64,000 bases of DNA from Methanomassiliicoccaceae archaeon (lineage in GTDB: Archaea > Thermoplasmatota > Thermoplasmata > Methanomassiliicoccales > Methanomethylophilaceae). Positions 1 through 64,000 of the stretch are shown here, piece by piece. Position numbers and translations under genes: made by a program. The notes beneath the pieces are model-generated. The model ran no database searches, had not been told where the DNA came from, and saw only the letters and a list, made by a program, of their open reading frames with translations. The stretch lies in assembly GCA_034928305.1 (NCBI GenBank), contig JAYFOZ010000005.1, positions 1 through 64,000 on the forward strand, given 5' to 3'. Position 1 is the stretch's first letter, and each line of letters opens with the position of its first letter.

Positions 1-318
1 TATGTCTCCCTCGATGGTGCATATCAGGAACTTTCCGAGGCCTTCGCCCGCCGATTTTCCGGATTTCTCCAGCTCAGGGGTGAGAAGGTTCACGCCCGCG
101 TTCATGGCGTTGGCGGCCGACATGATGTGCGGCAGGAACAGCTTCTTCGCCTGGTACAGGTCCCCTACTTCCTGGATCCCCGCGGTGTATCCTTCCTGGA
201 TCAGGTTCACCAGGTCGGCTTTTTTCGCGATCGCCTCCTTGGCGACTTCCGCGGATGCTTTCTGGTCGTAGGCCGTGACGGCCTTCTTCGCTCTCTCGTT
301 CAGATCTTTCTGAGTCAT
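1..318 (-). CDS. mttC: Methylamine corrinoid protein, N-terminal part (MttC-like), cut by window edge
   Basis: The first 106 residues of a methyltransferase-cognate corrinoid protein. Such proteins carry the methyl group from the MttB-type enzyme on a cobalamin cofactor to the MtbA-type CoM methyltransferase. The visible part is the helical B12-binding cap domain (residues about 5-85, with YQAKKLFLPHIMSAANAM), followed by the start of the Rossmann-like B12 domain at CTIEGDI. The DxHxxG cobalt-ligand motif should come just past the window edge. The ATG at 318 lies 5 bases after the stop of the upstream methyltransferase; an in-frame GTG at 327 is the alternative. It is the last visible gene of the methylamine operon. 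MttC rather than MtbC or MtmC is inferred from the adjacent mttB. Confidence 0.85.
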   Translation of the reverse strand, partial: MTQKDLNERAKKAVTAYDQKASAEVAKEAIAKKADLVNLIQEGYTAGIQEVGDLYQAKKLFLPHIMSAANAMNAGVNLLTPELEKSGKSAGEGLGKFLICTIEGDI

Positions 319-323
319 ATTCT

Positions 324-1775
324 TCACAATACCTTTTTGTCTGCTTCCTTGATTATATTTTGAATTGTCTTCATATCGTCGGCATCTATCGGGGTCGCAA
401 CATGTTCCTCGAGGATCGACCGGACCTTTTCATGAGCCAGTTCCACCGTATGCCTTCCGCCCGTGCTCTTCCATCCATCGTACATGTTCCTGTCGAACAG
501 TTCAGGATGGGTGTGCCCGAACATTCCAGCCATCGTCTCCGGCCTCGAGATGAACTCCCCGCCGACCCCCACTTCTTTTATGGCATCGATAGAGAGGGTC
601 TCCGAGTTGACCTCGAATCCTTCTAGGGCACGCCTCACCAAGGGTATCATGTCGTTCACCATGACCGCCTGTTCGAGCGAGAAGGTCATTCCCAGCTCGA
701 TGAGTCCCACGCCGAACACGTTGGACGTGCCGTTCAGTGCAGGCAGCATCGCGTTGAGCGTCGCTTCCTGCGCCGACTGGAAATCGGGGCATTTGGAATC
801 GGAGATCGCTCCCGATGTGATGCATGGCACGCCGTAGAACTGTGACATCTGCGAGCTGGCCGAACTGATCAACGCGTTCTCCGGAGATCCGAAGGGCGCT
901 GTGTCGGTCATGAAGTCGAACCCCGTGGTGCAGCTTCCGTATATGACCGGCAGCCCGGGCTTTACCAGCTGCGCCAGGGTTATCCCGGCGAGTGCCTCCG
1001 AATTGTGGATCGCCATCGTCCCCGCGAGGGTCACGGGCGATGTGGTCCCTGCCATGGCCATCGTCATGGACATGAAGGGCATACCGTATTCTCCTGCCTT
1101 GATTGCCAGTTCGCAGAACGATGTGTCCAGCTGAAGCGGGCTGGAGCTGCATCCGCCGACCATGAGGAACGGTTTCTTCCGCGCCTCCTCCCCGTCCCCT
1201 GAATAGCAGGCCTTCATAATGTCGAAGTATGCATCGACATAATTCGGGTCCGGATCCAGAAGGAACGGCTTGGAGGTGTTGGTGATCATGGCCTCTACCT
1301 CGTGGAGGGTGCGTACGCACCTTTTGTTCATGAGGTCCAGGGCAGACACGGGCTGCGTCACAAGATCCACATTCTCGCAGGCGTCGAGGACTTTAGCAAT
1401 GTCCCTTATGTCGGGGATCGTCGAGTCCCTGGTGTCGAACCTGTTCTCCGATACGTAATGGCAGACCTTCGTTCCCATCCCCAAGTTCATGAAATTGGTT
1501 CTGGAACCGTCGGACACCATCTTGACGTCATGCTTGCCGTCCCGGCTGCTGAACGTCCACATTCTGGGGACGCTCTTCAACGCGCCGTTAATGACATCTC
1601 GGGGTATTCTGACGATTCCGCTGCTTTCGTCGACCGTGCAGCCGGCGCGCTCCATGATGGCCCTCGCACCTGTGTGAGCCACCCTGATACCTGTCTGAGA
1701 GAGTACTTCGAGGCTCCCCTCATGTATCATTTCTATTTCTTCTTTGGATAATACGTCTGCTTTCAGATTTTTCAT
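324..1775 (-). CDS. MttB-family methyltransferase without pyrrolysine
   Basis: A 483-residue member of the trimethylamine methyltransferase (MttB) superfamily, open through its full length. It aligns end to end with the pyrrolysine MttB encoded just upstream: shared blocks include SRDGKHDVKMVSDGS, LLDPDP and a gapless match around the active-site loop. At the pyrrolysine position this protein has Ile324 within SGAISDSK. Characterised non-Pyl family members such as MtgB demethylate quaternary amines like glycine betaine, so a different methylated amine is likely here. The true substrate cannot be read from sequence. It starts 46 bases after mttB, with ACGAGG upstream of the ATG, and is followed immediately by the corrinoid protein, which it presumably methylates. 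Confidence 0.88.
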   Translation of the reverse strand: MKNLKADVLSKEEIEMIHEGSLEVLSQTGIRVAHTGARAIMERAGCTVDESSGIVRIPRDVINGALKSVPRMWTFSSRDGKHDVKMVSDGSRTNFMNLGMGTKVCHYVSENRFDTRDSTIPDIRDIAKVLDACENVDLVTQPVSALDLMNKRCVRTLHEVEAMITNTSKPFLLDPDPNYVDAYFDIMKACYSGDGEEARKKPFLMVGGCSSSPLQLDTSFCELAIKAGEYGMPFMSMTMAMAGTTSPVTLAGTMAIHNSEALAGITLAQLVKPGLPVIYGSCTTGFDFMTDTAPFGSPENALISSASSQMSQFYGVPCITSGAISDSKCPDFQSAQEATLNAMLPALNGTSNVFGVGLIELGMTFSLEQAVMVNDMIPLVRRALEGFEVNSETLSIDAIKEVGVGGEFISRPETMAGMFGHTHPELFDRNMYDGWKSTGGRHTVELAHEKVRSILEEHVATPIDADDMKTIQNIIKEADKKVL

Positions 1776-1821
1776 CGGCGCGCCTCGTTTTTCTTCAATC
1801 TGACGTTAAAAACATTCTGGG

Positions 1822-3285
1822 TCATTTTTTTCTTCCCGCGAAATGTTTTTCATTCGCTTTCTCGATTATCCGTTCTATATTCTTGGCGGCCTTCTCGCTT
1901 AGAGGTTCCGGCTTGTGGTTCTCCAAAATATAGAGCACCTTATCATGTGCCGCTTCTGCCAGGTCCTTGGATCCGTCTTTCTCCCACAATCCGATCATGC
2001 GCCTGTCAATGATCGCGGGGTGCGATGGAAGTCCGACGTTCATCATGGTCTCTTGCAGTCCCAAGAAGTCTTTGCCTGCGCCGACGTCCTTTATAGAATC
2101 GACCGCGAGAGATTTTTCATTCACTTCTATCCCTCTCGCAGCATATTTGTTCATGCCGATGATGTCGTTGTCGATGACCATCTGCTCAAGGGACAGCGAC
2201 ATGCCCAGCTCCAGCATTCCTGCGCCGTAGACTGTCGAGGCCCCAGCCAGAGTGGGAATGAGGTTGGTTATCGTCTTCTCATGCCCGGCCTGCTCGTCGG
2301 GGACCTTTGCGTCAGCCTAGGTACCAGCGACGATCGAGGGCATGCGGTAGTACTTCGCCAGTTCCGCGACACCGGCGCTAATAAGTGCCAGTTCGGGAGA
2401 GCCTACCGGTGCAGAGTCGCAGAAGAAATCAAAGGACGTGGTCGAGCTGCCGTATATCGTGGGCATTCCAGGGTTGGCCAGCTGAGTTATGACGATGGCT
2501 GAAAGCACTTCGGCATTGTGCACGACCAGCGTGCCCGCGAGATAGATGGGCGCGGAAGCCGCGCCCATCGCCATACTGAGACACATCATCGGGAAACCGT
2601 ATTTTCCGCAGTTGACGGCCAGCTCACATGCGTGGTGGTCCAGCTGCAACGGGCTCGTGGGGCATCCGCCTACGATGAAGAAGGGCTCTTTCTTAGCCCT
2701 CTCCTCATCTCCGCCGTAGCAAGCGCACTCTATGTCGAAGTATTCCTGAAGGTATTCCGGGTCGGGGTCCAGAAGTATCGGCTTCGATGAGTTCGCGACG
2801 ATGGCCATCGTCTCGTACAGCGTCCTGGCGCATTCCTTTCCGACAAGGTCCATCGCAGATATCGGCAATGTGAACCAATCGATGTTCTCGCAGGCGTCGG
2901 TGACCTTCGCGATCTTCGCAAGGTCCTCGAGCGTTCCGTCCCTGGTCCTGTATTTTCCGGGAGATACGTATTCAGTGAGCTTGACTCCCACGCCGAAGGT
3001 CATGTTATGGGTCTCTGACCCGTCGCTGACCATCTTGACGTTGTGTTTCCCGTCGCGGCTGTATATCATGAAGGATTCCGGCACCTTCTTGATGGCGGAT
3101 TCCACGATATCGGCAGGGAACCTCACGGCCCCTGTTTCGTCGTCGACTTTGCAGCCCGCCTCTTTCAATATCTCCCTTGCCTTGGCATGATTCACAACGA
3201 TTCCCGTGTCCCATAGCACTTTAAGGGTCGCCGCATGGATCTTGTCCATGTCGGCTTTAGATAGTATTTCTGTTTTTGATTTCAT
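1822..3285 (-). CDS. mttB: Trimethylamine--corrinoid methyltransferase with in-frame pyrrolysine codon
   Basis: A 487-residue protein if the TAG at codon 323 is read as pyrrolysine. Residues 1-322 and 324-487 lie in the same frame and together match the MttB family along its whole length (usual size about 490). The active-site loop reads AGTOADAKVPDEQ (O, pyrrolysine). MttB moves a methyl group from trimethylamine to its corrinoid protein, the first step of methylamine-dependent methanogenesis, in the cytoplasm. The gene starts at an ATG preceded by AGAGG, 20 bases after the 39-residue peptide gene, and ends in TGA. The pylS/pylT/pylBCD genes are not in this window. Standard annotation would split it into a 322-residue and a 131-residue fragment. 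Confidence 0.95.
2317..2319 (-). other. Pyrrolysine (amber, TAG) codon of mttB
   Basis: The + strand reads CTA here, TAG on the coding strand. The frame stays open for 164 further codons with strong family similarity, so this is a sense amber codon. It is the only TAG I found in frame in any intact gene of the window. Confidence 0.95.
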
Positions 3286-3305
3286 TACGTTTCCTCTTTA
3301 TTTCT

Positions 3306-3425
3306 TCAAATCTTCTTGAAAAACGTTCTTCCGAGGTAGATCACTACTGCTGTCAGGACGACGGCCAGTCCTATGAATGCGTATTCGGCTCCCGCCCATG
3401 CAAAATATTCAAATCCCATATCCAT
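3306..3425 (-). CDS. 39-residue single-span membrane peptide in the methylamine operon
   Basis: A short gene between the winged-helix protein and mttB. The protein starts MDMGFEYFAWAGAEY, has one hydrophobic segment at residues about 16-32 and ends in a basic tail (GRTFFKKI), so the C-terminus is likely cytoplasmic. The ATG lies 1 base after the upstream stop, with AGGGA about 8 bases before it; a second in-frame ATG is at 3419. The stop (TGA) is 20 bases before mttB. Tight packing on both sides supports a real gene. I do not recognise the family. Its place between transporter, regulator and methyltransferase suggests a role at the membrane in methylamine uptake, but that is inference. Confidence 0.75.
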   Translation of the reverse strand: MDMGFEYFAWAGAEYAFIGLAVVLTAVVIYLGRTFFKKI

Positions 3426-3426
3426 T

Positions 3427-3711
3427 TCAATCCCTCAACATAGATTCGGCTCTCGAAAGGCCGTAGTCGGTGATCTTGTACTTGTGCAGAAGCTTGCCCT
3501 TCTCCAGCTCCCCCTCGTCGATCCTTGTGTCCACCAGCTCGAGGAGCCCGTTGGCTTCCAGTTCGATGAGCCAGAAACGGGCGTTGGAGAACCAGTACGC
3601 AGAGGTCCGACCCTCCTGGGTCATGACCTCCTTTATCGCTTTGTGCTCCCATACTTCCCCTTCTTTTTCATAGAATTTCAACAATTTGGATTTAGAAGAC
3701 AGAACAGCCAT
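3427..3711 (-). CDS. Small winged-helix protein of the methylamine operon
   Basis: A 94-residue protein starting MAVLSSKSKLLKFY. The central part (residues about 20-60, KAIKEVMTQEGRTSAYWFSNARFWLIELEANGLLEL) has the helical pattern of a winged helix-turn-helix, followed by a charged wing and KYKITDYGLSRAESML, a typical PadR/MarR-like end. The ATG at 3711 is chosen because GGAGG lies 8 bases upstream, at the end of the transporter gene. A GTG at 3720 would overlap that gene. It is probably a DNA-binding regulator of the operon, or a protein-binding winged helix. No named family recognised. Confidence 0.7.
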   Translation of the reverse strand: MAVLSSKSKLLKFYEKEGEVWEHKAIKEVMTQEGRTSAYWFSNARFWLIELEANGLLELVDTRIDEGELEKGKLLHKYKITDYGLSRAESMLRD

Positions 3712-3712
3712 C

Positions 3713-4831
3713 TCATTCACCTCCCCTGGTGCGGTTGGATGATTTCAGGTCTCCGCTTTCCCAATACATTATGAACATCCCTGCGACCGCGATCACCGCT
3801 CCGATGGCGAGCGTCCATGTCGGGGCTACACCGAGGAATACGAACAACCCTATCAGGGAGACAGGGACGTACAGCGATCCGAGGGCGAGGGTGCGCCCTA
3901 CGCCCAGCAGAGGGAATGATTTGTACTGGCACACGTAGCATATCCCTAGAGTGAGAGCTCCGAGCACCATCCAGAAAACGAAGGCTCCGCTGGTGAAGGA
4001 TGCGATGAATATGTCGGCGAAGATGCCAGGACCTATTGCGATCAGTGTGATAGGGAATATTATAATCAGCCAGATCGAAGACTCGGTGATGTATCTGACA
4101 GGCAGCGAGGCATCGGAATCCGTAACATCCAAAGCACGGACCGAGAAGTTCCCTTCGAGTCCCCATCCAATAGCGGACATTATACCGCCCAGGTAACCGA
4201 GCCATACTCCATCGGGAGATGCGGGGTTCGCAATGTTTTCTATCATAGCCTGAGGGTCGAGGATTATGACTCCGCCCACGAGTATGGCCAGTATTCCGAT
4301 CGCAGTCTTCCTGGTCATCTTTTCCTTGTTATAGAGCCATCCGACCAATGCTCCGACGACTGCGGAGAGCAATCCGATGGACGCCGCGAATCCTGCACCG
4401 ATGTAACCGATCGCGAGCGTGGACCCGAAGATGGCGACCGGGCCTCCGAACAGAGAGCCGACCAGCAGCCATCTGCTGATCCGGTGGTTGCGGACTATCC
4501 TTCCCACGTCTCTGAGCTTGCCTGTCGCGCCTGCCCATATGACCATCAGTACGAGACCGAAGATTATCGCCTGTCCAGCGGAGATCATGATTGCACTGAC
4601 GACATATCCGCCCATCCCCTCTACGAATTGGAAGTTGACGAACGGTTCGACAGACCATGCCATCTGGAGCGGGACGTATCCCAACCCCCATGTCAGAGCA
4701 CATAGAAGTGCCCATACGAATCCCCATTTTATTCGGTTTTTCCTTTCGATCTCAAGTTTCTCTTCAATAGAACTTCTATCCGCGTCGGCGAAAACGCCGC
4801 CGGCCGTCTTTTTATCGAGTATCTCTTCCAG
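3713..4831 (-). CDS. DMT/EamA-type transporter, probable methylamine permease, apparent CTG start
   Basis: An integral membrane protein with about ten transmembrane segments in two repeats, the pattern of the drug/metabolite transporter superfamily. Motifs include GPVAIFGSTLAIGYIGAG and LGALTLGICYVCQYKSFPLLG. The first segment, VWALLCALTWGLGYVPLQ, lies upstream of the only standard in-frame start (TTG at 4684), which would cut that helix in half. The frame stays open upstream with no ATG, GTG or TTG. The best start is a CTG at 4831 with GGGGGAGGT 3 bases before it, giving 372 residues with a charged cytoplasmic N-terminus. It is the first gene of the operon, so a role in methylamine import is likely. 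Substrate is inferred from context. Confidence 0.8.
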   Translation of the reverse strand: MEEILDKKTAGGVFADADRSSIEEKLEIERKNRIKWGFVWALLCALTWGLGYVPLQMAWSVEPFVNFQFVEGMGGYVVSAIMISAGQAIIFGLVLMVIWAGATGKLRDVGRIVRNHRISRWLLVGSLFGGPVAIFGSTLAIGYIGAGFAASIGLLSAVVGALVGWLYNKEKMTRKTAIGILAILVGGVIILDPQAMIENIANPASPDGVWLGYLGGIMSAIGWGLEGNFSVRALDVTDSDASLPVRYITESSIWLIIIFPITLIAIGPGIFADIFIASFTSGAFVFWMVLGALTLGICYVCQYKSFPLLGVGRTLALGSLYVPVSLIGLFVFLGVAPTWTLAIGAVIAVAGMFIMYWESGDLKSSNRTRGGE

Positions 4832-4891
4832 AGTACCTCCCCCTAACGAGTGTCCCTTGTGGAGCGCACTGTTGGATGAAACATTACATCC

Positions 4892-4904
4892 GCAATATAT
4901 AATG
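4892..4904 (-). promoter_or_regulatory. TATA box for the methylamine operon
   Basis: The coding strand reads CATTATATATTGC. A start about 25 bases downstream (near 4870) would leave a leader of about 40 bases before the CTG at 4831, which contains the strong GGGGGAGGT ribosome site. Confidence 0.5.
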
Positions 4905-5016
4905 TTGATGATAACTCAATATATAGGTTGATATGTCAAAGTGAATCTTGTATTTTTTATGTACTGATTCGCTCATTTTTTAAAATTGAATTGATAACTA
5001 AGATAATATTCATAAA

Positions 5017-5030
5017 TAATTGTACAATTA
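5017..5030. promoter_or_regulatory. 14-base perfect palindrome, candidate operator
   Basis: TAATTGTACAATTA equals its own reverse complement. Size and AT-richness suit binding by a MarR/winged-helix dimer, and both flanking transcription units encode such proteins. Function not shown. Confidence 0.45.
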
Positions 5031-5046
5031 TGCATATTTATTGCAG

Positions 5047-5063
5047 TGTAATAAATAATTACA
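5047..5063. promoter_or_regulatory. Inverted repeat TGTAAT-N5-ATTACA, candidate operator
   Basis: Two 6-base arms separated by AAATA, a layout common for MarR-family operators. It lies 17 bases from the palindrome at 5017-5030, so two dimers could bind side by side. Confidence 0.45.
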
Positions 5064-5229
5064 TTGACAACTCAATTATTAAATACACACACGTGCATGG
5101 TGCACCATCGGGCGGATGACCGCACGATCGCGGGGATTAGTAAATTTCCTCCCAGGCTTGACCTTAAAAGTACGAAGTCCTCGCGCCACATTTACATAAT
5201 TATAATAACTGACTCGTATTGGTGAAAGC

Positions 5230-5796
5230 ATGAACGGCGGACGCTGGACGAGTCCATATTGGAGTTCTTTCCTTCCGATATTCTTCGATCGTGTGACGAA
5301 AATAATGAGAAAAAACGTCAACGAGGAGATAGCGGACACGGGACTGACCAGCGCGCACACGATATACCTGATCGCACTGAACCTGAAGGACGGACAGACA
5401 ATGGTGGAGTTGTCGAAGTTCTTGGATTACGACGTTGCCAACACAAGCAGAGTAATCAAGACACTCATGCAGGGTGGGTACGTATACAACGACCGCAAGA
5501 CCCCTAAGAGCAGGAGGTACAAGATCCACCTCACCGAAATGGGCAGGAACCTGGCCGAGCGCGTGATGAATTTCGAAGACTCGAAGATGGAGGAGTACTT
5601 CGGGAATGTTGAAACAGAGGACCTGTTGCAAATGAGGGATACTCTGATCACTATCCTGAGGAGCATGGACCCGGAACTCGACGACTATATATCGTCTCCC
5701 TTCGACAACCCGTACTATACTCTGCTTCATACCAACCCTCCGGGAGACGGGGACAGGTTCTTCATTTCGGGCCGCGCGCCGAAAGAGAAAAGATAA
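5230..5796 (+). CDS. MarR-family transcriptional regulator
   Basis: A 188-residue protein with an N-terminal dimerisation helix (FFDRVTKIMRKNV) and a winged helix-turn-helix at residues about 40-110: TSAHTIYLIALNLKDGQTMVELSKFLDYDVANTSRVIKTLMQGGYV, then a wing with RKTPKSRRYKIHLTEMG. This is the MarR fold. It is transcribed away from the methylamine operon and shares its promoter region, so it may control that operon, its own gene, or both. The start follows GGTGAAAGC. The ligand is unknown; methylamines are one candidate. Confidence 0.8.
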   Translation: MNGGRWTSPYWSSFLPIFFDRVTKIMRKNVNEEIADTGLTSAHTIYLIALNLKDGQTMVELSKFLDYDVANTSRVIKTLMQGGYVYNDRKTPKSRRYKIHLTEMGRNLAERVMNFEDSKMEEYFGNVETEDLLQMRDTLITILRSMDPELDDYISSPFDNPYYTLLHTNPPGDGDRFFISGRAPKEKR

Positions 5797-5849
5797 TCTT
5801 GTCGGACAATGTAAATAAACGACCGACGATACGTAGACGGGGGACATCG

Positions 5850-6347
5850 ATGAAAGTTGTTAGCTCGGGCATCGTTGACGGCTGGTTCGAGGACAGGTTC
5901 GGTTCGAGGGGGGACGAATCCATATACGAAGTTATCCCCAGCCGTTCTGTTCCGTTCGAAATAATCAATCCTCCAGAGGGCACGGTTTCTTTCGCGTTCA
6001 TCCTGATTGACTACGACACCGTTCCCGAGCTCGGATTTCCATGGATCAATTGGATGGGGGCCAATCTGAGGCGGACGAAGGTCGAGGAGAACGAGAGCCT
6101 TACCGCGACGGATTTCCTGCAAGGCTACAGCAGCTACAGCGGGCACGAAGGAGGATTCACGAACGTGAAATACGGAGGTATGTGGCCTACCAGCGGGAGG
6201 CACACCTATACCCTCCAGATATTCGCCGTGAACAGGTTGCTCGACCTCGAAGACGGTTTCACCTACAGCGAGCTCATCAGAGAAATCCAAAAGGGCAAGT
6301 TGGCCATCGCGAGCGTGTCCGGGCTGTACTCCGCCGGCGGGAAGTGA
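5850..6347 (+). CDS. PEBP/YbhB-family protein
   Basis: A 165-residue protein resembling the phosphatidylethanolamine-binding protein family (YbhB/YbcL): an IPSRSVPFEIINPPEG strand region near the start, FAFILIDYDTVPELGFPWINWM matching the PEBP signature around its DPDAP-H core, and GRHTYTLQIFAVNRLLDL near the end. Bacterial and archaeal members are small cytoplasmic proteins of uncertain function. The ATG at 5850 is chosen over an upstream TTG (5799) because GGGGGA lies 6 bases before it. It follows the MarR gene by about 50 bases on the same strand and may be co-transcribed. Confidence 0.75.
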   Translation: MKVVSSGIVDGWFEDRFGSRGDESIYEVIPSRSVPFEIINPPEGTVSFAFILIDYDTVPELGFPWINWMGANLRRTKVEENESLTATDFLQGYSSYSGHEGGFTNVKYGGMWPTSGRHTYTLQIFAVNRLLDLEDGFTYSELIREIQKGKLAIASVSGLYSAGGK

Positions 6348-6411
6348 CGGCGGTACACGTTTAAGGTTCAGGCCGTTCTTTCCGCCGACGACGTCGTCCT
6401 GAAGACAATGG

Positions 6412-6484
6412 CGGACCCCCTGGGATTCGAACCCAGGTCATCGGCTTCGAAGGCCAACAGGATGATCCACTACCCCAAGGGTCC
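6412..6484 (-). tRNA. tRNA-Arg (anticodon TCG)
   Basis: A full cloverleaf on the minus strand. The acceptor stem is GGACCCT/GGGGTCC (one G-T pair), the anticodon loop is CTTCGAA with anticodon TCG, and the T loop is GTTCGAATC. CCA is not encoded. No intron. Confidence 0.93.
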
Positions 6485-6575
6485 ACACGGCCTCTACCGC
6501 TGAAGCCTTATTTTTATTATCCGTTCCTAGCTCTCCCTGAACAAGTCTTTATCCACGTTACTTCATCACGCAACA

Positions 6576-7622
6576 ATGACAAAGGTCGTAATGAACCACG
6601 GTGCCGGCGGGGAAGCGATGCAGGAATTCCTGTCGAAACATATCATCTGCCATTTTCCCAAAGTAAAATCGGATGTTCCGCTGGATTCGATGGATGATTC
6701 CGCCGTCGTGGACGGCATAGTTTTCACGATCGACGGGCACACCGTCAAGCCGCTGTTCTTCCCGGGCGGAGATCTGGGCAAGATCTCAATCTCCGGAACA
6801 GTTAACGATATAGCTGTCATGGGCGCGAAGCCCCTTGCCATCGGCTGTTCTACGATAATCGAGGAGGGCCTCGATATCGACATCGTCGACAGGGTCATGT
6901 CGAGCGCGGGAAGGACCTGCCTGGAATGCGGCGTGCCCATCGAGACCGGCGACACGAAGGTCGTGGAGGCGGGCGCGGTAGACCAGATGTTCATGGCCAC
7001 TTCGGCCATTGGAAGAAGGTCCGAATATCTGGACGCCAACTTCGCCAAAGCGAAGGAATACCGCAACGTCACCGACAACTGGTGCACCGATTCGAACATA
7101 GCGCCCGGCGACGCCATAATCGTATCCGGCTACGTCGGGGACCATGGGGTCGCATTGATGTCCTTCCGCGAAGGGTACGGGTTCGAGAGCGAGGTCCAAA
7201 GCGACGTGGCCCCGCTGAACATGATGATCGAGAGGGCACTCAGGGTAGGCGGCATCGTCACAATGAAGGATTCAACGCGCGGGGGCCTCGCTAACACTCT
7301 GAACGAGCTCGCCTCCAAATCCCGCGTGGAGATCGACGTCGAATATACGTCCATCCCCATCAGGGACGGCGTCGTAAACGCGTGCGACCTTCTGGGCATC
7401 GATCCGCTGAGCATAGGGAACGAGGGCAAATGCGTCGTGGCATGCGTCCCTGAAATGGCGGACGCCGTGCTGAAGATGCTGAGGTCGACCCCGGAAGGTA
7501 AGGACGCGTCCCTGATCGGATATGCCGGCAAAGGCCCCGGAAGGGTGATACTAAAGACGGAGGTAGGCGGCAGACGCATACTGGAGCCGCCCATCGGCGA
7601 CCCGGTCCCGAGGATCTGCTAA
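6576..7622 (+). CDS. hypE: Hydrogenase maturation protein HypE
   Basis: A 348-residue protein that dehydrates a carbamoyl group on its C-terminal cysteine to a thiocyanate, the cyanide source for the NiFe site of hydrogenases. Recognised by the AIRS/PurM fold with the N-terminal MNHGAGG motif, the segment KDSTRGGLANTLNELA and the hallmark C-terminus PRIC, where Cys348 is the carbamoyl acceptor. Size matches the family. In the cytoplasm it partners with HypF and the HypCD complex. Hydrogenases of hydrogen-dependent methylotrophic methanogens need it. HypB is encoded 12 kb away; the other hyp genes are not seen. Confidence 0.96.
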   Translation: MTKVVMNHGAGGEAMQEFLSKHIICHFPKVKSDVPLDSMDDSAVVDGIVFTIDGHTVKPLFFPGGDLGKISISGTVNDIAVMGAKPLAIGCSTIIEEGLDIDIVDRVMSSAGRTCLECGVPIETGDTKVVEAGAVDQMFMATSAIGRRSEYLDANFAKAKEYRNVTDNWCTDSNIAPGDAIIVSGYVGDHGVALMSFREGYGFESEVQSDVAPLNMMIERALRVGGIVTMKDSTRGGLANTLNELASKSRVEIDVEYTSIPIRDGVVNACDLLGIDPLSIGNEGKCVVACVPEMADAVLKMLRSTPEGKDASLIGYAGKGPGRVILKTEVGGRRILEPPIGDPVPRIC

Positions 7623-7673
7623 GCGACCGCGGTTATTTGATATAGCCGTAGTATATGCTTTGGACGAGCAAAT

Positions 7674-8855
7674 ATGGTTACATTCTTACCTTTCCCAGGA
7701 TATAGGCCCGCGATCGGAAGCGGAGAATCTGTAGGCGACAGGATCAGCCCCCCTTACGATGTTATCGATCCATCTTACTTGGTGGAACTGCAGAGCCATG
7801 CACACAATATCACCAGACTTACGCTCGACCCGGACCAGGACAAAAGGTACCGCGGTTCCAGGCAGGAATTGGACAAATGGATCGCGGACGGTTCGCTGAA
7901 ACAGGACGGGGACTCTTTCTACATCTACGAGCAGACGTTCGAGGACGGAGGCAGGAAGATGACCCGCACGGGCATCGTCGGAATACTGAAGACCGAGCCT
8001 TACGAGGACGGCAACGTTGTTCCGCACGAGGAAACGTTCTCAAAAGTAAAGGCCGACCGCCTGAACCTGCTCAGGGACATGGAGTCCCATTTGGAATCTA
8101 TATTCGGCATTTATGATTCGTTCAATCCTGGATTGAACAGAAAGATCAGGGACAATGCCATGCTTGTCTGCAGGTACGTCGACAGCGACGGCGTGGAACA
8201 CAAATATTACCGTCTGGTCGACGAGAAGGTCTGTAACGAGATAACGTACGAACTGAGCGACCAGAAGGTGCTCATAGCCGACGGCCATCACAGATACGAG
8301 ACCGCTCTGGCGTATTCCCGGGAGAATCCCGGATCCGAAAAGAAGGGCTACGTCCTCGCCACCCTTGTATCCTCATCGGACTCCGGCCTGTCCATCTGGC
8401 CGACGCACCGCCTCGTTAAGACCGAAAGCATCTCCGAGAAGAACGCGATAAAGAAGATGTCCGAATCCCTCGAGATGAAAGAGGTCTCCGCAGAGGAGAT
8501 GGAGAAAGACCTGGAGAACTGGATGATGGGGCTCAGGTTCCGTTCCGGAAAGTGCTATCTCGCACGTTATTCCGGAGAGGGCATTTGGAACTTAGACACA
8601 TATGTCGTCCAGGAGAAGATATTGAAGGATATCTACAAATGGGACGAGGGAAAGTCCCAGGTCGATTACGACGCAGAGCTTTCTTCGGTGAAAATAAAGA
8701 TGTCCGCCGGCGATTACGACCTGGCCGTGGTCCTCAACAGACCAAGCCTCGATACGGTCTGGAATCTTTCTATGCAGGGCAAGCGCATGCCCAAGAAAAC
8801 CACATATTTCTTCCCGAAGATCTGGTCCGGCTTCGTGATCTATCGGATGGACTGA
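7674..8855 (+). CDS. DUF1015-family protein
   Basis: A 393-residue protein with the family signatures PFPGYRP near the N-terminus, SPPYDVID at residues about 24-31, YIYEQTF, and KVLIADGHHRYETALAY at about 198-214. The DGHHRYETA block is the most conserved part of DUF1015. The biochemical role is not established, though bacterial members are sometimes named SerC-like. The length is typical. It starts 51 bases after hypE and could share its transcript. Confidence 0.88.
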   Translation: MVTFLPFPGYRPAIGSGESVGDRISPPYDVIDPSYLVELQSHAHNITRLTLDPDQDKRYRGSRQELDKWIADGSLKQDGDSFYIYEQTFEDGGRKMTRTGIVGILKTEPYEDGNVVPHEETFSKVKADRLNLLRDMESHLESIFGIYDSFNPGLNRKIRDNAMLVCRYVDSDGVEHKYYRLVDEKVCNEITYELSDQKVLIADGHHRYETALAYSRENPGSEKKGYVLATLVSSSDSGLSIWPTHRLVKTESISEKNAIKKMSESLEMKEVSAEEMEKDLENWMMGLRFRSGKCYLARYSGEGIWNLDTYVVQEKILKDIYKWDEGKSQVDYDAELSSVKIKMSAGDYDLAVVLNRPSLDTVWNLSMQGKRMPKKTTYFFPKIWSGFVIYRMD

Positions 8856-9185
8856 TCATCTTATCGGGGCCCGGGCCCTGGCGAAAACCGTGGCCGCAGT
8901 CAATACTACGGCGGCCACGGTCAGCCCGACCAATATGAAGCCCAGCATCACCGTCGTGGCACAGATGATGAAAATCGCTGTCAGCGCGAAGAGCATGAAC
9001 GACCTTCTTTTCCACAGCACTTCGGCATCGTTTCTTCCGGTCGTCCGGGGGGAGCCCGCATTGACATTTTCCTCGACACATGTGCCCATCTCGACGCATC
9101 GCGCCCTGGTACCGAAGAACGCGAGAAATAACGCTATAGCGATAAAAAGTGCAAAAACAAAGAAGTCTATCGGCCCCATCGCCAT
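8856..9185 (-). CDS. Small three-span membrane protein
   Basis: A protein of about 109 residues with a hydrophobic segment at the N-terminus (PIDFFVFALFIAIALFLAF), a hydrophilic middle with two cysteines, and two further segments (SFMLFALTAIFIICATTV and MLGFILVGLTVAAVVLTA). ATG codons at 9185 and 9179 and a TTG at 9200 are possible starts. It lies downstream of tRNA-Thr on the same strand and its stop abuts the end of the DUF1015 gene. Family not recognised. Confidence 0.6.
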   Translation of the reverse strand: MAMGPIDFFVFALFIAIALFLAFFGTRARCVEMGTCVEENVNAGSPRTTGRNDAEVLWKRRSFMLFALTAIFIICATTVMLGFILVGLTVAAVVLTAATVFARARAPIR

Positions 9186-9231
9186 GCCAGAGCATCGCAA
9201 CGTAGATTAAAAACATAAGGGATTAAAATGG

Positions 9232-9303
9232 AGCCGCTGGAGGGAATTGAACCCTCGACCTACGCCTTACCAAGGCGTCGCTATACCCCTTAGCCACAGC
9301 GGC
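9232..9303 (-). tRNA. tRNA-Thr (anticodon GGT)
   Basis: A complete cloverleaf. The acceptor stem is GCCGCTG/CAGCGGC, the anticodon stem is ACGCC/GGCGT and the loop TTGGTAA gives anticodon GGT. The T arm is GAGGGTTCAATTCCCTC. No encoded CCA. Confidence 0.93.
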
Positions 9304-9432
9304 CTGTGGGGTGCCTAATCAATATATGATTGATAAAGGTTTCTGGTATAATCTGAAGAGCACTTATGATTCCAGCATGCGGCCCGGTTATTTTGAAGAA
9401 ACTATATCTGATTAGTGCGCCTACGCCAGACT

Positions 9433-11364
9433 ATGAAGAAAGAGATGAGTTCCCTTGACGTCCGCTCCGTGGTATCGGAGATGTCCGTCCTCGAGGGCGC
9501 CCACATGGACAAGATTTTCCACTGGGGCGCGGGAAACGTACTGTTTCGAATAAGCGTTACGGGCGGTAAGAAGGAACTTTTCTTCAAAGACAAAAAATGG
9601 CTGTACATGCCGCCGGTCAAACCAGAGGCCCCCGTGCTCCAGACGTCCTTCGCGTCCTTCATGCGTAAATATCTGGACAACGCCAGGATCGGGAAGACCA
9701 GGCAGGCGGGGTTCGACCGTGTCGTGGTCACGGAACTCAGAAAGGGTGAAACGGATTATCAGCTGATATTCGAAATATTCGGAGGAGGGAACGTCCTACT
9801 CGTATCAGAGGGGAAGATCGTCAACTGCCTCATACACAAGACCTACAGAGACAGGGCGGCCAGGCCTGGCGAGGAGTATATCATGCCGAAACCCCGTTTC
9901 GAACCGGGAATATCGACGTTCGATGAATTCGCGGCCCTTTTCCGGTCATCCGATTCGGATACTGTCCGGACGTTGGCGACCTCGGTGAACTTGGGCGGTC
10001 AGTACGCCGAAGAGATCTGCGTCCGCGCCGGCGTCGATAAAAAGGCCACGTCCAAATCCGTTAACGACGAACAATTAAGGGCCGTCTTCGAAAAAATAGT
10101 GGAACTCGTTTCTTCTGCGGCATCTTCTCCGGAGCCCACCGCATACCGCAAGGACGGCAAGATCGTAGACCTAGCACCTGTCAGGTTGCTTTCTTACGGC
10201 GAGGCGGACGCAGAACACTACGAAACAATGTCTTTGGCCATAGAAGCCATGCTCAAGGAAACAGACGTGACCGCGGTCGAGGACTACGTGGACCCGGAAA
10301 TCCTGAAGCTGAGGCGCCGTATAGAGAAACAAGAAGAGACCGTCGCCGATTATGAGATGGCCGCCGAGGAGTTCAGACTTGATGCCGATGCGCTGTACAC
10401 CGACTATCAGCGGGCCGACGAGCTCCTTACGGTCCTGGGCCAGCAGTCGAAGAGGCTGCCCTGGGACAAGCTGTCCGAGGGTGCGATGAAAATTCCATTC
10501 GTTTCGTCCATAGATCCTTCAAATAACAAAATTACGGCCACCCTGAGCGGGCGCAAGGTCATTCTGGACTACACTAAAGGCGTGGACACGAACGCCTCCA
10601 TCATATATCAGAAGGGCAAGGACATAGGCGACAAAGGTAAAAGAGCCGAAGACGCGCTTAAGATGAGCCGCGAAGAACTGGTAAAGAAAGAGAAGGGGTT
10701 CGAAAAGGAGAGGCATATTGCACTTACCCGCGCGCAACCTACCAAACAATTCTGGTTCAACCGCTACAAGTGGTTCTTTACCGGGACAGGAAAACTCATA
10801 ATCGCAGGAAAGGACGCCCACAGCAACGACAACATCGTCAAAAAACACCTGAAAGACGGCGATGTGTATGTTCACGCGGACATACACGGCGCCCCCTCGG
10901 TCGTTTTCAAGGAAGGCAGCGTTGCCACGCCCGATGAGCTGAAACAGGCATGCGCATTCGCATTCTGCCATTCCAAGGCCTGGGTTTCCGCCATGTCCGA
11001 CGGAAGCGCGTTCTGGGTCTATCCCGACCAGGTAAGCAAGACTCCGAATCCCGGTGAGTTCGTCCCCCGCGGAGCCTTCATAGTGCGCGGAAAAAGGAAC
11101 TACGAATATCATATACAGACGGAGCTCGCGGTCGGAGAGATCGATTACCAGGGAAGCAGGAAGATCATGTGCGGCCCGAGGGAAGTCATCGAAAAGACAT
11201 CCGAAAAGTACTTCGTCATAAGGCCGGGAAGAGGCAAGAACAAGAAGACCGCTTCCGATATTGCGAAAGCTTTCGAAGTGCCCGAGGAAGAAATATCAGG
11301 AATATTGCCGCCCGGAGATTCCGAAATAACAGAAAAATTCTGGCCTAAAGAGTCCAGTAACTAA
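9433..11364 (+). CDS. rqcH: RqcH/Rqc2 (NFACT) ribosome quality-control protein
   Basis: A 643-residue NFACT-family protein. Its relatives bind the large ribosomal subunit with stalled peptidyl-tRNA and add C-terminal tails. Order of parts: N-terminal NFACT-N domain starting MKKEMSSLDVRSVVSEM; the DR motif in YRDRAARPGEEY (residues about 142-153); helix-hairpin-helix region; coiled coil around residues 290-350; and the NFACT-R domain with HSNDNIVKKHLKDGDVYVHAD. The ATG at 9433 matches the usual family N-terminus better than the GTG at 9415. It follows tRNA-Thr and is convergent with tRNA-Arg. Confidence 0.93.
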   Translation: MKKEMSSLDVRSVVSEMSVLEGAHMDKIFHWGAGNVLFRISVTGGKKELFFKDKKWLYMPPVKPEAPVLQTSFASFMRKYLDNARIGKTRQAGFDRVVVTELRKGETDYQLIFEIFGGGNVLLVSEGKIVNCLIHKTYRDRAARPGEEYIMPKPRFEPGISTFDEFAALFRSSDSDTVRTLATSVNLGGQYAEEICVRAGVDKKATSKSVNDEQLRAVFEKIVELVSSAASSPEPTAYRKDGKIVDLAPVRLLSYGEADAEHYETMSLAIEAMLKETDVTAVEDYVDPEILKLRRRIEKQEETVADYEMAAEEFRLDADALYTDYQRADELLTVLGQQSKRLPWDKLSEGAMKIPFVSSIDPSNNKITATLSGRKVILDYTKGVDTNASIIYQKGKDIGDKGKRAEDALKMSREELVKKEKGFEKERHIALTRAQPTKQFWFNRYKWFFTGTGKLIIAGKDAHSNDNIVKKHLKDGDVYVHADIHGAPSVVFKEGSVATPDELKQACAFAFCHSKAWVSAMSDGSAFWVYPDQVSKTPNPGEFVPRGAFIVRGKRNYEYHIQTELAVGEIDYQGSRKIMCGPREVIEKTSEKYFVIRPGRGKNKKTASDIAKAFEVPEEEISGILPPGDSEITEKFWPKESSN

Positions 11365-11375
11365 TCCGAACGTGG

Positions 11376-11449
11376 CGCTCGCGCCGGAATTCGAATCCGG
11401 GTCAAGAGATCCGCAATCTCTCAGGATATCCAAGCTACCCCACGCGAGC
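11376..11449 (-). tRNA. tRNA-Arg (anticodon GCG)
   Basis: The acceptor stem is GCTCGCG/CGCGAGC, the anticodon stem is AGAGA/TCTCT with loop TTGCGGA (anticodon GCG), and the T arm is CCGGATTCGAATTCCGG. No CCA encoded. It is 11 bases from the end of rqcH, convergent. Confidence 0.93.
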
Positions 11450-11484
11450 AAAAAGGTGCGGAAAAAGTCTTGCGACTAAGGTGT

Positions 11485-11676
11485 TTAAACCTCAGGGTGA
11501 GAAAGGTAGCGTGAGATGTATCCCGCAATCCTGTTCCTCATCTTAATCGAGGTTACGTCTGTGAGGGTGCTCACCATCTCCTTGTTGTTCTCGAAGTCCC
11601 TGCTGAATGCCTGGGGATACTTGTTGAGGAGCTCAATGGACACTCTCTTGATGTATGTGGGTCTTATCCTTCCCAT
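11485..11676 (-). CDS. rps17e: Small ribosomal subunit protein eS17
   Basis: A 63-residue archaeal S17e. MGRIRPTYIKRVSIELL is the conserved start, and FENNKEMVSTLTDVTSIKMRNRIAGYI follows. Length is normal for the archaeal protein. The ATG at 11676 is preceded by GGTG at good distance; a GTG three codons upstream is possible. It stands alone between thyX and tRNA-Arg. Confidence 0.95.
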   Translation of the reverse strand: MGRIRPTYIKRVSIELLNKYPQAFSRDFENNKEMVSTLTDVTSIKMRNRIAGYISRYLSHPEV

Positions 11677-11714
11677 ATCTTTCACCGAGTGAACCGATTA
11701 AGTATATTCCCTAT

Positions 11715-12377
11715 TTAAGGCTTTTTAACTCTTTTGGGGCGACCGCAGGACTTACTGCCTTCTGGACATGGGCCCCTGACACAGGGGGGGCCGGCATCCT
11801 TGAAGATCGTGGGAGAGATTTCCCTGCAAAGCCTGAGCATTTCATCCGCCATCTCGCGGATCTCCCACTGTGCCCTCTCGCAGCACCTGAGATCGAAGAA
11901 GTGCAGCAGCTCGCGGGCGTTCATCGTTATCGTGATGTTTGTGGTGCAACCGTTGGGCAGTATGTACCTCGCATCCTCGGCGGGCACTTTCTCGCCCAGC
12001 CGGGAGTATGCCTCCCATATCTTTTCCATGGCGTCCTTGTAGATCTCCAGGGCCTCGGGGTCATTGCTTACGGTATGCGGTATGACATAGGTCGGCTCCT
12101 TTAGCGGGACGTACCTCTGGGACTGTTGAGAGAACGACGCTATGCGATGCCTGACCAGCTGATGTGTCAGCGACCTCGATACCCCTGAGACCGAGAACGT
12201 GAAAACCGCATGCTCTATAACGGAGTGGTGCCCCATGGAAACGATCTGCCCCAGCGACCTCTCGGCATCCCCTGTCCCGATGATCTCGTCGGCGGGTTTG
12301 TCGGAATAGCATGACCTGCCTGCGGCGGCGCATATCTCGGCCGCGTCCCTGGTGTAAGAAAGAAGCGTAACTCTCAT
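11715..12377 (-). CDS. thyX: Flavin-dependent thymidylate synthase ThyX
   Basis: A 220-residue ThyX that makes dTMP from dUMP with methylene-tetrahydrofolate (or the archaeal pterin) and FAD. The signature RHRIASFSQQSQR (RHRxxSxxxxSxR) sits at residues 76-88, and the C-terminal half has FDLRCCERAQWEIR, where the arginines contact the substrate. The ATG at 12377 follows the stop of the TraB gene by 4 bases (TGATAATATG), which implies translational coupling. The 4-residue C-terminal KKP-type tail is basic. Confidence 0.95.
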   Translation of the reverse strand: MRVTLLSYTRDAAEICAAAGRSCYSDKPADEIIGTGDAERSLGQIVSMGHHSVIEHAVFTFSVSGVSRSLTHQLVRHRIASFSQQSQRYVPLKEPTYVIPHTVSNDPEALEIYKDAMEKIWEAYSRLGEKVPAEDARYILPNGCTTNITITMNARELLHFFDLRCCERAQWEIREMADEMLRLCREISPTIFKDAGPPCVRGPCPEGSKSCGRPKRVKKP

Positions 12378-12381
12378 ATTA

Positions 12382-13095
12382 TCATCCAAGCCTTTCATAC
12401 CATATATCGGACATCAGCTTACCTATCTTCTGCTCATCCCTTATGTCCGCCAAACGAACCTTCCTCACGTCCATGTCCTTTGGAAGCAGCTCGACTATGC
12501 CTTCGACGTGCGCATCGCCCACGACCGCTACCATTTTGTCGTGTCTCTTGGAAGCTTCTGCGATCTCATTGGCCATGGCTTCGTTGCGCTCCTTGTGGAG
12601 TATGCGCATCATTGTGGGATAACGGCGCCGCATTTCGTCCATATATTCCTTCTCGTTATCGGAAAAATCCTTCTGTGTCTCTTCCACGTCTTTCCGCGAG
12701 GACCTTCTGTCTTTAGTTCCCGATAAACGCCAGCGCATCTTCTCGATAAATGACATCTCGTCCCACATCCTGAGGAGCATCTCGACCACGTCCCCATCCA
12801 TTAATATTACTTCGGCGCCGGCCGCCTTCCCGGCCCTGCATGCCTCGAGGAGCTCGAGACCTGCGTATGTTCCGAACTGGGATGCCGTGCGGCTCTGAGT
12901 CTTGCCCAAGGACTTCGCTATGCCTGGCAACTTTATCGGCCTCTGGTCCTTCGGATGCTCGTACGTCCCGTCCATCACTCTGAACCTTTTCTCGTCCAGC
13001 TCCACCAGTACTGCATCGGGCCATGTGTTTTTGATGATGAAACGCACCTGCTCATCTATTTTGAAAACGTGGCCGGTGCCTATGATGAGCAACAT
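12382..13095 (-). CDS. TraB/PrgY-family protein
   Basis: A 237-residue protein with the TraB family marks: MLLIIGTGHVFKI at the start (the GTGHV motif), VLVELDEKRF at residues about 30-40, and a second conserved histidine segment, MVAVVGDAHVEGIVELL, near residue 200. The family shares a fold with TIKI/erythromycin-esterase-like hydrolases, and a metal-dependent peptidase role has been proposed. Unlike longer archaeal members it lacks C-terminal membrane spans. ATG codons at 13107 and 13119 are alternative starts. thyX follows immediately. Confidence 0.85.
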   Translation of the reverse strand: MLLIIGTGHVFKIDEQVRFIIKNTWPDAVLVELDEKRFRVMDGTYEHPKDQRPIKLPGIAKSLGKTQSRTASQFGTYAGLELLEACRAGKAAGAEVILMDGDVVEMLLRMWDEMSFIEKMRWRLSGTKDRRSSRKDVEETQKDFSDNEKEYMDEMRRRYPTMMRILHKERNEAMANEIAEASKRHDKMVAVVGDAHVEGIVELLPKDMDVRKVRLADIRDEQKIGKLMSDIWYERLG

Positions 13096-13170
13096 CGTCC
13101 GTACCATGGTGCCAAACAATAAAAGTGTTAGGTCTAAACATTATATTCGTTGAAATTGTAATCTGGCTTT

Positions 13171-13833
13171 ATGCCCGAGATAATCAAGGTCGCCGGACTC
13201 AGCAAAAGTTATGGGGATTTTCTCGCCGTCGATGATGTCTCGTTCAGCGTGGGCGAGAATCAGCTTTTTGCATTCTTGGGACCGAACGGCGCCGGCAAGA
13301 GCACGACAGGAGACCGCGCTTCGGTGTTCTTTTCGCTGATGGACGCGCTCGACGACCTGAAGGCCGCGCCCATGAGTTCTTTCACGATCGCTGCCGGATA
13401 TCTTCTCTCGACATTTATAATCGGACTGACAATGGCTTTCGTTTTTCTGATACTCGGAGAAGCGTTCATGTTAGCCCGGGGTATGTGTTCGGCGCCGATG
13501 TCTGCAGCATCGGGATGGTGCTGATGATCCCATCCGTATTCTCATCCTGTGCTTTCGTGTTCTTCATAACCGCACTGATCGGGTCCAAAGCCGCATTCGA
13601 CGGCTTCGCGGCCAGCTACCCATTCGGCGGCCATGGCCCGGGACATACTCGGAACGCCGACCCTTGATTACACGTTTGCATTCGCGGGAGAGGTCCGGGA
13701 GCACAGGGACCTCTTGGGGTTCGACCTCTATATCGGGGACTGGATGGTCACGCCGGAGTTCAGCATAATGTACCTGTTCGGCACAGGAGCGCTTTTCTTC
13801 ATCCTTACCGCGGCACTTATGAGAAGACGGTGA
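13171..13833 (+). pseudogene. Decayed ABC transporter: ATPase N-terminus fused to broken permease
   Basis: The frame starts as a normal ABC ATPase (MPEIIKVAGLSKSYGDFLAVDD) up to the Walker A motif GPNGAGKSTT at residues about 36-45. It then jumps directly into an ABC-2-type permease (DRASVFFSLMDALDDLKAAPMSS and hydrophobic segments). About 270 residues of the ATPase, with Walker B and the signature, and the permease N-terminus are missing. The permease is further broken by a shift near 13479 (LARG continues as YVFGADV in the next frame) and another near 13620-13640; the remaining end is FGTGALFFILTAALMRRR. An internal deletion plus two frameshifts make function very unlikely. Confidence 0.85.
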
Positions 13834-13871
13834 TGGACATGGTTTTAATTATGCCCGGGCATCCCTGAGCG

Positions 13872-14516
13872 ATGAGGTACGAACTCGCCTGTTTCGATAT
13901 GGACGGCACTCTGACCACGGTCAGAAGCTCATGGGGGTGGGTCCACGAATTCTACGGGGTCGACAACAAAGAATCGTACGACATGTTCTGCTCCGGCGAG
14001 ATAGACGAGCCGGAGTTCATGCGGAGGGACATAGCCCTTTGGAAAGAGGTGCACCCGGACATCACGATGACCGATGTGGCCCGTACTTTCACTTCCATGC
14101 CTCTGACCGAAGGAATACAGGAGACGGTCGCCGCCTTGAGGTCGGAGGGGATCAGGTGCGTAATAGTCAGCGGAGGAATAGACGTTGCGGCGAAGATGCT
14201 TACCGACGAGTTTGGATTCGACGACTACATCGCGGATTCCCTGGAGACTTACGATGACGGGCGGCTCACCGGGGAAGGCGTGATGAACGTGGACCTCCGC
14301 GACAAGGGGATCAGCGTCAGAGAGTTCCAGAAAAAATACGATACCGACAGGGACCGCACGGTCTCGATAGGCAACTCGTTCACCGACATCGGCATGTTCA
14401 GGAACAGCGTCTTGTCGATAGCGTTCAACCCTATGGACGAAATGACCGTCGATGCGGCAGATGCCGTTGTACGTTCCAAAAACATATCCGACATATTGGA
14501 CATAATTTTCGGATGA
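13872..14516 (+). CDS. HAD-superfamily phosphatase, SerB-like
   Basis: A 214-residue haloacid dehalogenase-fold phosphatase. Motif I is CFDMDGTLT with nucleophile Asp9 and acid/base Asp11. Motif II is IVSGGID with its serine near residue 99, and motif III/IV is GNSFTDIGMF near residue 160. The helical cap between motifs I and II and the overall size resemble phosphoserine phosphatase. The gene could be the serB of this organism, but the substrate cannot be fixed from sequence. It ends exactly where the convergent zinc-finger gene ends. Confidence 0.85.
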   Translation: MRYELACFDMDGTLTTVRSSWGWVHEFYGVDNKESYDMFCSGEIDEPEFMRRDIALWKEVHPDITMTDVARTFTSMPLTEGIQETVAALRSEGIRCVIVSGGIDVAAKMLTDEFGFDDYIADSLETYDDGRLTGEGVMNVDLRDKGISVREFQKKYDTDRDRTVSIGNSFTDIGMFRNSVLSIAFNPMDEMTVDAADAVVRSKNISDILDIIFG

Positions 14517-15146
14517 TCACTCGTCGCCGAAATCCATGACTTCATACTGCTTCTTGCGGATCTTGCCGTAGACCCTGGTAATGTTGCGTGCCTCCGCAGA
14601 ACCGTTCCTTATGAGACGGTCCTTCGTCTTGATCGCATGTACGAGGCAGTCGAAATCTTCGAACGGAATGGTCATCCCTATTGTAAAATCGTCGTCCGGT
14701 TCCGCCTCTACGACCATAGACAAGGTGCGGTGGTTGTCGTTGACCGATATTTTCACATTAAGGATGCCGAACTGCTTGACCCAAAGGCACTTTATCCTTG
14801 TGGCCTGCGCCCTCCTCGGGTTTCTGCCGGACTCTTCGTCGATCAGCGTCACGCGGACCCTTTCCCCGCTGTCCAGGAAGAACTCGTCGCCTTTCTCGAC
14901 GACCTCGTTGCTTTTCAGCACCGTTTCGGTCACGGTTGTGACATCGCCGTCGCTGAACACGACCCTTACCCTGATGTCCTCCGGAAGGCGTATCGTCGTC
15001 GAAGTGACCGTCTTGCATTCTGTGCACTTGAACGTACCTGATACCGAGGCCTTGCCGAACCTTCCTTTCAGTATCTCGTGCTCCGTGAACTCACGGCATT
15101 TAGCGCATTCAAAAAAGATTGCCTCAGGAAGTTCTTCGTCGTTCAT
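14517..15146 (-). CDS. HVO_0476-type zinc-finger protein
   Basis: A 209-residue archaeal protein with two CxxC zinc knuckles (FECAKCREFTEHE and FKCTECKTVTS) within the first 45 residues, followed by beta-rich segments. The arrangement fits the archaeal HVO_0476 zinc-finger family, whose function is not known. The start is an ATG at 15146 or a GTG at 15155. It sits directly after the metallo-hydrolase gene, overlapping or adjoining its stop, so the two are probably co-expressed. Confidence 0.75.
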   Translation of the reverse strand: MNDEELPEAIFFECAKCREFTEHEILKGRFGKASVSGTFKCTECKTVTSTTIRLPEDIRVRVVFSDGDVTTVTETVLKSNEVVEKGDEFFLDSGERVRVTLIDEESGRNPRRAQATRIKCLWVKQFGILNVKISVNDNHRTLSMVVEAEPDDDFTIGMTIPFEDFDCLVHAIKTKDRLIRNGSAEARNITRVYGKIRKKQYEVMDFGDE

Positions 15147-15151
15147 GATAT

Positions 15152-15730
15152 TCACATGCGGACCATAAACGGAAAACCATGTCCGGGTATGATCACATCC
15201 GCGTATCTCTTTATCTTCTTAATACTTTGTAACGCTTCCTCTGCATCGCAGTTGATTGCAGGAGGGACCATCTTCCTGAAATTGTCCTCCGTGGGTATGG
15301 CATCACCGGCTATCACGTATCTGCGGTCCGCCTCGACGAATACGCTCATAGACCCTCTGGTGTGACCCGGAGTATGTACCAGACGGACCCCTGGGACAAG
15401 CTGGAATTCCTCTTCTTTGATAACGATGGCGCCCTCGATGCTTATGTCCTCGTCCCCGTGGACATAGATGGCCGCCTTAAGGAACAAACTGAGATTTTGA
15501 ATGTGGTCGGAGTGGGTGTGGGTCAGAACGACGGCGCTCACATCCCCGAAATACACTCCTGCCTGCACCAACGACTTTTTGATCATCGGCCTCATATAAT
15601 TCGTGCTGGGATCCACGACAATGATGCCGTTATCGGTTTTTATCATGGTGCAGGTCGAATCTGCATTGACTATCTTGCCCTCGGCATCCCTTTCCAACCT
15701 TCCTATTGCCAGGACTTCGAGTCTAATCAT
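15152..15730 (-). CDS. Metallo-beta-lactamase-fold hydrolase
   Basis: A 192-residue protein with the HxHxDH zinc motif (LTHTHSDHIQNL), a further metal histidine in VHTPGHTRGSM, the bridging aspartate in VIAGDAIPT, and a final GHGFPF. Members hydrolyse thioesters, RNA or other substrates; specificity is not clear here. The ATG at 15730 begins MIRLEVLAIG; an upstream ATG at 15760 would add ten residues. It is transcribed with the downstream zinc-finger gene. Confidence 0.85.
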   Translation of the reverse strand: MIRLEVLAIGRLERDAEGKIVNADSTCTMIKTDNGIIVVDPSTNYMRPMIKKSLVQAGVYFGDVSAVVLTHTHSDHIQNLSLFLKAAIYVHGDEDISIEGAIVIKEEEFQLVPGVRLVHTPGHTRGSMSVFVEADRRYVIAGDAIPTEDNFRKMVPPAINCDAEEALQSIKKIKRYADVIIPGHGFPFMVRM

Positions 15731-15800
15731 GATAAGCGATCCGAGACGACGAATTAACATGTTCCGCTTAATATATCATTGATGCCGATGCTTTAATTGC

Positions 15801-16376
15801 ATGCATTATGTATATGATATTCTCCTGGAAGAGGACCGAAGGGTCTATCCTCCTTCAGAGGATTCTGTTTTTCTGGTCAGATGTCTGGATATCGTCCCTG
15901 GAGAAAGGGTACTGGAGATCGGTTGCGGCTCCGGTGTTGTCTCTCTTCACTGCGCAAGAGCCGGGGCTTTGGTCACGGCGGGGGATATAAACCCCGTTGC
16001 CGTAGAACTTACGAAAAGGAACGCCGAATCCAACGGATTGGATATCGACGTCGTAGAAACAGACGTATACAGTTCGATATCCGGTAAATTCGATACAATA
16101 ATTTTCAATCTGCCCTACCTCCCTGTGGATGACGATTGCGAACTGTCCGATGCGTGGTCCGGGGGCGAGGGGGGATTGGGGCCCCTTCCCGAGCTGTTAA
16201 GGGGTGCCCCGGACCACGGCAACGATGGATGGCGGGTCGTGGTGGTGGTGTCGTCGCTCATGGACACGGAAAGGCTGGATGATCTGCTGGGCCCTTATTC
16301 TGTGAAGGTTTTGGGAGAGCTGCCGCTCTTCTTCGAAAAACTAAGGGTGCTGCAGATCTCACCCTATCAGCTTTGA
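15801..16376 (+). CDS. HemK2/Mtq2-type protein methyltransferase
   Basis: A 191-residue Rossmann-fold methyltransferase. The SAM-binding segment VLEIGCGSGVVSLHCA is at residues about 37-52, the acidic loop GDINPVAV follows, and the catalytic NLPYLP (NPPY-type) is near residue 103. The short form without the HemK N-terminal domain matches archaeal/eukaryotic Mtq2, which methylates the glutamine of the GGQ loop in release factor aRF1. Convergent overlap of 18 bases with gatE. Confidence 0.87.
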   Translation: MHYVYDILLEEDRRVYPPSEDSVFLVRCLDIVPGERVLEIGCGSGVVSLHCARAGALVTAGDINPVAVELTKRNAESNGLDIDVVETDVYSSISGKFDTIIFNLPYLPVDDDCELSDAWSGGEGGLGPLPELLRGAPDHGNDGWRVVVVVSSLMDTERLDDLLGPYSVKVLGELPLFFEKLRVLQISPYQL

Positions 16377-18224
16377 GATCTCCTTCACGAGGATATCGTT
16401 GGCGGCCTTGCCGTCGATCTTGCCTCTGAGAGCGGCCATGACCGGCCCCATCAGAGGTCCGATGGCTTCCATGCCTCTGTTGCGGACGAAGTCTTCCCTC
16501 TCTTTTACTATCGCTGCCACTATCTTTGCCGCCTCGTCCTCTTCCACGGCCTCGAGGCCCAGCTTCGAAACGGCGGCCGAAGGATCGGTGCCTTTCGATA
16601 CCTCGCGTATGATGTCCGGGAGCGCCTCTTTAGCGAACTTGTTATGTGCCAGCATCCTGAATATCTCCATGATGGCGACATCTTGGATATCGGCTGTAAC
16701 GACGCCCTCGTGATCGAGCTCGCTGTATGTGTTGGTGAGTGTGGTTGCTATCGCCGACGCCAGTCCCCTGTATGTGCCAGCAAGCTTCTCGAAGAGCTCG
16801 TCGTTGCTCTCCCTGAGCATCTGATGTGCCTGCTGGGAATTGATGCCGTACTGGTTTACGAGCCTCTTCTCTATCTCTTCGGGAAATTCCGGCATCGATG
16901 CTCTGATCTCTGCGATTCTTTCCTCCGTTATCAGAGTTGGCGGCACATCCGTCTCCGGATACATCCTCGCGGCCCCGGGCAGCGGCCTTGAATATTTCGT
17001 AGTCCCGTCTGGCAGCGGGTCCCTGGTCTCTTCGGGTATCCCTTCGAGAGCCTCGTTGGCGCGTTCTGTTGCGGCGATGAGCGCCTCCCTGGCAGTTGCC
17101 TCCGGTGCCGCGCATATGACGAATGCATCATCTGCGGACGAGATGCCCAGGTATTCTTTCAGCGCATCGACGAACTCCTGTTCGATGCCGTAGTTGGGCA
17201 GTTCGTCCGAATGGAATATCCCCTTGACGCCGTGGGTCCTGGCGCGCTGTGCCATCTCGGAACCGAGCCTGAGTTTTCCAGAGTCGCCGTTCATAACGCC
17301 TGAGAACCCAGGAAGCTTTACGGCCAGCACCACGCCTTTTCCCTTTATGGCGCCTGTCACGATCTTCGACGGGCAGTCTCTGAAGACGTCCGTTGCGTCC
17401 ACTATCTTGGAGGAGACAGGTTTAACGCCTCTTTTGACGAGAATGTCCTTCACCGTGAGCAGCATCTTCTGCCTGTTGACCTCGTTGCGCACGAAGTCGG
17501 GCAGCATCTTCAGCTCCTGCACTCCTTTGATCTCGATACGTGCTCCGCCCGGGATCGATATGTTCAGGTCCTCTCTTATTGTCCCGATGCCGCGCTTAAC
17601 TTTTTTTGTTGCGCGTAGAAGCGAACCGAGGCGCATAGCGACCTCCATGACCTCTTCCGGCGTCCTCATGTCTGGCCCTGTTGCGACCTCTACGAGGGGG
17701 AATCCCAGGCGGTCCAGCCTGTATGTGACCTCGTTGCCCTTCGTCTCTATCTTCCTGGCCGCGTCCTCTTCCAGACAGACCGACAGAATGGATATCTTCT
17801 TGCCGTTGACGTCCACTTCTCCGCCGGTGGCCACAAGCGCGGTCCTCTGGAAACCCGACGTGTTCGATCCGTCGACCACTATCTTCCTCATGAAGTGGAT
17901 CTCGTCGGTTATGTCGGAGTTGAGCATTGCCGAGAACATGAGCGACGTCTCCATCGCCTCCTTGTTGACCTCGTGCGGCGGCTCCTCGTCGAGGTCTACC
18001 AAACATGAGGCCCCATGGCAGCACTGATACCTGAAGCCCATATGCCTCTGGAACTGCGCCAGTGCGGCGCGGTCGACCTCTCCCATCTCGCTCGTCGTCG
18101 GTCTGAGTTTGCGGAAATGGGCACCGAACCCCTCATCGCAGAGTATGGTGTCGCAGGAGCAGAACAGCTTCTTCGTGTCAAGCTGCTGGTGTATCTCGAT
18201 GCCACACATCATTTCGTAGTCCAT
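16359..18224 (-). CDS. gatE: Glutamyl-tRNA(Gln) amidotransferase subunit E
   Basis: A 621-residue archaeal GatE. With GatD it converts Glu-tRNA(Gln) to Gln-tRNA(Gln). The start MDYEMMCGIEIHQQLDTKKLFCSC is the family N-terminus. Further marks are PLVEVATGPDMRTPEEV, GIGTIREDLNISI and ELKMLPDFVRNEVNRQ in the catalytic core, the AspRS-like insertion around residues 280-400, and the C-terminal YqeY-like helical tail ending GKAANDILVKEISKLIG. The ATG at 18224 overlaps the gatD stop (ATGA) and is preceded by AGGAGG. Longer frames upstream are read-through of gatD in the wrong frame. Confidence 0.96.
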   Translation of the reverse strand: MDYEMMCGIEIHQQLDTKKLFCSCDTILCDEGFGAHFRKLRPTTSEMGEVDRAALAQFQRHMGFRYQCCHGASCLVDLDEEPPHEVNKEAMETSLMFSAMLNSDITDEIHFMRKIVVDGSNTSGFQRTALVATGGEVDVNGKKISILSVCLEEDAARKIETKGNEVTYRLDRLGFPLVEVATGPDMRTPEEVMEVAMRLGSLLRATKKVKRGIGTIREDLNISIPGGARIEIKGVQELKMLPDFVRNEVNRQKMLLTVKDILVKRGVKPVSSKIVDATDVFRDCPSKIVTGAIKGKGVVLAVKLPGFSGVMNGDSGKLRLGSEMAQRARTHGVKGIFHSDELPNYGIEQEFVDALKEYLGISSADDAFVICAAPEATAREALIAATERANEALEGIPEETRDPLPDGTTKYSRPLPGAARMYPETDVPPTLITEERIAEIRASMPEFPEEIEKRLVNQYGINSQQAHQMLRESNDELFEKLAGTYRGLASAIATTLTNTYSELDHEGVVTADIQDVAIMEIFRMLAHNKFAKEALPDIIREVSKGTDPSAAVSKLGLEAVEEDEAAKIVAAIVKEREDFVRNRGMEAIGPLMGPVMAALRGKIDGKAANDILVKEISKLIG

Positions 18225-19516
18225 CAGGCCAGCCTCCTGTCGCCTGTCTCGCCCGCAATGGGCATTTCCATCAGTCCGACTGCCTGTTCCCTGCTCCCGG
18301 AGTTGGCCATGGCCCACATGAGCTTGACATATGCCGTCTCCGGCAGCATGTCGCCCACTGATACCGCACCGGCGGAAAGCATATCCCTTCCCGTGTTGTA
18401 GACGTTCAGATTCGTAGCGCCTCCCAGGCACTGGGAGGTCATGACCACTATCGTCCCTGAATCGCTGGCCTTCTTTATCGCGGGAATCATGTTCTCGTTC
18501 ACATGACCGAGGCCCGAGCCTGCGATCACGACTCCTTTGCTTCTGACCATGATATCGGTGAAAATGTCCGGGTCCATTCCCGGATATGACTGCAAGAGGA
18601 TGCATCTGCCCTCCATTCCCGTTTTGGCGACCGCCTTTCCGTCCGATACTTCGCGTCCTGGGCCCGAAAACTCGATTTTTCCATCGGCATCGATGTGCGC
18701 CACGGCTGGTGCGTTGATACTGTGGAACGCGTCGCGCCTGGATGTGTGCATCTTCCTTACGCGGGTCCCGAGGTGTACCGCGAACGAGTCGTCGCTATGT
18801 GTGTCGTGCATTATCACGAATACGCCTGCCCTGTTACCGTCCACGCAGAACCTGGCACTTGCCGTCATGTTGCCTGTGGCATCGGAAGAGGGCCGGTCCG
18901 AGGACCTCTGCGCCCCCACGAGAACGACCGGCTTGGGCACCTCTCCCAACATGAAGGATAACGCCGCGGCGGTGTATCCCATAGTGTCCGTGCCGTGGGG
19001 TATTATTATGCCGTCCGCTCCGTCGTTAATCGCCTCGGATACTGCTTCGGCGAGCTTCTGCCAATGTTCCACGTTCATATTTTCTGAGAAAATGGAGAAA
19101 AGCACGCGCGCTTCGATGTTCGCTATTTCCCTGAGCTCCGGCATTGCGTTAACGAGCTCCGATGTCGATAGGGCTGGCTGAACGGCCCCCGTCCTGTAGT
19201 CGACGTAGGAGGCTATAGTGCCGCCGGTGCCTATGAGGACAAGTTTCTTCAGTCCTTTCTTCGGCTCGTTCGCCGCGAGGTTCGTCTTCTTCCCGGACGG
19301 CCTCTCCACCACCTGGACCGCGGAGTCCTGGTACATTCTGACGCCCACGTTATATCCGCTCTTCAATTTCAGCACGAGTATGTCCGGGGCGCTGAGGTCG
19401 TGATGGGGCATCATCGTACCTGTGTACATGCGGCCTTTCGAAGTGACGGTAAGTCTGCAACCCTCCGACGCATCTACAGATGCCAGGAGTCTGGATAATG
19501 ATTCTGAATAGCTCAT
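18224..19516 (-). CDS. gatD: Glutamyl-tRNA(Gln) amidotransferase subunit D
   Basis: A 430-residue L-asparaginase-like subunit that releases ammonia from glutamine for GatE. An N-terminal beta-barrel domain (residues about 1-75) precedes the amidase core with LIGTGGTIAS at 94-103 (catalytic threonine) and IIPHGTDTMGYTA for the second active-site set. Length is normal. Translationally coupled to gatE by an ATGA overlap. Confirms the indirect, archaeal route to Gln-tRNA. Confidence 0.96.
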   Translation of the reverse strand: MSYSESLSRLLASVDASEGCRLTVTSKGRMYTGTMMPHHDLSAPDILVLKLKSGYNVGVRMYQDSAVQVVERPSGKKTNLAANEPKKGLKKLVLIGTGGTIASYVDYRTGAVQPALSTSELVNAMPELREIANIEARVLFSIFSENMNVEHWQKLAEAVSEAINDGADGIIIPHGTDTMGYTAAALSFMLGEVPKPVVLVGAQRSSDRPSSDATGNMTASARFCVDGNRAGVFVIMHDTHSDDSFAVHLGTRVRKMHTSRRDAFHSINAPAVAHIDADGKIEFSGPGREVSDGKAVAKTGMEGRCILLQSYPGMDPDIFTDIMVRSKGVVIAGSGLGHVNENMIPAIKKASDSGTIVVMTSQCLGGATNLNVYNTGRDMLSAGAVSVGDMLPETAYVKLMWAMANSGSREQAVGLMEMPIAGETGDRRLA

Positions 19517-19605
19517 TTGAACGCCCCCTCATCATGCTTCGTCTTTATGACTTTTGCTAGGCGCTAGTGGGTAACATTATTACGGGCCATGGTATTGACC
19601 GTTGC

Positions 19606-20256
19606 ATGCACTTCGTACAAGTGGGCATGGAATACGACGTTCTCAAAGAGAACGCGAAACTGGCCCATAAGAATTACCGCCTCCTGAAGGAGCACGGGAT
19701 AAAGTCCGTGGATTTCATGGGGTCCATCGGCTCGGGCAAGACCACCCTCATAATAAAACTGGCCGAGAAGCTGAAGGCAAAGGGGCTCAGAGTTTGCGCC
19801 ATCGCCGGCGATGTGACAGGGGACGACGATTTCGCCAGGATGGAAAAATCCGGAATGGATGCAATTAACTGCAATACCGGTTCAGAATGCCATTTGGACG
19901 CCAATCTGGTTGCAAAGGCCCTGGAAAAGATCGACCTGGACAAATACGACGTCCTTTTCATAGAAAACGTAGGAAACCTCGTATGCCCCGCGGATTTCCC
20001 GCTCGGTACCGACTACAGGGCGGTCGTGATATCCACCACAGAGGGGGACGACATGGTGAGGAAGCATCACAGCATCTTCCTGCACTCCGACCTCGCCATC
20101 CTGAACAAGATGGATATAGCCGACGCCGTGGGCGTAGATCCGAAAGTCATATTGGAAGACTACAGCAAGTTGACCGGCGGCCTGAAAGCAATGTACACAT
20201 GCAGCGCTAAGAAAGACCAGGGCGTGGACGATATCATCGCCGCCCTGAAACTGTGA
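19606..20256 (+). CDS. hypB: Hydrogenase nickel incorporation GTPase HypB
   Basis: A 216-residue SIMIBI-class GTPase that delivers nickel to NiFe-hydrogenase precursors. The P-loop GSIGSGKTT lies at residues 39-47, the metal-site region has NCNTGSECHLDA, the Walker B-type segment is DVLFIENVGNLVCPADF, and the base-recognition motif is NKMD. It lacks the N-terminal histidine-rich stretch of many bacterial forms, as usual in archaea. The ATG at 19606 is preferred over an upstream GTG (19567). purD follows after 10 bases. Confidence 0.93.
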   Translation: MHFVQVGMEYDVLKENAKLAHKNYRLLKEHGIKSVDFMGSIGSGKTTLIIKLAEKLKAKGLRVCAIAGDVTGDDDFARMEKSGMDAINCNTGSECHLDANLVAKALEKIDLDKYDVLFIENVGNLVCPADFPLGTDYRAVVISTTEGDDMVRKHHSIFLHSDLAILNKMDIADAVGVDPKVILEDYSKLTGGLKAMYTCSAKKDQGVDDIIAALKL

Positions 20257-20266
20257 GGCACCCAAG

Positions 20267-21589
20267 ATGAGAATTCTCACTATAGGCGGAGGCGGCAGGG
20301 AGTGCGCCGCGGCGGATGCCTTCCACAGGGCCGGTTCGGACATTTACGCCGTGATGAAGAATGCCAATCCCGGCATCATTTGCAGGGCGAAGAAATACCT
20401 GCTTGTCGACGAAAAGGACATTGCGGCGATATGCAAGTTCGCAAAGGAGAATATAATCGAGCTTGCCTTCGTCGGGCCCGAGGCACCGCTGGAGGTCGGA
20501 ATAGTCGACGCTCTTGAGAAGGAAGGAATACCTTGCGCCTCGCCGACTAAGGCCGCGGCAAGGATCGAAACGTCCAAATCGTTCATGAGGGAACTGGTCC
20601 GCAAGCACAAGGTGGACGGTAACCTGGGGTATGCCGCTTTCGACAACCCCGCGGATACAGAGGCGTACCTTAAGAAGGTGGACTACCAGATAGTGGTCAA
20701 GCCGATAGGCCTCACAGGCGGAAAGGGCGTCAAGGTGGAAGGAGAGCACCTCCACACTCTCAAGGACATAATGGGCTACGTCAACGAGATATTCGACCAG
20801 AACATCGGGGGCTCCGGCGTTATCATCGAAGAGAAAGCCGTAGGGGAGGAGTTCACACAGATGGCTTTCTGCGACGGAAAGACCGTCGCGCCGATGCCTC
20901 TGGTACAGGACCACAAGAGGGCCTACGAGGGTGATGTGGGACCCAACACGGGCGGCATGGGCTCGTATTCGGACGCGGACCACCTGCTTCCTTTTATCGG
21001 GGATGAGGACCGCAAAAGATCACTGGCCATAATGAGACAGATAATCTCGGCCATGTCGGAGGAGGGGTGCCCGTACCGCGGGGTCATGTACGGACAATTT
21101 ATGCTCACAAAGGACGGACCTAAGATCATCGAGATAAACGCTAGGTTCGGAGACCCGGAGGCGATGAACGTGCTGCCCATACTCGAAGACAACTTCGAAA
21201 GAATCTGCTGGGACATGGCGAAGGGCACGCTATCGGAAAGCATCAGGTTCGCGAAAAAAGCGACCGTCTGCAAATACGTAGTACCGCGCGGATACGGCAC
21301 AAAGCCCGAATCCGGTCATGAAATATCGGTCGACATGGAAGCGGTGAAGAGAAGCGGCGCCGAGGCGTTCTATGCGAACGTCGAGATGATAGATGATAAA
21401 GTGTTCACCGGCACCTCGAGGGCGATAGGCATAGTGGGCATTGACAAAACACTGGAAGAGGCGGACTGGAACTGCGAGACCGCGCTTACGTTCGTGGAAG
21501 GCGATGCCATCTACGTGAGGCATGACATCGGCACCCGCGAGCTGGTCCAGCGCAGGGTCGACCATATGAGAGAGATCCTCGGGGAATGA
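20267..21589 (+). CDS. purD: Phosphoribosylamine--glycine ligase PurD
   Basis: A 440-residue ATP-grasp enzyme that joins glycine to phosphoribosylamine in purine synthesis. The N-terminal MRILTIGGGGRECAAADAF, the central FVGPEAPLEVGIVDAL, the ATP-grasp core IVVKPIGLTGGKGV and the metal-binding EINARFGDPEAMNVLP are all present. The N-terminal glycine loop has the form GGGGRE, like bacterial GGGGREHA. It lies between hypB and truA with short or overlapping junctions, so the unit is likely one transcript. Confidence 0.96.
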   Translation: MRILTIGGGGRECAAADAFHRAGSDIYAVMKNANPGIICRAKKYLLVDEKDIAAICKFAKENIIELAFVGPEAPLEVGIVDALEKEGIPCASPTKAAARIETSKSFMRELVRKHKVDGNLGYAAFDNPADTEAYLKKVDYQIVVKPIGLTGGKGVKVEGEHLHTLKDIMGYVNEIFDQNIGGSGVIIEEKAVGEEFTQMAFCDGKTVAPMPLVQDHKRAYEGDVGPNTGGMGSYSDADHLLPFIGDEDRKRSLAIMRQIISAMSEEGCPYRGVMYGQFMLTKDGPKIIEINARFGDPEAMNVLPILEDNFERICWDMAKGTLSESIRFAKKATVCKYVVPRGYGTKPESGHEISVDMEAVKRSGAEAFYANVEMIDDKVFTGTSRAIGIVGIDKTLEEADWNCETALTFVEGDAIYVRHDIGTRELVQRRVDHMREILGE

Positions 21590-22362
21590 CGCGAATCGCA
21601 GTAAAGGTCGCCTACCTTGGCGAGGGCTTCTCAGGTTCTCAGATACAGCCCGGGCTGCGCACTGTGGAGGGCGAGATAGGGTCCAATCTGGAGGTCATAT
21701 GCAACACGACCGCGGAAGAGCTGAACCTGAAGCTTTCGAGCAGGACCGACCGGGGCGTCAACGCACTGGCTAATGTCGCCGTTTTCAGTACGGTGTTCGA
21801 AAACTACGAAGTGCTCCTCAGGGCCTTGAACGCGGTTTCCAAAGGGATCTACTATCGCTCTTACACTGTTGTCCCCGAAGATTTTAACCCCAGGTATGCG
21901 GACCTTCGTATGTACCGCTACGTCATACCTTCCGAGGGCATAGATCCGGTACGCGCCCGCGACTGTGCTTCCATTTTCGTGGGGGAACATGATTTTATCC
22001 GTTTCTGTAAATACGATAACAAGCCGACCATTGGGAATGTTGAATCGGCAGACATATGGAAAGAGGGCGAAATGCTGATATTCGACTGCAGTGCCAGATT
22101 TTTTCTTTGGAATCAGGTGCGCCGTATGATGTCGGCGATCGCTGCGGTGGGAAGGGGCGATGCCGAGAATGACGACGTATTAAGGGCGCTGAGCGGCGAA
22201 GATATAAGCTTCGGCGTCGCACGTGCGGACGCCCTGACCCTAAGGGATGTGGTCTACAAAGATCTGGATTTCAAAGTACCGGATGCGGCCATGTTCGATA
22301 CCAAGGTAAAAGAAGAGCTGTTCCGCAGCAGACTGAGGGAGTCTTTCTTCACTTCCCTTTAA
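21586..22362 (+). CDS. truA: tRNA pseudouridine synthase TruA
   Basis: A 258-residue TruA that makes pseudouridine at positions 38-40 of tRNA anticodon arms. The catalytic Asp55 is in SSRTDRGVNALANV, and further family blocks are NPRYADLRMYRYVIP and FLWNQVRRMMSAI. The start overlaps the purD stop by 4 bases (ATGA). Size is typical of archaeal TruA. Confidence 0.95.
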   Translation: MTRIAVKVAYLGEGFSGSQIQPGLRTVEGEIGSNLEVICNTTAEELNLKLSSRTDRGVNALANVAVFSTVFENYEVLLRALNAVSKGIYYRSYTVVPEDFNPRYADLRMYRYVIPSEGIDPVRARDCASIFVGEHDFIRFCKYDNKPTIGNVESADIWKEGEMLIFDCSARFFLWNQVRRMMSAIAAVGRGDAENDDVLRALSGEDISFGVARADALTLRDVVYKDLDFKVPDAAMFDTKVKEELFRSRLRESFFTSL

Positions 22363-22386
22363 ACAACCCGAGAGATATATGGTCGC

Positions 22387-22971
22387 ATGGAAGGGCTTTC
22401 GGACGGTTTGACGTCGGCTTCGGATTACTTCGGCCGTGCAGAGGAACGCAGAGAATATGCGATCAGGTCTTCACGCGAGATCATCAGAAGGTCGAAGAAA
22501 ATAATCCATTCCATACATGAGGGGGATGATTATTCCCTCGATGCAGAAAAAATCTCCCGAGAAGTGCGTACTATGGTCTCCGACCTGAAGGATGAAACAT
22601 ACCTCCTTTATTCCGGGCCCGCGGCAGATGCCATGTCAGAGTATGCCGAGGCCGCAATTCTGGGCGGAATGCTGAAAAACGGAGCGGTTCCATCCCATGA
22701 AACGCTGGGAATACCCGAACCTTCCTGGGCACTGGGTCTTGCGGATACTGTCGGCGAGCTCAGACGCATCGTGCTAAAACGGCTTATGGCCGGGGAGATC
22801 GAGATGGCGTTATCCGCATACAGTATGATGGAAGAGGTCACCGACGGGATACTTTTGTTCGACGTCCCTGACGCTGTTGTACCGATGAGAAGGAAACAGG
22901 ACATAGCCAGAGGCGTTATGGAACGTACCCGTTCCGACATAGCCATAGCTATGGTCATGTCAAAGAAATGA
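22387..22971 (+). CDS. Translin-family RNA-binding protein
   Basis: A 194-residue all-helical protein. It has the translin outline: an N-terminal helix with EERREYAIRSSREIIRRSKKIIHSIHEGD, a middle segment ending in LADTVGELRRIVLKRLMAGE, and the conserved C-terminal block DAVVPMRRKQDIARGVMERTRSDI. Eukaryotic translin/TRAX forms a nucleic-acid-binding barrel with RNase activity; archaeal homologues form octamers and are poorly understood. It closes the hypB-purD-truA run and ends before a hairpin. Confidence 0.85.
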   Translation: MEGLSDGLTSASDYFGRAEERREYAIRSSREIIRRSKKIIHSIHEGDDYSLDAEKISREVRTMVSDLKDETYLLYSGPAADAMSEYAEAAILGGMLKNGAVPSHETLGIPEPSWALGLADTVGELRRIVLKRLMAGEIEMALSAYSMMEEVTDGILLFDVPDAVVPMRRKQDIARGVMERTRSDIAIAMVMSKK

Positions 22972-22977
22972 AAAATA

Positions 22978-22995
22978 AGCGGGGTTTCCCCCGCT
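22978..22995. terminator. Hairpin between convergent genes
   Basis: AGCGGGG and CCCCGCT form a 7-base-pair stem with loop TTTC. It follows the translin stop by 6 bases and lies just beyond the end of the minus-strand surface-protein gene, so it may end both transcripts. Confidence 0.5.
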
Positions 22996-23002
22996 AAGTA
23001 AT

Positions 23003-23785
23003 TTAACGCCTTCCCTTTGGTTTTCCGAAGTTCTTGACGGGCTTGCGATAGATGAATATCAGCACTATGACTAATACGATGAACAGGAGTGCGATCAGAA
23101 CCGTCGCAATCTGATAGTCGTCGTGGCCGATATAGAACACGCTCTCCTGATTCAGTCCCGTGACTGTGACCATGGATGTTTCGCTTACCGCCTTGTATGT
23201 GTGCTTCCCGGATGACAGAGTGTCGGTAACCCACTCGAAGGTAGCCGTGTCGGTCTCGCCGGGCGCAATGTCGCTGACCGTCGTCTCGCTGTCCGGTACT
23301 GCTTTGCCGTCGACGATAAAGCTGACCGTGAGCGAGCTCAGCGTAACGTTACCGTTGTTGGTTATTTCGGCCTTAAGGGTTACAGGCACTACGACCTTGA
23401 CGGATGCATAGCTCGAACCGCTGACATCTATCTCTTCGGTGCCGACTGTTACGGTGCCGCTGTATTCAACGACCAGCTTGTATGTTCCTGCAGTGTCGGG
23501 CGCGGTCACCTTGATGGTCTTGGTGCCGTTGGCGGTATACGTTCCTGTGGACGGAGATGCTCCGCCCGTCATCTTTTCACCGCTGGAATTCAGCAGATAT
23601 GCTGTGAACGTCACGGACATCGAGCTGAAGCTGCCTTCGTAGTAGAATGGTGCCTCGTACGATATCGTGCCTTCGGTCTTCACGATGTATCCGTCGACCG
23701 GGGTCACGTTAAAATATTCCGCGTCCGAATCGTCCGCTGTCACAAGGCATACGCCGGCGACCATCAGGAGCGATATCACTCCCAT
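23003..23785 (-). CDS. Secreted membrane-anchored protein with CARDB-like domains
   Basis: A 260-residue surface protein. An N-terminal hydrophobic segment (VISLLMVAGVCLVTA, followed by DDSDAEYF) is a likely signal peptide. Two beta-sandwich modules follow; the second (AEITNNGNVTLSSLTVSFIVDGKAV, then ETTVSDIAPGETDTATFEW) has the CARDB adhesion-domain pattern. A C-terminal transmembrane helix (TVLIALLFIVLVIVLIFIY) and a basic tail anchor it. It starts 8 bases after the STT3-like gene and is surely co-transcribed. Probably an external structural or adhesion partner of that protein. Confidence 0.75.
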   Translation of the reverse strand: MGVISLLMVAGVCLVTADDSDAEYFNVTPVDGYIVKTEGTISYEAPFYYEGSFSSMSVTFTAYLLNSSGEKMTGGASPSTGTYTANGTKTIKVTAPDTAGTYKLVVEYSGTVTVGTEEIDVSGSSYASVKVVVPVTLKAEITNNGNVTLSSLTVSFIVDGKAVPDSETTVSDIAPGETDTATFEWVTDTLSSGKHTYKAVSETSMVTVTGLNQESVFYIGHDDYQIATVLIALLFIVLVIVLIFIYRKPVKNFGKPKGRR

Positions 23786-23793
23786 TATCGAGA

Positions 23794-26700
23794 TTACTTT
23801 CTGCGTCTGAACACCCCCCTCTTAGATCCGAGCCAGACGATCATTACGATCAGGACGACGCTGAGCAGAAGCAAAATCCAGAACGCGTTCTGGACCGCAT
23901 TTCCGGTCTGGTATACATTGTCCCCTGAAGCAGATACCGAAGACTCGAGCACTGCGTCCTGTTTCGTCACATCGAACTCGACGGTTGTAACGGGCGAACC
24001 GGACGACGGTGAAACTTCCACCTTTATGTTTATTTCCGGAATCTCCGTGCTCGAACCGTCCACACTGATCAGCTTCACATAGACCGTAGTGTAGGCGTAT
24101 CCCGCGACGGGGAACTTGGTCGTAGAATCAGCACTGATGAGCTTTCCGTCCCCGTCCGATACTGTATACAGCCAACCGGAAGGAACACCGGTTACCGTCA
24201 GCTTTGCGTACATCATGTAGTTCGCATCGTTCCTTATCGTCACCGCATACATGTACTCATAGTCGTTGACCGCGTCCGAGCTTGCGCCATCGTCGGTTGC
24301 AACCATCACTGTTACGTTGTCGACCGCCGCGATATCCACGACATATCCGCTGGGCATCTGGCACGTCGCCTGTGTTGTGCCATTGAGGTCTGTAAGCGAG
24401 ACTTTCATCTCCGGATCGCCGTCCCCTACTTTAAGCGGGTCCAGCCATCCCCATACTTCCACTGTTTCGGCCCCTGAACCATCCACCGTGACGGTGTAGG
24501 ATTTGTCGAGCTGCCACGGACCGACGGCCGAGACGGCATATGTCTTGGTGCCGGTAGAATCGACGGAAGGCGTCACGTCGAGTGTGAACGAGAATGTTCC
24601 ATCGGCGGACGGCGCGAGAGTGCTCGCGTCGACCTCGATCGTGAGGGCCGCATCCGAATCGGCCACAGAAATCCCGTCTCCTGTCAATTCGGCGTTAACG
24701 GTGTTCGTCTTGGTCGAATCGATTGTTGCATTCACTGACCCGGTGTAGCTGTATTCGCTGGAGCTGATGGTTTTCGTCACGTCGAAAGTAATCGTCACAG
24801 CCCCGATGTCTCCGGGAACCTCTATTTCGTAGGCTCCGTCCGAGACGGAGGCGAATAGGGTCTGTCCGGATGCCGATATGACAGCTGTACCGCTCCCTGC
24901 GACTCCGACGTATCCCTTGAGCGTGACCGCGTCCTTCAAGGTCCATGCTGGGTTGTCGAGAGCTGAACCGTCGTAGTAAGCGTATGCAACCTGGGTGTCC
25001 GTCTCTGCTTTGAACAGATACTTTCCGGACTCCAACAGGTAGTATCCTGTGCCTAAGTTAACCTCGTAGTATTCAGCATCTTCGTTGTCTGGGTCCGCCG
25101 TCACCGTGACTGTGGCCCCTGTGAGAGCGGGCACCTCGACCTTCGACATATTCTCTACTTTTGTGTCGGCGACGGTGTACATTGTGTTGTGTCCAGCTCC
25201 AGCGTAAACTTTGACCTCGCTGTATGTGTAAACTCCTGCGTTCTCTTCTATGCAGAAATATGTTCCCGGTGCCACAGCGGCCGATGCGCCCGCGGCTATC
25301 TCATAGTCTGCCGTGTCCGAAGTTGCGGACGTCAGCAACCATGTGTTATCCGTCGGGGTTATGCTCTGGGAATTTACAGTGCTACCGGTAACGGTACCGA
25401 TGTTGAAAGACGCCGTGGCATTCTCGGTGCTGGCCGCAATGGATTTTGTAAGGTCTGACCAGGTCATCGCTGAATCGCTGGATCCCGCTATGAGGATCTC
25501 AGCAGTTACGCCGTCGGGTATCTGTATCACCGCTTTGCCTTCGGAATTCGTCATCCCGTAGATTACCTCGCCGGTTCCCAGAGTTACCTTTACCTCTCTG
25601 AACGCCAGGCCTTTCTGGCCGTCCGTACCGGAACTGAAGGTCAGGGTCACGGTGAGCTTCCGGCCGTCTCCGGTCTCAAGCTCTCCCAGGTCCGCTCCGG
25701 CGGTTATAGTGACCGTCTTTATGAGACACGAACCGTCGCTTCCGACCGCGCACACGGTGTAGTCGCCAGCAGGCAGTTTTCCGCTTATGTTGCCTTCATC
25801 GTCCGCGGTGTAGCCCATCGTCACACCGTTGTCGCCGAAGAACGTTACAGTCCCGGAGATCGCCTCGCCGGACGAGGACATTAGCGTAGCGGTGAAGTCG
25901 ACGACAGAACCGATATCTGTATACGTGCCAGATTCCACATCGTACGTCTTCACAACGCTGCCGTCGTAGAGAGTGAATGTGGAATCTCCTATGCTGGGCA
26001 GGTTCGCTACTCCGGAAGTTGCGTTCACCGATGAATATCCGGGTGCCATAACCGTAATGATTCCGGTCATTCCGGACCCGGTCTCGACGTCGCCGTAAAC
26101 GGTGATCTTCGCACTGACTGTGGAGGTACTGACCGTTGCGCTGGATGATGTACCTACCTTATCCTTGGCATATACGACGTACTGCCCCGAATAGGTGACC
26201 CCTGTGATGGACGACATCACCGATATGTCGACTTTGCCGTAAACGTCTGTAAGGGCAGTCGCCTCGTATATCGATCCGTCGAGCAGGCTCTGGGCTACAA
26301 CCTGTATATCTTTCAGCGGAGCGCCGTACTGGTCGGTGACGGTCACAGATATCTCGCCTTCGGGCTCGATGTCTATTCCGGAGTTGTTTCCGGGATATAT
26401 TGTAACCGTCTGCGTGCCCAGCGTGTATGTGCCGAGGGTCGCGGTCAATGTGTATTTATCCGAGGGCATCGCCGGGAACGTGTATTCGCCGCTGGCGTTA
26501 GAGTCGACCGTCACACTCGTTCCGGAATACAGCCCTGTGGCCGTGACCTTTACAGAGCTGGTGACTCCTGTCACGGTTCCGGAGATCGTGGATGCAGTTA
26601 TATCCGTTGCGACCGCCGGGTCTGTGATGGTCTCCACGAACGTGCCGCCGACCGTCAGATCTGTCCCTGTGTATACTCTGATCTCGTAATTTCCAGAAGT

Positions 26701-29376
26701 GGGGACCATTATCGAATAGATGCCGTCGGAACCTGTGAAGGAGGTCGAGCGCTGAACGAATGTTCCGTTCTCATCCTCTTCGAACACGGCGACCTTTGCG
26801 CCTTCGAGGGGCGTTCCGCCGTTGTAAGTCAGCTGACCGCTGACCGCGGTCTCTTCGGACGTGTCCGACACCTTGAGGAGCACGATGCTCGAGAAGTAGT
26901 TGATCAGTCCGCCGTTGGTCTTCTGCAGTTCGATGGCCTCATAGCCGTCCATGTAGACCCATCCGTCGTCGTTGAGTTCTGCGTCGCCGTCAGGGTTGTA
27001 TTTGACCTGCCAATATTCCACTTCGAATCCGCTGAGCCCTAGTCCTGGCTGTGCGGTGACTGTCCCGTCGCTGTAGACGAGGTCGTATGCCAGACTGGTG
27101 ACGCCGGATGATTCGTCGGTCACACCGAAGATGGCCTTCCACAGGAAGGATTCGTACATCGCGTCCGTGTAGCTGACCCCGGTGTATCCGTATGTGAAGA
27201 ACTTGGTGTATGCGCCGTTCGAGTCTGCGGAGTAGTCGTTGAGGTACGCGAGTGTCGAAATCGAAGAACCGTCCCCGTAGTAGAGAGGTATCATTCCCGC
27301 ATTGAGGGCTACGTACGAGATTCCGCCGTCCCCGCGCTCGTCGCAGATATCGTTGTAGAACGCTATGACCTCCGGCTCTGTCAGATTGTCGGTTATGTAC
27401 TGAACCGTGCGGATATAGACGGCGTTCTCGTCGCTGATGTCTCCGGAGACTCCGGAGTAGATGTCGGGGTTATTCAGAATCGTGTCCCTGCAGGCTGCTG
27501 GGTCATTGATCAGCGACTCCAGGTCGCCGAGGCCGGCCGCGTCTATCAGGTCGGAGTAACTTCCTGTGCCGTCTGCGATTATCAGACGCATGGCCATTGC
27601 GGCGAGCGCTCCTTCGGAACCTTCCGCGAGTATGATGTTGGATGCTGCCGATGCGCCCTGTCCGGAATCGCTGGTGAGAGAAACAAATCCTCCTTTGTCC
27701 ACCGCTGCGGACGAATCCTGGAACCATGTGACTATGGCCCCATCCTTCGATATGGTCGAGTACGTGTCCCAGATCTTGTTCATGGGGTCGCTTTCCTCGG
27801 TATTGATGGAATATCCCAGACCGCCCAGGTAATCCGTGGACATGTCGCTCTCCTGGTTGGTAGAAGTGCTTGCATCTGCGGCCAACATCGCGTTGGGCGC
27901 GACTATCAGCAAAAGGATGCATATGAAAGAAATGAAGGGCTCGGGCTTCAGGAACTTCTTGAGGCTTGCCTTGAAACCCCCTCCCCTGATGGTTGCCAAA
28001 TAGGTCTTCATGTCAACGCCGCGGATCAGTTTGACAATGACCACAGCGGCCGCTATGGAATACATCGCCCCGGCTATTATGGCGCTCTCGAAAGACAGCC
28101 AGCTGAGCACGAACACTCCGATGATCCAAAGCATCGACATCAGATAGGCCTCCGAATGAGCCTTCTTGCCGAACCTGTAAAGCATGTACGCGAAGATCAC
28201 AAACGGCATCCAGACGGTAGCCCAGCCATAGAATGTGGCCATGTATGATATCGATATGTGTTGCGGCAGGAGGATCGCCGCGAGGAGCGGCGTTTCATAG
28301 ATCTGGTTCCCGGATACTACATCGTTGAAAAGCCAAGGGGTTGCCAGATAAAGGACCACCAATGCGACCGCGGCAACGATCACCGGAATGAGCATGGACT
28401 GTATTCTGGGCCTCGCCCTGAAAACGTAGAACAATCCGACGCATGCGGCAGATATGGCCGCTATCGTCAGAGGTCCGGTGAACACTGCGAAGAACAGGCC
28501 TGCGGCCACATAGTAAGGGACCGATGCCGCGAGCCCGATGATGATCATCGTGAGGTACGAACCTAAAACCGCACCGAAGTCGCGGCCCTTGAGGCGCGCG
28601 AACACCGCCTGGGCGACCATCAGGAACACCAGCATGACGATGATCATGCGGAATCCGTTCCACGAAAGCGCTATCGCTGCGACCAGGAGGCCTGCGGGAA
28701 CGGTATACTTTAGAACGCCCTTGCCGAAGGCGCCCTTTATGCCTGCCTCGCGGTTGCTGTCGAGGGCGTTCATCGCCCTGACCATGAAAAGCATGGCGGC
28801 CACGAAGAACATCAGGACGATGCTCATCTCGTTCCCGTTGGAGAACACGGACATTACGATCGGTAGCGGAAGGGTGGCGAACAGAAGCGCGGATACGAGG
28901 CCCACGGTCCTGTCGAACATCTCCTTTCCCAGAATGTACACGAGGACGCATGTTATTGCTGCCGCTACGGGGCCGGAGAACGCAAGCGCGCCTGCGGCTG
29001 CGGTAGGGACGGATACTCCGAGCAGCATGGCGATCCATGCGAAGAATGCCAATATGAAGTCGACCAGCGGAGGCTGGACCGATGTTCCGCCGTACGGGTA
29101 GTTAAGCGAGGGGTCGGAAAGCCCGAATGCGCCCGTAAGGATGTTCTCGATCGTGTGCTGGTGTTCAGATGACCCCGAGCCTGACAGGGCGAAATTGCTT
29201 CCCGCGGATATACCGAACGAGAAGACTGTCCTGACGGCGATGGCCAACGCGACTATCAGAAGAAGCGTCAGCGGGAGCCAGTGTCTTTTTATCCAAGATC
29301 CTTCGCCGCCGTCTTTGGCGGCCAGGACCCTCTTCTCAGTTTCCTGGGAAGATTTTGCCTTTCCGAATTTACGCAT
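23794..29376 (-). CDS. Giant STT3/AglB-like membrane protein with carboxypeptidase-regulatory-like repeats
   Basis: A 1860-residue protein. Residues about 30-495 hold roughly 13 transmembrane segments in the arrangement of the oligosaccharyltransferase STT3/AglB, including LNYPYGGTSVQPPLVDFILAF near 88. The following extracellular domain keeps the STT3 C-terminal layout, but the WWDYG motif appears as WFQDS (551-555), and the first external loop, where STT3 has a D-x-D-like motif, reads SGSGSSEHQH (66-74). From about residue 850 it continues as a long array of carboxypeptidase-regulatory/Ig-like beta modules (VSGQLTYNGGTPLEGAKV; ISVTVTDQYGAPLKDIQV; ISGTVTFFGDNGV) and ends in a transmembrane helix and VFRRRK. 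It may glycosylate proteins or have turned structural. Confidence 0.8.
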   Translation of the reverse strand: MRKFGKAKSSQETEKRVLAAKDGGEGSWIKRHWLPLTLLLIVALAIAVRTVFSFGISAGSNFALSGSGSSEHQHTIENILTGAFGLSDPSLNYPYGGTSVQPPLVDFILAFFAWIAMLLGVSVPTAAAGALAFSGPVAAAITCVLVYILGKEMFDRTVGLVSALLFATLPLPIVMSVFSNGNEMSIVLMFFVAAMLFMVRAMNALDSNREAGIKGAFGKGVLKYTVPAGLLVAAIALSWNGFRMIIVMLVFLMVAQAVFARLKGRDFGAVLGSYLTMIIIGLAASVPYYVAAGLFFAVFTGPLTIAAISAACVGLFYVFRARPRIQSMLIPVIVAAVALVVLYLATPWLFNDVVSGNQIYETPLLAAILLPQHISISYMATFYGWATVWMPFVIFAYMLYRFGKKAHSEAYLMSMLWIIGVFVLSWLSFESAIIAGAMYSIAAAVVIVKLIRGVDMKTYLATIRGGGFKASLKKFLKPEPFISFICILLLIVAPNAMLAADASTSTNQESDMSTDYLGGLGYSINTEESDPMNKIWDTYSTISKDGAIVTWFQDSSAAVDKGGFVSLTSDSGQGASAASNIILAEGSEGALAAMAMRLIIADGTGSYSDLIDAAGLGDLESLINDPAACRDTILNNPDIYSGVSGDISDENAVYIRTVQYITDNLTEPEVIAFYNDICDERGDGGISYVALNAGMIPLYYGDGSSISTLAYLNDYSADSNGAYTKFFTYGYTGVSYTDAMYESFLWKAIFGVTDESSGVTSLAYDLVYSDGTVTAQPGLGLSGFEVEYWQVKYNPDGDAELNDDGWVYMDGYEAIELQKTNGGLINYFSSIVLLKVSDTSEETAVSGQLTYNGGTPLEGAKVAVFEEDENGTFVQRSTSFTGSDGIYSIMVPTSGNYEIRVYTGTDLTVGGTFVETITDPAVATDITASTISGTVTGVTSSVKVTATGLYSGTSVTVDSNASGEYTFPAMPSDKYTLTATLGTYTLGTQTVTIYPGNNSGIDIEPEGEISVTVTDQYGAPLKDIQVVAQSLLDGSIYEATALTDVYGKVDISVMSSITGVTYSGQYVVYAKDKVGTSSSATVSTSTVSAKITVYGDVETGSGMTGIITVMAPGYSSVNATSGVANLPSIGDSTFTLYDGSVVKTYDVESGTYTDIGSVVDFTATLMSSSGEAISGTVTFFGDNGVTMGYTADDEGNISGKLPAGDYTVCAVGSDGSCLIKTVTITAGADLGELETGDGRKLTVTLTFSSGTDGQKGLAFREVKVTLGTGEVIYGMTNSEGKAVIQIPDGVTAEILIAGSSDSAMTWSDLTKSIAASTENATASFNIGTVTGSTVNSQSITPTDNTWLLTSATSDTADYEIAAGASAAVAPGTYFCIEENAGVYTYSEVKVYAGAGHNTMYTVADTKVENMSKVEVPALTGATVTVTADPDNEDAEYYEVNLGTGYYLLESGKYLFKAETDTQVAYAYYDGSALDNPAWTLKDAVTLKGYVGVAGSGTAVISASGQTLFASVSDGAYEIEVPGDIGAVTITFDVTKTISSSEYSYTGSVNATIDSTKTNTVNAELTGDGISVADSDAALTIEVDASTLAPSADGTFSFTLDVTPSVDSTGTKTYAVSAVGPWQLDKSYTVTVDGSGAETVEVWGWLDPLKVGDGDPEMKVSLTDLNGTTQATCQMPSGYVVDIAAVDNVTVMVATDDGASSDAVNDYEYMYAVTIRNDANYMMYAKLTVTGVPSGWLYTVSDGDGKLISADSTTKFPVAGYAYTTVYVKLISVDGSSTEIPEINIKVEVSPSSGSPVTTVEFDVTKQDAVLESSVSASGDNVYQTGNAVQNAFWILLLLSVVLIVMIVWLGSKRGVFRRRK

Positions 29377-29420
29377 TATAAGGGTCTCCGTCCTTTAAGG
29401 TGGCGATTGATGTTTGATTG

Positions 29421-29432
29421 CCTATTTATAGG
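29421..29432 (-). promoter_or_regulatory. TATA box of the STT3-like operon
   Basis: CCTATAAATAGG, about 45 bases before the ATG at 29376. A start near 29405 would leave a leader of some 28 bases that includes GGACGGAG as ribosome site. Confidence 0.55.
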
Positions 29433-29458
29433 TTTACGGGTGCGTATCTATTATAGGT

Positions 29459-30112
29459 TCAGAGGTCCGCGCACCGTTCTATTTCATCGCATAGATCTTT
29501 TGCGACGGACCTCGGGTTCTTGGACGTATATATGGAGCGCCCGACTATTACGTAGTCGGCACCCGCCGATATGGCCGATGCCGCACTTCCGCCTTGGGCG
29601 CCGACGCCTGGCGAAAGGATGGTCTTGTTCCCTACGACCGACCGGATCGCCGCGATTCCGTCGGGCCTTGTCGCCGGTGCGATGAAACCGGACGCTCCGC
29701 ATCTGACTCCCATCTCGGCCATTTCCACCGCATGTTTTGCAGTGAATATCTGCCCCCCGGGATGGCTCATCTCTGTCACGGCGAATATCTCGGCGTCGGT
29801 TCCTGCCGCCGCCACTGCCGCCGCCAGGGAGTCGTCGCCCGTGAATGCGTGAACGATGATTGCCACGGCTCCGCGTGAGACGCAATTCTCCACGATGAGC
29901 CGAACGGTGTTGGGTATATCGGCGACTTTGAAGTCGCATATAACATCGTTACGTTCGGCCAGCCTGTCTATCATTTCCGGACCGGAAGAAAGTACCAGCG
30001 GCCAGTTGATCTTCACTGCGTCCACACAGTCGGATACCGCATCGGCTATCGCCAATGCCTTTTTGCCATCGGTCTCGTCTAGAGCGAGGACCAAACGAGT
30101 GTCCTTCTTCAT
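29459..30112 (-). CDS. pyrF: Orotidine 5'-phosphate decarboxylase
   Basis: A 217-residue TIM-barrel enzyme that decarboxylates OMP to UMP, the last step of pyrimidine synthesis. The catalytic set is visible: Asp12 (LALDETD), Lys34 (VKINWP), and Asp60, Lys62 and Asp65 in DFKVADIPNT. The phosphate-binding end has ADYVIVGRSIYTSKNP. Archaeal class length. The gene stands alone, divergent from the radical SAM gene. Confidence 0.96.
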   Translation of the reverse strand: MKKDTRLVLALDETDGKKALAIADAVSDCVDAVKINWPLVLSSGPEMIDRLAERNDVICDFKVADIPNTVRLIVENCVSRGAVAIIVHAFTGDDSLAAAVAAAGTDAEIFAVTEMSHPGGQIFTAKHAVEMAEMGVRCGASGFIAPATRPDGIAAIRSVVGNKTILSPGVGAQGGSAASAISAGADYVIVGRSIYTSKNPRSVAKDLCDEIERCADL

Positions 30113-30165
30113 GGTTTCCCGATAGCTCAGGGAGAGTTAATAAAACGTCGGAGTGATTTACGTTC

Positions 30166-31242
30166 ATGACGGTAAGGAGATTGGAGTGCGGTTCCGCGGC
30201 AGACGGCGAACTCGCTAAGGGGTGCCTTTTTTGCTCTGAGGGTTCGAAGATGGTACTTTTTGTTACCGGGATCTGCTATACCGGATGCCCGTACTGCCCC
30301 GTGTCGTTGGAAAAAAAGGGAAATGCTGGCACATTTGCCAATGAGCTAAGGGCCCTATCCGACGCGGAAATAATCGGCGAGGCGGAGGCCATGGATGCTA
30401 TGGGGACCGGTGTGACCGGCGGTGACCCGCTCTGCGACATGGACCGCACCGTGCACTATATACGGATGCTCAAAGAGCACTTCGGTCCGAAACATCATAT
30501 CCACCTCTACACCTCGACAATAGATCCAGACAGGATAAAACTGCTCAGGGAGGCTGGTCTTGACGAAGTCAGGTTCCATCCCCGCGACAGCGAGTGGGCG
30601 AACTTCGATACCGAAGACCTCAAGAAAATCGTTTCCATCGGGGGCCTGGACGTCGGCATCGAGGTCCCGGCCCTTCCGGGGCGCGAAAACGACCTGAACT
30701 CGATGATATCACGCGCTTTTTCGGCCGGAGTTTCCTTTGTAAACCTGAACGAGCTGGAGTTCTCGGAAAGTAACTGGGATATGATGAAAGAGAACAAATA
30801 CAAGCTGAAAGACGACATATCTTCGGCCATCAGGGGATCGGAGGAGACCGCGCTGGCACTTATTGCTTTGAACCGTGGCAGGAGGATTCATTTCTGCTCC
30901 TCTTCTTTCAAAGACGGCATACAGCTCAGGCGCCGCCTTATACGTATGGCCAACAACACCGCAAAGGAATACGATGTCGTTACAGAGGAGGGCACGGTCC
31001 TCAGGGGAATCCTTTACGCGGACGACCTCGACGAGGCGGCGGCGCTGCTGATGACAAAATATGAAGTTCCGGACATCCTGATATTCATTGACAGGAAACG
31101 CAATAGGATGGAGGCCGCCTCGTGGGTGCTACAGGAGCTTGCGGACGAACTGCCTTACAGGTGCTACCTGATAGAAGAATATCCGACCGCGGACAGGCTG
31201 GAGGTCGAGAGGGTGCCTCTCGGCCACCACGCCCGCGGCTGA
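30166..31242 (+). CDS. Radical SAM protein of unknown substrate
   Basis: A 358-residue protein with the radical SAM cluster motif C37-YTG-C41-PY-C44, a GTGVTGGDPLCD glycine-rich SAM-binding segment near residue 81, and an iron-sulfur-like CxxC earlier (GCLFCSEGSK, Cys20 and Cys23). The C-terminal part (KEYDVVTEEGTVLRGILYADD) is not a domain I can name. It resembles archaeal radical SAM proteins annotated only by domain. Convergent with nusA. Confidence 0.8.
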   Translation: MTVRRLECGSAADGELAKGCLFCSEGSKMVLFVTGICYTGCPYCPVSLEKKGNAGTFANELRALSDAEIIGEAEAMDAMGTGVTGGDPLCDMDRTVHYIRMLKEHFGPKHHIHLYTSTIDPDRIKLLREAGLDEVRFHPRDSEWANFDTEDLKKIVSIGGLDVGIEVPALPGRENDLNSMISRAFSAGVSFVNLNELEFSESNWDMMKENKYKLKDDISSAIRGSEETALALIALNRGRRIHFCSSSFKDGIQLRRRLIRMANNTAKEYDVVTEEGTVLRGILYADDLDEAAALLMTKYEVPDILIFIDRKRNRMEAASWVLQELADELPYRCYLIEEYPTADRLEVERVPLGHHARG

Positions 31243-31265
31243 TTAACAGGTTTCATCCAGGAGAA

Positions 31266-31284
31266 GATCCCTAGGGGAGGGATC
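31266..31284. terminator. Hairpin between convergent radical SAM and nusA genes
   Basis: GATCCCT and AGGGATC form a 7-base-pair stem around a 5-base loop. It overlaps the last bases of nusA. Possible transcription or mRNA end signal. Confidence 0.35.
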
Positions 31285-31720
31285 AATCTACGCTTAGGCT
31301 CTGTATGTCGTGGTGTCTGTTCACGATGTCTCTGGCTATGCGGAGGTTCTTGCCCTCTTTTCCTATGGCCCTGCCCTTGAGTTCCGGATCTACCGTGACG
31401 GTAGCGTGGGTGATCTCCCCGCGCTTCTCGATCATGACCTTCTGAGGATTGTAGATGTGGAAGACGTTCATAACGAACTGCTCCGGGTCTGCCGAGTGCT
31501 CGACGACCTGGATGTTCTTCCCGGTAAGGTCCTTCAGTCTGATCATATGATCCCCTTTCTTGCCCACCGCTATGTTGCCCTGTCCCGCCTCGACTACGAA
31601 GACGAGTTTGTCCGGGGTGTCCATGCAATCCACCGCATTCGTGTGGGTTACCTCCTGGAACAACGCGATGTACCTAAGGGTATCCTCTGTGATAACTATC
31701 TCTGCAGGCATTTCACTCAC
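31283..31720 (-). CDS. nusA: Archaeal NusA-like transcription factor
   Basis: A 145-residue protein with two KH domains: one around VVEAGQGNIAVGKKGDHMIRL (GxxG as GKKG) and one around VDPELKGRAIGKEGKNLRIARDI (GKEG). Archaeal NusA consists of just these KH domains, without the S1 and N-terminal parts of bacterial NusA. The GTG at 31720 overlaps the rpl30e stop (GTGA); an ATG at 31711 is the alternative. It is the last gene of the RNA polymerase operon. Confidence 0.92.
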   Translation of the reverse strand: MSEMPAEIVITEDTLRYIALFQEVTHTNAVDCMDTPDKLVFVVEAGQGNIAVGKKGDHMIRLKDLTGKNIQVVEHSADPEQFVMNVFHIYNPQKVMIEKRGEITHATVTVDPELKGRAIGKEGKNLRIARDIVNRHHDIQSLSVD

Positions 31721-32004
31721 AGCGTAAGTATGTTTGAGGTGCCTTTATCGATGACAGCCAGCGCCGAGACCGAGAAGGGCTTTCCGCAAAGAGCTCCGAG
31801 CTCCATGTTATTGCCATCGTAGATGTGGACCTTCACGCCTACATCTCCTTTCAGCGATTCGCTGGGGCAGTTCCTGGCCAAGATTATCATCTGGGCCTTG
31901 CCCGTTTTTATGGCCTTCTCCGTCTGGTCTACTCCGAACTCGACCTTACCTGTGGTAATGGCCGATTTCAGCGCTCTGCTTATATCGACTTTTTCTTCGC
32001 TCAT
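31717..32004 (-). CDS. rpl30e: Large ribosomal subunit protein eL30
   Basis: A 95-residue L7Ae-superfamily ribosomal protein: VDISRALKSAITTGKVEFGVDQTEKAIKTGKA then QMIILARNCPSE. Its place between rpoA2 and nusA is the conserved archaeal arrangement. The ATG at 32004 overlaps the rpoA2 stop (ATGA). Confidence 0.94.
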   Translation of the reverse strand: MSEEKVDISRALKSAITTGKVEFGVDQTEKAIKTGKAQMIILARNCPSESLKGDVGVKVHIYDGNNMELGALCGKPFSVSALAVIDKGTSNILTL

Positions 32005-33455
32005 TCTTCATCCCCCTTCATTTTTTTCCTGGGTGTATAAATTAGGTTTACAGCGCCGGTTCCTAGCGTCACCGGCTGTCCCACTATGATGTTTTCCGTC
32101 ACACCTTCAAGGTGATCGACCTCTCCCACCATTGCCGCATGCAGCAGGTGGGCCGCGGTTATCTCGAACGCTGCCCTTGCGAGCACCGACGACTTCTTTC
32201 CGGACACTCCGTGCCTTCCGATGGCCTTGACCAATCCGTCGTTGGTCATCAGGTCTGCTACCAGCATGATGTGCCTTATGTCGACGTCCAGTCCTGCTTC
32301 TCCCAGTGTCTCTCCGGCCTCGTGTATGATCGCATTCCTGGCCGCCTCGATCCCCAGAACATCGGCTACTTCCAATATGCTGTTCGTCATGACGTACGGG
32401 GAATCGACCCCTTCGACCTTCAGGACCTCCTTCAGGTTGCTGCCTTCGGTGACTATCTCGTACCTGCCGGTGTCCTTGCTTTTGCTGAGGACCGCTCTGG
32501 CAATACCGTCGATGCCCTTGATCTTGGCGTTCTTTATGGCGTCGTACATGGTCTGCAGCTTCTTGAACGACTGCAGATCGGACGTTATTGTTATACTGAA
32601 GTCCGTCTTTTCGATCAGTCCGCGGACGGCTTTTATCTTGTTCAGTTTTTCGAACATCTCGTCTATCGTCACGCCGCGCTTGTCCATCTTGTGGGCGCTG
32701 GGCGTTATGATGATGCGCATGTTCGTAACATCCGTGGATATCTCGGCGACGTCCGTAAGTACGGTCATCTCGATCTCCGAAGCTACGTGACGTGCGACGC
32801 TCTCGTCCTCGGCGGCGATCCCCAGAAGAGGGATCTCCATCGACGGCGTGCTCGGAACGCGCCTGGCATCGACGATCTCGATGAGCCTCGGAAGGCCCTG
32901 CGTAACGTTGATGTTGGCGACTCCTGCATAGTGGAAGGTACGCATGTTCATCTGGGTACCCGGCTCGCCTATCGAATGCGCCGCCATGACGCCCGCGGAC
33001 TCGTTCTGGTCCATCAGGTGCGACGTGTACATGTCCCACGCCCTGTCCACGAGCTTTTCGCAGACGTCTTCGCTGAAATCGTTCCCGGCTATGCGGGATG
33101 CTATGTCGGTGATGATCTTCATCGGGAACGCGTATCCCTTGGACCTGGCCACGTCCAGGAGCATCGTCTGCTCCGGGGTGCGGTGGTGGGCGTGCGTTAT
33201 CTCCTTTGCGGTGAACGCCGGTACGGCCTCCTCGATCTCTTTCTTCACCTTTGCGGTCGTGGTGCGTGACGGGCGTTTGGAGAGCTTCGTCACGATGGAC
33301 TCGGCCTCCTCGGAAGATATTCCGAGGTCCTCGATATCGCCCTGGGATATCGCTTCCACGTCTCCGAGGGTGTTGTATTTGGTCATCAGGAGCGCGGCAG
33401 CCTCTTCGCTGATCCCGCGCCTGATCAAGGCCTTCATGGTATCTTTCTTAGCCAT
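32001..33455 (-). CDS. rpoA2: DNA-directed RNA polymerase subunit A''
   Basis: A 484-residue C-terminal part of the largest polymerase subunit (jaw, trigger loop end and cleft). An HSIGEPGTQMNMRTFHYAGVA block contains the trigger-loop sequence, and TQGLPRLIEIVDARRVPSTPSM follows. An N-terminal helix-hairpin-helix-like segment (residues about 1-55) precedes the core, as in some Thermoplasmata. The ATG at 33455 has GGAGG 8 bases before it, within the end of rpoA1; a GTG at 33461 overlaps the stop. Confidence 0.96.
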   Translation of the reverse strand: MAKKDTMKALIRRGISEEAAALLMTKYNTLGDVEAISQGDIEDLGISSEEAESIVTKLSKRPSRTTTAKVKKEIEEAVPAFTAKEITHAHHRTPEQTMLLDVARSKGYAFPMKIITDIASRIAGNDFSEDVCEKLVDRAWDMYTSHLMDQNESAGVMAAHSIGEPGTQMNMRTFHYAGVANINVTQGLPRLIEIVDARRVPSTPSMEIPLLGIAAEDESVARHVASEIEMTVLTDVAEISTDVTNMRIIITPSAHKMDKRGVTIDEMFEKLNKIKAVRGLIEKTDFSITITSDLQSFKKLQTMYDAIKNAKIKGIDGIARAVLSKSKDTGRYEIVTEGSNLKEVLKVEGVDSPYVMTNSILEVADVLGIEAARNAIIHEAGETLGEAGLDVDIRHIMLVADLMTNDGLVKAIGRHGVSGKKSSVLARAAFEITAAHLLHAAMVGEVDHLEGVTENIIVGQPVTLGTGAVNLIYTPRKKMKGDEE

Positions 33456-33457
33456 TA

Positions 33458-36265
33458 TCACTCACCTCCGGATTCGTAATCGGATTCGCCGGACTCTTCG
33501 AACTCTTCGGACTCTTCGTCGTCGGTGAACTCCATCTCGTCCTTCTCCTTCGCGCCGTAATCCTCGCCTATGTCCTTTTCGTCGATGCGTATCATGTTCT
33601 CGGCGGCGTCGTCGCCCAAGACCTCTGCGAACAGATCGTCCAGGTCTATCGCCTTGCCGCGCACGGACCTGGTCGGGTCGATCCCGTCCTCTCCGTACTT
33701 GAACTGTATTACCATCCCGATGGTATTCCTTACCGTGCCGTCGGAAGTCAGTTTAAGGTCCTCGAGTGCCGAAACCAGCCTCCTCTGCATGTAACCGGAC
33801 CTCGACGTCCTTACGGCCGTATCGACCAGTCCTTCGCGGCCTCCCATGGAGTGGAAGAAGAACTCGGTCGGGGTGAGTCCGGACTTATACGAGTTGGAGC
33901 AGAATCCCCTTGCATATGCGCCCATGTCGCCCTTGTTGAAGTGCGACAGGGTCCTGTTCCAGTAACCTCTTGCCAACCTCTCTCCACGAACCGACTGCTG
34001 GCCGACGCATCCTGCCATCTGGGACAGGTTGAGCATCGAACCGCGGGCACCGGCCTTGGCCATTATGACGGCGGGGTTGCTCATACCGAGGTGTTTCCCT
34101 GCGATCTTACCGGCCTCGTCACGGGCGGCCCCCAGCTGGGACATGACCTTGACCTCCAGCGTTTCCCTGAGGGAGCGCCCGGGCATCTGCTCGAGCGTGC
34201 CTTCCTGGTACGACTCCACGAGCCTGGACACCTCGGAGATACACTCCTGGCTGAAGCTGTTGATCTGAAGAACCGCTTCCTCCGGTATGTCCTCGTCTCC
34301 GATTCCCGTGCTGAACCCGTGGTTCATCAGGGCACCGAGGGCCAGCCTGGTCACGTGGTTGATGAACTTGGTGGCCTCCTCGGACCCGTAGTCACGGGCG
34401 ACACGGTCGACGATCTTGCCTTTGCTGTTACCTATCGCCTTGACGTCCACGGTACCGCATAGAAGCTGGGAGTGGCGTATCTTGACGTAAGCGTCGTACT
34501 CGCAGCTCTCCTTCCTGCACACCGAGCAGTTCTGGCATATGTTGGCCTTGAACGTGGTGCGGAAACCTTCCGGAAGAACGGCCGAGAACAGCTGTTTGCC
34601 TGTCCAGTACATGTTGCCTTTCTCATCGATCATGGGCTCCGGCATCTCGACGTCGGGCAGCTTGGACATTATGTTGGCCGCCTGGAACCTGTCGAAACGC
34701 GGGCTCATATGCGTGAGGAAGTAAGCTCCGGTTATGTGGTCGTGTATCGCCCCTATGATCGGGCCTCCGTACCTCGGGGAAAGAATGTTCTCCTGGACCT
34801 GCATGAGGATGCGGGCCTCGGCACGGGCCTCCTCGGACTGCAGGACGTGGAGATTCATCTCGTCCCCGTCGAAGTCTGCGTTGTAGGGGGGACAGTCGCA
34901 TAGGTTGAACCTGAAAGTGCGTCCGTCCATGATCCTTACGCGGTGCGCCATCATGGACATCCTGTGCAGCGACGGCTGCCTGTTGAACAGGACGACATCG
35001 CCGTTTATCAGTTGCCTCTCGACCGTGTAATCCTGCTCGAGTCCTTCCGCGACGTCCTGTGCGTTGCGGTCGGTCACACGGATCCTTCTTCCGTCGGACC
35101 TTATGACGTAGTTCGCTCCGGGCACATAGACGCCTTCGTCGGGCGGTGTGGGCCCGCGTGCCACGAGCTCCTTGAGCTTATCGATGTTGTGTTCGTTGAC
35201 GTGGACCGGGACCGTCAGCTCCCTGGCGGCGAAAGCGGGTATTCCCACGTCGTTGATGGAAAGCATCGGGTCGGGCGAAATGACCGTACGGGCAGAGAAG
35301 TTCACACGCTTACCTGAAAGGTTGGACCTGAAACGTCCCTCCTTTCCCTTAAGCCTCTGGGTCAGCGTCTTCAACGGGCGGCCGGACCTGTGCCTCGCGG
35401 GCGGGATTCCGGACGTCTGGTTGTCGAAGTACGTGGTTATGTGGTACTGCAGAAGCTCCCATAGGTCCTCGACGATCAGCTGGGGCGCACCGGCGTCGCG
35501 GTTCTCCCTGAGCCTCTGGTTGATCCTCAGGACGTCGACCATCTTATGGGTCAGGTCGTCCTCGGACCTGTCGCCCGAATCGAGCGTGATCGAAGGCCTG
35601 ACTGTGACCGGCGGGACGGCCAATGCCGTCAGCACCATCCACTCGGGCCTGCAGGTCGAAGGGTCGAATCCCAAGGTTGCAAGGTCCTCGTCGGTGATGC
35701 GCTCGAGCCTCTCGCGGACCTCCTTGGGGGTCAGCTTGTGGTTGTCGTCGACCTCCCTGAAGGTCGTGGGCTTGTCGAGCTTTATCTTGATCTGTTCTGC
35801 GCTGCAGTACGGACAAAGGCCCTTGGTGGACGCTCCTTTGGCGGTGACCTTGGCGAAATTCTTTACGTCCATCGTGTCGCCGCCCAGCTCCTCCATGCGC
35901 TCCATGTCGTTCCTGGTCTCGCTTATCTGGTCCGGGGTCAGCATGAGCCTGCCGCAAGAGCGGCATGTGCTCTCAAGGAGCATCTTGATGTCCTTGACGA
36001 AGCCGACGTGTATTACCGGAAGGGCGAGATCTATGTGTCCGAAGTGCCCGGGGCATTCGTCCACTTTGCATCCGCAGGTCTTGCAGCGGAGCCCGGGCTC
36101 TATGACTCCCATGCGGGGGTCCATAAGTCCCATGTCGATCGGGTATCCCTCGTCGTCGTAGGTGTCCGCCGTAATTACTTTGGTGGCGGACATCTTCCTG
36201 ATCTCCTCCGGGGAGATGCAGGAGAATTTGATCGAGCCGATCCTCTTCGTGATACCTCTCATCAT
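33458..36265 (-). CDS. rpoA1: DNA-directed RNA polymerase subunit A'
   Basis: A 935-residue N-terminal part of the largest subunit. The catalytic magnesium motif [13 protein letters not shown] is present, as are the zinc sites [20 protein letters not shown] near residue 57 and CRSCGRL further on. The C-terminus is an acidic, Glu/Ser-rich tail (about 25 residues after [16 protein letters not shown]). The start ATGATG at 36265 overlaps the rpoB stop. The A'/A'' split is the standard archaeal state. Confidence 0.97.
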
Positions 36266-39200
36266 CTTAAGTCCTCCAGCTGAAGCCTCATAGCGACACC
36301 GAGCGACAGCAACTCGTCCATGAGAAGCTTGAACGCATAAGATGTCTGCACGAGGTGGATGTTTGTCGTGTTCTTACATACCGGGCAGTAAAGGTTCCCG
36401 AACCTGTTCATTATTGCAACATGACCGCACTTCGGGTTCCCGCAGACGTACTGCTGGGTTCCGTCGGACTGGTCGAGCAGACGGTCTTTGATGACCATCG
36501 CCGCTCCGTGGCCTATCAGACAGTCACGCTCCATCTCACCGAACCTGAGACCTCCCTGTCTGGAACGCCCCTCGGTGGGCTGACGCGTAAGGATCTGGAC
36601 CGGCCCTCTGGAACGTACGTGCAACTTTCCGCTGACCATGTGGTGCAGCTTCTCGTAGAAGATCACACCGGTGTAGATGTCCATCTGGATCATGTGGCCG
36701 GTTGTCCCGTCGTACATGACCTCTTTACCATCGTTCTTGAAACCGTTCCTGACCAGACCGTCACGTATCGACCCCTCGTTCTCTCCCGAGAACGCTGTTC
36801 CGTCGACGAGGCGGCCTTCCATGGACCCGACCCTCCCGGAGATCATTTCGAGCACGTGCCCGATGGTCATACGCGAAGGTATTCCGTGGGGGTTGACGAC
36901 CAGGTCCGGTGTCACTCCCTGGCAGGTGAAGGGCATGTCGCACTGGTCCACCAGTTTGCCTATGACTCCCTTCTGTCCGAACCTTGAGCAGAACTTGTCT
37001 CCGAGCTCCGGAATCCTCTGGTCCCTCACTTTTACGCGGACAAGCCTCGAACCGTTCTCCGATTCCGTCACCATGACGGAGTCGACGTATCCGGTCTCTC
37101 CCGGCCTGACGGTAACCGACGTCTCCCTCCTCTTCTGCGGGGTCAGGAAGTCCGTCTCCTCCTCGAGGAATCTGGGAGGGGACGTCTTTCCGACGAGCAC
37201 GTCGCTTCCGACGATCTCCGCCTCAGGATATATGAGCCCGTCTTCGCCCAACGAGGCGTAAGAAAGGTCCGTGCGTGCGCCCATCACGTCGGGGGACGGG
37301 ACCTCGAAGTGGTCCTCCTGTCCTCCTGGATAGCGGCGCTCCTCCGAGCGGTAAGACCTCAGGAACGTGGAACGCCCGAGGCCCCTCTGAATGGAGCTCT
37401 TGTTCATGACCAATGCATCTTCTATGTTATAGCCGTGGTACGAAAGTACGGCGATGCAGAAGTTCTGGCCGGCGGGCCTCTGGTTGTAACCGATGAACTT
37501 CATCGTCTCGGTCTGAACCATCGGCACCTGGGGGTAGTGCATCAGGTGGCTTCTTGTGTCGGGCCTTATGCGGTAATTCGCCGCAGGGATCCCCAGCGCC
37601 TGTTTGGCCATTCCCGCTCCCATGGTGATACGGGGTGCGGAATTGTGCTCCGGGTACGGGACCACTCCGGCCGCCACTCCCAGGATGACCATCGGGTCCA
37701 GTTCCATGTGGGTGTGCTCCTTGGTGATCCTGTTGGGAACGGAGAATTCTCCGCCGCACCATTTGCACTTCAGTATCTCGTCCCCATCGTTGCCGGGGTT
37801 CATCCAGTCGGCGTCCATCGGCGAAAGGGTATGGTTGCAGTGCTCGCATCTGTCCGGAACATCGTAGGGATAGACGAGGACCAGCAGGTCTTCCTCTTCC
37901 TCGGCGTCGATCCATTCCACGATACCTTCGCGGAACAGGTCGCTCCATTTGACTTTGCCCTCGCGGATGCTCTCGAGGTGTTTTCTGGTGATCGTGGTCC
38001 TGCCGTCCTTGAGGATCAGCAACGGGCGCCTGAGGCGCCCCTCGTCGCAGTTGATGACGACCTCGTCCATCTCCTCGTCGTAGCGGATGTTGATCTCATT
38101 GGACAATATGCCGACCCTTCTGCGTTCCCTTATCTGGGACACCAGGTCTCTGGGCGAGTCGTGCGTTCCCACGAGGTCTCCGTTTACGAAGACACGCGTG
38201 CCGTTGTCCTTGACGGTTCCGAGACCGAGGTCGCGGAGCGTCCATTTGACGTCCTGGCCGGGGAATCCCTCCGAAACATCGATTATCAGGGCGGCGTTCT
38301 TTACCAGACCGCAGTTCTGTCCTTCCGGGGTTTCGGACGGGCAGAGTCTCCCCCACTGCGTGGGGTGCAGGTCACGGGCCTCGAAGTGAGGCTGACTCCT
38401 GGTCAGGGAAGAGGTTATCCTCCTGAGGTGGGACATCGCCGAAAGGTTGGACGTCCTGTCGAGAAGCTGAGAAACTCCTGCACGTCCGCCGACCCAGTTT
38501 CCGGTGGCGAGGGCGTGTAGCAGCTTGTGGGTGAGCAGGTCGGGGCGGATCGACGAAGCGATGTTGAGCTCGTTCCTCTTCCTTCCCCAATTTCTCTCGA
38601 GCTGGTACTTAAGGTCCTTCATGAGGCTGCTGAAACTTGTCCTGAAGAGGTCCTCCATCAGGTCTCCGGAGAGCTTGAGCCTCTTGTTGGCGTAGTGGTC
38701 CTTGTCGTCCTCTTTCCTCTTGCCGAGCGAAAGTTCGAGGACCGAGCGTGCGATACGGCCTAGGTAGATGGCCTTCTTCATGCGGTCCTCGGACGTGTCT
38801 CCGAGGTGGGGCAGCAGCGAGTGGTCGAGAATGCTCTCGACCTTCTTGGTCCTGTACTCTTTGGCCTGTCCGGCTGCGAAGTTCCTCTCGAGGAACAGGA
38901 CCGCATCCTCGGTGGAGTGATAACCGTTCGGCGCGTACGTCTTTTTGTCGAGCGATGCCTCGATGTTGGCGTAAACGGTGTTGGTCATCGCGTCGTCGGA
39001 TACGATCGTTTCGAATATCTCCTGGTCGGACTCCATTCCCAGCGCTTTCATCAGTGCGATGAGCGGGATGGAGCTCGATGCGACGGGGACGGATACCATG
39101 AGCATCCCGTCCTTCTTCTTCTCCACAAGGGTCAGGGCACGGTATCCTTCCCTCTGCGAGAATACTTTCGCGGCCTCCATGGCGGCGCCGTACTTCTCGT

Positions 39201-39861
39201 TGTATTCGACCATGACCCTGTTGGGGGCCAGGTCTTCGAGCGTTATCAGGGCCCTCTCGGTCCCTCCTATGATGAAGTATCCTCCGGGCTCCTCGGGATC
39301 CTCCTTGTTCGTGATCAGCGCCTTGTGATAATCCTCTTCCGAGAGGTTGCGGTCAAGCCTGCGGCCTATAACATCCCTGTTGAGGTTGCATCCTTTGGAC
39401 TTGACCATCATCGGCATGTCTCCGACCCTGATCCATTTGTCGCCCTCGGGCATCGGTATTTCTTCCCCGTCCTCGAATACCTCGAAACGCACGTAAACGG
39501 GCGAGAGATAGTTGAGGTTCCTGAGCCTGGCCTCCATCGGCACCAGCTCATGGCTGTATCCGTTGGCCTCCGTGACCTTCGGGGGTTCGATGCGCACGGT
39601 GGGTTTGGATATCGGGTCTATGCCGCCCGCCTCTGTCCTGATCCTTCCGATGCGTATCTCGATGTTCCTTCCGCCGGTGCGTTCAGGGTCGAGCCTGATC
39701 GTTCCGCGGGCGGTATCGTCCGTCGGGACGCGGATGTCGTCGACGATCCTCTGCATCCTGCTGCTTGGATTGTCAGGTGTTGCCAGGAAGTCGTTGAACG
39801 ACGAGAGGTGATGGTTCACTATGTTGCGTTCTGTAAAATAAAGGTCTACGAGATCTCTCAT
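36262..39861 (-). CDS. rpoB: DNA-directed RNA polymerase subunit B (unsplit)
   Basis: A 1199-residue second-largest subunit, B'' and B' as a single chain. This fits Thermoplasmata; many methanogens have the split form. The C-terminal zinc ribbon [15 protein letters not shown] with CPVCKN, the hybrid-binding [17 protein letters not shown] and the active-centre region [18 protein letters not shown] are clear. A central [15 protein letters not shown] with CKWCGG may bind a further zinc. Four-base overlaps on both sides bind it into the operon. Confidence 0.97.
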
Positions 39862-40130
39862 GCTTTTCCCCCCGTGATGAGTCTGTAGGCGACGAACTCC
39901 TCTGCTGTCTCACTTTTCCTTACTATTTTTACCACGCGGCCTTCGTCGATGGGGCCGTGTACGGATTCGAGCACCTTGATTCCGGCATCGCTCTTCTTGA
40001 TCTTCGGAAGCTGGTCGCGGGTCATTCCCATTTCAGTAAGAACCACATCCGCATCTTCCTCGGATAGAAGGTGATGTTCGGGCACTAATCTGTGCTCGAG
40101 GACGTTAAACGAGATATTGTTTGTTGCCAA
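39858..40130 (-). CDS. rpoH: DNA-directed RNA polymerase subunit H
   Basis: A subunit H/Rpb5 C-terminal domain of about 90 residues: [20 protein letters not shown], then PKIKKSDAG and a final [10 protein letters not shown]. The probable start is a TTG at 40130, preceded by AGGTGA at good spacing. A GTG at 40157 would lie close to or before the expected transcription start given a TATA-like TTTTAAAAC near 40175-40183. First gene of the rpo operon; its stop overlaps the rpoB start (ATGA). Confidence 0.9.
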
Positions 40131-40244
40131 AGTTTCACCTACCTGCTGCCCCGCCACGGGTTTGCGGGTAATATGTTTTAAAATCTGTGAAGTCCACTTT
40201 CCTCATACTTGATCCGCCGTTCGATCGCTCATGAAGTCCATCAG

Positions 40245-40318
40245 CGGGCCTGAAGGGATTCGAACCCTTGACCACCTGATTAAAAGTCAGATGCTCTACC
40301 TAGCTGAGCTACAGGCCC
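40245..40318 (-). tRNA. tRNA-Lys (anticodon TTT)
   Basis: The acceptor stem is GGGCCTG/CAGGCCC, the anticodon loop is CTTTTAA (anticodon TTT) and the T arm is AAGGGTTCGAATCCCTT. No CCA encoded. Upstream of rpoH on the same strand. Confidence 0.93.
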
Positions 40319-40493
40319 TTAGATAGCTTAAGCTTGTAATGTGTGCTGAACTCTTTCTTATATATAAGGTCTTGTTTTGAACCGATTATCGCCCTCTGGC
40401 GGAGACACTGTGCGGACGGCATTTCATGCCGCTTCGGGCGTTCTGCAAGGCCTCGGAACATATCATATAAAGGTATCCCAATCGGGAAACGAT

Positions 40494-42680
40494 ATGGTCG
40501 ACTCCCTCGAACTTAAGGTCGGAATGGCCCGCAGACAGTCGGAAACCGGCTACGGCAGGGCACGGATCGACTCGCCGTCCCGTTACGCGCTCGGCCTGGA
40601 GGTCGGCGACTCGGTGGAGATCTGCGGACGGAACTGCGTGGTCGCCAAAGTTTTCAAGGGGGACCCCGAGGACGAGGGAAGAGGGATCATCCGCATAGAC
40701 GGGCTTACCCGCACCAGCGCCGGGATCGGTGTCGACGACACCGTCACTGTCAGGAAGTGCGCCCCCGCGCCGGCGGAGAAGGTCACGCTGGCCCCAAACA
40801 TCCCGGAGGGGAAGAAGGCAAATTACGTGGAGGGCATAGAGGCCGTCTTCCTGAAGGACCTGACCGGAAGGCCGCTGGTCAAGGGGCTGGACATACTTCT
40901 GCCGAACGTGGCGTTGCTCGGCAACCGATCGACGTTCTCTGTGGTGGCGACGGTCCCCCAGGGACCGGTCGTGGTCGTTCCGGAGACGCTGATCGTCCTC
41001 AAGGACTCGCATGCCAGCGGCAGGAAGCTCCGGTGCGTCAACTACGACGACATCGGCGGACTGGACGGAGAGCTCAAGAGGATAAGGGAGCTCGTGGAGC
41101 TTCCTCTCAAGCACCCGGAGCTTTTCGAGAGGCTCGGAATCGCACCTCCGAGGGGCGTGCTGCTCTATGGTCCGTCGGGAACCGGAAAAACATTGATAGC
41201 CCAGGCCGTTGCGAGCGAGTCGGGAGCATCGTTCTACGCGGTGCAGGGCCCGGAGATCATGGGCAGCTATTACGGTCAGAGCGAGGAGCGCCTGCGCGAC
41301 ATATTCAAAGAAGCATCCGAAAATGCGCCCAGCATAGTGTTCCTGGACGAGATCGACTCCATAGCGCCCAGCAGGGACTCTGTCTCCGGCGAGGTCGAGA
41401 AAAGGGTCGTCGCCCAGTTGCTTACACTTATGGACGGGATGGGCGACCGGGAGGGCGTGATCGTGATCGGGGCCACCAACCGCGAGGATTCCATCGACCC
41501 GGCGCTAAGGAGGCCCGGGAGGTTCGACCGGGAAATCGAGATAGGCGTGCCGGGCAGATCCGCCAGAAAGGAGATTCTGGACGTCCACACGAGGAACATG
41601 CCTGTCGCCAGTGACGTAAAATCGGACGTGCTGGCGTCCATGACGCAGGGTTTCGTAGGTGCGGACCTGGCCTCCCTGTGCCGGGAGAGCGCGATGAAGT
41701 GCCTGAGCTCGCACATGGAAGAGCTGGACCTCGACAAGCCGATACCTCACAGCAAGCTCGCCGAGATGAAGGTTACGATGAAGGATTTCACGGATGCCCT
41801 GGCGGAAGTAGAGCCGAGCGGCATGAGGGAGGTCCTCGTCGAGATACCCAAGGTCACATGGGCGGACGTCGGCGGGCTGGACGCGATCAAGAAGGAGATC
41901 CGCGAGGTCTTCATGCCCAGCGAGGACGCCAAGGCGTTCGAGCGGCTGGGGATATGCCCGGGAAAGGGGCTCCTGCTGTACGGCCCTCCGGGCACAGGAA
42001 AAACGTTGATAGCCAAGGCCGTTGCGAACGAGTCCGGCGCGAACTTCATATCGGTCAGCGGGCCCGAGATGGCCAGCAAGTGGCTGGGAGAGACCGAGCG
42101 CGCGATCAGGCACGTTTTCAAGAGGGCGAAGCAGATGTCGCCCTGCATCATATTCTTCGACGAGCTGGATTCCATCGCGCCCCGGCGCGGGAACGGCGGG
42201 AACGGTTCCTGGGAGAGGGCCGTGGCACAGCTGCTCACGGCGATGGACGGCATAGAATCCATGGGGAACGTCATGGTTATGGCCGCCACGAACCGCCCGG
42301 ATATGATAGACCCGGCGCTTCTGAGGCCCGGAAGGTTCGACCGCCTGGTGCTCGTCGGGAAACCAGACCTCAAGAGCCGCCTGAGGATCCTCGAGATACA
42401 CACCGGGAAAATGCCTCTGGTCGACATAGACCTGATCGACGTTGCAACCGAGACCGACGGGTACGTGGGCGCGGACCTAGCCGCCCTGTGCAGGGAGGCG
42501 GGGCTCGCGGCTTACAGAGAGAACTCCGGGGCGGAGTTCGTCTGCAGGAAACATTTCACCGCCGCCATGAAGGTCGTAGGGCCGTCCGTGGGCCCGGAGA
42601 CTTTCAAAAATTACGAAAGCATCGGGAGCGAGATTAAAAAGCGCAAGGATGGATGGGACGGGGTGCCGTTCTACGGGTGA
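40494..42680 (+). CDS. cdc48: Cdc48/VAT-type AAA+ ATPase
   Basis: A 728-residue protein with an N-terminal double-psi barrel and beta-clam domain (MVDSLELKVGMARRQSETGYGRARI) and two AAA modules. The first P-loop is GPSGTGKT near residue 226 and the second GPPGTGKT near 498, with Walker B segments IVFLDEIDSIAP and IIFFDELDSIAP and second-region arginines (DPALRRPGRFDR and DPALLRPGRFDR). It unfolds substrates for degradation by the proteasome in archaea. The first P-loop has serine where most have proline. The ATG at 40494 matches the family start; upstream in-frame codons are probably leader. Confidence 0.95.
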   Translation: MVDSLELKVGMARRQSETGYGRARIDSPSRYALGLEVGDSVEICGRNCVVAKVFKGDPEDEGRGIIRIDGLTRTSAGIGVDDTVTVRKCAPAPAEKVTLAPNIPEGKKANYVEGIEAVFLKDLTGRPLVKGLDILLPNVALLGNRSTFSVVATVPQGPVVVVPETLIVLKDSHASGRKLRCVNYDDIGGLDGELKRIRELVELPLKHPELFERLGIAPPRGVLLYGPSGTGKTLIAQAVASESGASFYAVQGPEIMGSYYGQSEERLRDIFKEASENAPSIVFLDEIDSIAPSRDSVSGEVEKRVVAQLLTLMDGMGDREGVIVIGATNREDSIDPALRRPGRFDREIEIGVPGRSARKEILDVHTRNMPVASDVKSDVLASMTQGFVGADLASLCRESAMKCLSSHMEELDLDKPIPHSKLAEMKVTMKDFTDALAEVEPSGMREVLVEIPKVTWADVGGLDAIKKEIREVFMPSEDAKAFERLGICPGKGLLLYGPPGTGKTLIAKAVANESGANFISVSGPEMASKWLGETERAIRHVFKRAKQMSPCIIFFDELDSIAPRRGNGGNGSWERAVAQLLTAMDGIESMGNVMVMAATNRPDMIDPALLRPGRFDRLVLVGKPDLKSRLRILEIHTGKMPLVDIDLIDVATETDGYVGADLAALCREAGLAAYRENSGAEFVCRKHFTAAMKVVGPSVGPETFKNYESIGSEIKKRKDGWDGVPFYG

Positions 42681-42684
42681 TTAA

Positions 42685-42927
42685 ATGGTCAGTACCAAGT
42701 TCTTTTCAAGGGAGATCGTCGGCCTTACGGTCGAGACCGTCGCAGGGACGGCTGTAGGAATTTTAGACGACATCGTCATAGATACCGAAAACGGGCGCAT
42801 CAAGTACCTGCTGGTAAAGCCTGCCGGTGCGGTGATTAACGGCCCGGCGAAGGTGGACGAGGCGGGTCGGCTGGTGGTCGAGACCGACCGCCTGCGCATA
42901 GACGGCGGCAAAGTGATAATCAACTGA
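42685..42927 (+). CDS. PRC-barrel domain protein
   Basis: An 80-residue protein made of one PRC-barrel: REIVGLTVETVAGTAVGILDDIVID, then GRIKYLLVKPAG. Such short archaeal PRC-barrel proteins are common and of unknown role; the fold also occurs in RimM and photosynthetic reaction centre H. It begins 4 bases after cdc48 and overlaps the convergent elp3 by 8 bases. A second PRC-barrel gene is at 46981. Confidence 0.85.
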   Translation: MVSTKFFSREIVGLTVETVAGTAVGILDDIVIDTENGRIKYLLVKPAGAVINGPAKVDEAGRLVVETDRLRIDGGKVIIN

Positions 42928-44449
42928 TCCTCTTTACCATATAAGGGCGGTCCAGTTCGTAACCCATGGCCCTGTAGAAACCGCGGGCCCCGGGGCCGCA
43001 CGTGACCCTTACGACGGAGGCGCCCGCCGATGCGGCGACCTCCTCGGCCTTGGATATCAGATTTACGTCATACCCTCTGCGCTGCCATGACCCTGTGCCG
43101 GAGATCGGCGTGAAGCTCCCGGATATTTTCATATCCCTTATCGCTGCGGTTCCCGAACCGTCCGTCCTCAGACGCACATATCCTACGACCGAGTCCCTGA
43201 ACTCATAGCTGATAAAATGCTCTGTGCCGCCCGACGCCTCATACTCGACGGCCCTTAACTCGGCCTCCCCGGGGTCCTTCGGCTCTTCGCCGGTGTGCCC
43301 GACCTCGCGACAGCGCAGGCAGCGGCACTTCCTCCCCTGCTCGGCCATACGGTCCTGCACCAGCTGCCTCAGGTTGCTCTTCAGTATCCCGGCCGCTATT
43401 TCAGGTACGGGTATGTCCCTCTGTATCCTCTGGATACGTACATATTCTGGAACGATGGCCTTCATCTCCGCCAAAAGTGCGACGGCTTCCTCCGTACCGT
43501 ACGGCTCGTAACCTCCGTCCTTCCAAAGGTCGTAAAGCCGGGTGCCGGGGATGACCAGCGTGGTGTAGAACTTGAAGCCGTCCGGCCGAAAGTCCGGGTC
43601 GGAGAATATGCGCCTGAAGCACTCCATGTCCTTGCCCGGGTCCGACCCCGGCAGACCGGGCATGATATGGTATCCGACAGGAATGCCGGCCTCCTTGGAG
43701 GCGCGGGTGGACGCTATGATGTCCTCCACCGTGTGGCCGCGGTTAACGGCTCCCAGTATTTCGTCGTCGAGTATCTGAACGCCTATCTCGACCCTTGTCG
43801 CCCCAAGCCTCATGGCGTCCTGTGCCTCGGCGGGGCTGAAGGTATCGGGACGGGTTTCCACGGCCATTGCGACACAGCGGTGATCCGCATTCTCATTGAG
43901 GTCCTGGGCGGACACCAGGTCCGCGGAGTCTGTCCCGTTCATGGCGTCAAAGCACCTTTTGACAAACCACTCCTTGTATTCGGGGTCCCTGCACGTGAAC
44001 GTGCCGCCCATCACGATCAGGTCGATCTTGGATGCGTCGTGACCTATTACCTCCAGCTGGTGTATCCTGTCTGTTACCTGCATGTAGGGGTCGTAGAGGT
44101 TTCTGCCCGCGCGGCGGGCGGCCGGTTCTTTTCCGGTGTATGACTGCGGAGATCCGTTCTCTACTCCCCCGGGGCAGAACGTGCATTTGCCATGGGGGCA
44201 TGGGTGAGGCGATGCCATAACGGCGACGACCGCGGTGCCGCTGGCAGTACGCATCGGTTTTTTTATCAGCAACGGGAGAATGAGCTCCCTGTCATCATCG
44301 GCCACCTCGGCCAGTATCTCGGAGTTCGGCGGGACGTTCTTGAGGCCCAGCTCCCCGCACAGCTTTATCTTGCAGTCCTGCAGCTCGTCGCGGGTCGATA
44401 TATCTCCGCACTTGACCGCCTCTATCAGACGTTCGGCGATTTTTGACAT
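42920..44449 (-). CDS. elp3: tRNA uridine-34 carboxymethyl synthase Elp3
   Basis: A 509-residue Elp3 that adds the 5-carboxymethyl group to wobble uridine in tRNA. It joins a radical SAM domain (cluster cysteines in HPCPHGKCTFCPGG, Cys84, Cys89, Cys92; and VGYHIMPGLPGSDPGKD) to a C-terminal GNAT acetyl-CoA domain (YDVNLISKAEEVAASAGASVVRVTCGPG). A zinc segment, CRCLRCREVGH, lies between. The archaeal protein works alone without Elp1/2. It is preceded by an 83-residue gene and a regulator on the same strand. Confidence 0.96.
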   Translation of the reverse strand: MSKIAERLIEAVKCGDISTRDELQDCKIKLCGELGLKNVPPNSEILAEVADDDRELILPLLIKKPMRTASGTAVVAVMASPHPCPHGKCTFCPGGVENGSPQSYTGKEPAARRAGRNLYDPYMQVTDRIHQLEVIGHDASKIDLIVMGGTFTCRDPEYKEWFVKRCFDAMNGTDSADLVSAQDLNENADHRCVAMAVETRPDTFSPAEAQDAMRLGATRVEIGVQILDDEILGAVNRGHTVEDIIASTRASKEAGIPVGYHIMPGLPGSDPGKDMECFRRIFSDPDFRPDGFKFYTTLVIPGTRLYDLWKDGGYEPYGTEEAVALLAEMKAIVPEYVRIQRIQRDIPVPEIAAGILKSNLRQLVQDRMAEQGRKCRCLRCREVGHTGEEPKDPGEAELRAVEYEASGGTEHFISYEFRDSVVGYVRLRTDGSGTAAIRDMKISGSFTPISGTGSWQRRGYDVNLISKAEEVAASAGASVVRVTCGPGARGFYRAMGYELDRPYMVKRIS

Positions 44450-44452
44450 TTC

Positions 44453-44704
44453 TCATCCGTAGTAGATGTCGTTGGCCGCGTGCTGTTTCTCGTCGGGCGC
44501 CTGCTCGACCAGCGCCATGCATGCGATCGCCGCGGCGGGTATGTAGAATATCCTTCCCGACGAATCGATTACGACCGCTGTCTCCGAACCTATCATCGTG
44601 TATCCGCGGAAAGACCCGGTCACGCTGTCGCTCTCCTTACCATATCTTATTGTATAGACGGAGCCGGGGCGGAGCTCGTAGCTTCTGTCTTCCGCCACCT
44701 TCAT
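44453..44704 (-). CDS. Small beta-rich protein between regulator and elp3
   Basis: An 83-residue protein starting MKVAEDRSYELRPGSVYTIRYG. The first 60 residues are alternating strands (SVTGSFRGYTMIGSETAVVIDSSGRIFYIPAAAI), an Sm-like or SH3-like barrel pattern; the end (DEKQHAANDIYYG) is polar. The ATG at 44704 overlaps the regulator's stop, and its own stop is 3 bases before elp3, so it is firmly inside the operon. I do not recognise a named family. Confidence 0.7.
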   Translation of the reverse strand: MKVAEDRSYELRPGSVYTIRYGKESDSVTGSFRGYTMIGSETAVVIDSSGRIFYIPAAAIACMALVEQAPDEKQHAANDIYYG

Positions 44705-45156
44705 CCCTTCCTTTTTACGAAGAGGTCCTGGAGGTGGTCGACGGTGCACTTGTAGTTGTCCATCGCCATTTTCACATTGGCCTCGGTGAAGCTCCATGCC
44801 TTGCTCAGGTCCCCGTACCTTATGCGGTATCCCTTCCTTTTCTGGCCTTCGAACTCCGCGTCGACCCCTTCCAGGATGTCGAGCGATTTCAGCTTGTTGA
44901 TGTGCCTGTATATCGTGGGCCTGGTGGTCCCTAAGAGAAGTGAGAGCTCCTCGACCGTCCATGCTTTAGAGGTATTGCCCATGAAATAGTCCATGAACAT
45001 GCGGTACGGGACACTGTCCCTGAGGCCCGTGGCCGAGGTCTTGGGGTCGTACCCCTTGGGAATATATCCTATCTGTATCAGAAATGTCTCCGCCACGATG
45101 TCGACGTCCGGGACGGCGTTCATCGGCGTGTTGCTAACTACCTGGAGCTGGAACAA
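44701..45156 (-). CDS. Winged-helix transcriptional regulator upstream of elp3
   Basis: A protein of about 151 residues with a winged helix-turn-helix at residues about 60-115 (WTVEELSLLLGTTRPTIYRHINKLKSLDILEGV), then KRKGYRIRYGDLSKAWSFTEANV. The N-terminal 55 residues include AETFLIQIGYIPKGYDPKT. The probable start is a TTG at 45156 with GGTGG 6 bases before; an ATG at 45123 has no good ribosome site. A palindrome right before the gene suggests autoregulation. The target is likely its own operon with elp3. Confidence 0.75.
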   Translation of the reverse strand: MFQLQVVSNTPMNAVPDVDIVAETFLIQIGYIPKGYDPKTSATGLRDSVPYRMFMDYFMGNTSKAWTVEELSLLLGTTRPTIYRHINKLKSLDILEGVDAEFEGQKRKGYRIRYGDLSKAWSFTEANVKMAMDNYKCTVDHLQDLFVKRKG

Positions 45157-45160
45157 TTTG

Positions 45161-45189
45161 CCACCTTTCTGCGAGAATAGTAAAGGTGG
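45161..45189. promoter_or_regulatory. CCACCTTT-N13-AAAGGTGG inverted repeat, candidate autoregulatory operator
   Basis: Perfect 8-base arms at 45161-45168 and 45182-45189. The arm next to the gene contains the ribosome site GGTGG of the regulator; the other arm adjoins a TATA-like AATTAAAATA on the minus strand. Binding by the winged-helix product would block transcription start, and mRNA folding would hide the ribosome site. Confidence 0.55.
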
Positions 45190-45201
45190 TATTTTAATTT
45201 T

Positions 45202-45714
45202 TCAAAGAATGCTCTGCAGACGATCGATCGCACGAAGAATGCTGCCGGTTGGGATGACCCTGGAAACGGGAATTGTCAATATCTTTTCCACTGTGGGCGC
45301 CACTATCGGTGCACACACCACGGCCAGAGCGCCGTCGCGCTCCGCCCGCACCGCCGCGATGATCGCATCCTCGACCGTGTTAACGGGATATTCCCTTAGA
45401 GGGATCACCCTGCCGTTTAAATCCACCGTACCCGGAATCAGGTCCATGGACACATTTGACGCTATTATCGCGATGAAATGTTCGGCCGCGGGGTCCGCCA
45501 GTGTCCGAACGGCTTTCACAATCTCCCTCACGGTGCGTATGTTGGGCTCGCGCTTCTCTTCCAGTATCTTGTACATTGTGGACGGCGAAAGACCCGACGC
45601 GGCGCAGAACTCGCTCAATGTCATATCGAGCTCGTCCTCGAGCACGGAGCGCAGGGCCTTCTGGAATTCGCCCTCCTCTCTGAGCATTCCTGCGATCAGG
45701 TCGTCCACCGTCAT
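45202..45714 (-). CDS. Helix-turn-helix (XRE-type) regulator with C-terminal sensor-like domain
   Basis: A 170-residue protein. Residues about 30-65 form an XRE-type helix-turn-helix (MTLSEFCAASGLSPSTMYKILEEKREPNIRTVREIV). The C-terminal half has alternating strands and helices with VNTVEDAIIAAVRAERDGALAVVCAPIVAPTVEKI, reminiscent of a PrpR-like or Rossmann-type small-molecule sensor found in archaeal regulators. The ATG at 45714 overlaps the trxB stop by 4 bases. Co-transcription with trxB/trxA suggests a redox or metabolic signal, not shown. Confidence 0.78.
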   Translation of the reverse strand: MTVDDLIAGMLREEGEFQKALRSVLEDELDMTLSEFCAASGLSPSTMYKILEEKREPNIRTVREIVKAVRTLADPAAEHFIAIIASNVSMDLIPGTVDLNGRVIPLREYPVNTVEDAIIAAVRAERDGALAVVCAPIVAPTVEKILTIPVSRVIPTGSILRAIDRLQSIL

Positions 45715-46598
45715 TTTGTGCCCTTCACGTAGTCGGCCGCCGCGAGACCGGCCATACATCCCTGGCCTACCGCCCTGGCCACCTGCCATGGCTTACCGAC
45801 GACGTCGCCGCATGCGAACAATCCCAGAACCTTGGTGGCATATTTCGCATCCACTTTGATCGTGTCGTCCATTTCGGGCATGAGGTCCATGTCCATCACG
45901 AGGTCGGCCGCCGATTTGGCACCGAGCTCGATGAACACGCCGTCCAGGTCGATCTCGGTGTCGTCCCCGAGGACCAGCGACCCGACCTTACCGTCGCCGC
46001 GGATCTCCTTCGGCGACGTGTCCTTCATAACCACCCCTGCCAGCATCGCACGGTCGACCAGCGCCTTGGCCGCCTTGGGCCCTTTGGTGATCCAATATAC
46101 CTGCGTGGCATACTTCGTCATGAGTTCTGCAGCCATCGCCGCCTCCGTCTCATCGCCTATTATGGCCACCGTCTTGCCCTTGAAGAAATTGCAATCGCAT
46201 ACCGAGCAGTAGCTGACGCCCTTTCCGATGAACTCCTTCTCGCCGGGTATGCCGAGCTTGACCCTGGATATGCCCGTGGCCATTATCACGGATTTCGCGG
46301 TGTACTCCTTCCCGGACTCGGTCCTGATGATGAACGACTTGCCGTCGCGTTCGGCCGTGATCACGTTCTCTTCGACGAACTCGGCGCCGAAGGATTTGAC
46401 CTGCGTTATCCCGTTGTCCAGCAGGTCCCGCCCTTTGACGGGACCGATAACTCCGAAATAGTTCTCGATCTGGGCATCGGCCACGGCAGAGTTGGACGGC
46501 TTCCCGATGATAACTGTCGACACTTTCCGCCTGGCCGCATATATGGCCGCCTGTATCCCCGAGGGGCCGGCACCTATCACTACGACGTCAGTTTCCAT
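45711..46598 (-). CDS. trxB: Thioredoxin-disulfide reductase
   Basis: A 295-residue flavoprotein that reduces thioredoxin. The FAD-binding GAGPSGIQAAIYAARR is at residues about 8-23, the redox pair is in SYCSVCDCNFF, and the second dinucleotide site starts at TVAIIGDETEAAMAAEL. That site has GDETEAA where NADPH-dependent enzymes have GGGNSA, so the electron donor may differ (F420-dependent or another type). The C-terminus has LFACGDVVGKPWQVARAVGQGC. It follows trxA by 1 base. Confidence 0.92.
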   Translation of the reverse strand: METDVVVIGAGPSGIQAAIYAARRKVSTVIIGKPSNSAVADAQIENYFGVIGPVKGRDLLDNGITQVKSFGAEFVEENVITAERDGKSFIIRTESGKEYTAKSVIMATGISRVKLGIPGEKEFIGKGVSYCSVCDCNFFKGKTVAIIGDETEAAMAAELMTKYATQVYWITKGPKAAKALVDRAMLAGVVMKDTSPKEIRGDGKVGSLVLGDDTEIDLDGVFIELGAKSAADLVMDMDLMPEMDDTIKVDAKYATKVLGLFACGDVVGKPWQVARAVGQGCMAGLAAADYVKGTK

Positions 46599-46599
46599 T

Positions 46600-46908
46600 T
46601 TAGATTCCGCTCATTATCTTGAGGATGTCGTCCTTAGGTCTGAGCCCTACAAGCGTCTGGACAAGGACGCCGTCCTTGAACACCAGCAGTGTGGGGATGG
46701 CGTTTATCCTGAACCTCGCTGAGATCGCCTGGTTCTCATCGGTGTTGAGCTTGGCGACCGCAAAGTCCTTTGTCTCCGATGATATCTCATCTATGATCGG
46801 GCCCATCCTCCTGCAGGGTCCGCACCAGGGCGCCCAGCAGTCTATAAGGACCTTGTTATTGCTGCCTATGAAACTGTCAAAGTTAGACTCGTTCAATTCT
46901 GTTACCAT
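46600..46908 (-). CDS. trxA: Thioredoxin
   Basis: A 102-residue thioredoxin with active site CWAPWCGPCRRMGP (Cys29 and Cys32), the buried-charge and cis-proline segments FAVAKLNTDEN and RINAIPTLLVFKDG, and a normal C-terminal helix. It is the first gene of a trxA-trxB-regulator unit and presumably the substrate of the reductase. Confidence 0.95.
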   Translation of the reverse strand: MVTELNESNFDSFIGSNNKVLIDCWAPWCGPCRRMGPIIDEISSETKDFAVAKLNTDENQAISARFRINAIPTLLVFKDGVLVQTLVGLRPKDDILKIMSGI

Positions 46909-46980
46909 ATCTTTAGCCTCCGTCTGTTATCAGAGGGAATAAATAAATAGCTTACACCATAAGAGGATAGAGAAACCGCA

Positions 46981-47265
46981 ATGTTGGAAACGCTGTCGAA
47001 CATCATGGGATTGGAGATATACGAACCGCGCGGACTTTTTGTCGGGACGGTCGACGAGATCGTTATCGATGTGTCGACCATGCGTGCTTGCGGCCTTTAT
47101 GTAGAACAGGCTAACCCGGCGATAGTCGATGAAGGCATCGCGATATCGATACCGTTCGGATGGGTCCGAGGCATCGGGGATGCTGTGATCCTCAGAACTT
47201 TTCCTGAGAGCGTCGGCGCTGACACTGATTCTCGACAGGATATTCCCCTGTCATTTCAACGATGA
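46981..47265 (+). CDS. PRC-barrel domain protein
   Basis: A 94-residue protein: an N-terminal PRC-barrel (GLEIYEPRGLFVGTVDEIVIDVSTMRA) similar in kind to the one at 42685. It is divergent from trxA. Its last 24 codons overlap the 3' end of the convergent HD-domain gene; a shorter functional core ending near residue 75 is conceivable. Function unknown. Confidence 0.8.
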   Translation: MLETLSNIMGLEIYEPRGLFVGTVDEIVIDVSTMRACGLYVEQANPAIVDEGIAISIPFGWVRGIGDAVILRTFPESVGADTDSRQDIPLSFQR

Positions 47266-47785
47266 GGTCCAGATCGAAGCCCACCTTGTCAGAGAGCTCC
47301 CTGTGGAGCGCTATTATGCGGTCGGCTCCTTTGGGTGCCCCTTTGCTTCGGAGCTTCTCGGCCGGTACACGGTGGGATACCAACGCCGAATCGCTCACCA
47401 GATTGTCGGCCGCAGCCACTATCTTCTGCTCGATGGTCCTTGGAATATAGTCTCCGCTAGGCAGCCCGAACATCGCTATGTCCTCTTCGTCCAGCCCGGC
47501 ACCGGTGTGTCTGCGTATTATTTCGACGAGCTCTTCGGGAAGGCCTAGCTTTCCGGCCATCTCCGCGCCGACGACGGCATGCATTATCGTATGGTCCTTA
47601 GACCTCCCGATGTCATGAAGCAACGCTCCGGCCGTTACGAGGTCGCGGTCGGCGCCGGGAATGCGCTCCGACATTATATCTGCCACCACACGGACCGTGC
47701 GGCAGTGGACCATAACTCGCTGAGAACACCCGGCATCCTTCAGTATTTTGAGGCACTCTTTATCATCTGGGTATGTTCTCGACAA
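47192..47785 (-). CDS. HD-domain phosphohydrolase (HDIG type)
   Basis: A 197-residue protein with HD-family metal residues: MVHCRTVRVVADIM, then the central GALLHDIGRSKDHT (HDIG) and IIRRHTGAGLDEED. It resembles archaeal proteins of the TIGR00295 group. A nucleotide phosphohydrolase role is likely; substrate unknown. The start overlaps the trm56 stop by 23 bases. The C-terminal tail (about the last 24 codons, rich in Arg and Gln) overlaps the convergent PRC-barrel gene. Confidence 0.85.
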   Translation of the reverse strand: MSRTYPDDKECLKILKDAGCSQRVMVHCRTVRVVADIMSERIPGADRDLVTAGALLHDIGRSKDHTIMHAVVGAEMAGKLGLPEELVEIIRRHTGAGLDEEDIAMFGLPSGDYIPRTIEQKIVAAADNLVSDSALVSHRVPAEKLRSKGAPKGADRIIALHRELSDKVGFDLDLIVEMTGEYPVENQCQRRRSQEKF

Positions 47786-48284
47786 CCGTCTTCCCCCTCT
47801 CGTTCGGTATAACTGTCATCTTACCTTCTCTATCAGAGTAGAGCGCCTTTCCGTCGGTAAAGCAATAGAGGAAAATAGCCAGCGCGGCTATCTCCGAATG
47901 TGGCTGATTTCCGACAGAAATGTTGAAATCGGCACGCTGATAAACTTCGGGCGGGACCTTCTCTGCGCCGACTATGACCATAAGATCTTTGTCTCTGGGT
48001 ATTTTAGGCAGAGCTTCGTCCATCCTCTGCCCGTACATCGTGAGATGAACGACGGTGCCTTCGAATTTCCCGACGGCCTCCCGCCATTTGACGCCCGTCT
48101 CGATCGTGTAAGAACCGCCGAATCTGTCCGCAACGCTCCGGATTCCCTCTTCGAGCTTGGGGTCGTAGGTATCAACGCATATGCCGCTGGCACCCAGCGC
48201 CCTGGATGAAAGGGCAACATGCGTGGTCACCCTCTTGTCTCTCTCGGGCCTATGACCGATCCTCATTATCCGTATCTCGGACAT
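47763..48284 (-). CDS. trm56: tRNA (cytidine-56 2'-O)-methyltransferase Trm56
   Basis: A 173-residue SPOUT-class enzyme specific to archaea that methylates C56 in the T loop of tRNA. Marks: IMRIGHRPERDKRVTTHVALSSRALGA at the start, VVHLTMYG, and the knot region VIVGAEKVPPEVYQRADFNISVGNQPHSE, which binds SAM. It lies 2 bases after the ArsR-type regulator gene. Archaea that lack Trm56 use a guide RNA instead. Confidence 0.94.
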   Translation of the reverse strand: MSEIRIMRIGHRPERDKRVTTHVALSSRALGASGICVDTYDPKLEEGIRSVADRFGGSYTIETGVKWREAVGKFEGTVVHLTMYGQRMDEALPKIPRDKDLMVIVGAEKVPPEVYQRADFNISVGNQPHSEIAALAIFLYCFTDGKALYSDREGKMTVIPNERGKTVVENIPR

Positions 48285-48286
48285 GT

Positions 48287-48787
48287 TTACTCTTCTTTTA
48301 TCGGCTCTATCCTGTGGCCCCTGTAGTCCATCCTGACGGACCTTCTGACGAGACTCTTCAACATCGTGGATGTAAGTCCCATCGCCTCCGCGACATCGCC
48401 GGAGAACCTGCCTGCCGAGCCTAGCTCCGCAAGGATCTTCTCCTCGAGCACGGTATATTCCTCGTTGCTCATCATAGCGGCCGCCAAAACATCGCTTATC
48501 TCATACACTGGCCACTGCGAGTTTATGCTGAAGGACGTGTAATATGAATGGTATGATTTTTCTGGATAGCTTCCATCGGTGGAAAGCCATCTGGTTTCGA
48601 CCAACTTCATTTTTTCGAAGAAAACGAGCGCATCTTTTCCTTCCTGGCCGTATTTTTCCTCGATCTCTCCGACCGTTCTCCATTCCAAGGTCACTTCCTT
48701 TAGTATCTCCCTTTTTATGGGCGTATCAACGGACCTGAGCATCGGTACCAGCTCGGACGGCTCGTTGATGACCTTGATCTTGTTCAT
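48287..48787 (-). CDS. ArsR-type winged-helix regulator
   Basis: A 166-residue protein with an N-terminal winged helix at about 20-70 (LRSVDTPIKREILKEVTLEWRTVGEIEEKYGQEGKDALVFFEKMKLV) and a C-terminal second helical module (EEKILAELGSAGRFSGDVAEAMGLTSTMLKSLVRR), which also looks like a helix-turn-helix. Between them is a short aromatic-rich wing region. The ATG at 48787 is preferred. It leads the unit with trm56 and the HD gene. Target unknown. Confidence 0.75.
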   Translation of the reverse strand: MNKIKVINEPSELVPMLRSVDTPIKREILKEVTLEWRTVGEIEEKYGQEGKDALVFFEKMKLVETRWLSTDGSYPEKSYHSYYTSFSINSQWPVYEISDVLAAAMMSNEEYTVLEEKILAELGSAGRFSGDVAEAMGLTSTMLKSLVRRSVRMDYRGHRIEPIKEE

Positions 48788-49052
48788 GAACCTATAGGGA
48801 TAACTTGTGGATATAATATTATTTCTAAAGAAATTGGCAATTTGTGTGCAATCCCGGATATTTCGCATGTATTTTAACCACTCGGTTCGCAGAACAACAA
48901 CGCTGGATCATGTCCGAATCACATCCATTATACTGCCCAAACGTCTGCGAGCAACATAAATTAATTTGTCGCTGGCACATAATTATTGGAAGTACGCCTC
49001 CCCGTAAATGGCCCCTAAAGCTTTATTTATTGGTCGTACCTTCCATACTGCA
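48788..49052. other. Intergenic region between divergent genes
   Basis: Holds likely promoters only. A TATA-like GCTTTATTTATTGG at 49018-49031 lies about 25 bases before the ATG of the 56-residue gene, so that mRNA may have almost no leader. Nothing else stands out. Confidence 0.4.
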
Positions 49053-49223
49053 ATGGCTAAAAAGAGAGAGCCCGAACTGAGATTCCAGTGCCTTAAGTGC
49101 TACAAGACCTACAAGGGTCTGGAAGCCGAGCAGAAAGCTCTGGATTGCTGCGGGTCGTTCATCCAAGGGTACTGGAAGTACTACTCGAGATGGGGCGACA
49201 AGATGAAGTGGTACGGCCGCTGA
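49053..49223 (+). CDS. 56-residue cysteine-containing protein, possible zinc ribbon
   Basis: Starts MAKKREPELRFQCLKCYKTY, with a CxxC at residues 13-16 and a CC pair at 32-33 that could complete a zinc site, then an aromatic/basic end (GYWKYYSRWGDKMKWYGR). The ATG at 49053 is favoured by the promoter position over one at 49008. Family not recognised. The charge and zinc-like pattern fit an RNA- or ribosome-binding protein, which is only a guess. Confidence 0.6.
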   Translation: MAKKREPELRFQCLKCYKTYKGLEAEQKALDCCGSFIQGYWKYYSRWGDKMKWYGR

Positions 49224-49297
49224 TCGCCAGTCGTGCCGTTGCCCCGTTTTTTGCATTTGGGGCGTTAAACCGAACGTGTATAGTGGTAGGTATCGGC

Positions 49298-49612
49298 ATG
49301 GACGAAGAGAGCAAACTGACCAGCGGGGCATATAAGGAAATCGAGCTCATAGAGCGCCACATCAAAATGCTCATGATAACCAAAGAGAACCAGCCGGTCG
49401 GCATAATCAGACTTTCCGAGATGCTGGAACTGCCCCGCCACAAGGTGCGCTACTCCCTGAGGATGCTGGAGCGCGACGGTGTCATCGTGGCGACACCGGA
49501 CGGCGCGGTCGTATCCGATAAGTACGAAATCTTCATGAACGAAATGTCACAGTACCTTAACGAGCTTAAAGAACGGATCGAGGAGGTCCGCGCGCAAATT
49601 CCAAATACGTAA
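49298..49612 (+). CDS. Small winged-helix protein with C-terminal coiled coil
   Basis: A 104-residue protein with a winged helix at residues about 15-75 (NQPVGIIRLSEMLELPRHKVRYSLRMLERDGVIVATPDGAVVS) followed by a heptad-patterned helix (FMNEMSQYLNELKERIEEVRAQI). The ATG at 49298 has GGTAGG upstream. It appears conserved in type among archaeal one-domain regulators; ligand and target are unknown. It is followed by two tRNA genes. Confidence 0.75.
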   Translation: MDEESKLTSGAYKEIELIERHIKMLMITKENQPVGIIRLSEMLELPRHKVRYSLRMLERDGVIVATPDGAVVSDKYEIFMNEMSQYLNELKERIEEVRAQIPNT

Positions 49613-49646
49613 CGCTTTAATACGAGCCATCCTTTGCACTTGACAG

Positions 49647-49722
49647 GCCGTCGTAGCTCAGTTGGTAGAGCGTGTGACTGTTAATCACAAGGTCCACGGT
49701 TCGAGCCCGTGCGACGGCGCCA
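49647..49722 (+). tRNA. tRNA-Asn (anticodon GTT), CCA encoded
   Basis: The acceptor stem is GCCGTCG/CGACGGC with discriminator G, the anticodon loop is CTGTTAA (anticodon GTT) and the T arm is CACGGTTCGAGCCCGTG. The terminal CCA is in the DNA. Confidence 0.93.
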
Positions 49723-49771
49723 CTTTTTTCTCGATAGATTTTTATCCTATTCCTCTTCTAACCGTCCCTGG

Positions 49772-49844
49772 GGGCTCGTAGCTTAGTTGGTAGAGCGCCC
49801 GGCTCATAACCGGGTGGTCGTCGGTTCAAATCCGACCGGGCCCA
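49772..49844 (+). tRNA. tRNA with anticodon CAT (elongator Met or Ile2)
   Basis: The acceptor stem is GGGCTCG/CGGGCCC (one T-G pair), the anticodon stem is CCCGG/CCGGG with loop CTCATAA, and the T arm is GTCGGTTCAAATCCGAC. It begins with G-C, which excludes the typical archaeal initiator. Whether it is elongator Met or the agmatidine-modified Ile2 cannot be decided by eye; the GGGCYCG start resembles archaeal Ile2. Confidence 0.85.
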
Positions 49845-49940
49845 CTTCAATTTTTCCATAGTATTTCCAGCTAATGTGCCATAGTGTTTTTTTTGGCCAC
49901 TTTTATCGATTTTTCGAAGGCGTGTATTCGACGAATCGGA

Positions 49941-49956
49941 AAGGCTTAATATAGAA
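49941..49956 (+). promoter_or_regulatory. TATA box of the HdrD-type gene
   Basis: AAGGCTTAATATAGAA, purine-rich BRE-like bases followed by a TATA element. A start near 49975 would give a leader of about 45 bases with GAGGAAG before the ATG at 50018. Strong by archaeal standards. Confidence 0.6.
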
Positions 49957-50017
49957 GTAGGCGTGTCTGCTTTCTATAAATACAGGTCGCAAACGCGGCC
50001 TTTTCCGAGGAAGACCA

Positions 50018-51766
50018 ATGGTGGAAATTACAATTAAAGCAGAAGCGCCTAAGTCGATCAAGCTCCCCCGAATACAGAAAGAACTTACGCAGTGTGTCCA
50101 GTGCGGTTACTGCATCTCTGTGTGCGAGGCCCACGGGCAGACCCCCTGGGAGTCTGTGACCCCCAGAGGAAAAATCTACTACCTGAACCAGCTTGACAAG
50201 GTCGGCATGGGCGTCGAGGACAGGCTCCTCGGAAGGAAGGTCACTGTCAGCCCGGAGTTCGTCGACGCCATTTACAAATGCACAGGCTGCGGAAACTGCG
50301 AAGCGGTCTGCCACGCCAACATCCACCTTGTAGCGCTCTGGGAGAACGTCAGGGCATGGCTTGTCAAGAACGATTATGGACCGATGCCCGCCCATAAGGC
50401 CATGCACGAGAAGATAGCGGCCAACCACAACCCCTACGGCGAGCCGGACGAAACAAGGTCCGCATGGTGGCCCAAGGATGTTGAGAACACCGCCGTTCCC
50501 GACGTCATATTCTTTGCGGGATGCACGGCATCCTACAGGATGATGGAGATCGCCAAGGCCGGTGTGACTGTCCTGTCCCGCGCCGGTGTGAAGATCGGCA
50601 CCATGGGATCTGAAGAATGGTGCTGCACCTCCCCGCTGATCAGGACCGGGGACAGGGAGCTTTCGCTCGAATTTTCGCAGCACACCGTCGAGACGGCTGA
50701 CGGAACCGGCGCCAAGGACATGGTGATGACCTGCTCCGGATGCTACAAGACGATCCTCAACGATGCGGGTAAATTCTACTCCAAACCCGGACAGAACGTG
50801 TACCACTTCTCACAGTACGTCGAGAGGCTCATCGCGGAGAGGAAACTTCCGCTCAACAACGAGTTCAAAGCAAAGGCGACCTACCACGACCCGTGCCACC
50901 TCGGAAGGCATGCGGGAGTGTTCGAACCGCCCAGAAACGTGATCAAGAAGATCAAAGGCATCGAATTTGTGGAGATGTACCGCAGCAGAGACATATCCAG
51001 GTGTTGCGGTGCAGGCGGAGGATACAAGAGCCAGTACGGAGACTATGCCGTTAACGTGGCTGCCGAGAGGATTGCCGATGCGGAAGAGGTCGGAGCCGAC
51101 CTCATAATATCTTGCTGTCCGTTCTGTGTCCTGAATCTCAGGGCGGGAGCCAAAAAGGCAGGTTCCAAGATTAAAGTGATGGACCTATCCGAGGTCCTGC
51201 TGCAAGTCACGGCCCCCAAGCAGGAAGGGCCGGCCAAGGAAGCCGATAAACCTGCGGCAAAGACCGAGGCCGTGCCGGCCAAGGTGGCGGAGGCCCCTAA
51301 GGAAGTCGCGAAACAACAGGTGACCCCTAAGGAAGTCGCTAAGCCTGTCGAAACACCCAGGGAGGTCGCGAAACAACAGGTGACCCCTAAGGAAGTTGTC
51401 AAGACCGAAGTTATCGCAGAATCGCCCGGATGGGTCGAGAACGAGACCGAAGAAGTATACATCGACGACTACACCGACAAATCTCCTGAGGCGCTCGTCA
51501 GAAGGTCTGCATGGAACAACGGGCTGAGGTGCAGAAGGGACTACGGAATCGAACGCATACCCGTCGCCTTCGTGAAGGGGAGGGTAGCCGTCTTCGTACA
51601 ACCCAGAAATTCAGACAGGACGATGGACAGCAAGCTCAGAGCCAAAGGCTGGACCGTCCTCCGGTACAATGAGGAGGACATCACCGACGGTGCAGAGCAG
51701 GGCGAGGAGATCGCCAAGGCCGTTAAGGAGAACCTCAGGGCCGCCAAGAAAAAGAAGAAGCGGTAA
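50018..51766 (+). CDS. hdrD: HdrD-type heterodisulfide reductase subunit with C-terminal Vsr-like domain
   Basis: A 582-residue protein. Two 4Fe-4S ferredoxin motifs (Cys26/29/32/36 and Cys88/91/94/98) are followed by two CCG domains (FFAGCTASY ... EEWCCTSP ... TCSGCYKT and DPCHLGRH ... SRCCGAGGG ... SCCPFC), which bind the non-cubane cluster that reduces CoM-S-S-CoB. This is the HdrD layout, usual length about 400. A Pro/Ala/Lys/Glu-rich linker (about 395-480) leads to an extra domain, residues 486-575 (SPEALVRRSAWNNGLRCRRDYG, FVKGRVAVFVQPR, LRAKGWTVLRYNEEDI), which follows the Vsr/DUF559 endonuclease pattern without its catalytic Asp. The gene is monocistronic, with a strong promoter. Confidence 0.88.
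   Translation: MVEITIKAEAPKSIKLPRIQKELTQCVQCGYCISVCEAHGQTPWESVTPRGKIYYLNQLDKVGMGVEDRLLGRKVTVSPEFVDAIYKCTGCGNCEAVCHANIHLVALWENVRAWLVKNDYGPMPAHKAMHEKIAANHNPYGEPDETRSAWWPKDVENTAVPDVIFFAGCTASYRMMEIAKAGVTVLSRAGVKIGTMGSEEWCCTSPLIRTGDRELSLEFSQHTVETADGTGAKDMVMTCSGCYKTILNDAGKFYSKPGQNVYHFSQYVERLIAERKLPLNNEFKAKATYHDPCHLGRHAGVFEPPRNVIKKIKGIEFVEMYRSRDISRCCGAGGGYKSQYGDYAVNVAAERIADAEEVGADLIISCCPFCVLNLRAGAKKAGSKIKVMDLSEVLLQVTAPKQEGPAKEADKPAAKTEAVPAKVAEAPKEVAKQQVTPKEVAKPVETPREVAKQQVTPKEVVKTEVIAESPGWVENETEEVYIDDYTDKSPEALVRRSAWNNGLRCRRDYGIERIPVAFVKGRVAVFVQPRNSDRTMDSKLRAKGWTVLRYNEEDITDGAEQGEEIAKAVKENLRAAKKKKKR
51295..51414 (+). repeat. Two 60-base tandem repeats in the HdrD linker
   Basis: Units 51295-51354 and 51355-51414 are nearly identical over about 40 bases (GGAAGTCGCGAAACAACAGG and following). 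They encode the linker repeat PKEVAKQQVTPKEVAK, seen twice with small changes. Recent duplication in a flexible linker. Confidence 0.85.
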
Positions 51767-51778
51767 ATCGAGTGCTGC

Positions 51779-54520
51779 GTGAAGATGCCCTTTGACATGC
51801 TGAGCCCCTGGCTCTCCAAGATGCTTAGCGAAAGGGGCATCTATGAGCCTACGGAACCCCAGGCGGACGCCATACCAAAGATAGCAAAAGGGCAGAACGT
51901 ACTTCTTGTCGCACCTACGGGCATCGGTAAGACAGAAGCGGCGGTTCTGCCTATACTCGACGAGATAAAACGCCGTGGCGGCGTCGGGTTCCAGTGCATC
52001 TACATAACTCCCCTGCGCGCGCTGAACCGCGATATGCTGAAAAGACTGGAGGACTACGGGAGGGAATCCGGCATATCGGTGGGCGTGAGGCACGGAGACA
52101 CCACTCAGAGCGAGAGAAACAGCCAGTCGAAAAATCCTCCTCAGATACTTATCACGACGCCCGAGACCCTACAGGTGCTTTTTACCGGGAAGGTGCTCAG
52201 AGAACATCTGAAAAAGGTACGCTGGGTCGTTGTCGACGAGATACATGAGCTCGCCGATAACGAAAGAGGCGCGCAGCTGAGCGTGGCCTTAGAACGGCTT
52301 TCCATACTGGCGGGGGAATATCAGAGGATCGGGCTGTCCGCGACGGTCGGGGATGTCGAGGAAGTTAAAAAATTTTTATCTGGCACTAAACGGGAGGTCA
52401 TTGTTTGCAGGCACGACACCCACCGAGATTATGATATTACCGTGGAGTGCCCGGGACCGGACTCCGACCCGCATCTCCTCGACAAGCTTCAGACCGACCC
52501 AGAAATGATGGGCGTCATGAAGCACGCACGAGACCTCATCGAAGCGGGCAATTCGACGCTGTTCTTCGTTAACACCAGGGAGACGGCGGAGTGGCTGGCC
52601 GCGAGATACCGTCTCTGGGACCCCGAATTCTCGATAGGCGTGCACCACGGGTCCCTTTCGAAAGAGAACCGCATGGACATAGAGGACCGTTTCAAGAACG
52701 GTGAACTGAAGGCACTGGTGTGCACATCGTCCCTGGAGCTGGGAATCGACGTCGGGACCACAGACCTGGTGATACAGTTCAACTCCCCCAGACAGGTCTC
52801 GAGGATGATCCAGCGTGCCGGCCGTGCCGGCCACCGTGTCGGGGAGATCATAAGAGCCAGGATAATAGCCACGGCACCTGACGAGGTGGCCGAGGCAATG
52901 GTCGTCGCAAGGAGGTCGGACGAAAGAGATATGGAGATACTGGAGGGCAGGAAATGCCCGCTCACGGTGGTTGCAAACCAGCTCGTGGCGATGACGATGG
53001 GCGGCAGGATGGACAGAGATGCCGCATTCTCGGTCTTCAAGCGGTCATATCCTTTCAGCACTCTCGAAAGGACGGAGATGAACGACGTCCTGGAACAGTT
53101 GAAATCCATCAAGATGATATTCGAAGACGATGAGGGCTTCAGACGTTCCCGTCGCGGAATGGATTATTTTTACAACAATATTTCGATGATACCCGATGAA
53201 AGAACATACCTGATCCGCGACATCGGAACCCGTTCGATCATTGGTACCCTGGACGAGAGCTTCGTCGCAACCTTTGCGGAGGAATATGCCATGTTCATCG
53301 CCAAGGGCAGGACGTGGAGGATCGTCGAGATGAGAGAGGACGAGCTCCTTGTGGAGGAGGCGAGAGAGATCGGCTCCGTTCCGTCATGGACCGGATCAGA
53401 CATTCCCGTTCCTTTCGAGGTCGCCATGGAGGTCGGACGGATGCGCAGGCTCCGCAACTACAAGGACTATCCCTGCGACGATAATTGTTCCAGCACCGTG
53501 GAAACTTTCCTCAGTTCACAGGGGGACCAAGCCATGCCTACCGACCAGACCGTTACATTGGAGGTTGGTGACAGGATCGCAATAATCAACTGCTGCTTCG
53601 GCACCAAGGTCAACGAAACAATAAGCAAGATCGTCTCGGCGCTTCTGACGGCACGTTTCGGAGAGAGCGTCGGAGTATCGACGGATCCGTACCGCATCAT
53701 AATGGAGCTGCCCCGCAACATTTCGAAGGAAGATCTGGAGAGCACGTTCAGGCTCATACGGCCGGGAACCGTGGAGGACCTCTGCCGCAAGACGATATTG
53801 AATTCTTCTTTCCTGAAGTGGAGGTTCGTATATGTCGCAAAAAAGTTCGGTATTATCGAAAAGGAAGCTGACCATCGCTTCATGAACTTCAACCGGCTGT
53901 TCGATTTGCACATGGGGACGCCTGCTTACAGAGAGGCTGTCAACAAGGTCCTCTGGGACGACCTGGACATCCTAAACACCGAGAGGGTCGTCTCTATGAT
54001 GGCCGGGGGCGAGATAAATATAGTTTCCGGAAGGGTCGCCCCGATAGGCCTCGAAGGCCTTACCCGCTCCAAGGAGCTCATGCAGCCGATACGCGCCGAC
54101 CACTCCATCCTGATGGCAATGAAAAAAAGGATCGACGACGAGACGCTCTTCGCGACCTGCCTGAACTGCGCATCCCAATGGAGATTCCGGGTTGGCGACG
54201 CCCCCGACCGGCTAACTTGCCACAGTTGCGGTGGCGTCATGATCGCAGCGCTAAAAGAATATGAGAGGGAGAATGTCAAGCTCCTCAGACAGAAACGCAT
54301 CACCGCACAGGAAAAGAAAGAGATCCTGCGCATGTCACGGAACGCGAATCTGGTGAGAGAACAGGGAAAGATGGCGATATTCACACTGGCCGGAAGGGGC
54401 ATAGGGCCGGAAGGGGCTTTCAGGATCCTTCGTGGCATTCATGTGGACGAGGATGAATTCCTAAGGGACATCATGTCGGCCGAGATCCTGTATGCGAAGA
54501 ACAAGAGGTTCTGGGACTGA
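51779..54520 (+). CDS. lhr: Lhr-type DEAD/DEAH helicase
   Basis: A 913-residue superfamily 2 helicase. Motif I is APTGIGKT (45-52), motif Ia TPLRALNRDM, motif II DEIH near residue 153, motif III LSATVGD, and motif VI QRAGRAGHR. The C-terminal half has the Lhr-core winged helix and beta-sheet region, then an unusual zinc-ribbon-like segment (CLNCASQWRF ... CHSCGG, about 793-820). Lhr-core proteins unwind branched DNA and RNA-DNA hybrids. Starts at GTG 51779 or ATG 51785, 12 bases after hdrD. Confidence 0.9.
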   Translation: MKMPFDMLSPWLSKMLSERGIYEPTEPQADAIPKIAKGQNVLLVAPTGIGKTEAAVLPILDEIKRRGGVGFQCIYITPLRALNRDMLKRLEDYGRESGISVGVRHGDTTQSERNSQSKNPPQILITTPETLQVLFTGKVLREHLKKVRWVVVDEIHELADNERGAQLSVALERLSILAGEYQRIGLSATVGDVEEVKKFLSGTKREVIVCRHDTHRDYDITVECPGPDSDPHLLDKLQTDPEMMGVMKHARDLIEAGNSTLFFVNTRETAEWLAARYRLWDPEFSIGVHHGSLSKENRMDIEDRFKNGELKALVCTSSLELGIDVGTTDLVIQFNSPRQVSRMIQRAGRAGHRVGEIIRARIIATAPDEVAEAMVVARRSDERDMEILEGRKCPLTVVANQLVAMTMGGRMDRDAAFSVFKRSYPFSTLERTEMNDVLEQLKSIKMIFEDDEGFRRSRRGMDYFYNNISMIPDERTYLIRDIGTRSIIGTLDESFVATFAEEYAMFIAKGRTWRIVEMREDELLVEEAREIGSVPSWTGSDIPVPFEVAMEVGRMRRLRNYKDYPCDDNCSSTVETFLSSQGDQAMPTDQTVTLEVGDRIAIINCCFGTKVNETISKIVSALLTARFGESVGVSTDPYRIIMELPRNISKEDLESTFRLIRPGTVEDLCRKTILNSSFLKWRFVYVAKKFGIIEKEADHRFMNFNRLFDLHMGTPAYREAVNKVLWDDLDILNTERVVSMMAGGEINIVSGRVAPIGLEGLTRSKELMQPIRADHSILMAMKKRIDDETLFATCLNCASQWRFRVGDAPDRLTCHSCGGVMIAALKEYERENVKLLRQKRITAQEKKEILRMSRNANLVREQGKMAIFTLAGRGIGPEGAFRILRGIHVDEDEFLRDIMSAEILYAKNKRFWD

Positions 54521-54523
54521 AAA

Positions 54524-55102
54524 TCATATGTCCAACGGCAACTTTGTGGGGCCGTATTCCTTCAGTTCCTGATTTATTATTGTTATCAGCCCATCGTTCG
54601 ATATTGTCCTCTCCACACGGTAGACTATGCCGTCGTCCTGGCCCACCCAGCGCTTGATGACTTCTCCGGTGTTTTCATCGCTGTGGACGTAGAGATCGAC
54701 GTCTTTTTGACCGAAATTCGACGTGGAATATCCGGTTATACTCGAGTTCAATATCCCATAGTCCGGGCTCGATGTGAAGCTCCACCTCTTCTGGAGCTCA
54801 TAGACCTTGTCGGTGTTCGTGTCGGCATCATGATAAGAAATATTGCTGGTGGTCGTGACCCTGTTCTCTCCCAGGATGTCCATGTACGTGGTGCTGACAT
54901 CTCCCCATAAGGCAGTGGTGACAATATCTCCGTTCAGGTTCTCATACTGGTGGGTGCCCGTTACTTCATATTCGTAAATCGTGGCATCGTAGTCTTTGAG
55001 AACAATGTAACCCAGCGATGCTATGACAATTGTTACTACTACTGTCACTAACATTAACGAGACAACAGACTTGCCTTTCTTTGCCGCCATCGAGCGCTCC
55101 AA
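54524..55102 (-). CDS. Membrane-anchored extracellular protein, unknown
   Basis: A 192-residue protein with one N-terminal transmembrane helix (SVVSLMLVTVVVTIVIASLGYIVL) and an external beta-rich domain with many Thr, Ser, Asn and Tyr (STTYMDILGENRVTTTSNISYHD; DYGILNSSITGYSTS). The pattern is typical of haloarchaeal/Thermoplasmata surface proteins of unknown function. The ATG at 55102 or 55090 may start it. It ends 4 bases before the convergent lhr stop. Confidence 0.65.
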   Translation of the reverse strand: MERSMAAKKGKSVVSLMLVTVVVTIVIASLGYIVLKDYDATIYEYEVTGTHQYENLNGDIVTTALWGDVSTTYMDILGENRVTTTSNISYHDADTNTDKVYELQKRWSFTSSPDYGILNSSITGYSTSNFGQKDVDLYVHSDENTGEVIKRWVGQDDGIVYRVERTISNDGLITIINQELKEYGPTKLPLDI

Positions 55103-55150
55103 TCCCGTTAGTACACGACCAACTAATTAACTATACGCAATGCAGGCCTT

Positions 55151-55834
55151 TCAAATCAGGCCGCCCTTCACCGAGAACTCCTGTTCTTTAACCTGTGGCA
55201 CCGGCTCCTTCAGGGCCACGTTCTTTTTCGCGTAGAAGCCTTTGCATATCACGTAGACCTCGGAGGATGTTTCCCTCGAGGCATCGGGAGAATGTATTTT
55301 GACGGAGGCAAAACGGCTCTCGAGCTTTTTCATGATGGTATCGAACATGTCTCCCATGAAGACCTTCATCACAAGCTTGCCTCTCTTCTTTAGGATACGG
55401 TCGCAGACGTCCACCGCGAACGTGCAGAGATGTATCGAACGGGCGTGATCCAAGGAATACTGGCCCGTTATGTTCGGCGCCATGTCCGAAAGGATGATGT
55501 CCGTCTTGCCGCCTATCTTGGCCAACAGTTCGATCATCGTCGCATCCTCCGTTATGTCTCCGAGGATCATCTCGACACCTTCCATGGGGCGCATCTTCCT
55601 AAGGTCCACGCCTATCACCTTTCCGGTCTCGCCTACTTTTTCTTTGGCGACCTGCAGCCAGCCGCCCGGGCACGCGCCGAGGTCGACAACCGAGTCGCCC
55701 TCGCTGAAAATATTGAAGCGCTCGTCGATCTGAAGGAGCTTGTAAGAGGCCCTGGAGCGGTAACCCTCTTTCTTTGCGAGCTTGTAATAGTGCTCATGCC
55801 TCCTCTCCTCCACCCACCGATCGTGAATTCCCAC
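55151..55834 (-). CDS. rlmE: Ribosomal RNA large-subunit 2'-O-methyltransferase RlmE (FtsJ)
   Basis: A 227-residue RrmJ/FtsJ enzyme that methylates the 2'-OH of U2552 in the 23S rRNA A-loop. The SAM-binding block SVVDLGACPGGWLQVA, the catalytic aspartate in DIILSDMAPNITG, the lysine in GKLVMKVF and the glutamate in SSEVYVICKGF make up the K-D-K-E set together with the N-terminal RSRASYKLLQIDERF. The last 25 residues extend past the core. Divergent from purM. Confidence 0.94.
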   Translation of the reverse strand: MGIHDRWVEERRHEHYYKLAKKEGYRSRASYKLLQIDERFNIFSEGDSVVDLGACPGGWLQVAKEKVGETGKVIGVDLRKMRPMEGVEMILGDITEDATMIELLAKIGGKTDIILSDMAPNITGQYSLDHARSIHLCTFAVDVCDRILKKRGKLVMKVFMGDMFDTIMKKLESRFASVKIHSPDASRETSSEVYVICKGFYAKKNVALKEPVPQVKEQEFSVKGGLI

Positions 55835-55912
55835 AGCCGCTCATCGCGTTTAGCGTTAAACCCTTTTCCCACGTCATAAATATACTACGGGGATATTCTG
55901 TAGGCGAGCGCG

Positions 55913-56932
55913 ATGACCGACCCATGGACATATGAGAAAGCAGGAGTGAGCATTGACCGCAAATCGAGCGCCATAGAATCACTAGTCGGAGAACTTACGT
56001 ACCGTCGCAAGGGGGAAGGACAGAACGTGAGGATGTCGGGTCTGTTCGCCAGCCTAATAGACTACGGAGACGAATATCTGACACTGGCGACCGACGGTGT
56101 GGGGACCAAGCTGCTGGTGGCACAGGCAATGGCAAAATGGGACACGGTGGGCATAGACTGCGTTGCGATGAATGTCAACGATACCATCTGCGTGAACGCG
56201 GAACCGATCTCTTTCGTCGACTACGTGGCAATAGCTGACCCGGACGAGAAGATCGCGCGCGACATCGGCATCGGTCTGAACAAGGGCGCCGAGATGTCCA
56301 ACATGGATATCGTCGGGGGGGAGATCGCGGTCCTCCCGGAAATCGTGAGGATGCCCGACCTTTCAGGAACCTGCCTGGGTCGCGTCAAGAAGGACCGTGT
56401 GGTCACCGGTTCCGCCTGCAAGGAGGGCGACCTGATAGTTGCGCTGAAATCGTCGGGAGTGCACTCTAACGGGCTTACTTTGGCCAGGAAGGTGTTCGAG
56501 GCCGCAGGCATAGAGCTCGGCGAAAAGACTTCGGGTTTGAGCGGAACGGTTGGAGAAAATCTGCTTGAACCGACCGAGATCTACGTCAAGGAGGTTTTGG
56601 GCATCACATCCAAACACGAGGTCCACGGGCTGGTGGACATCACCGGAGGAGGACTCCGCAACCTGCTGAGGATGCGTAAAGGGCTCCGTTACATTATTGA
56701 TGACCCTTTCAAACCTGCACCGATATTCAATAAGGTACAGGAGCTCGGCAATGTGACCGAGAAGGAAATGTACCAGACATTCAACATGAGCATGGGCTTC
56801 ATGATAATTGCACCCGCAGGGGACGCCGAACGTATCGTATCCGAGAACGCGAACGCAAAAATCGTGGGGCGCGTCGAAGAAGGGGCGGGCGTGCTCTTGG
56901 AGACGGAGAACCTTACTTACGACCATTATTGA
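55913..56932 (+). CDS. purM: Phosphoribosylformylglycinamidine cyclo-ligase
   Basis: A 339-residue PurM that closes the imidazole ring to form AIR in purine synthesis. The N-terminal TYEKAGVSIDRKSSAIESL and the ATP site with LATDGVGTKLLVAQAM, DCVAMNVNDTICVNAEP and LVDITGGGLRNLLRM are typical. It overlaps the convergent DUF531 gene by 7 bases. Complete. Confidence 0.96.
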   Translation: MTDPWTYEKAGVSIDRKSSAIESLVGELTYRRKGEGQNVRMSGLFASLIDYGDEYLTLATDGVGTKLLVAQAMAKWDTVGIDCVAMNVNDTICVNAEPISFVDYVAIADPDEKIARDIGIGLNKGAEMSNMDIVGGEIAVLPEIVRMPDLSGTCLGRVKKDRVVTGSACKEGDLIVALKSSGVHSNGLTLARKVFEAAGIELGEKTSGLSGTVGENLLEPTEIYVKEVLGITSKHEVHGLVDITGGGLRNLLRMRKGLRYIIDDPFKPAPIFNKVQELGNVTEKEMYQTFNMSMGFMIIAPAGDAERIVSENANAKIVGRVEEGAGVLLETENLTYDHY

Positions 56933-57468
56933 TCCATCAACGCATGGATCGCGCCGCATACGGCGCCGATAGCGGTGCAAGTTTCCAGAGAATATCCTCC
57001 CCCGGTTATATCCAGATTGTACCTGGGTATCGATGCCGCGCTCTTCGGGACCCCATGGGGGCCCAGGCCGAAGACGAGCATCACGCTTCTGCCGTCTCTC
57101 AACTGGCCGACCACCTCTCCGAGCTTGATCTCCTTCGGCTTTTCCGGCCTGCTGGTGGTCAATATTGGCTCGCCCAGCTGCGGCGGGAAACCTTTTGAAG
57201 GATATGGAAACGTTGAGAACCTGCCCTCTGATGCCAGCTGCACGAAATAATCGCCATGGCTGCCGATGCTCGTAGTGCCGGCTACCCAGTCGGCTATCTG
57301 TTGGGGGGTCCTGCAGTCCTCCGGTATCGGAAAACCGAAAAGTACCAGGTTCATTCCGTATGCCATCGCTATGTCGCCCGTGCGGGCGATGACCCGCCTG
57401 TGCGGCTCCCTGAATTTATTGGCGTCGTACGAATTATAAAGCCCGATCGTTACCCGTCCTTTACCCAT
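56926..57468 (-). CDS. DUF531-family protein
   Basis: A 180-residue archaeal protein. The start GKGRVTIGLYNSYDANKFREPHRRVIARTGDIAMAYG and the segment MLVFGLGPHGVPKSA, followed by YNLDITGGGYSLETCTAIGAVCGAI, mark DUF531. The last segments resemble the SPOUT methyltransferase fold, and an RNA-methylating role has been suggested but not shown. It lies 9 bases after a 51-residue gene on the same strand. Confidence 0.85.
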   Translation of the reverse strand: MGKGRVTIGLYNSYDANKFREPHRRVIARTGDIAMAYGMNLVLFGFPIPEDCRTPQQIADWVAGTTSIGSHGDYFVQLASEGRFSTFPYPSKGFPPQLGEPILTTSRPEKPKEIKLGEVVGQLRDGRSVMLVFGLGPHGVPKSAASIPRYNLDITGGGYSLETCTAIGAVCGAIHALMDQ

Positions 57469-57477
57469 CCCGATACC

Positions 57478-57633
57478 TCATTGCTTCCTACGGCCTACTA
57501 TCGCATGAGCGTCGCCGTCCAAAAAAATTTCATAATCCGGATATTCCTGTTGGATGCGACGGATCTCAGCCATGGTCTCCGCAACCGTCAGGCGGCTCGT
57601 CCTGACGTCGATAAAAACCTTATCATCCTCCAA
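57478..57633 (-). CDS. 51-residue archaeal protein, TTG start, ahead of DUF531 gene
   Basis: A small protein reading (M)EDDKVFIDVRTSRLTVAE, then a helix (TMAEIRRIQQEYPDYE) and an end IFLDGDAHAIVGRRKQ. The start is a TTG at 57633; AGGAGGG lies about 6 bases before. No ATG gives a longer frame. The predicted alternation of strand, helix and strand is compact, and a tight junction with the DUF531 gene supports translation. I do not recognise a named family. Confidence 0.65.
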   Translation of the reverse strand: MEDDKVFIDVRTSRLTVAETMAEIRRIQQEYPDYEIFLDGDAHAIVGRRKQ

Positions 57634-57673
57634 ACAGGTCCCTCCTCGGCCCAATGGTCCGGGTTGATAAATG

Positions 57674-57749
57674 TGGTGCCGCGAGCCGGGCTCGAACCAG
57701 CGACTTCATGATCTTCAGTCATGCACTCTCCCAACTGAGTTACCGCGGC
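57674..57749 (-). tRNA. tRNA-Phe (anticodon GAA), CCA encoded
   Basis: The acceptor stem is GCCGCGG/TCGCGGC (one G-T pair), the anticodon stem is CATGA/TCATG with loop CTGAAGA, and the terminal ACCA is in the DNA. Complete cloverleaf without intron. Confidence 0.92.
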
Positions 57750-57783
57750 GCAATTCCCCCAATGTGGGGACGTCTTATAAAGT

Positions 57784-58113
57784 TTACTGGGTCCTGTCCG
57801 GGGGATTTTTACCTTCGGGACGACTTTCAGGGCCCCTCTGCGCCCCTTTAGACCCGACCTGGTAGCAATCCACGGCCTCTGAACGGTATATCGACCTGCC
57901 GGCCTCCATGATATTGACGAGTGCCGCTGCGAAGCAGACAGACGAAACTACCGCAACGGCGATCCATATCAGAAGTGCCAGATGTTCGGGGCTGTTGAAA
58001 TCCCCCGGAATTGTCGAAATGGCCTGTATAGACAGCATGGCTGCCGCCAATGACGAGATGTGCGCCGCGGCGGATGTTGCCACGGCGCCGGTCGCAAGCG
58101 ACCTGTGTCCCAA
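57784..58113 (-). CDS. Small two-span membrane protein after gyrA
   Basis: A protein of about 109 residues with two hydrophobic segments (ISSLAAAMLSIQAIS and LALLIWIAVAVVSSVCFAAALV) and a polar C-terminal tail with KGAQRGPESRPEGKNP. The TTG at 58113, 4 bases after the gyrA stop, is the likely start; the frame also runs back into gyrA. No family recognised; weaker than the neighbouring genes. Confidence 0.5.
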   Translation of the reverse strand: MGHRSLATGAVATSAAAHISSLAAAMLSIQAISTIPGDFNSPEHLALLIWIAVAVVSSVCFAAALVNIMEAGRSIYRSEAVDCYQVGSKGAQRGPESRPEGKNPPDRTQ

Positions 58114-58117
58114 CTTA

Positions 58118-60676
58118 TCACTCGTCCTTCTCCGTCCACTGACTGGGCTCTTCTTCGACTTCGGCATTGTCGAATTCGGGTTGCTCGTACACCCTTTCCG
58201 GCGCTTTTTCGACCGCCTCGACGATGTCCTTCTCTTCGACTATCGGCTCTACGGCAGTGACCTTGTCTTCGTCGCGGACGTCCATTATCCTGACGCCCTG
58301 GGTATTCCGACTGGTCTCTCTTATTTCATCGACCAGGATACGGATGACCTTGCCGTCGGTGCTGGTAAGCATGAGCTCGTCTCCGTCGGAAACTTTCCTG
58401 ACGCATACGACCCCGCCGTTCCTCTCGTTGGTCTTGATGGTTATGACGCCTTTTCCGCCCCTCTTGACGAGGCGGTAGTCATCTACGTCCGATATCTTGC
58501 CGTAGCCATTCTCTGTAACGGTGAGAAGCTTGTCCCCGGGGCGCACTACGGCCATCGAAACGGCCGTGTCGCCTTCGTTGAGCGTTATCCCCTTGACGCC
58601 CATAGTGTCCCTTCCGGCAGGACGAACGTCGTCCTGATAGAACCTCACTGCCTGTCCTTCGCGGGAGGCGATGATTATCTGGTCTCCTTCGGTACATATC
58701 GACGTTTCGATCAGCTTTCCGTTGTCCTGGAACTTTATGGCCTTGATACCTTTCTTTCTGACGTTGCCGTAGGCGCTGAGCCTGGTCTTCTTGACCGTTC
58801 CGTCGTTGGTGCAGAACGTCAGGTATTTGTCATCGGAGAACTCGCTGACACATATTGTGTTGACCGTGAACTCTCCCTCCTCCAGGTCCGAAAGCAGGTT
58901 GACGATCGGCTTGCCTTTGGACTGCCTGCTGCCCTCCGGGATCCTGTACGCTTTAAGCCAGTGAAGCCGTCCGTGGTTTGTGATGAACATCACATAATCA
59001 TGAGAGCATGTGATGAACATCGTCGCCACGTTGTCCTCTTCCTTGGTCTGCATCCCCATGAGCCCGACTCCGCCCCGGCCCTGCTGCTTGTATGTGGACA
59101 GCGGGATACGTTTGATGTAACTGCCCTTGGTTATCGTGATCACGACGTCCTCTCTGGGAATCAGATCCTCCTCATCGGTATCGATTGCGGACATGTTGAT
59201 CTCGGTGCGGCGCTCGTCCCCGTAATCGGCCTTCATCTGCAGCAGCTCATCTTTGATTATGGCCCTGATGCGCTCGTCCTTTGCGAGTATGTCCCTCAGA
59301 TCCGCCATCAGCTTGATCAGGTCCTCATACTCTTCTCTGAGCGATTCGATCTCCAGGCCCGTCAGCTTCTGCAGGCGCATATCCAATATGGCCTTGGCCT
59401 GCTCCTGGTCGATCTGAAGCAGAGACTGAAGGCCGTTGTTGGCCTCCTCCGCGTCATCCGATGCCCGTATCAGCGCAAGAGTCTCGTCGAGCATCTCGAG
59501 TGCTTTGATCAGTCCTTCGATGACATGATATCTCTTCTCGGCGGCGGACAGCTCATACTGTGTCCTGCGTCTGACCACCTCGTCCCTATGATTGACATAA
59601 TGGAAGATCATGTCGCGTAGAGAGAGGAGGGTCGGCTTGTTATCCACAAGTGCCAGATTGATAACTCCGAAGGTCGTCTGCATGTTCGTCTTCTTGAACA
59701 GATTCTCCAGGACCACATTGACAATGGCGTCCCTGTGCAGTTCGATCACTATGCGCATTCCGTTCCTGTCGGACTCGTCGCGCAGATCGGTTATTCCTTC
59801 GATATCCTTGTTCTTGACGCGTTCGGCGATGTTCTCCACGAGAACGGCCTTGTTGACCTGGTAAGGAAGCTCGTCGACTATGATGCGGGACTTGCCGTTG
59901 GCCATCTCCTCGATATGCGTCTTGGCGCGGACCCTGATCCTTCCGCGGCCTGTCCTGTAGGCGGACTGTATCCCGGAGAGCCCGTAGATTATGCCGCCGG
60001 TGGGGAAGTCCGGACCTTTTACGAACTCCATCAGCTCATCGCTCACGGCGTCCGGCCTGTCCAGGTAGTAAATGATCGCATCACATACCTCGTTGAGATT
60101 GTGTGGCGGCATCTTGGTCGCCATTCCGACTGCGATACCGTCTGACCCGTTGACCAGCAGATTGGGCATCTTCGATGGCAGCACGGAGGGTTCCTGAAGG
60201 GACCCGTCGTAATTGTCTACGAAGTCCACGGTCCCCTTGTCGAGGTCGACCAGCATCTCGTTGGCCGTCTTGGCCAAACGCGCTTCGGTGTAACGCATTG
60301 CCGCGGCCGGATCTCCGTCCACGGAACCGAAGTTGCCCTGTCCGTCGACCAGCGGGTATCTGAGCGAGAACGACTGGGCCATCCTTACCATCGAATCGTA
60401 TGCGGCGGAATCGCCGTGCGGATGGTACTTTGCAAGGACCTCTCCCACGACCTTTGCGGACTTCTTATGGGGCCTGTTGTACGACATTCCCATGTCGAAC
60501 ATTGCGTAGAGTATCTTCCGGTGCACCGGCTTAAGGCCGTCTCTTACGTCCGGAAGCGCGCGTCCCACTATGACGCTCATAGCGTAATCGATATAGGAGC
60601 GCTTCATTTCGCGCTCGATCGTCTGGTCCATGACCCTCCCGTCCGCGGTTTCCCTTATTACAGAATTTTCGGCCAT
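58118..60676 (-). CDS. gyrA: DNA gyrase subunit A
   Basis: An 852-residue breakage-reunion subunit. The catalytic tyrosine is in [10 protein letters not shown] near residue 118, and the N-terminal [32 protein letters not shown] is the family hallmark. A coiled-coil domain follows, then the C-terminal beta-pinwheel with the gyrase-specific GyrA box, here VKRGGKG (QRRGGKG in bacteria). This marks it as true gyrase, not topoisomerase IV. The ATG at 60676 begins 5 bases after gyrB. Gyrase in this lineage is taken to derive from bacteria. Confidence 0.95.
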
Positions 60677-60681
60677 GTTTA

Positions 60682-62601
<1,920 letters not shown>

Positions 62602-62633
62602 TCAATGCAATGTCTCTCCCTATGGCCTCTTCC

Positions 62634-62639
62634 TATATA
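62634..62639. promoter_or_regulatory. TATA-like element between gyrB and thiC
   Basis: TATATA lies within a 175-base gap between divergent genes. Its distance (about 57 bases) from the gyrB ATG fits gyrB. thiC has no clear box; GAAATAAACG near 62718 is weak. No TPP riboswitch features (CTGAGA) found before thiC. Confidence 0.4.
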
Positions 62640-62752
62640 ACGACGCGCGCATCGCGCGCGTGCGCGAGGAACGCGTCCGAAATCGAATTCAAAAAGGTTG
62701 CATTCTTCGGGAATGCTGAAATAAACGTAAGCGGATTGGTGGCCGATACCAG

Positions 62753-64000
62753 ATGAGCACCTTAATGGATCAGGCACGTAGGGGCGAAATTACTCCCGCT
62801 ATGAGGATCATCGCCGAAAAGGAAGGCGTCACAGAAGAATTCATAAGGAACGGGATAGCCTCGGGCCGCATCGTTGTGCCCTGCAATCCGATACACAATC
62901 CGGAGCCCGCCGCGATCGGCGAGGGGACGTCCGTCAAAATCAACGTAAACCTCGGAACCTCGAGGGACATCGTGGATCTTGACAGCGAGTTGGAGAAACT
63001 GAGGATAGCCATCAAATACGGCGCGGATTCTGTAATGGACCTTAGCACCGGAGGAGATATCGACGCCATAAGAGCCAGACTCCTGAAGGAGTGCCCCGTC
63101 ATCATGGGCTCCGTCCCAATCTACCAGACGGGACTGACCGCCGCGCGCAACAACGCCGTTGTCGACATGTCCGAGGACGACATATTCAACGGCATCGAGA
63201 AACATGCCAAGGACGGGATGGACTTCATGACCGTCCACTGCGGCATAACCAGGGAAACGGTCGGATGGCTGAAGAAGTCAAAAAGAAAAATGGACGTTGT
63301 ATCCAGGGGAGGCTCGTTCCTCACCGCGTGGATACTCCATAACGAAGAAGAGAATCCTCTGTTCAAGAACTACGACTACCTGTTAGAGATGGCCCGCAAG
63401 TACGAATTCACACTATCGCTAGGCGATGGTTTCAGGCCCGGATGCATCTCCGATGCCTCCGACCAGGCTCAGATATCCGAGCTCATGACGTTGGGCCATC
63501 TGGTCCGGCGGGCCCGCGAAGCGGGAGTTCAGTCGATGGTCGAAGGTCCCGGACACGTGCCTCTGGACCAGATCCCGATGAACGTAGAGCTGGAGAAAAG
63601 GATGTGCGACGGGGCTCCGTTCTACGTCCTGGGTCCTCTGGTGACCGATATAGCGCCGGGCTACGACCATATCGTCGGGGCGATCGGGGGAGCCGTCGCG
63701 GCCCAGGCCGGCGCCGATTTCCTTTGCTACCTCACTCCGGCGGAACATCTTTCCCTGCCGGACGTCGACGACGTTAAGGAGGGCGTGATCGCATCGAAGA
63801 TCGCCGCCCATGCTGGGGACCTTACCAGAGGAAGAGGTTTCGAGATGGACGACACAATGGCCAGAGCCCGCAAGAAGCTCGACTGGGGAACGATCTTCGA
63901 GGTCTGTTTGGACCCTGAAAAGGCCCGCAAGTACAGGGAAAGAGGATGCACCAAGCTAGAGGATGGATGCTCCATGTGCGGCGACGTGTGCGCTGTCAAG
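62753..64000 (+). CDS. thiC: HMP-phosphate synthase ThiC, C-terminus cut by window edge
   Basis: The first 416 residues of ThiC, the radical SAM enzyme that turns AIR into the pyrimidine of thiamine. The characteristic blocks are YGADSVMDLSTGGDID, MDFMTVHCGITRETV, SLGDGFRPGCISDASDQAQ and EGPGHVPLDQIPMN. The iron-sulfur motif CSMCGDVC (CxxCxxxC form, seen in archaea) is just before the edge, so only a short tail is missing. The start AGATGAGCACC has GGTGG upstream. AIR comes from PurM, also encoded here. Confidence 0.95.
   Translation, partial: MSTLMDQARRGEITPAMRIIAEKEGVTEEFIRNGIASGRIVVPCNPIHNPEPAAIGEGTSVKINVNLGTSRDIVDLDSELEKLRIAIKYGADSVMDLSTGGDIDAIRARLLKECPVIMGSVPIYQTGLTAARNNAVVDMSEDDIFNGIEKHAKDGMDFMTVHCGITRETVGWLKKSKRKMDVVSRGGSFLTAWILHNEEENPLFKNYDYLLEMARKYEFTLSLGDGFRPGCISDASDQAQISELMTLGHLVRRAREAGVQSMVEGPGHVPLDQIPMNVELEKRMCDGAPFYVLGPLVTDIAPGYDHIVGAIGGAVAAQAGADFLCYLTPAEHLSLPDVDDVKEGVIASKIAAHAGDLTRGRGFEMDDTMARARKKLDWGTIFEVCLDPEKARKYRERGCTKLEDGCSMCGDVCAVK

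Follow-up and report, generated by a model that had tools for sequence, protein, structure and literature searches.

The protein of HdrD type encoded in the window (the whole 64,000-nucleotide stretch of DNA that was analysed) ends in a module that is derived from Vsr endonucleases and, judged by its sequence, nuclease-dead. The module was confirmed as specific, within the class Thermoplasmata, to one archaeal family, Methanomethylophilaceae, and as common to HdrD and to membrane anchors. The open-access papers that were searched contained no description of it.

The HdrD-type protein and its C-terminal domain

The open reading frame, its coordinates and its sequence agreed exactly with the first-pass annotation. 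The features of this region, all on the plus strand, are as follows.

50018..51766, + strand: HdrD-type protein of 582 aa that ends in the dead-Vsr domain (open reading frame and sequence)
50081..50323, + strand: two CxxCxxCxxxC [4Fe-4S] motifs, C26-C36 and C88-C98 (Pfam Fer4_8, E 3.3e-9; motif positions)
50498..50767, + strand: first CCG domain, C169-X32-CC-X35-CxxC (Pfam CCG; motif)
50879..51142, + strand: second CCG domain, C293-X35-CC-X36-CxxC (Pfam CCG, best stretch residues 288-375; motif)
51209..51427, + strand: flexible linker rich in Lys, Glu, Pro and Ala, with (P-K-E-V) repeats (TRF; linker survey)
51473..51742, + strand: Vsr/DUF559-like domain, residues 486-575, with the P515 codon at 51560-51562 (profile, fold, dN/dS)
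51743..51763, + strand: Lys/Arg-rich C-terminal tail AKKKKKR (tail survey)
51779..54520, + strand: Lhr-type helicase, downstream neighbour of HdrD (Pfam DEAD, Helicase_C, WH_Lhr, DEAD_assoc; synteny)

Each of the 61 relatives searched gave a match to the protein. Residues 22-102 contain two CxxCxxCxxxC motifs, and residues 169-370 contain the two CCG domains that had been claimed earlier, with every cluster cysteine present. CCG matched the protein twice in Pfam (E 5.8e-34), and Fer4 was matched too. The protein therefore has both features by which HdrD is recognized, two CCG domains and two [4Fe-4S] ferredoxin motifs. No NCBIfam equivalog scored above its cut-off, the best being TfrB with 223.4 versus 385, and "HdrD-type" is accordingly an assignment from architecture and homology. 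Reduction of CoM-S-S-CoB is the putative activity assigned to the protein by homology. The repeat-bearing linker was also borne out, with a 30-bp period and 3.4 copies at 51294-51396 (TRF). This linker evolves rapidly and measures 55-310 aa in relatives. The basic tail is kept in both main kinds of carrier of the domain, with a mean net charge of +6 to +7.

With a single sequence as query, the domain scored below threshold for both DUF559 (E 0.0038) and vsr (E 0.0033), and the domain alone reached 17.5 bits for DUF559 (PF04480) versus a Pfam gathering cut-off of 20.6. Despite these scores, the domain was recognized as Vsr-like because an alignment of 27 relatives decided the matter. Pfam Vsr matched 13 of these 27 members (best E 6.6e-5) and DUF559 matched 12. 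Comparison of the alignment with nine free Vsr proteins from Methanomethylophilaceae by hhalign gave a probability of 98.6%, an E-value of 9e-16 and 30% identity over 83 columns. Free proteins of the Vsr type occur in this family (L107-L115); the profile of the alignment also found short free proteins in genomes of this family, and the three that were scanned were genuine Vsr (Pfam E about 1e-25). Searching the PDB by sequence, either with the single domain or with its profile, gave only chance matches.

The AlphaFold model (pLDDT 78.6) provided the fold match that had been proposed as a check. The top three PDB matches in Foldseek were two chains of the I-Bth0305I catalytic domain (3r3p) and the DUF559-like NGO0050 (3hrl), with probabilities of 1.00 yet modest E-values of 2e-3 to 2.5e-2. 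Many viral DUF559 and Vsr models matched the structure as well; none of the viral contigs searched encoded a relative of the domain. The approximately 95 aa at the C-terminus are homologous to Vsr endonucleases in sequence and have their PD-(D/E)XK-like (EDxHD) fold.

Loss of the nuclease site and conservation of the domain

Catalysis by Vsr depends on the pairing of Asp51 and His69 (PMC11879112). In the hhalign alignment GKPD-I-A-F of Vsr corresponds to ERIP-V-A-F, and D51 of E. coli Vsr to P515 of the window protein, so the replacement of the catalytic Asp, noticed in the first-pass annotation, held. Among 137 distinct domain copies the catalytic position is occupied by P in 69%, by T in 15% and by D in 6%. 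In addition, a stretch of about 29 residues is deleted behind the next strand; in Vsr proteins of Methanomethylophilaceae this stretch contains FWHG together with the remainder of the active-site loop. As the Asp is replaced and the His-bearing loop is deleted, nuclease activity is very unlikely, and the domain is taken to be nuclease-dead on these grounds of sequence. A catalytic role that was kept or came back, be it on nucleic acid or on some other substrate, is highly improbable for the domain. Asp is found at the catalytic position in the said 6% of copies, including terminal copies in genus g9, but it is Pro or Thr in more than 80%, and the loop with the His is gone.

The domain is under purifying selection. 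Within the genus, dN/dS was 0.08-0.17 in the domain and 0.03-0.06 in the reductase part; for the most distant congener the values were saturated. Profile positions R12, R13, R21, R23, Y26, W62 and D74 are 93-100% conserved in both types of carrier. Apparently split HdrD genes in two genomes (G004, G025) proved to be runs of N across the linker repeat and not true splits.

Strong matches to the domain profile were confined to Methanomethylophilaceae among 300 Thermoplasmata genomes, and the three matches outside the family were weak. Within the family, which as Candidatus Methanomethylophilaceae includes Methanoplasma, Methanomethylophilus 1R26, Methanomicula and RumEn M2, the profile was matched in 86 of 102 genomes, a count that includes a few genomes (e.g. 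G100, G108) with only such weak matches as genuine Vsr gives. The fusion is thus family-wide and no artefact of one assembly. It is hardly credible that a dead Vsr fragment was fused by chance and then merely tolerated as a neutral passenger. Several genera do have HdrD without the domain, and the linkers evolve fast; nevertheless, purifying selection, family-wide retention, the invariant residues and duplication into tandem arrays all argue against such a history.

HdrD and membrane carriers

The 107 distinct domain-bearing sequences comprised 45 HdrD and 62 other proteins. The earlier idea of a dead Vsr/DUF559-like domain on an HdrD-type protein stood by profile, fold and census. The domain is not specific to HdrD: membrane carriers have it too, and in genus g9 it is repeated in tandem. 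All but two of the 62 non-HdrD carriers (60/62) share one syntenic locus, in which a divergent beta-CASP gene adjoins the carrier and genes for a small membrane protein, TFS and PCNA lie downstream. Membrane carriers with a full N-terminus mostly have six transmembrane (TM) segments (5-7 predicted), followed by a long charged linker and the C-terminal domain. These 6-TM carriers are orthologous and were found in many genera. Their TM part is poorly conserved and has no invariant His. Pfam placed it in no family above cut-off, and a good model of it (pLDDT 88.7) gave no convincing match in the fold search. For these reasons it reads as an anchor. The idea that this part substitutes for cytochrome b or HdrE was rejected on the same grounds, as no heme-ligand His is conserved and neither Pfam nor the fold search supplied a family. 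Two further carriers (L073, L075) have other anchors of about two segments, and no neighbours of the PCNA locus were found within the flanking stretch examined.

The linkers of the membrane carriers showed two peculiarities. In genus g12 a very long coiled-coil-like repeat arm lies between the TM part and the domain (L082, L099; frames of 1031-1161 aa). The motif SS[K/R/Q][D/E][A/S] was present in 28 of 52 membrane-carrier linkers (L061-L065, L079-L102) versus 0 of 45 HdrD linkers.

HdrD of genus g9 (L067-L069, L117-L120) carries 4-7 tandem copies of the domain and measures 943-1092 aa where complete. The terminal copies in several of these proteins have Asp at the old catalytic position. Such a number of copies fits binding and avidity, and not an enzymatic role. 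In nearly all loci of the family with enough flank, HdrD, fused or unfused, is directly followed downstream by the Lhr helicase gene; the flank of a few unfused loci (L027, L028, L030) did not show this gene.

The window's own genome has the 6-TM gene at the expected place (L207:3963-4562, contig C2), but this gene ends after 198 aa without the domain, unlike that of the congeners G002, G003 and G004, which carries it. In several genera with the HdrD fusion alone, the 6-TM gene is absent from that locus. Both carriers were present in 9 of 37 genomes, the HdrD fusion only in 15, the membrane carrier only in 7, and neither in 6; this tally was read by genome, and some assemblies are incomplete. 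In genera g4 and g12 HdrD is plain and the domain occurs on the membrane carrier alone, while g8, g10 and g14 have neither fusion. As several genera use plain HdrD, the domain is not essential for HdrD function.

This independent distribution speaks against HdrD and the 6-TM carrier as obligate partners, an idea that was rejected, and it points to a shared third partner rather than to a device of HdrD only. As the genomes of the two carriers do not pair up, a simple handshake between HdrD and the membrane carrier is not obligatory. Homotypic pairing, in which the domain of HdrD would bind that of the 6-TM carrier and the carrier would thus replace HdrE as anchor, is accordingly quite doubtful. 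The same domain is found on the redox enzyme and on membrane anchors in 9/37 genomes, the order is without HdrE (PMC10804542), and tandem copies could form a self-association array. Against this, 15/37 genomes, including that of the window, have the HdrD fusion without a domain on a 6-TM carrier, and 7/37 pair the carrier with plain HdrD.

In a tree of the short domain, a single origin of the HdrD fusion was not rejected (p-AU 0.277 on few columns). Several independent HdrD fusions were therefore not adopted as an explanation. A history with one fusion each to HdrD and to the membrane protein at an early stage of the family, and losses afterwards, is sufficient.

Proposed docking, possible nucleic-acid binding and comparison with known systems

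For methanogens that have neither HdrE nor cytochromes, the field still asks how HdrD is wired to the membrane. Methanomassiliicoccales have no HdrE (PMC10804542, PMC4153887), and for their HdrD a cooperation with the membrane-bound Fpo-like complex has been suggested (PMC10804542, PMC4153887, PMC6147122). Both points make sense of a docking head on HdrD. We infer a docking or tethering role for the domain: the chances are about even that a fold of the Vsr type, with catalysis lost, is kept as a binding module for docking or tethering at the end of a flexible arm. The anatomy suggests this, since in every carrier a conserved head sits on a long variable arm and is followed by a basic tail; the carriers differ in the base, which is an anchor or HdrD. 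On the membrane carriers the domain would be displayed at the cytoplasmic face, as judged from the even number of TM segments and the basic residues after the last of them. On HdrD it would hold the soluble reductase near the same partner. The tether would then make up for the lack of an HdrE anchor and allow electrons, e.g. from the Fpo-like complex, to be delivered at the membrane. RNA or DNA is considered slightly less likely as partner than a protein or complex located at the membrane face. The fullest version of this proposal is rather unlikely. According to it, a dead mismatch-repair nuclease became a shared tether in place of the HdrE anchor, with HdrD and domain-bearing membrane proteins assembled on a scaffold that they share at the cytoplasmic face; in one genus this would happen by way of the 4-7-fold array.

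The position of HdrD next to a helicase gene and of the membrane carrier next to PCNA and TFS counts against docking and could hint at nucleic-acid biology. The domain might be a nucleic-acid-binding module similar to RAP/FASTKD, by which HdrD and the membrane carriers would be attached to the nucleoid, to ribosomes or to transcripts. FASTKD4, a protein with a fold like that of Vsr, binds RNA and shows no nuclease activity (PMC11879112), and mitoribosomal proteins of Toxoplasma were among the Foldseek matches (9i05_Xl, 9g6k_Lc); for these two reasons nucleic-acid binding is the rival with the best precedent. Strictly conserved Arg residues, the Lys-rich tail and the neighbouring genes for Lhr, PCNA, TFS and beta-CASP are consistent with it. 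However, these neighbours are common archaeal housekeeping genes and prove no link, and the Vsr loop with the FWH residues is deleted. Moreover, the core is near neutral, with a mean net charge of +1.3 in HdrD and -1.8 in the TM carriers versus +3 to +9 for whole genuine Vsr. The RAP profile (PF08373) had no match in the window's genome and none in the control genomes either, and RAP was not among the Pfam matches of the domain up to E 1. Binding of nucleic acid is judged somewhat unlikely.

Under the docking reading, the domain gives a concrete handle on how the anchor-less HdrD of a family of gut methanogens is held in the cell. A conserved add-on that is common to HdrD and integral membrane proteins and was not found in sister families is also a ready bait for the partner.

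Like HdrD of HdrDE, the window protein has two 4Fe-4S motifs and both CCG domains intact, but it adds the C-terminal linker and the dead-Vsr domain, and it belongs to an order that according to the literature is without HdrE. The domain resembles Vsr (PF03852) in fold, in the order of elements, in the LR..W..GLR.R helix-strand, in the AF...KVAVF strands and in the GW.VLRF strand. It differs in the replaced Asp and the lost loop, and it is a C-terminal fusion with a basic tail, whereas Vsr is a free enzyme. DUF559 and REase_MTES_1575 (PF04480, PF18741) belong to the same superfamily and gave weak matches to the C-terminal half, under the curated cut-off for the window protein; the acidic active-site residues are missing from the domain. 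RAP/FASTKD4 (PF08373; PMC11879112) shares the C-terminal Vsr-like fold, non-catalytic in FASTKD4, and the use as a binding module on multidomain proteins that is proposed for the present domain. RAP proteins differ in their helical RNA-binding repeats and in a context that is mostly eukaryotic and organellar. The domain would be an archaeal counterpart of RAP/FASTK, in that the Vsr fold was recruited as a non-catalytic module, here on an enzyme of energy metabolism. Non-catalytic reuse of the Vsr fold is already known from RAP/FASTKD4; in this archaeal family it is seen on HdrD and membrane anchors.
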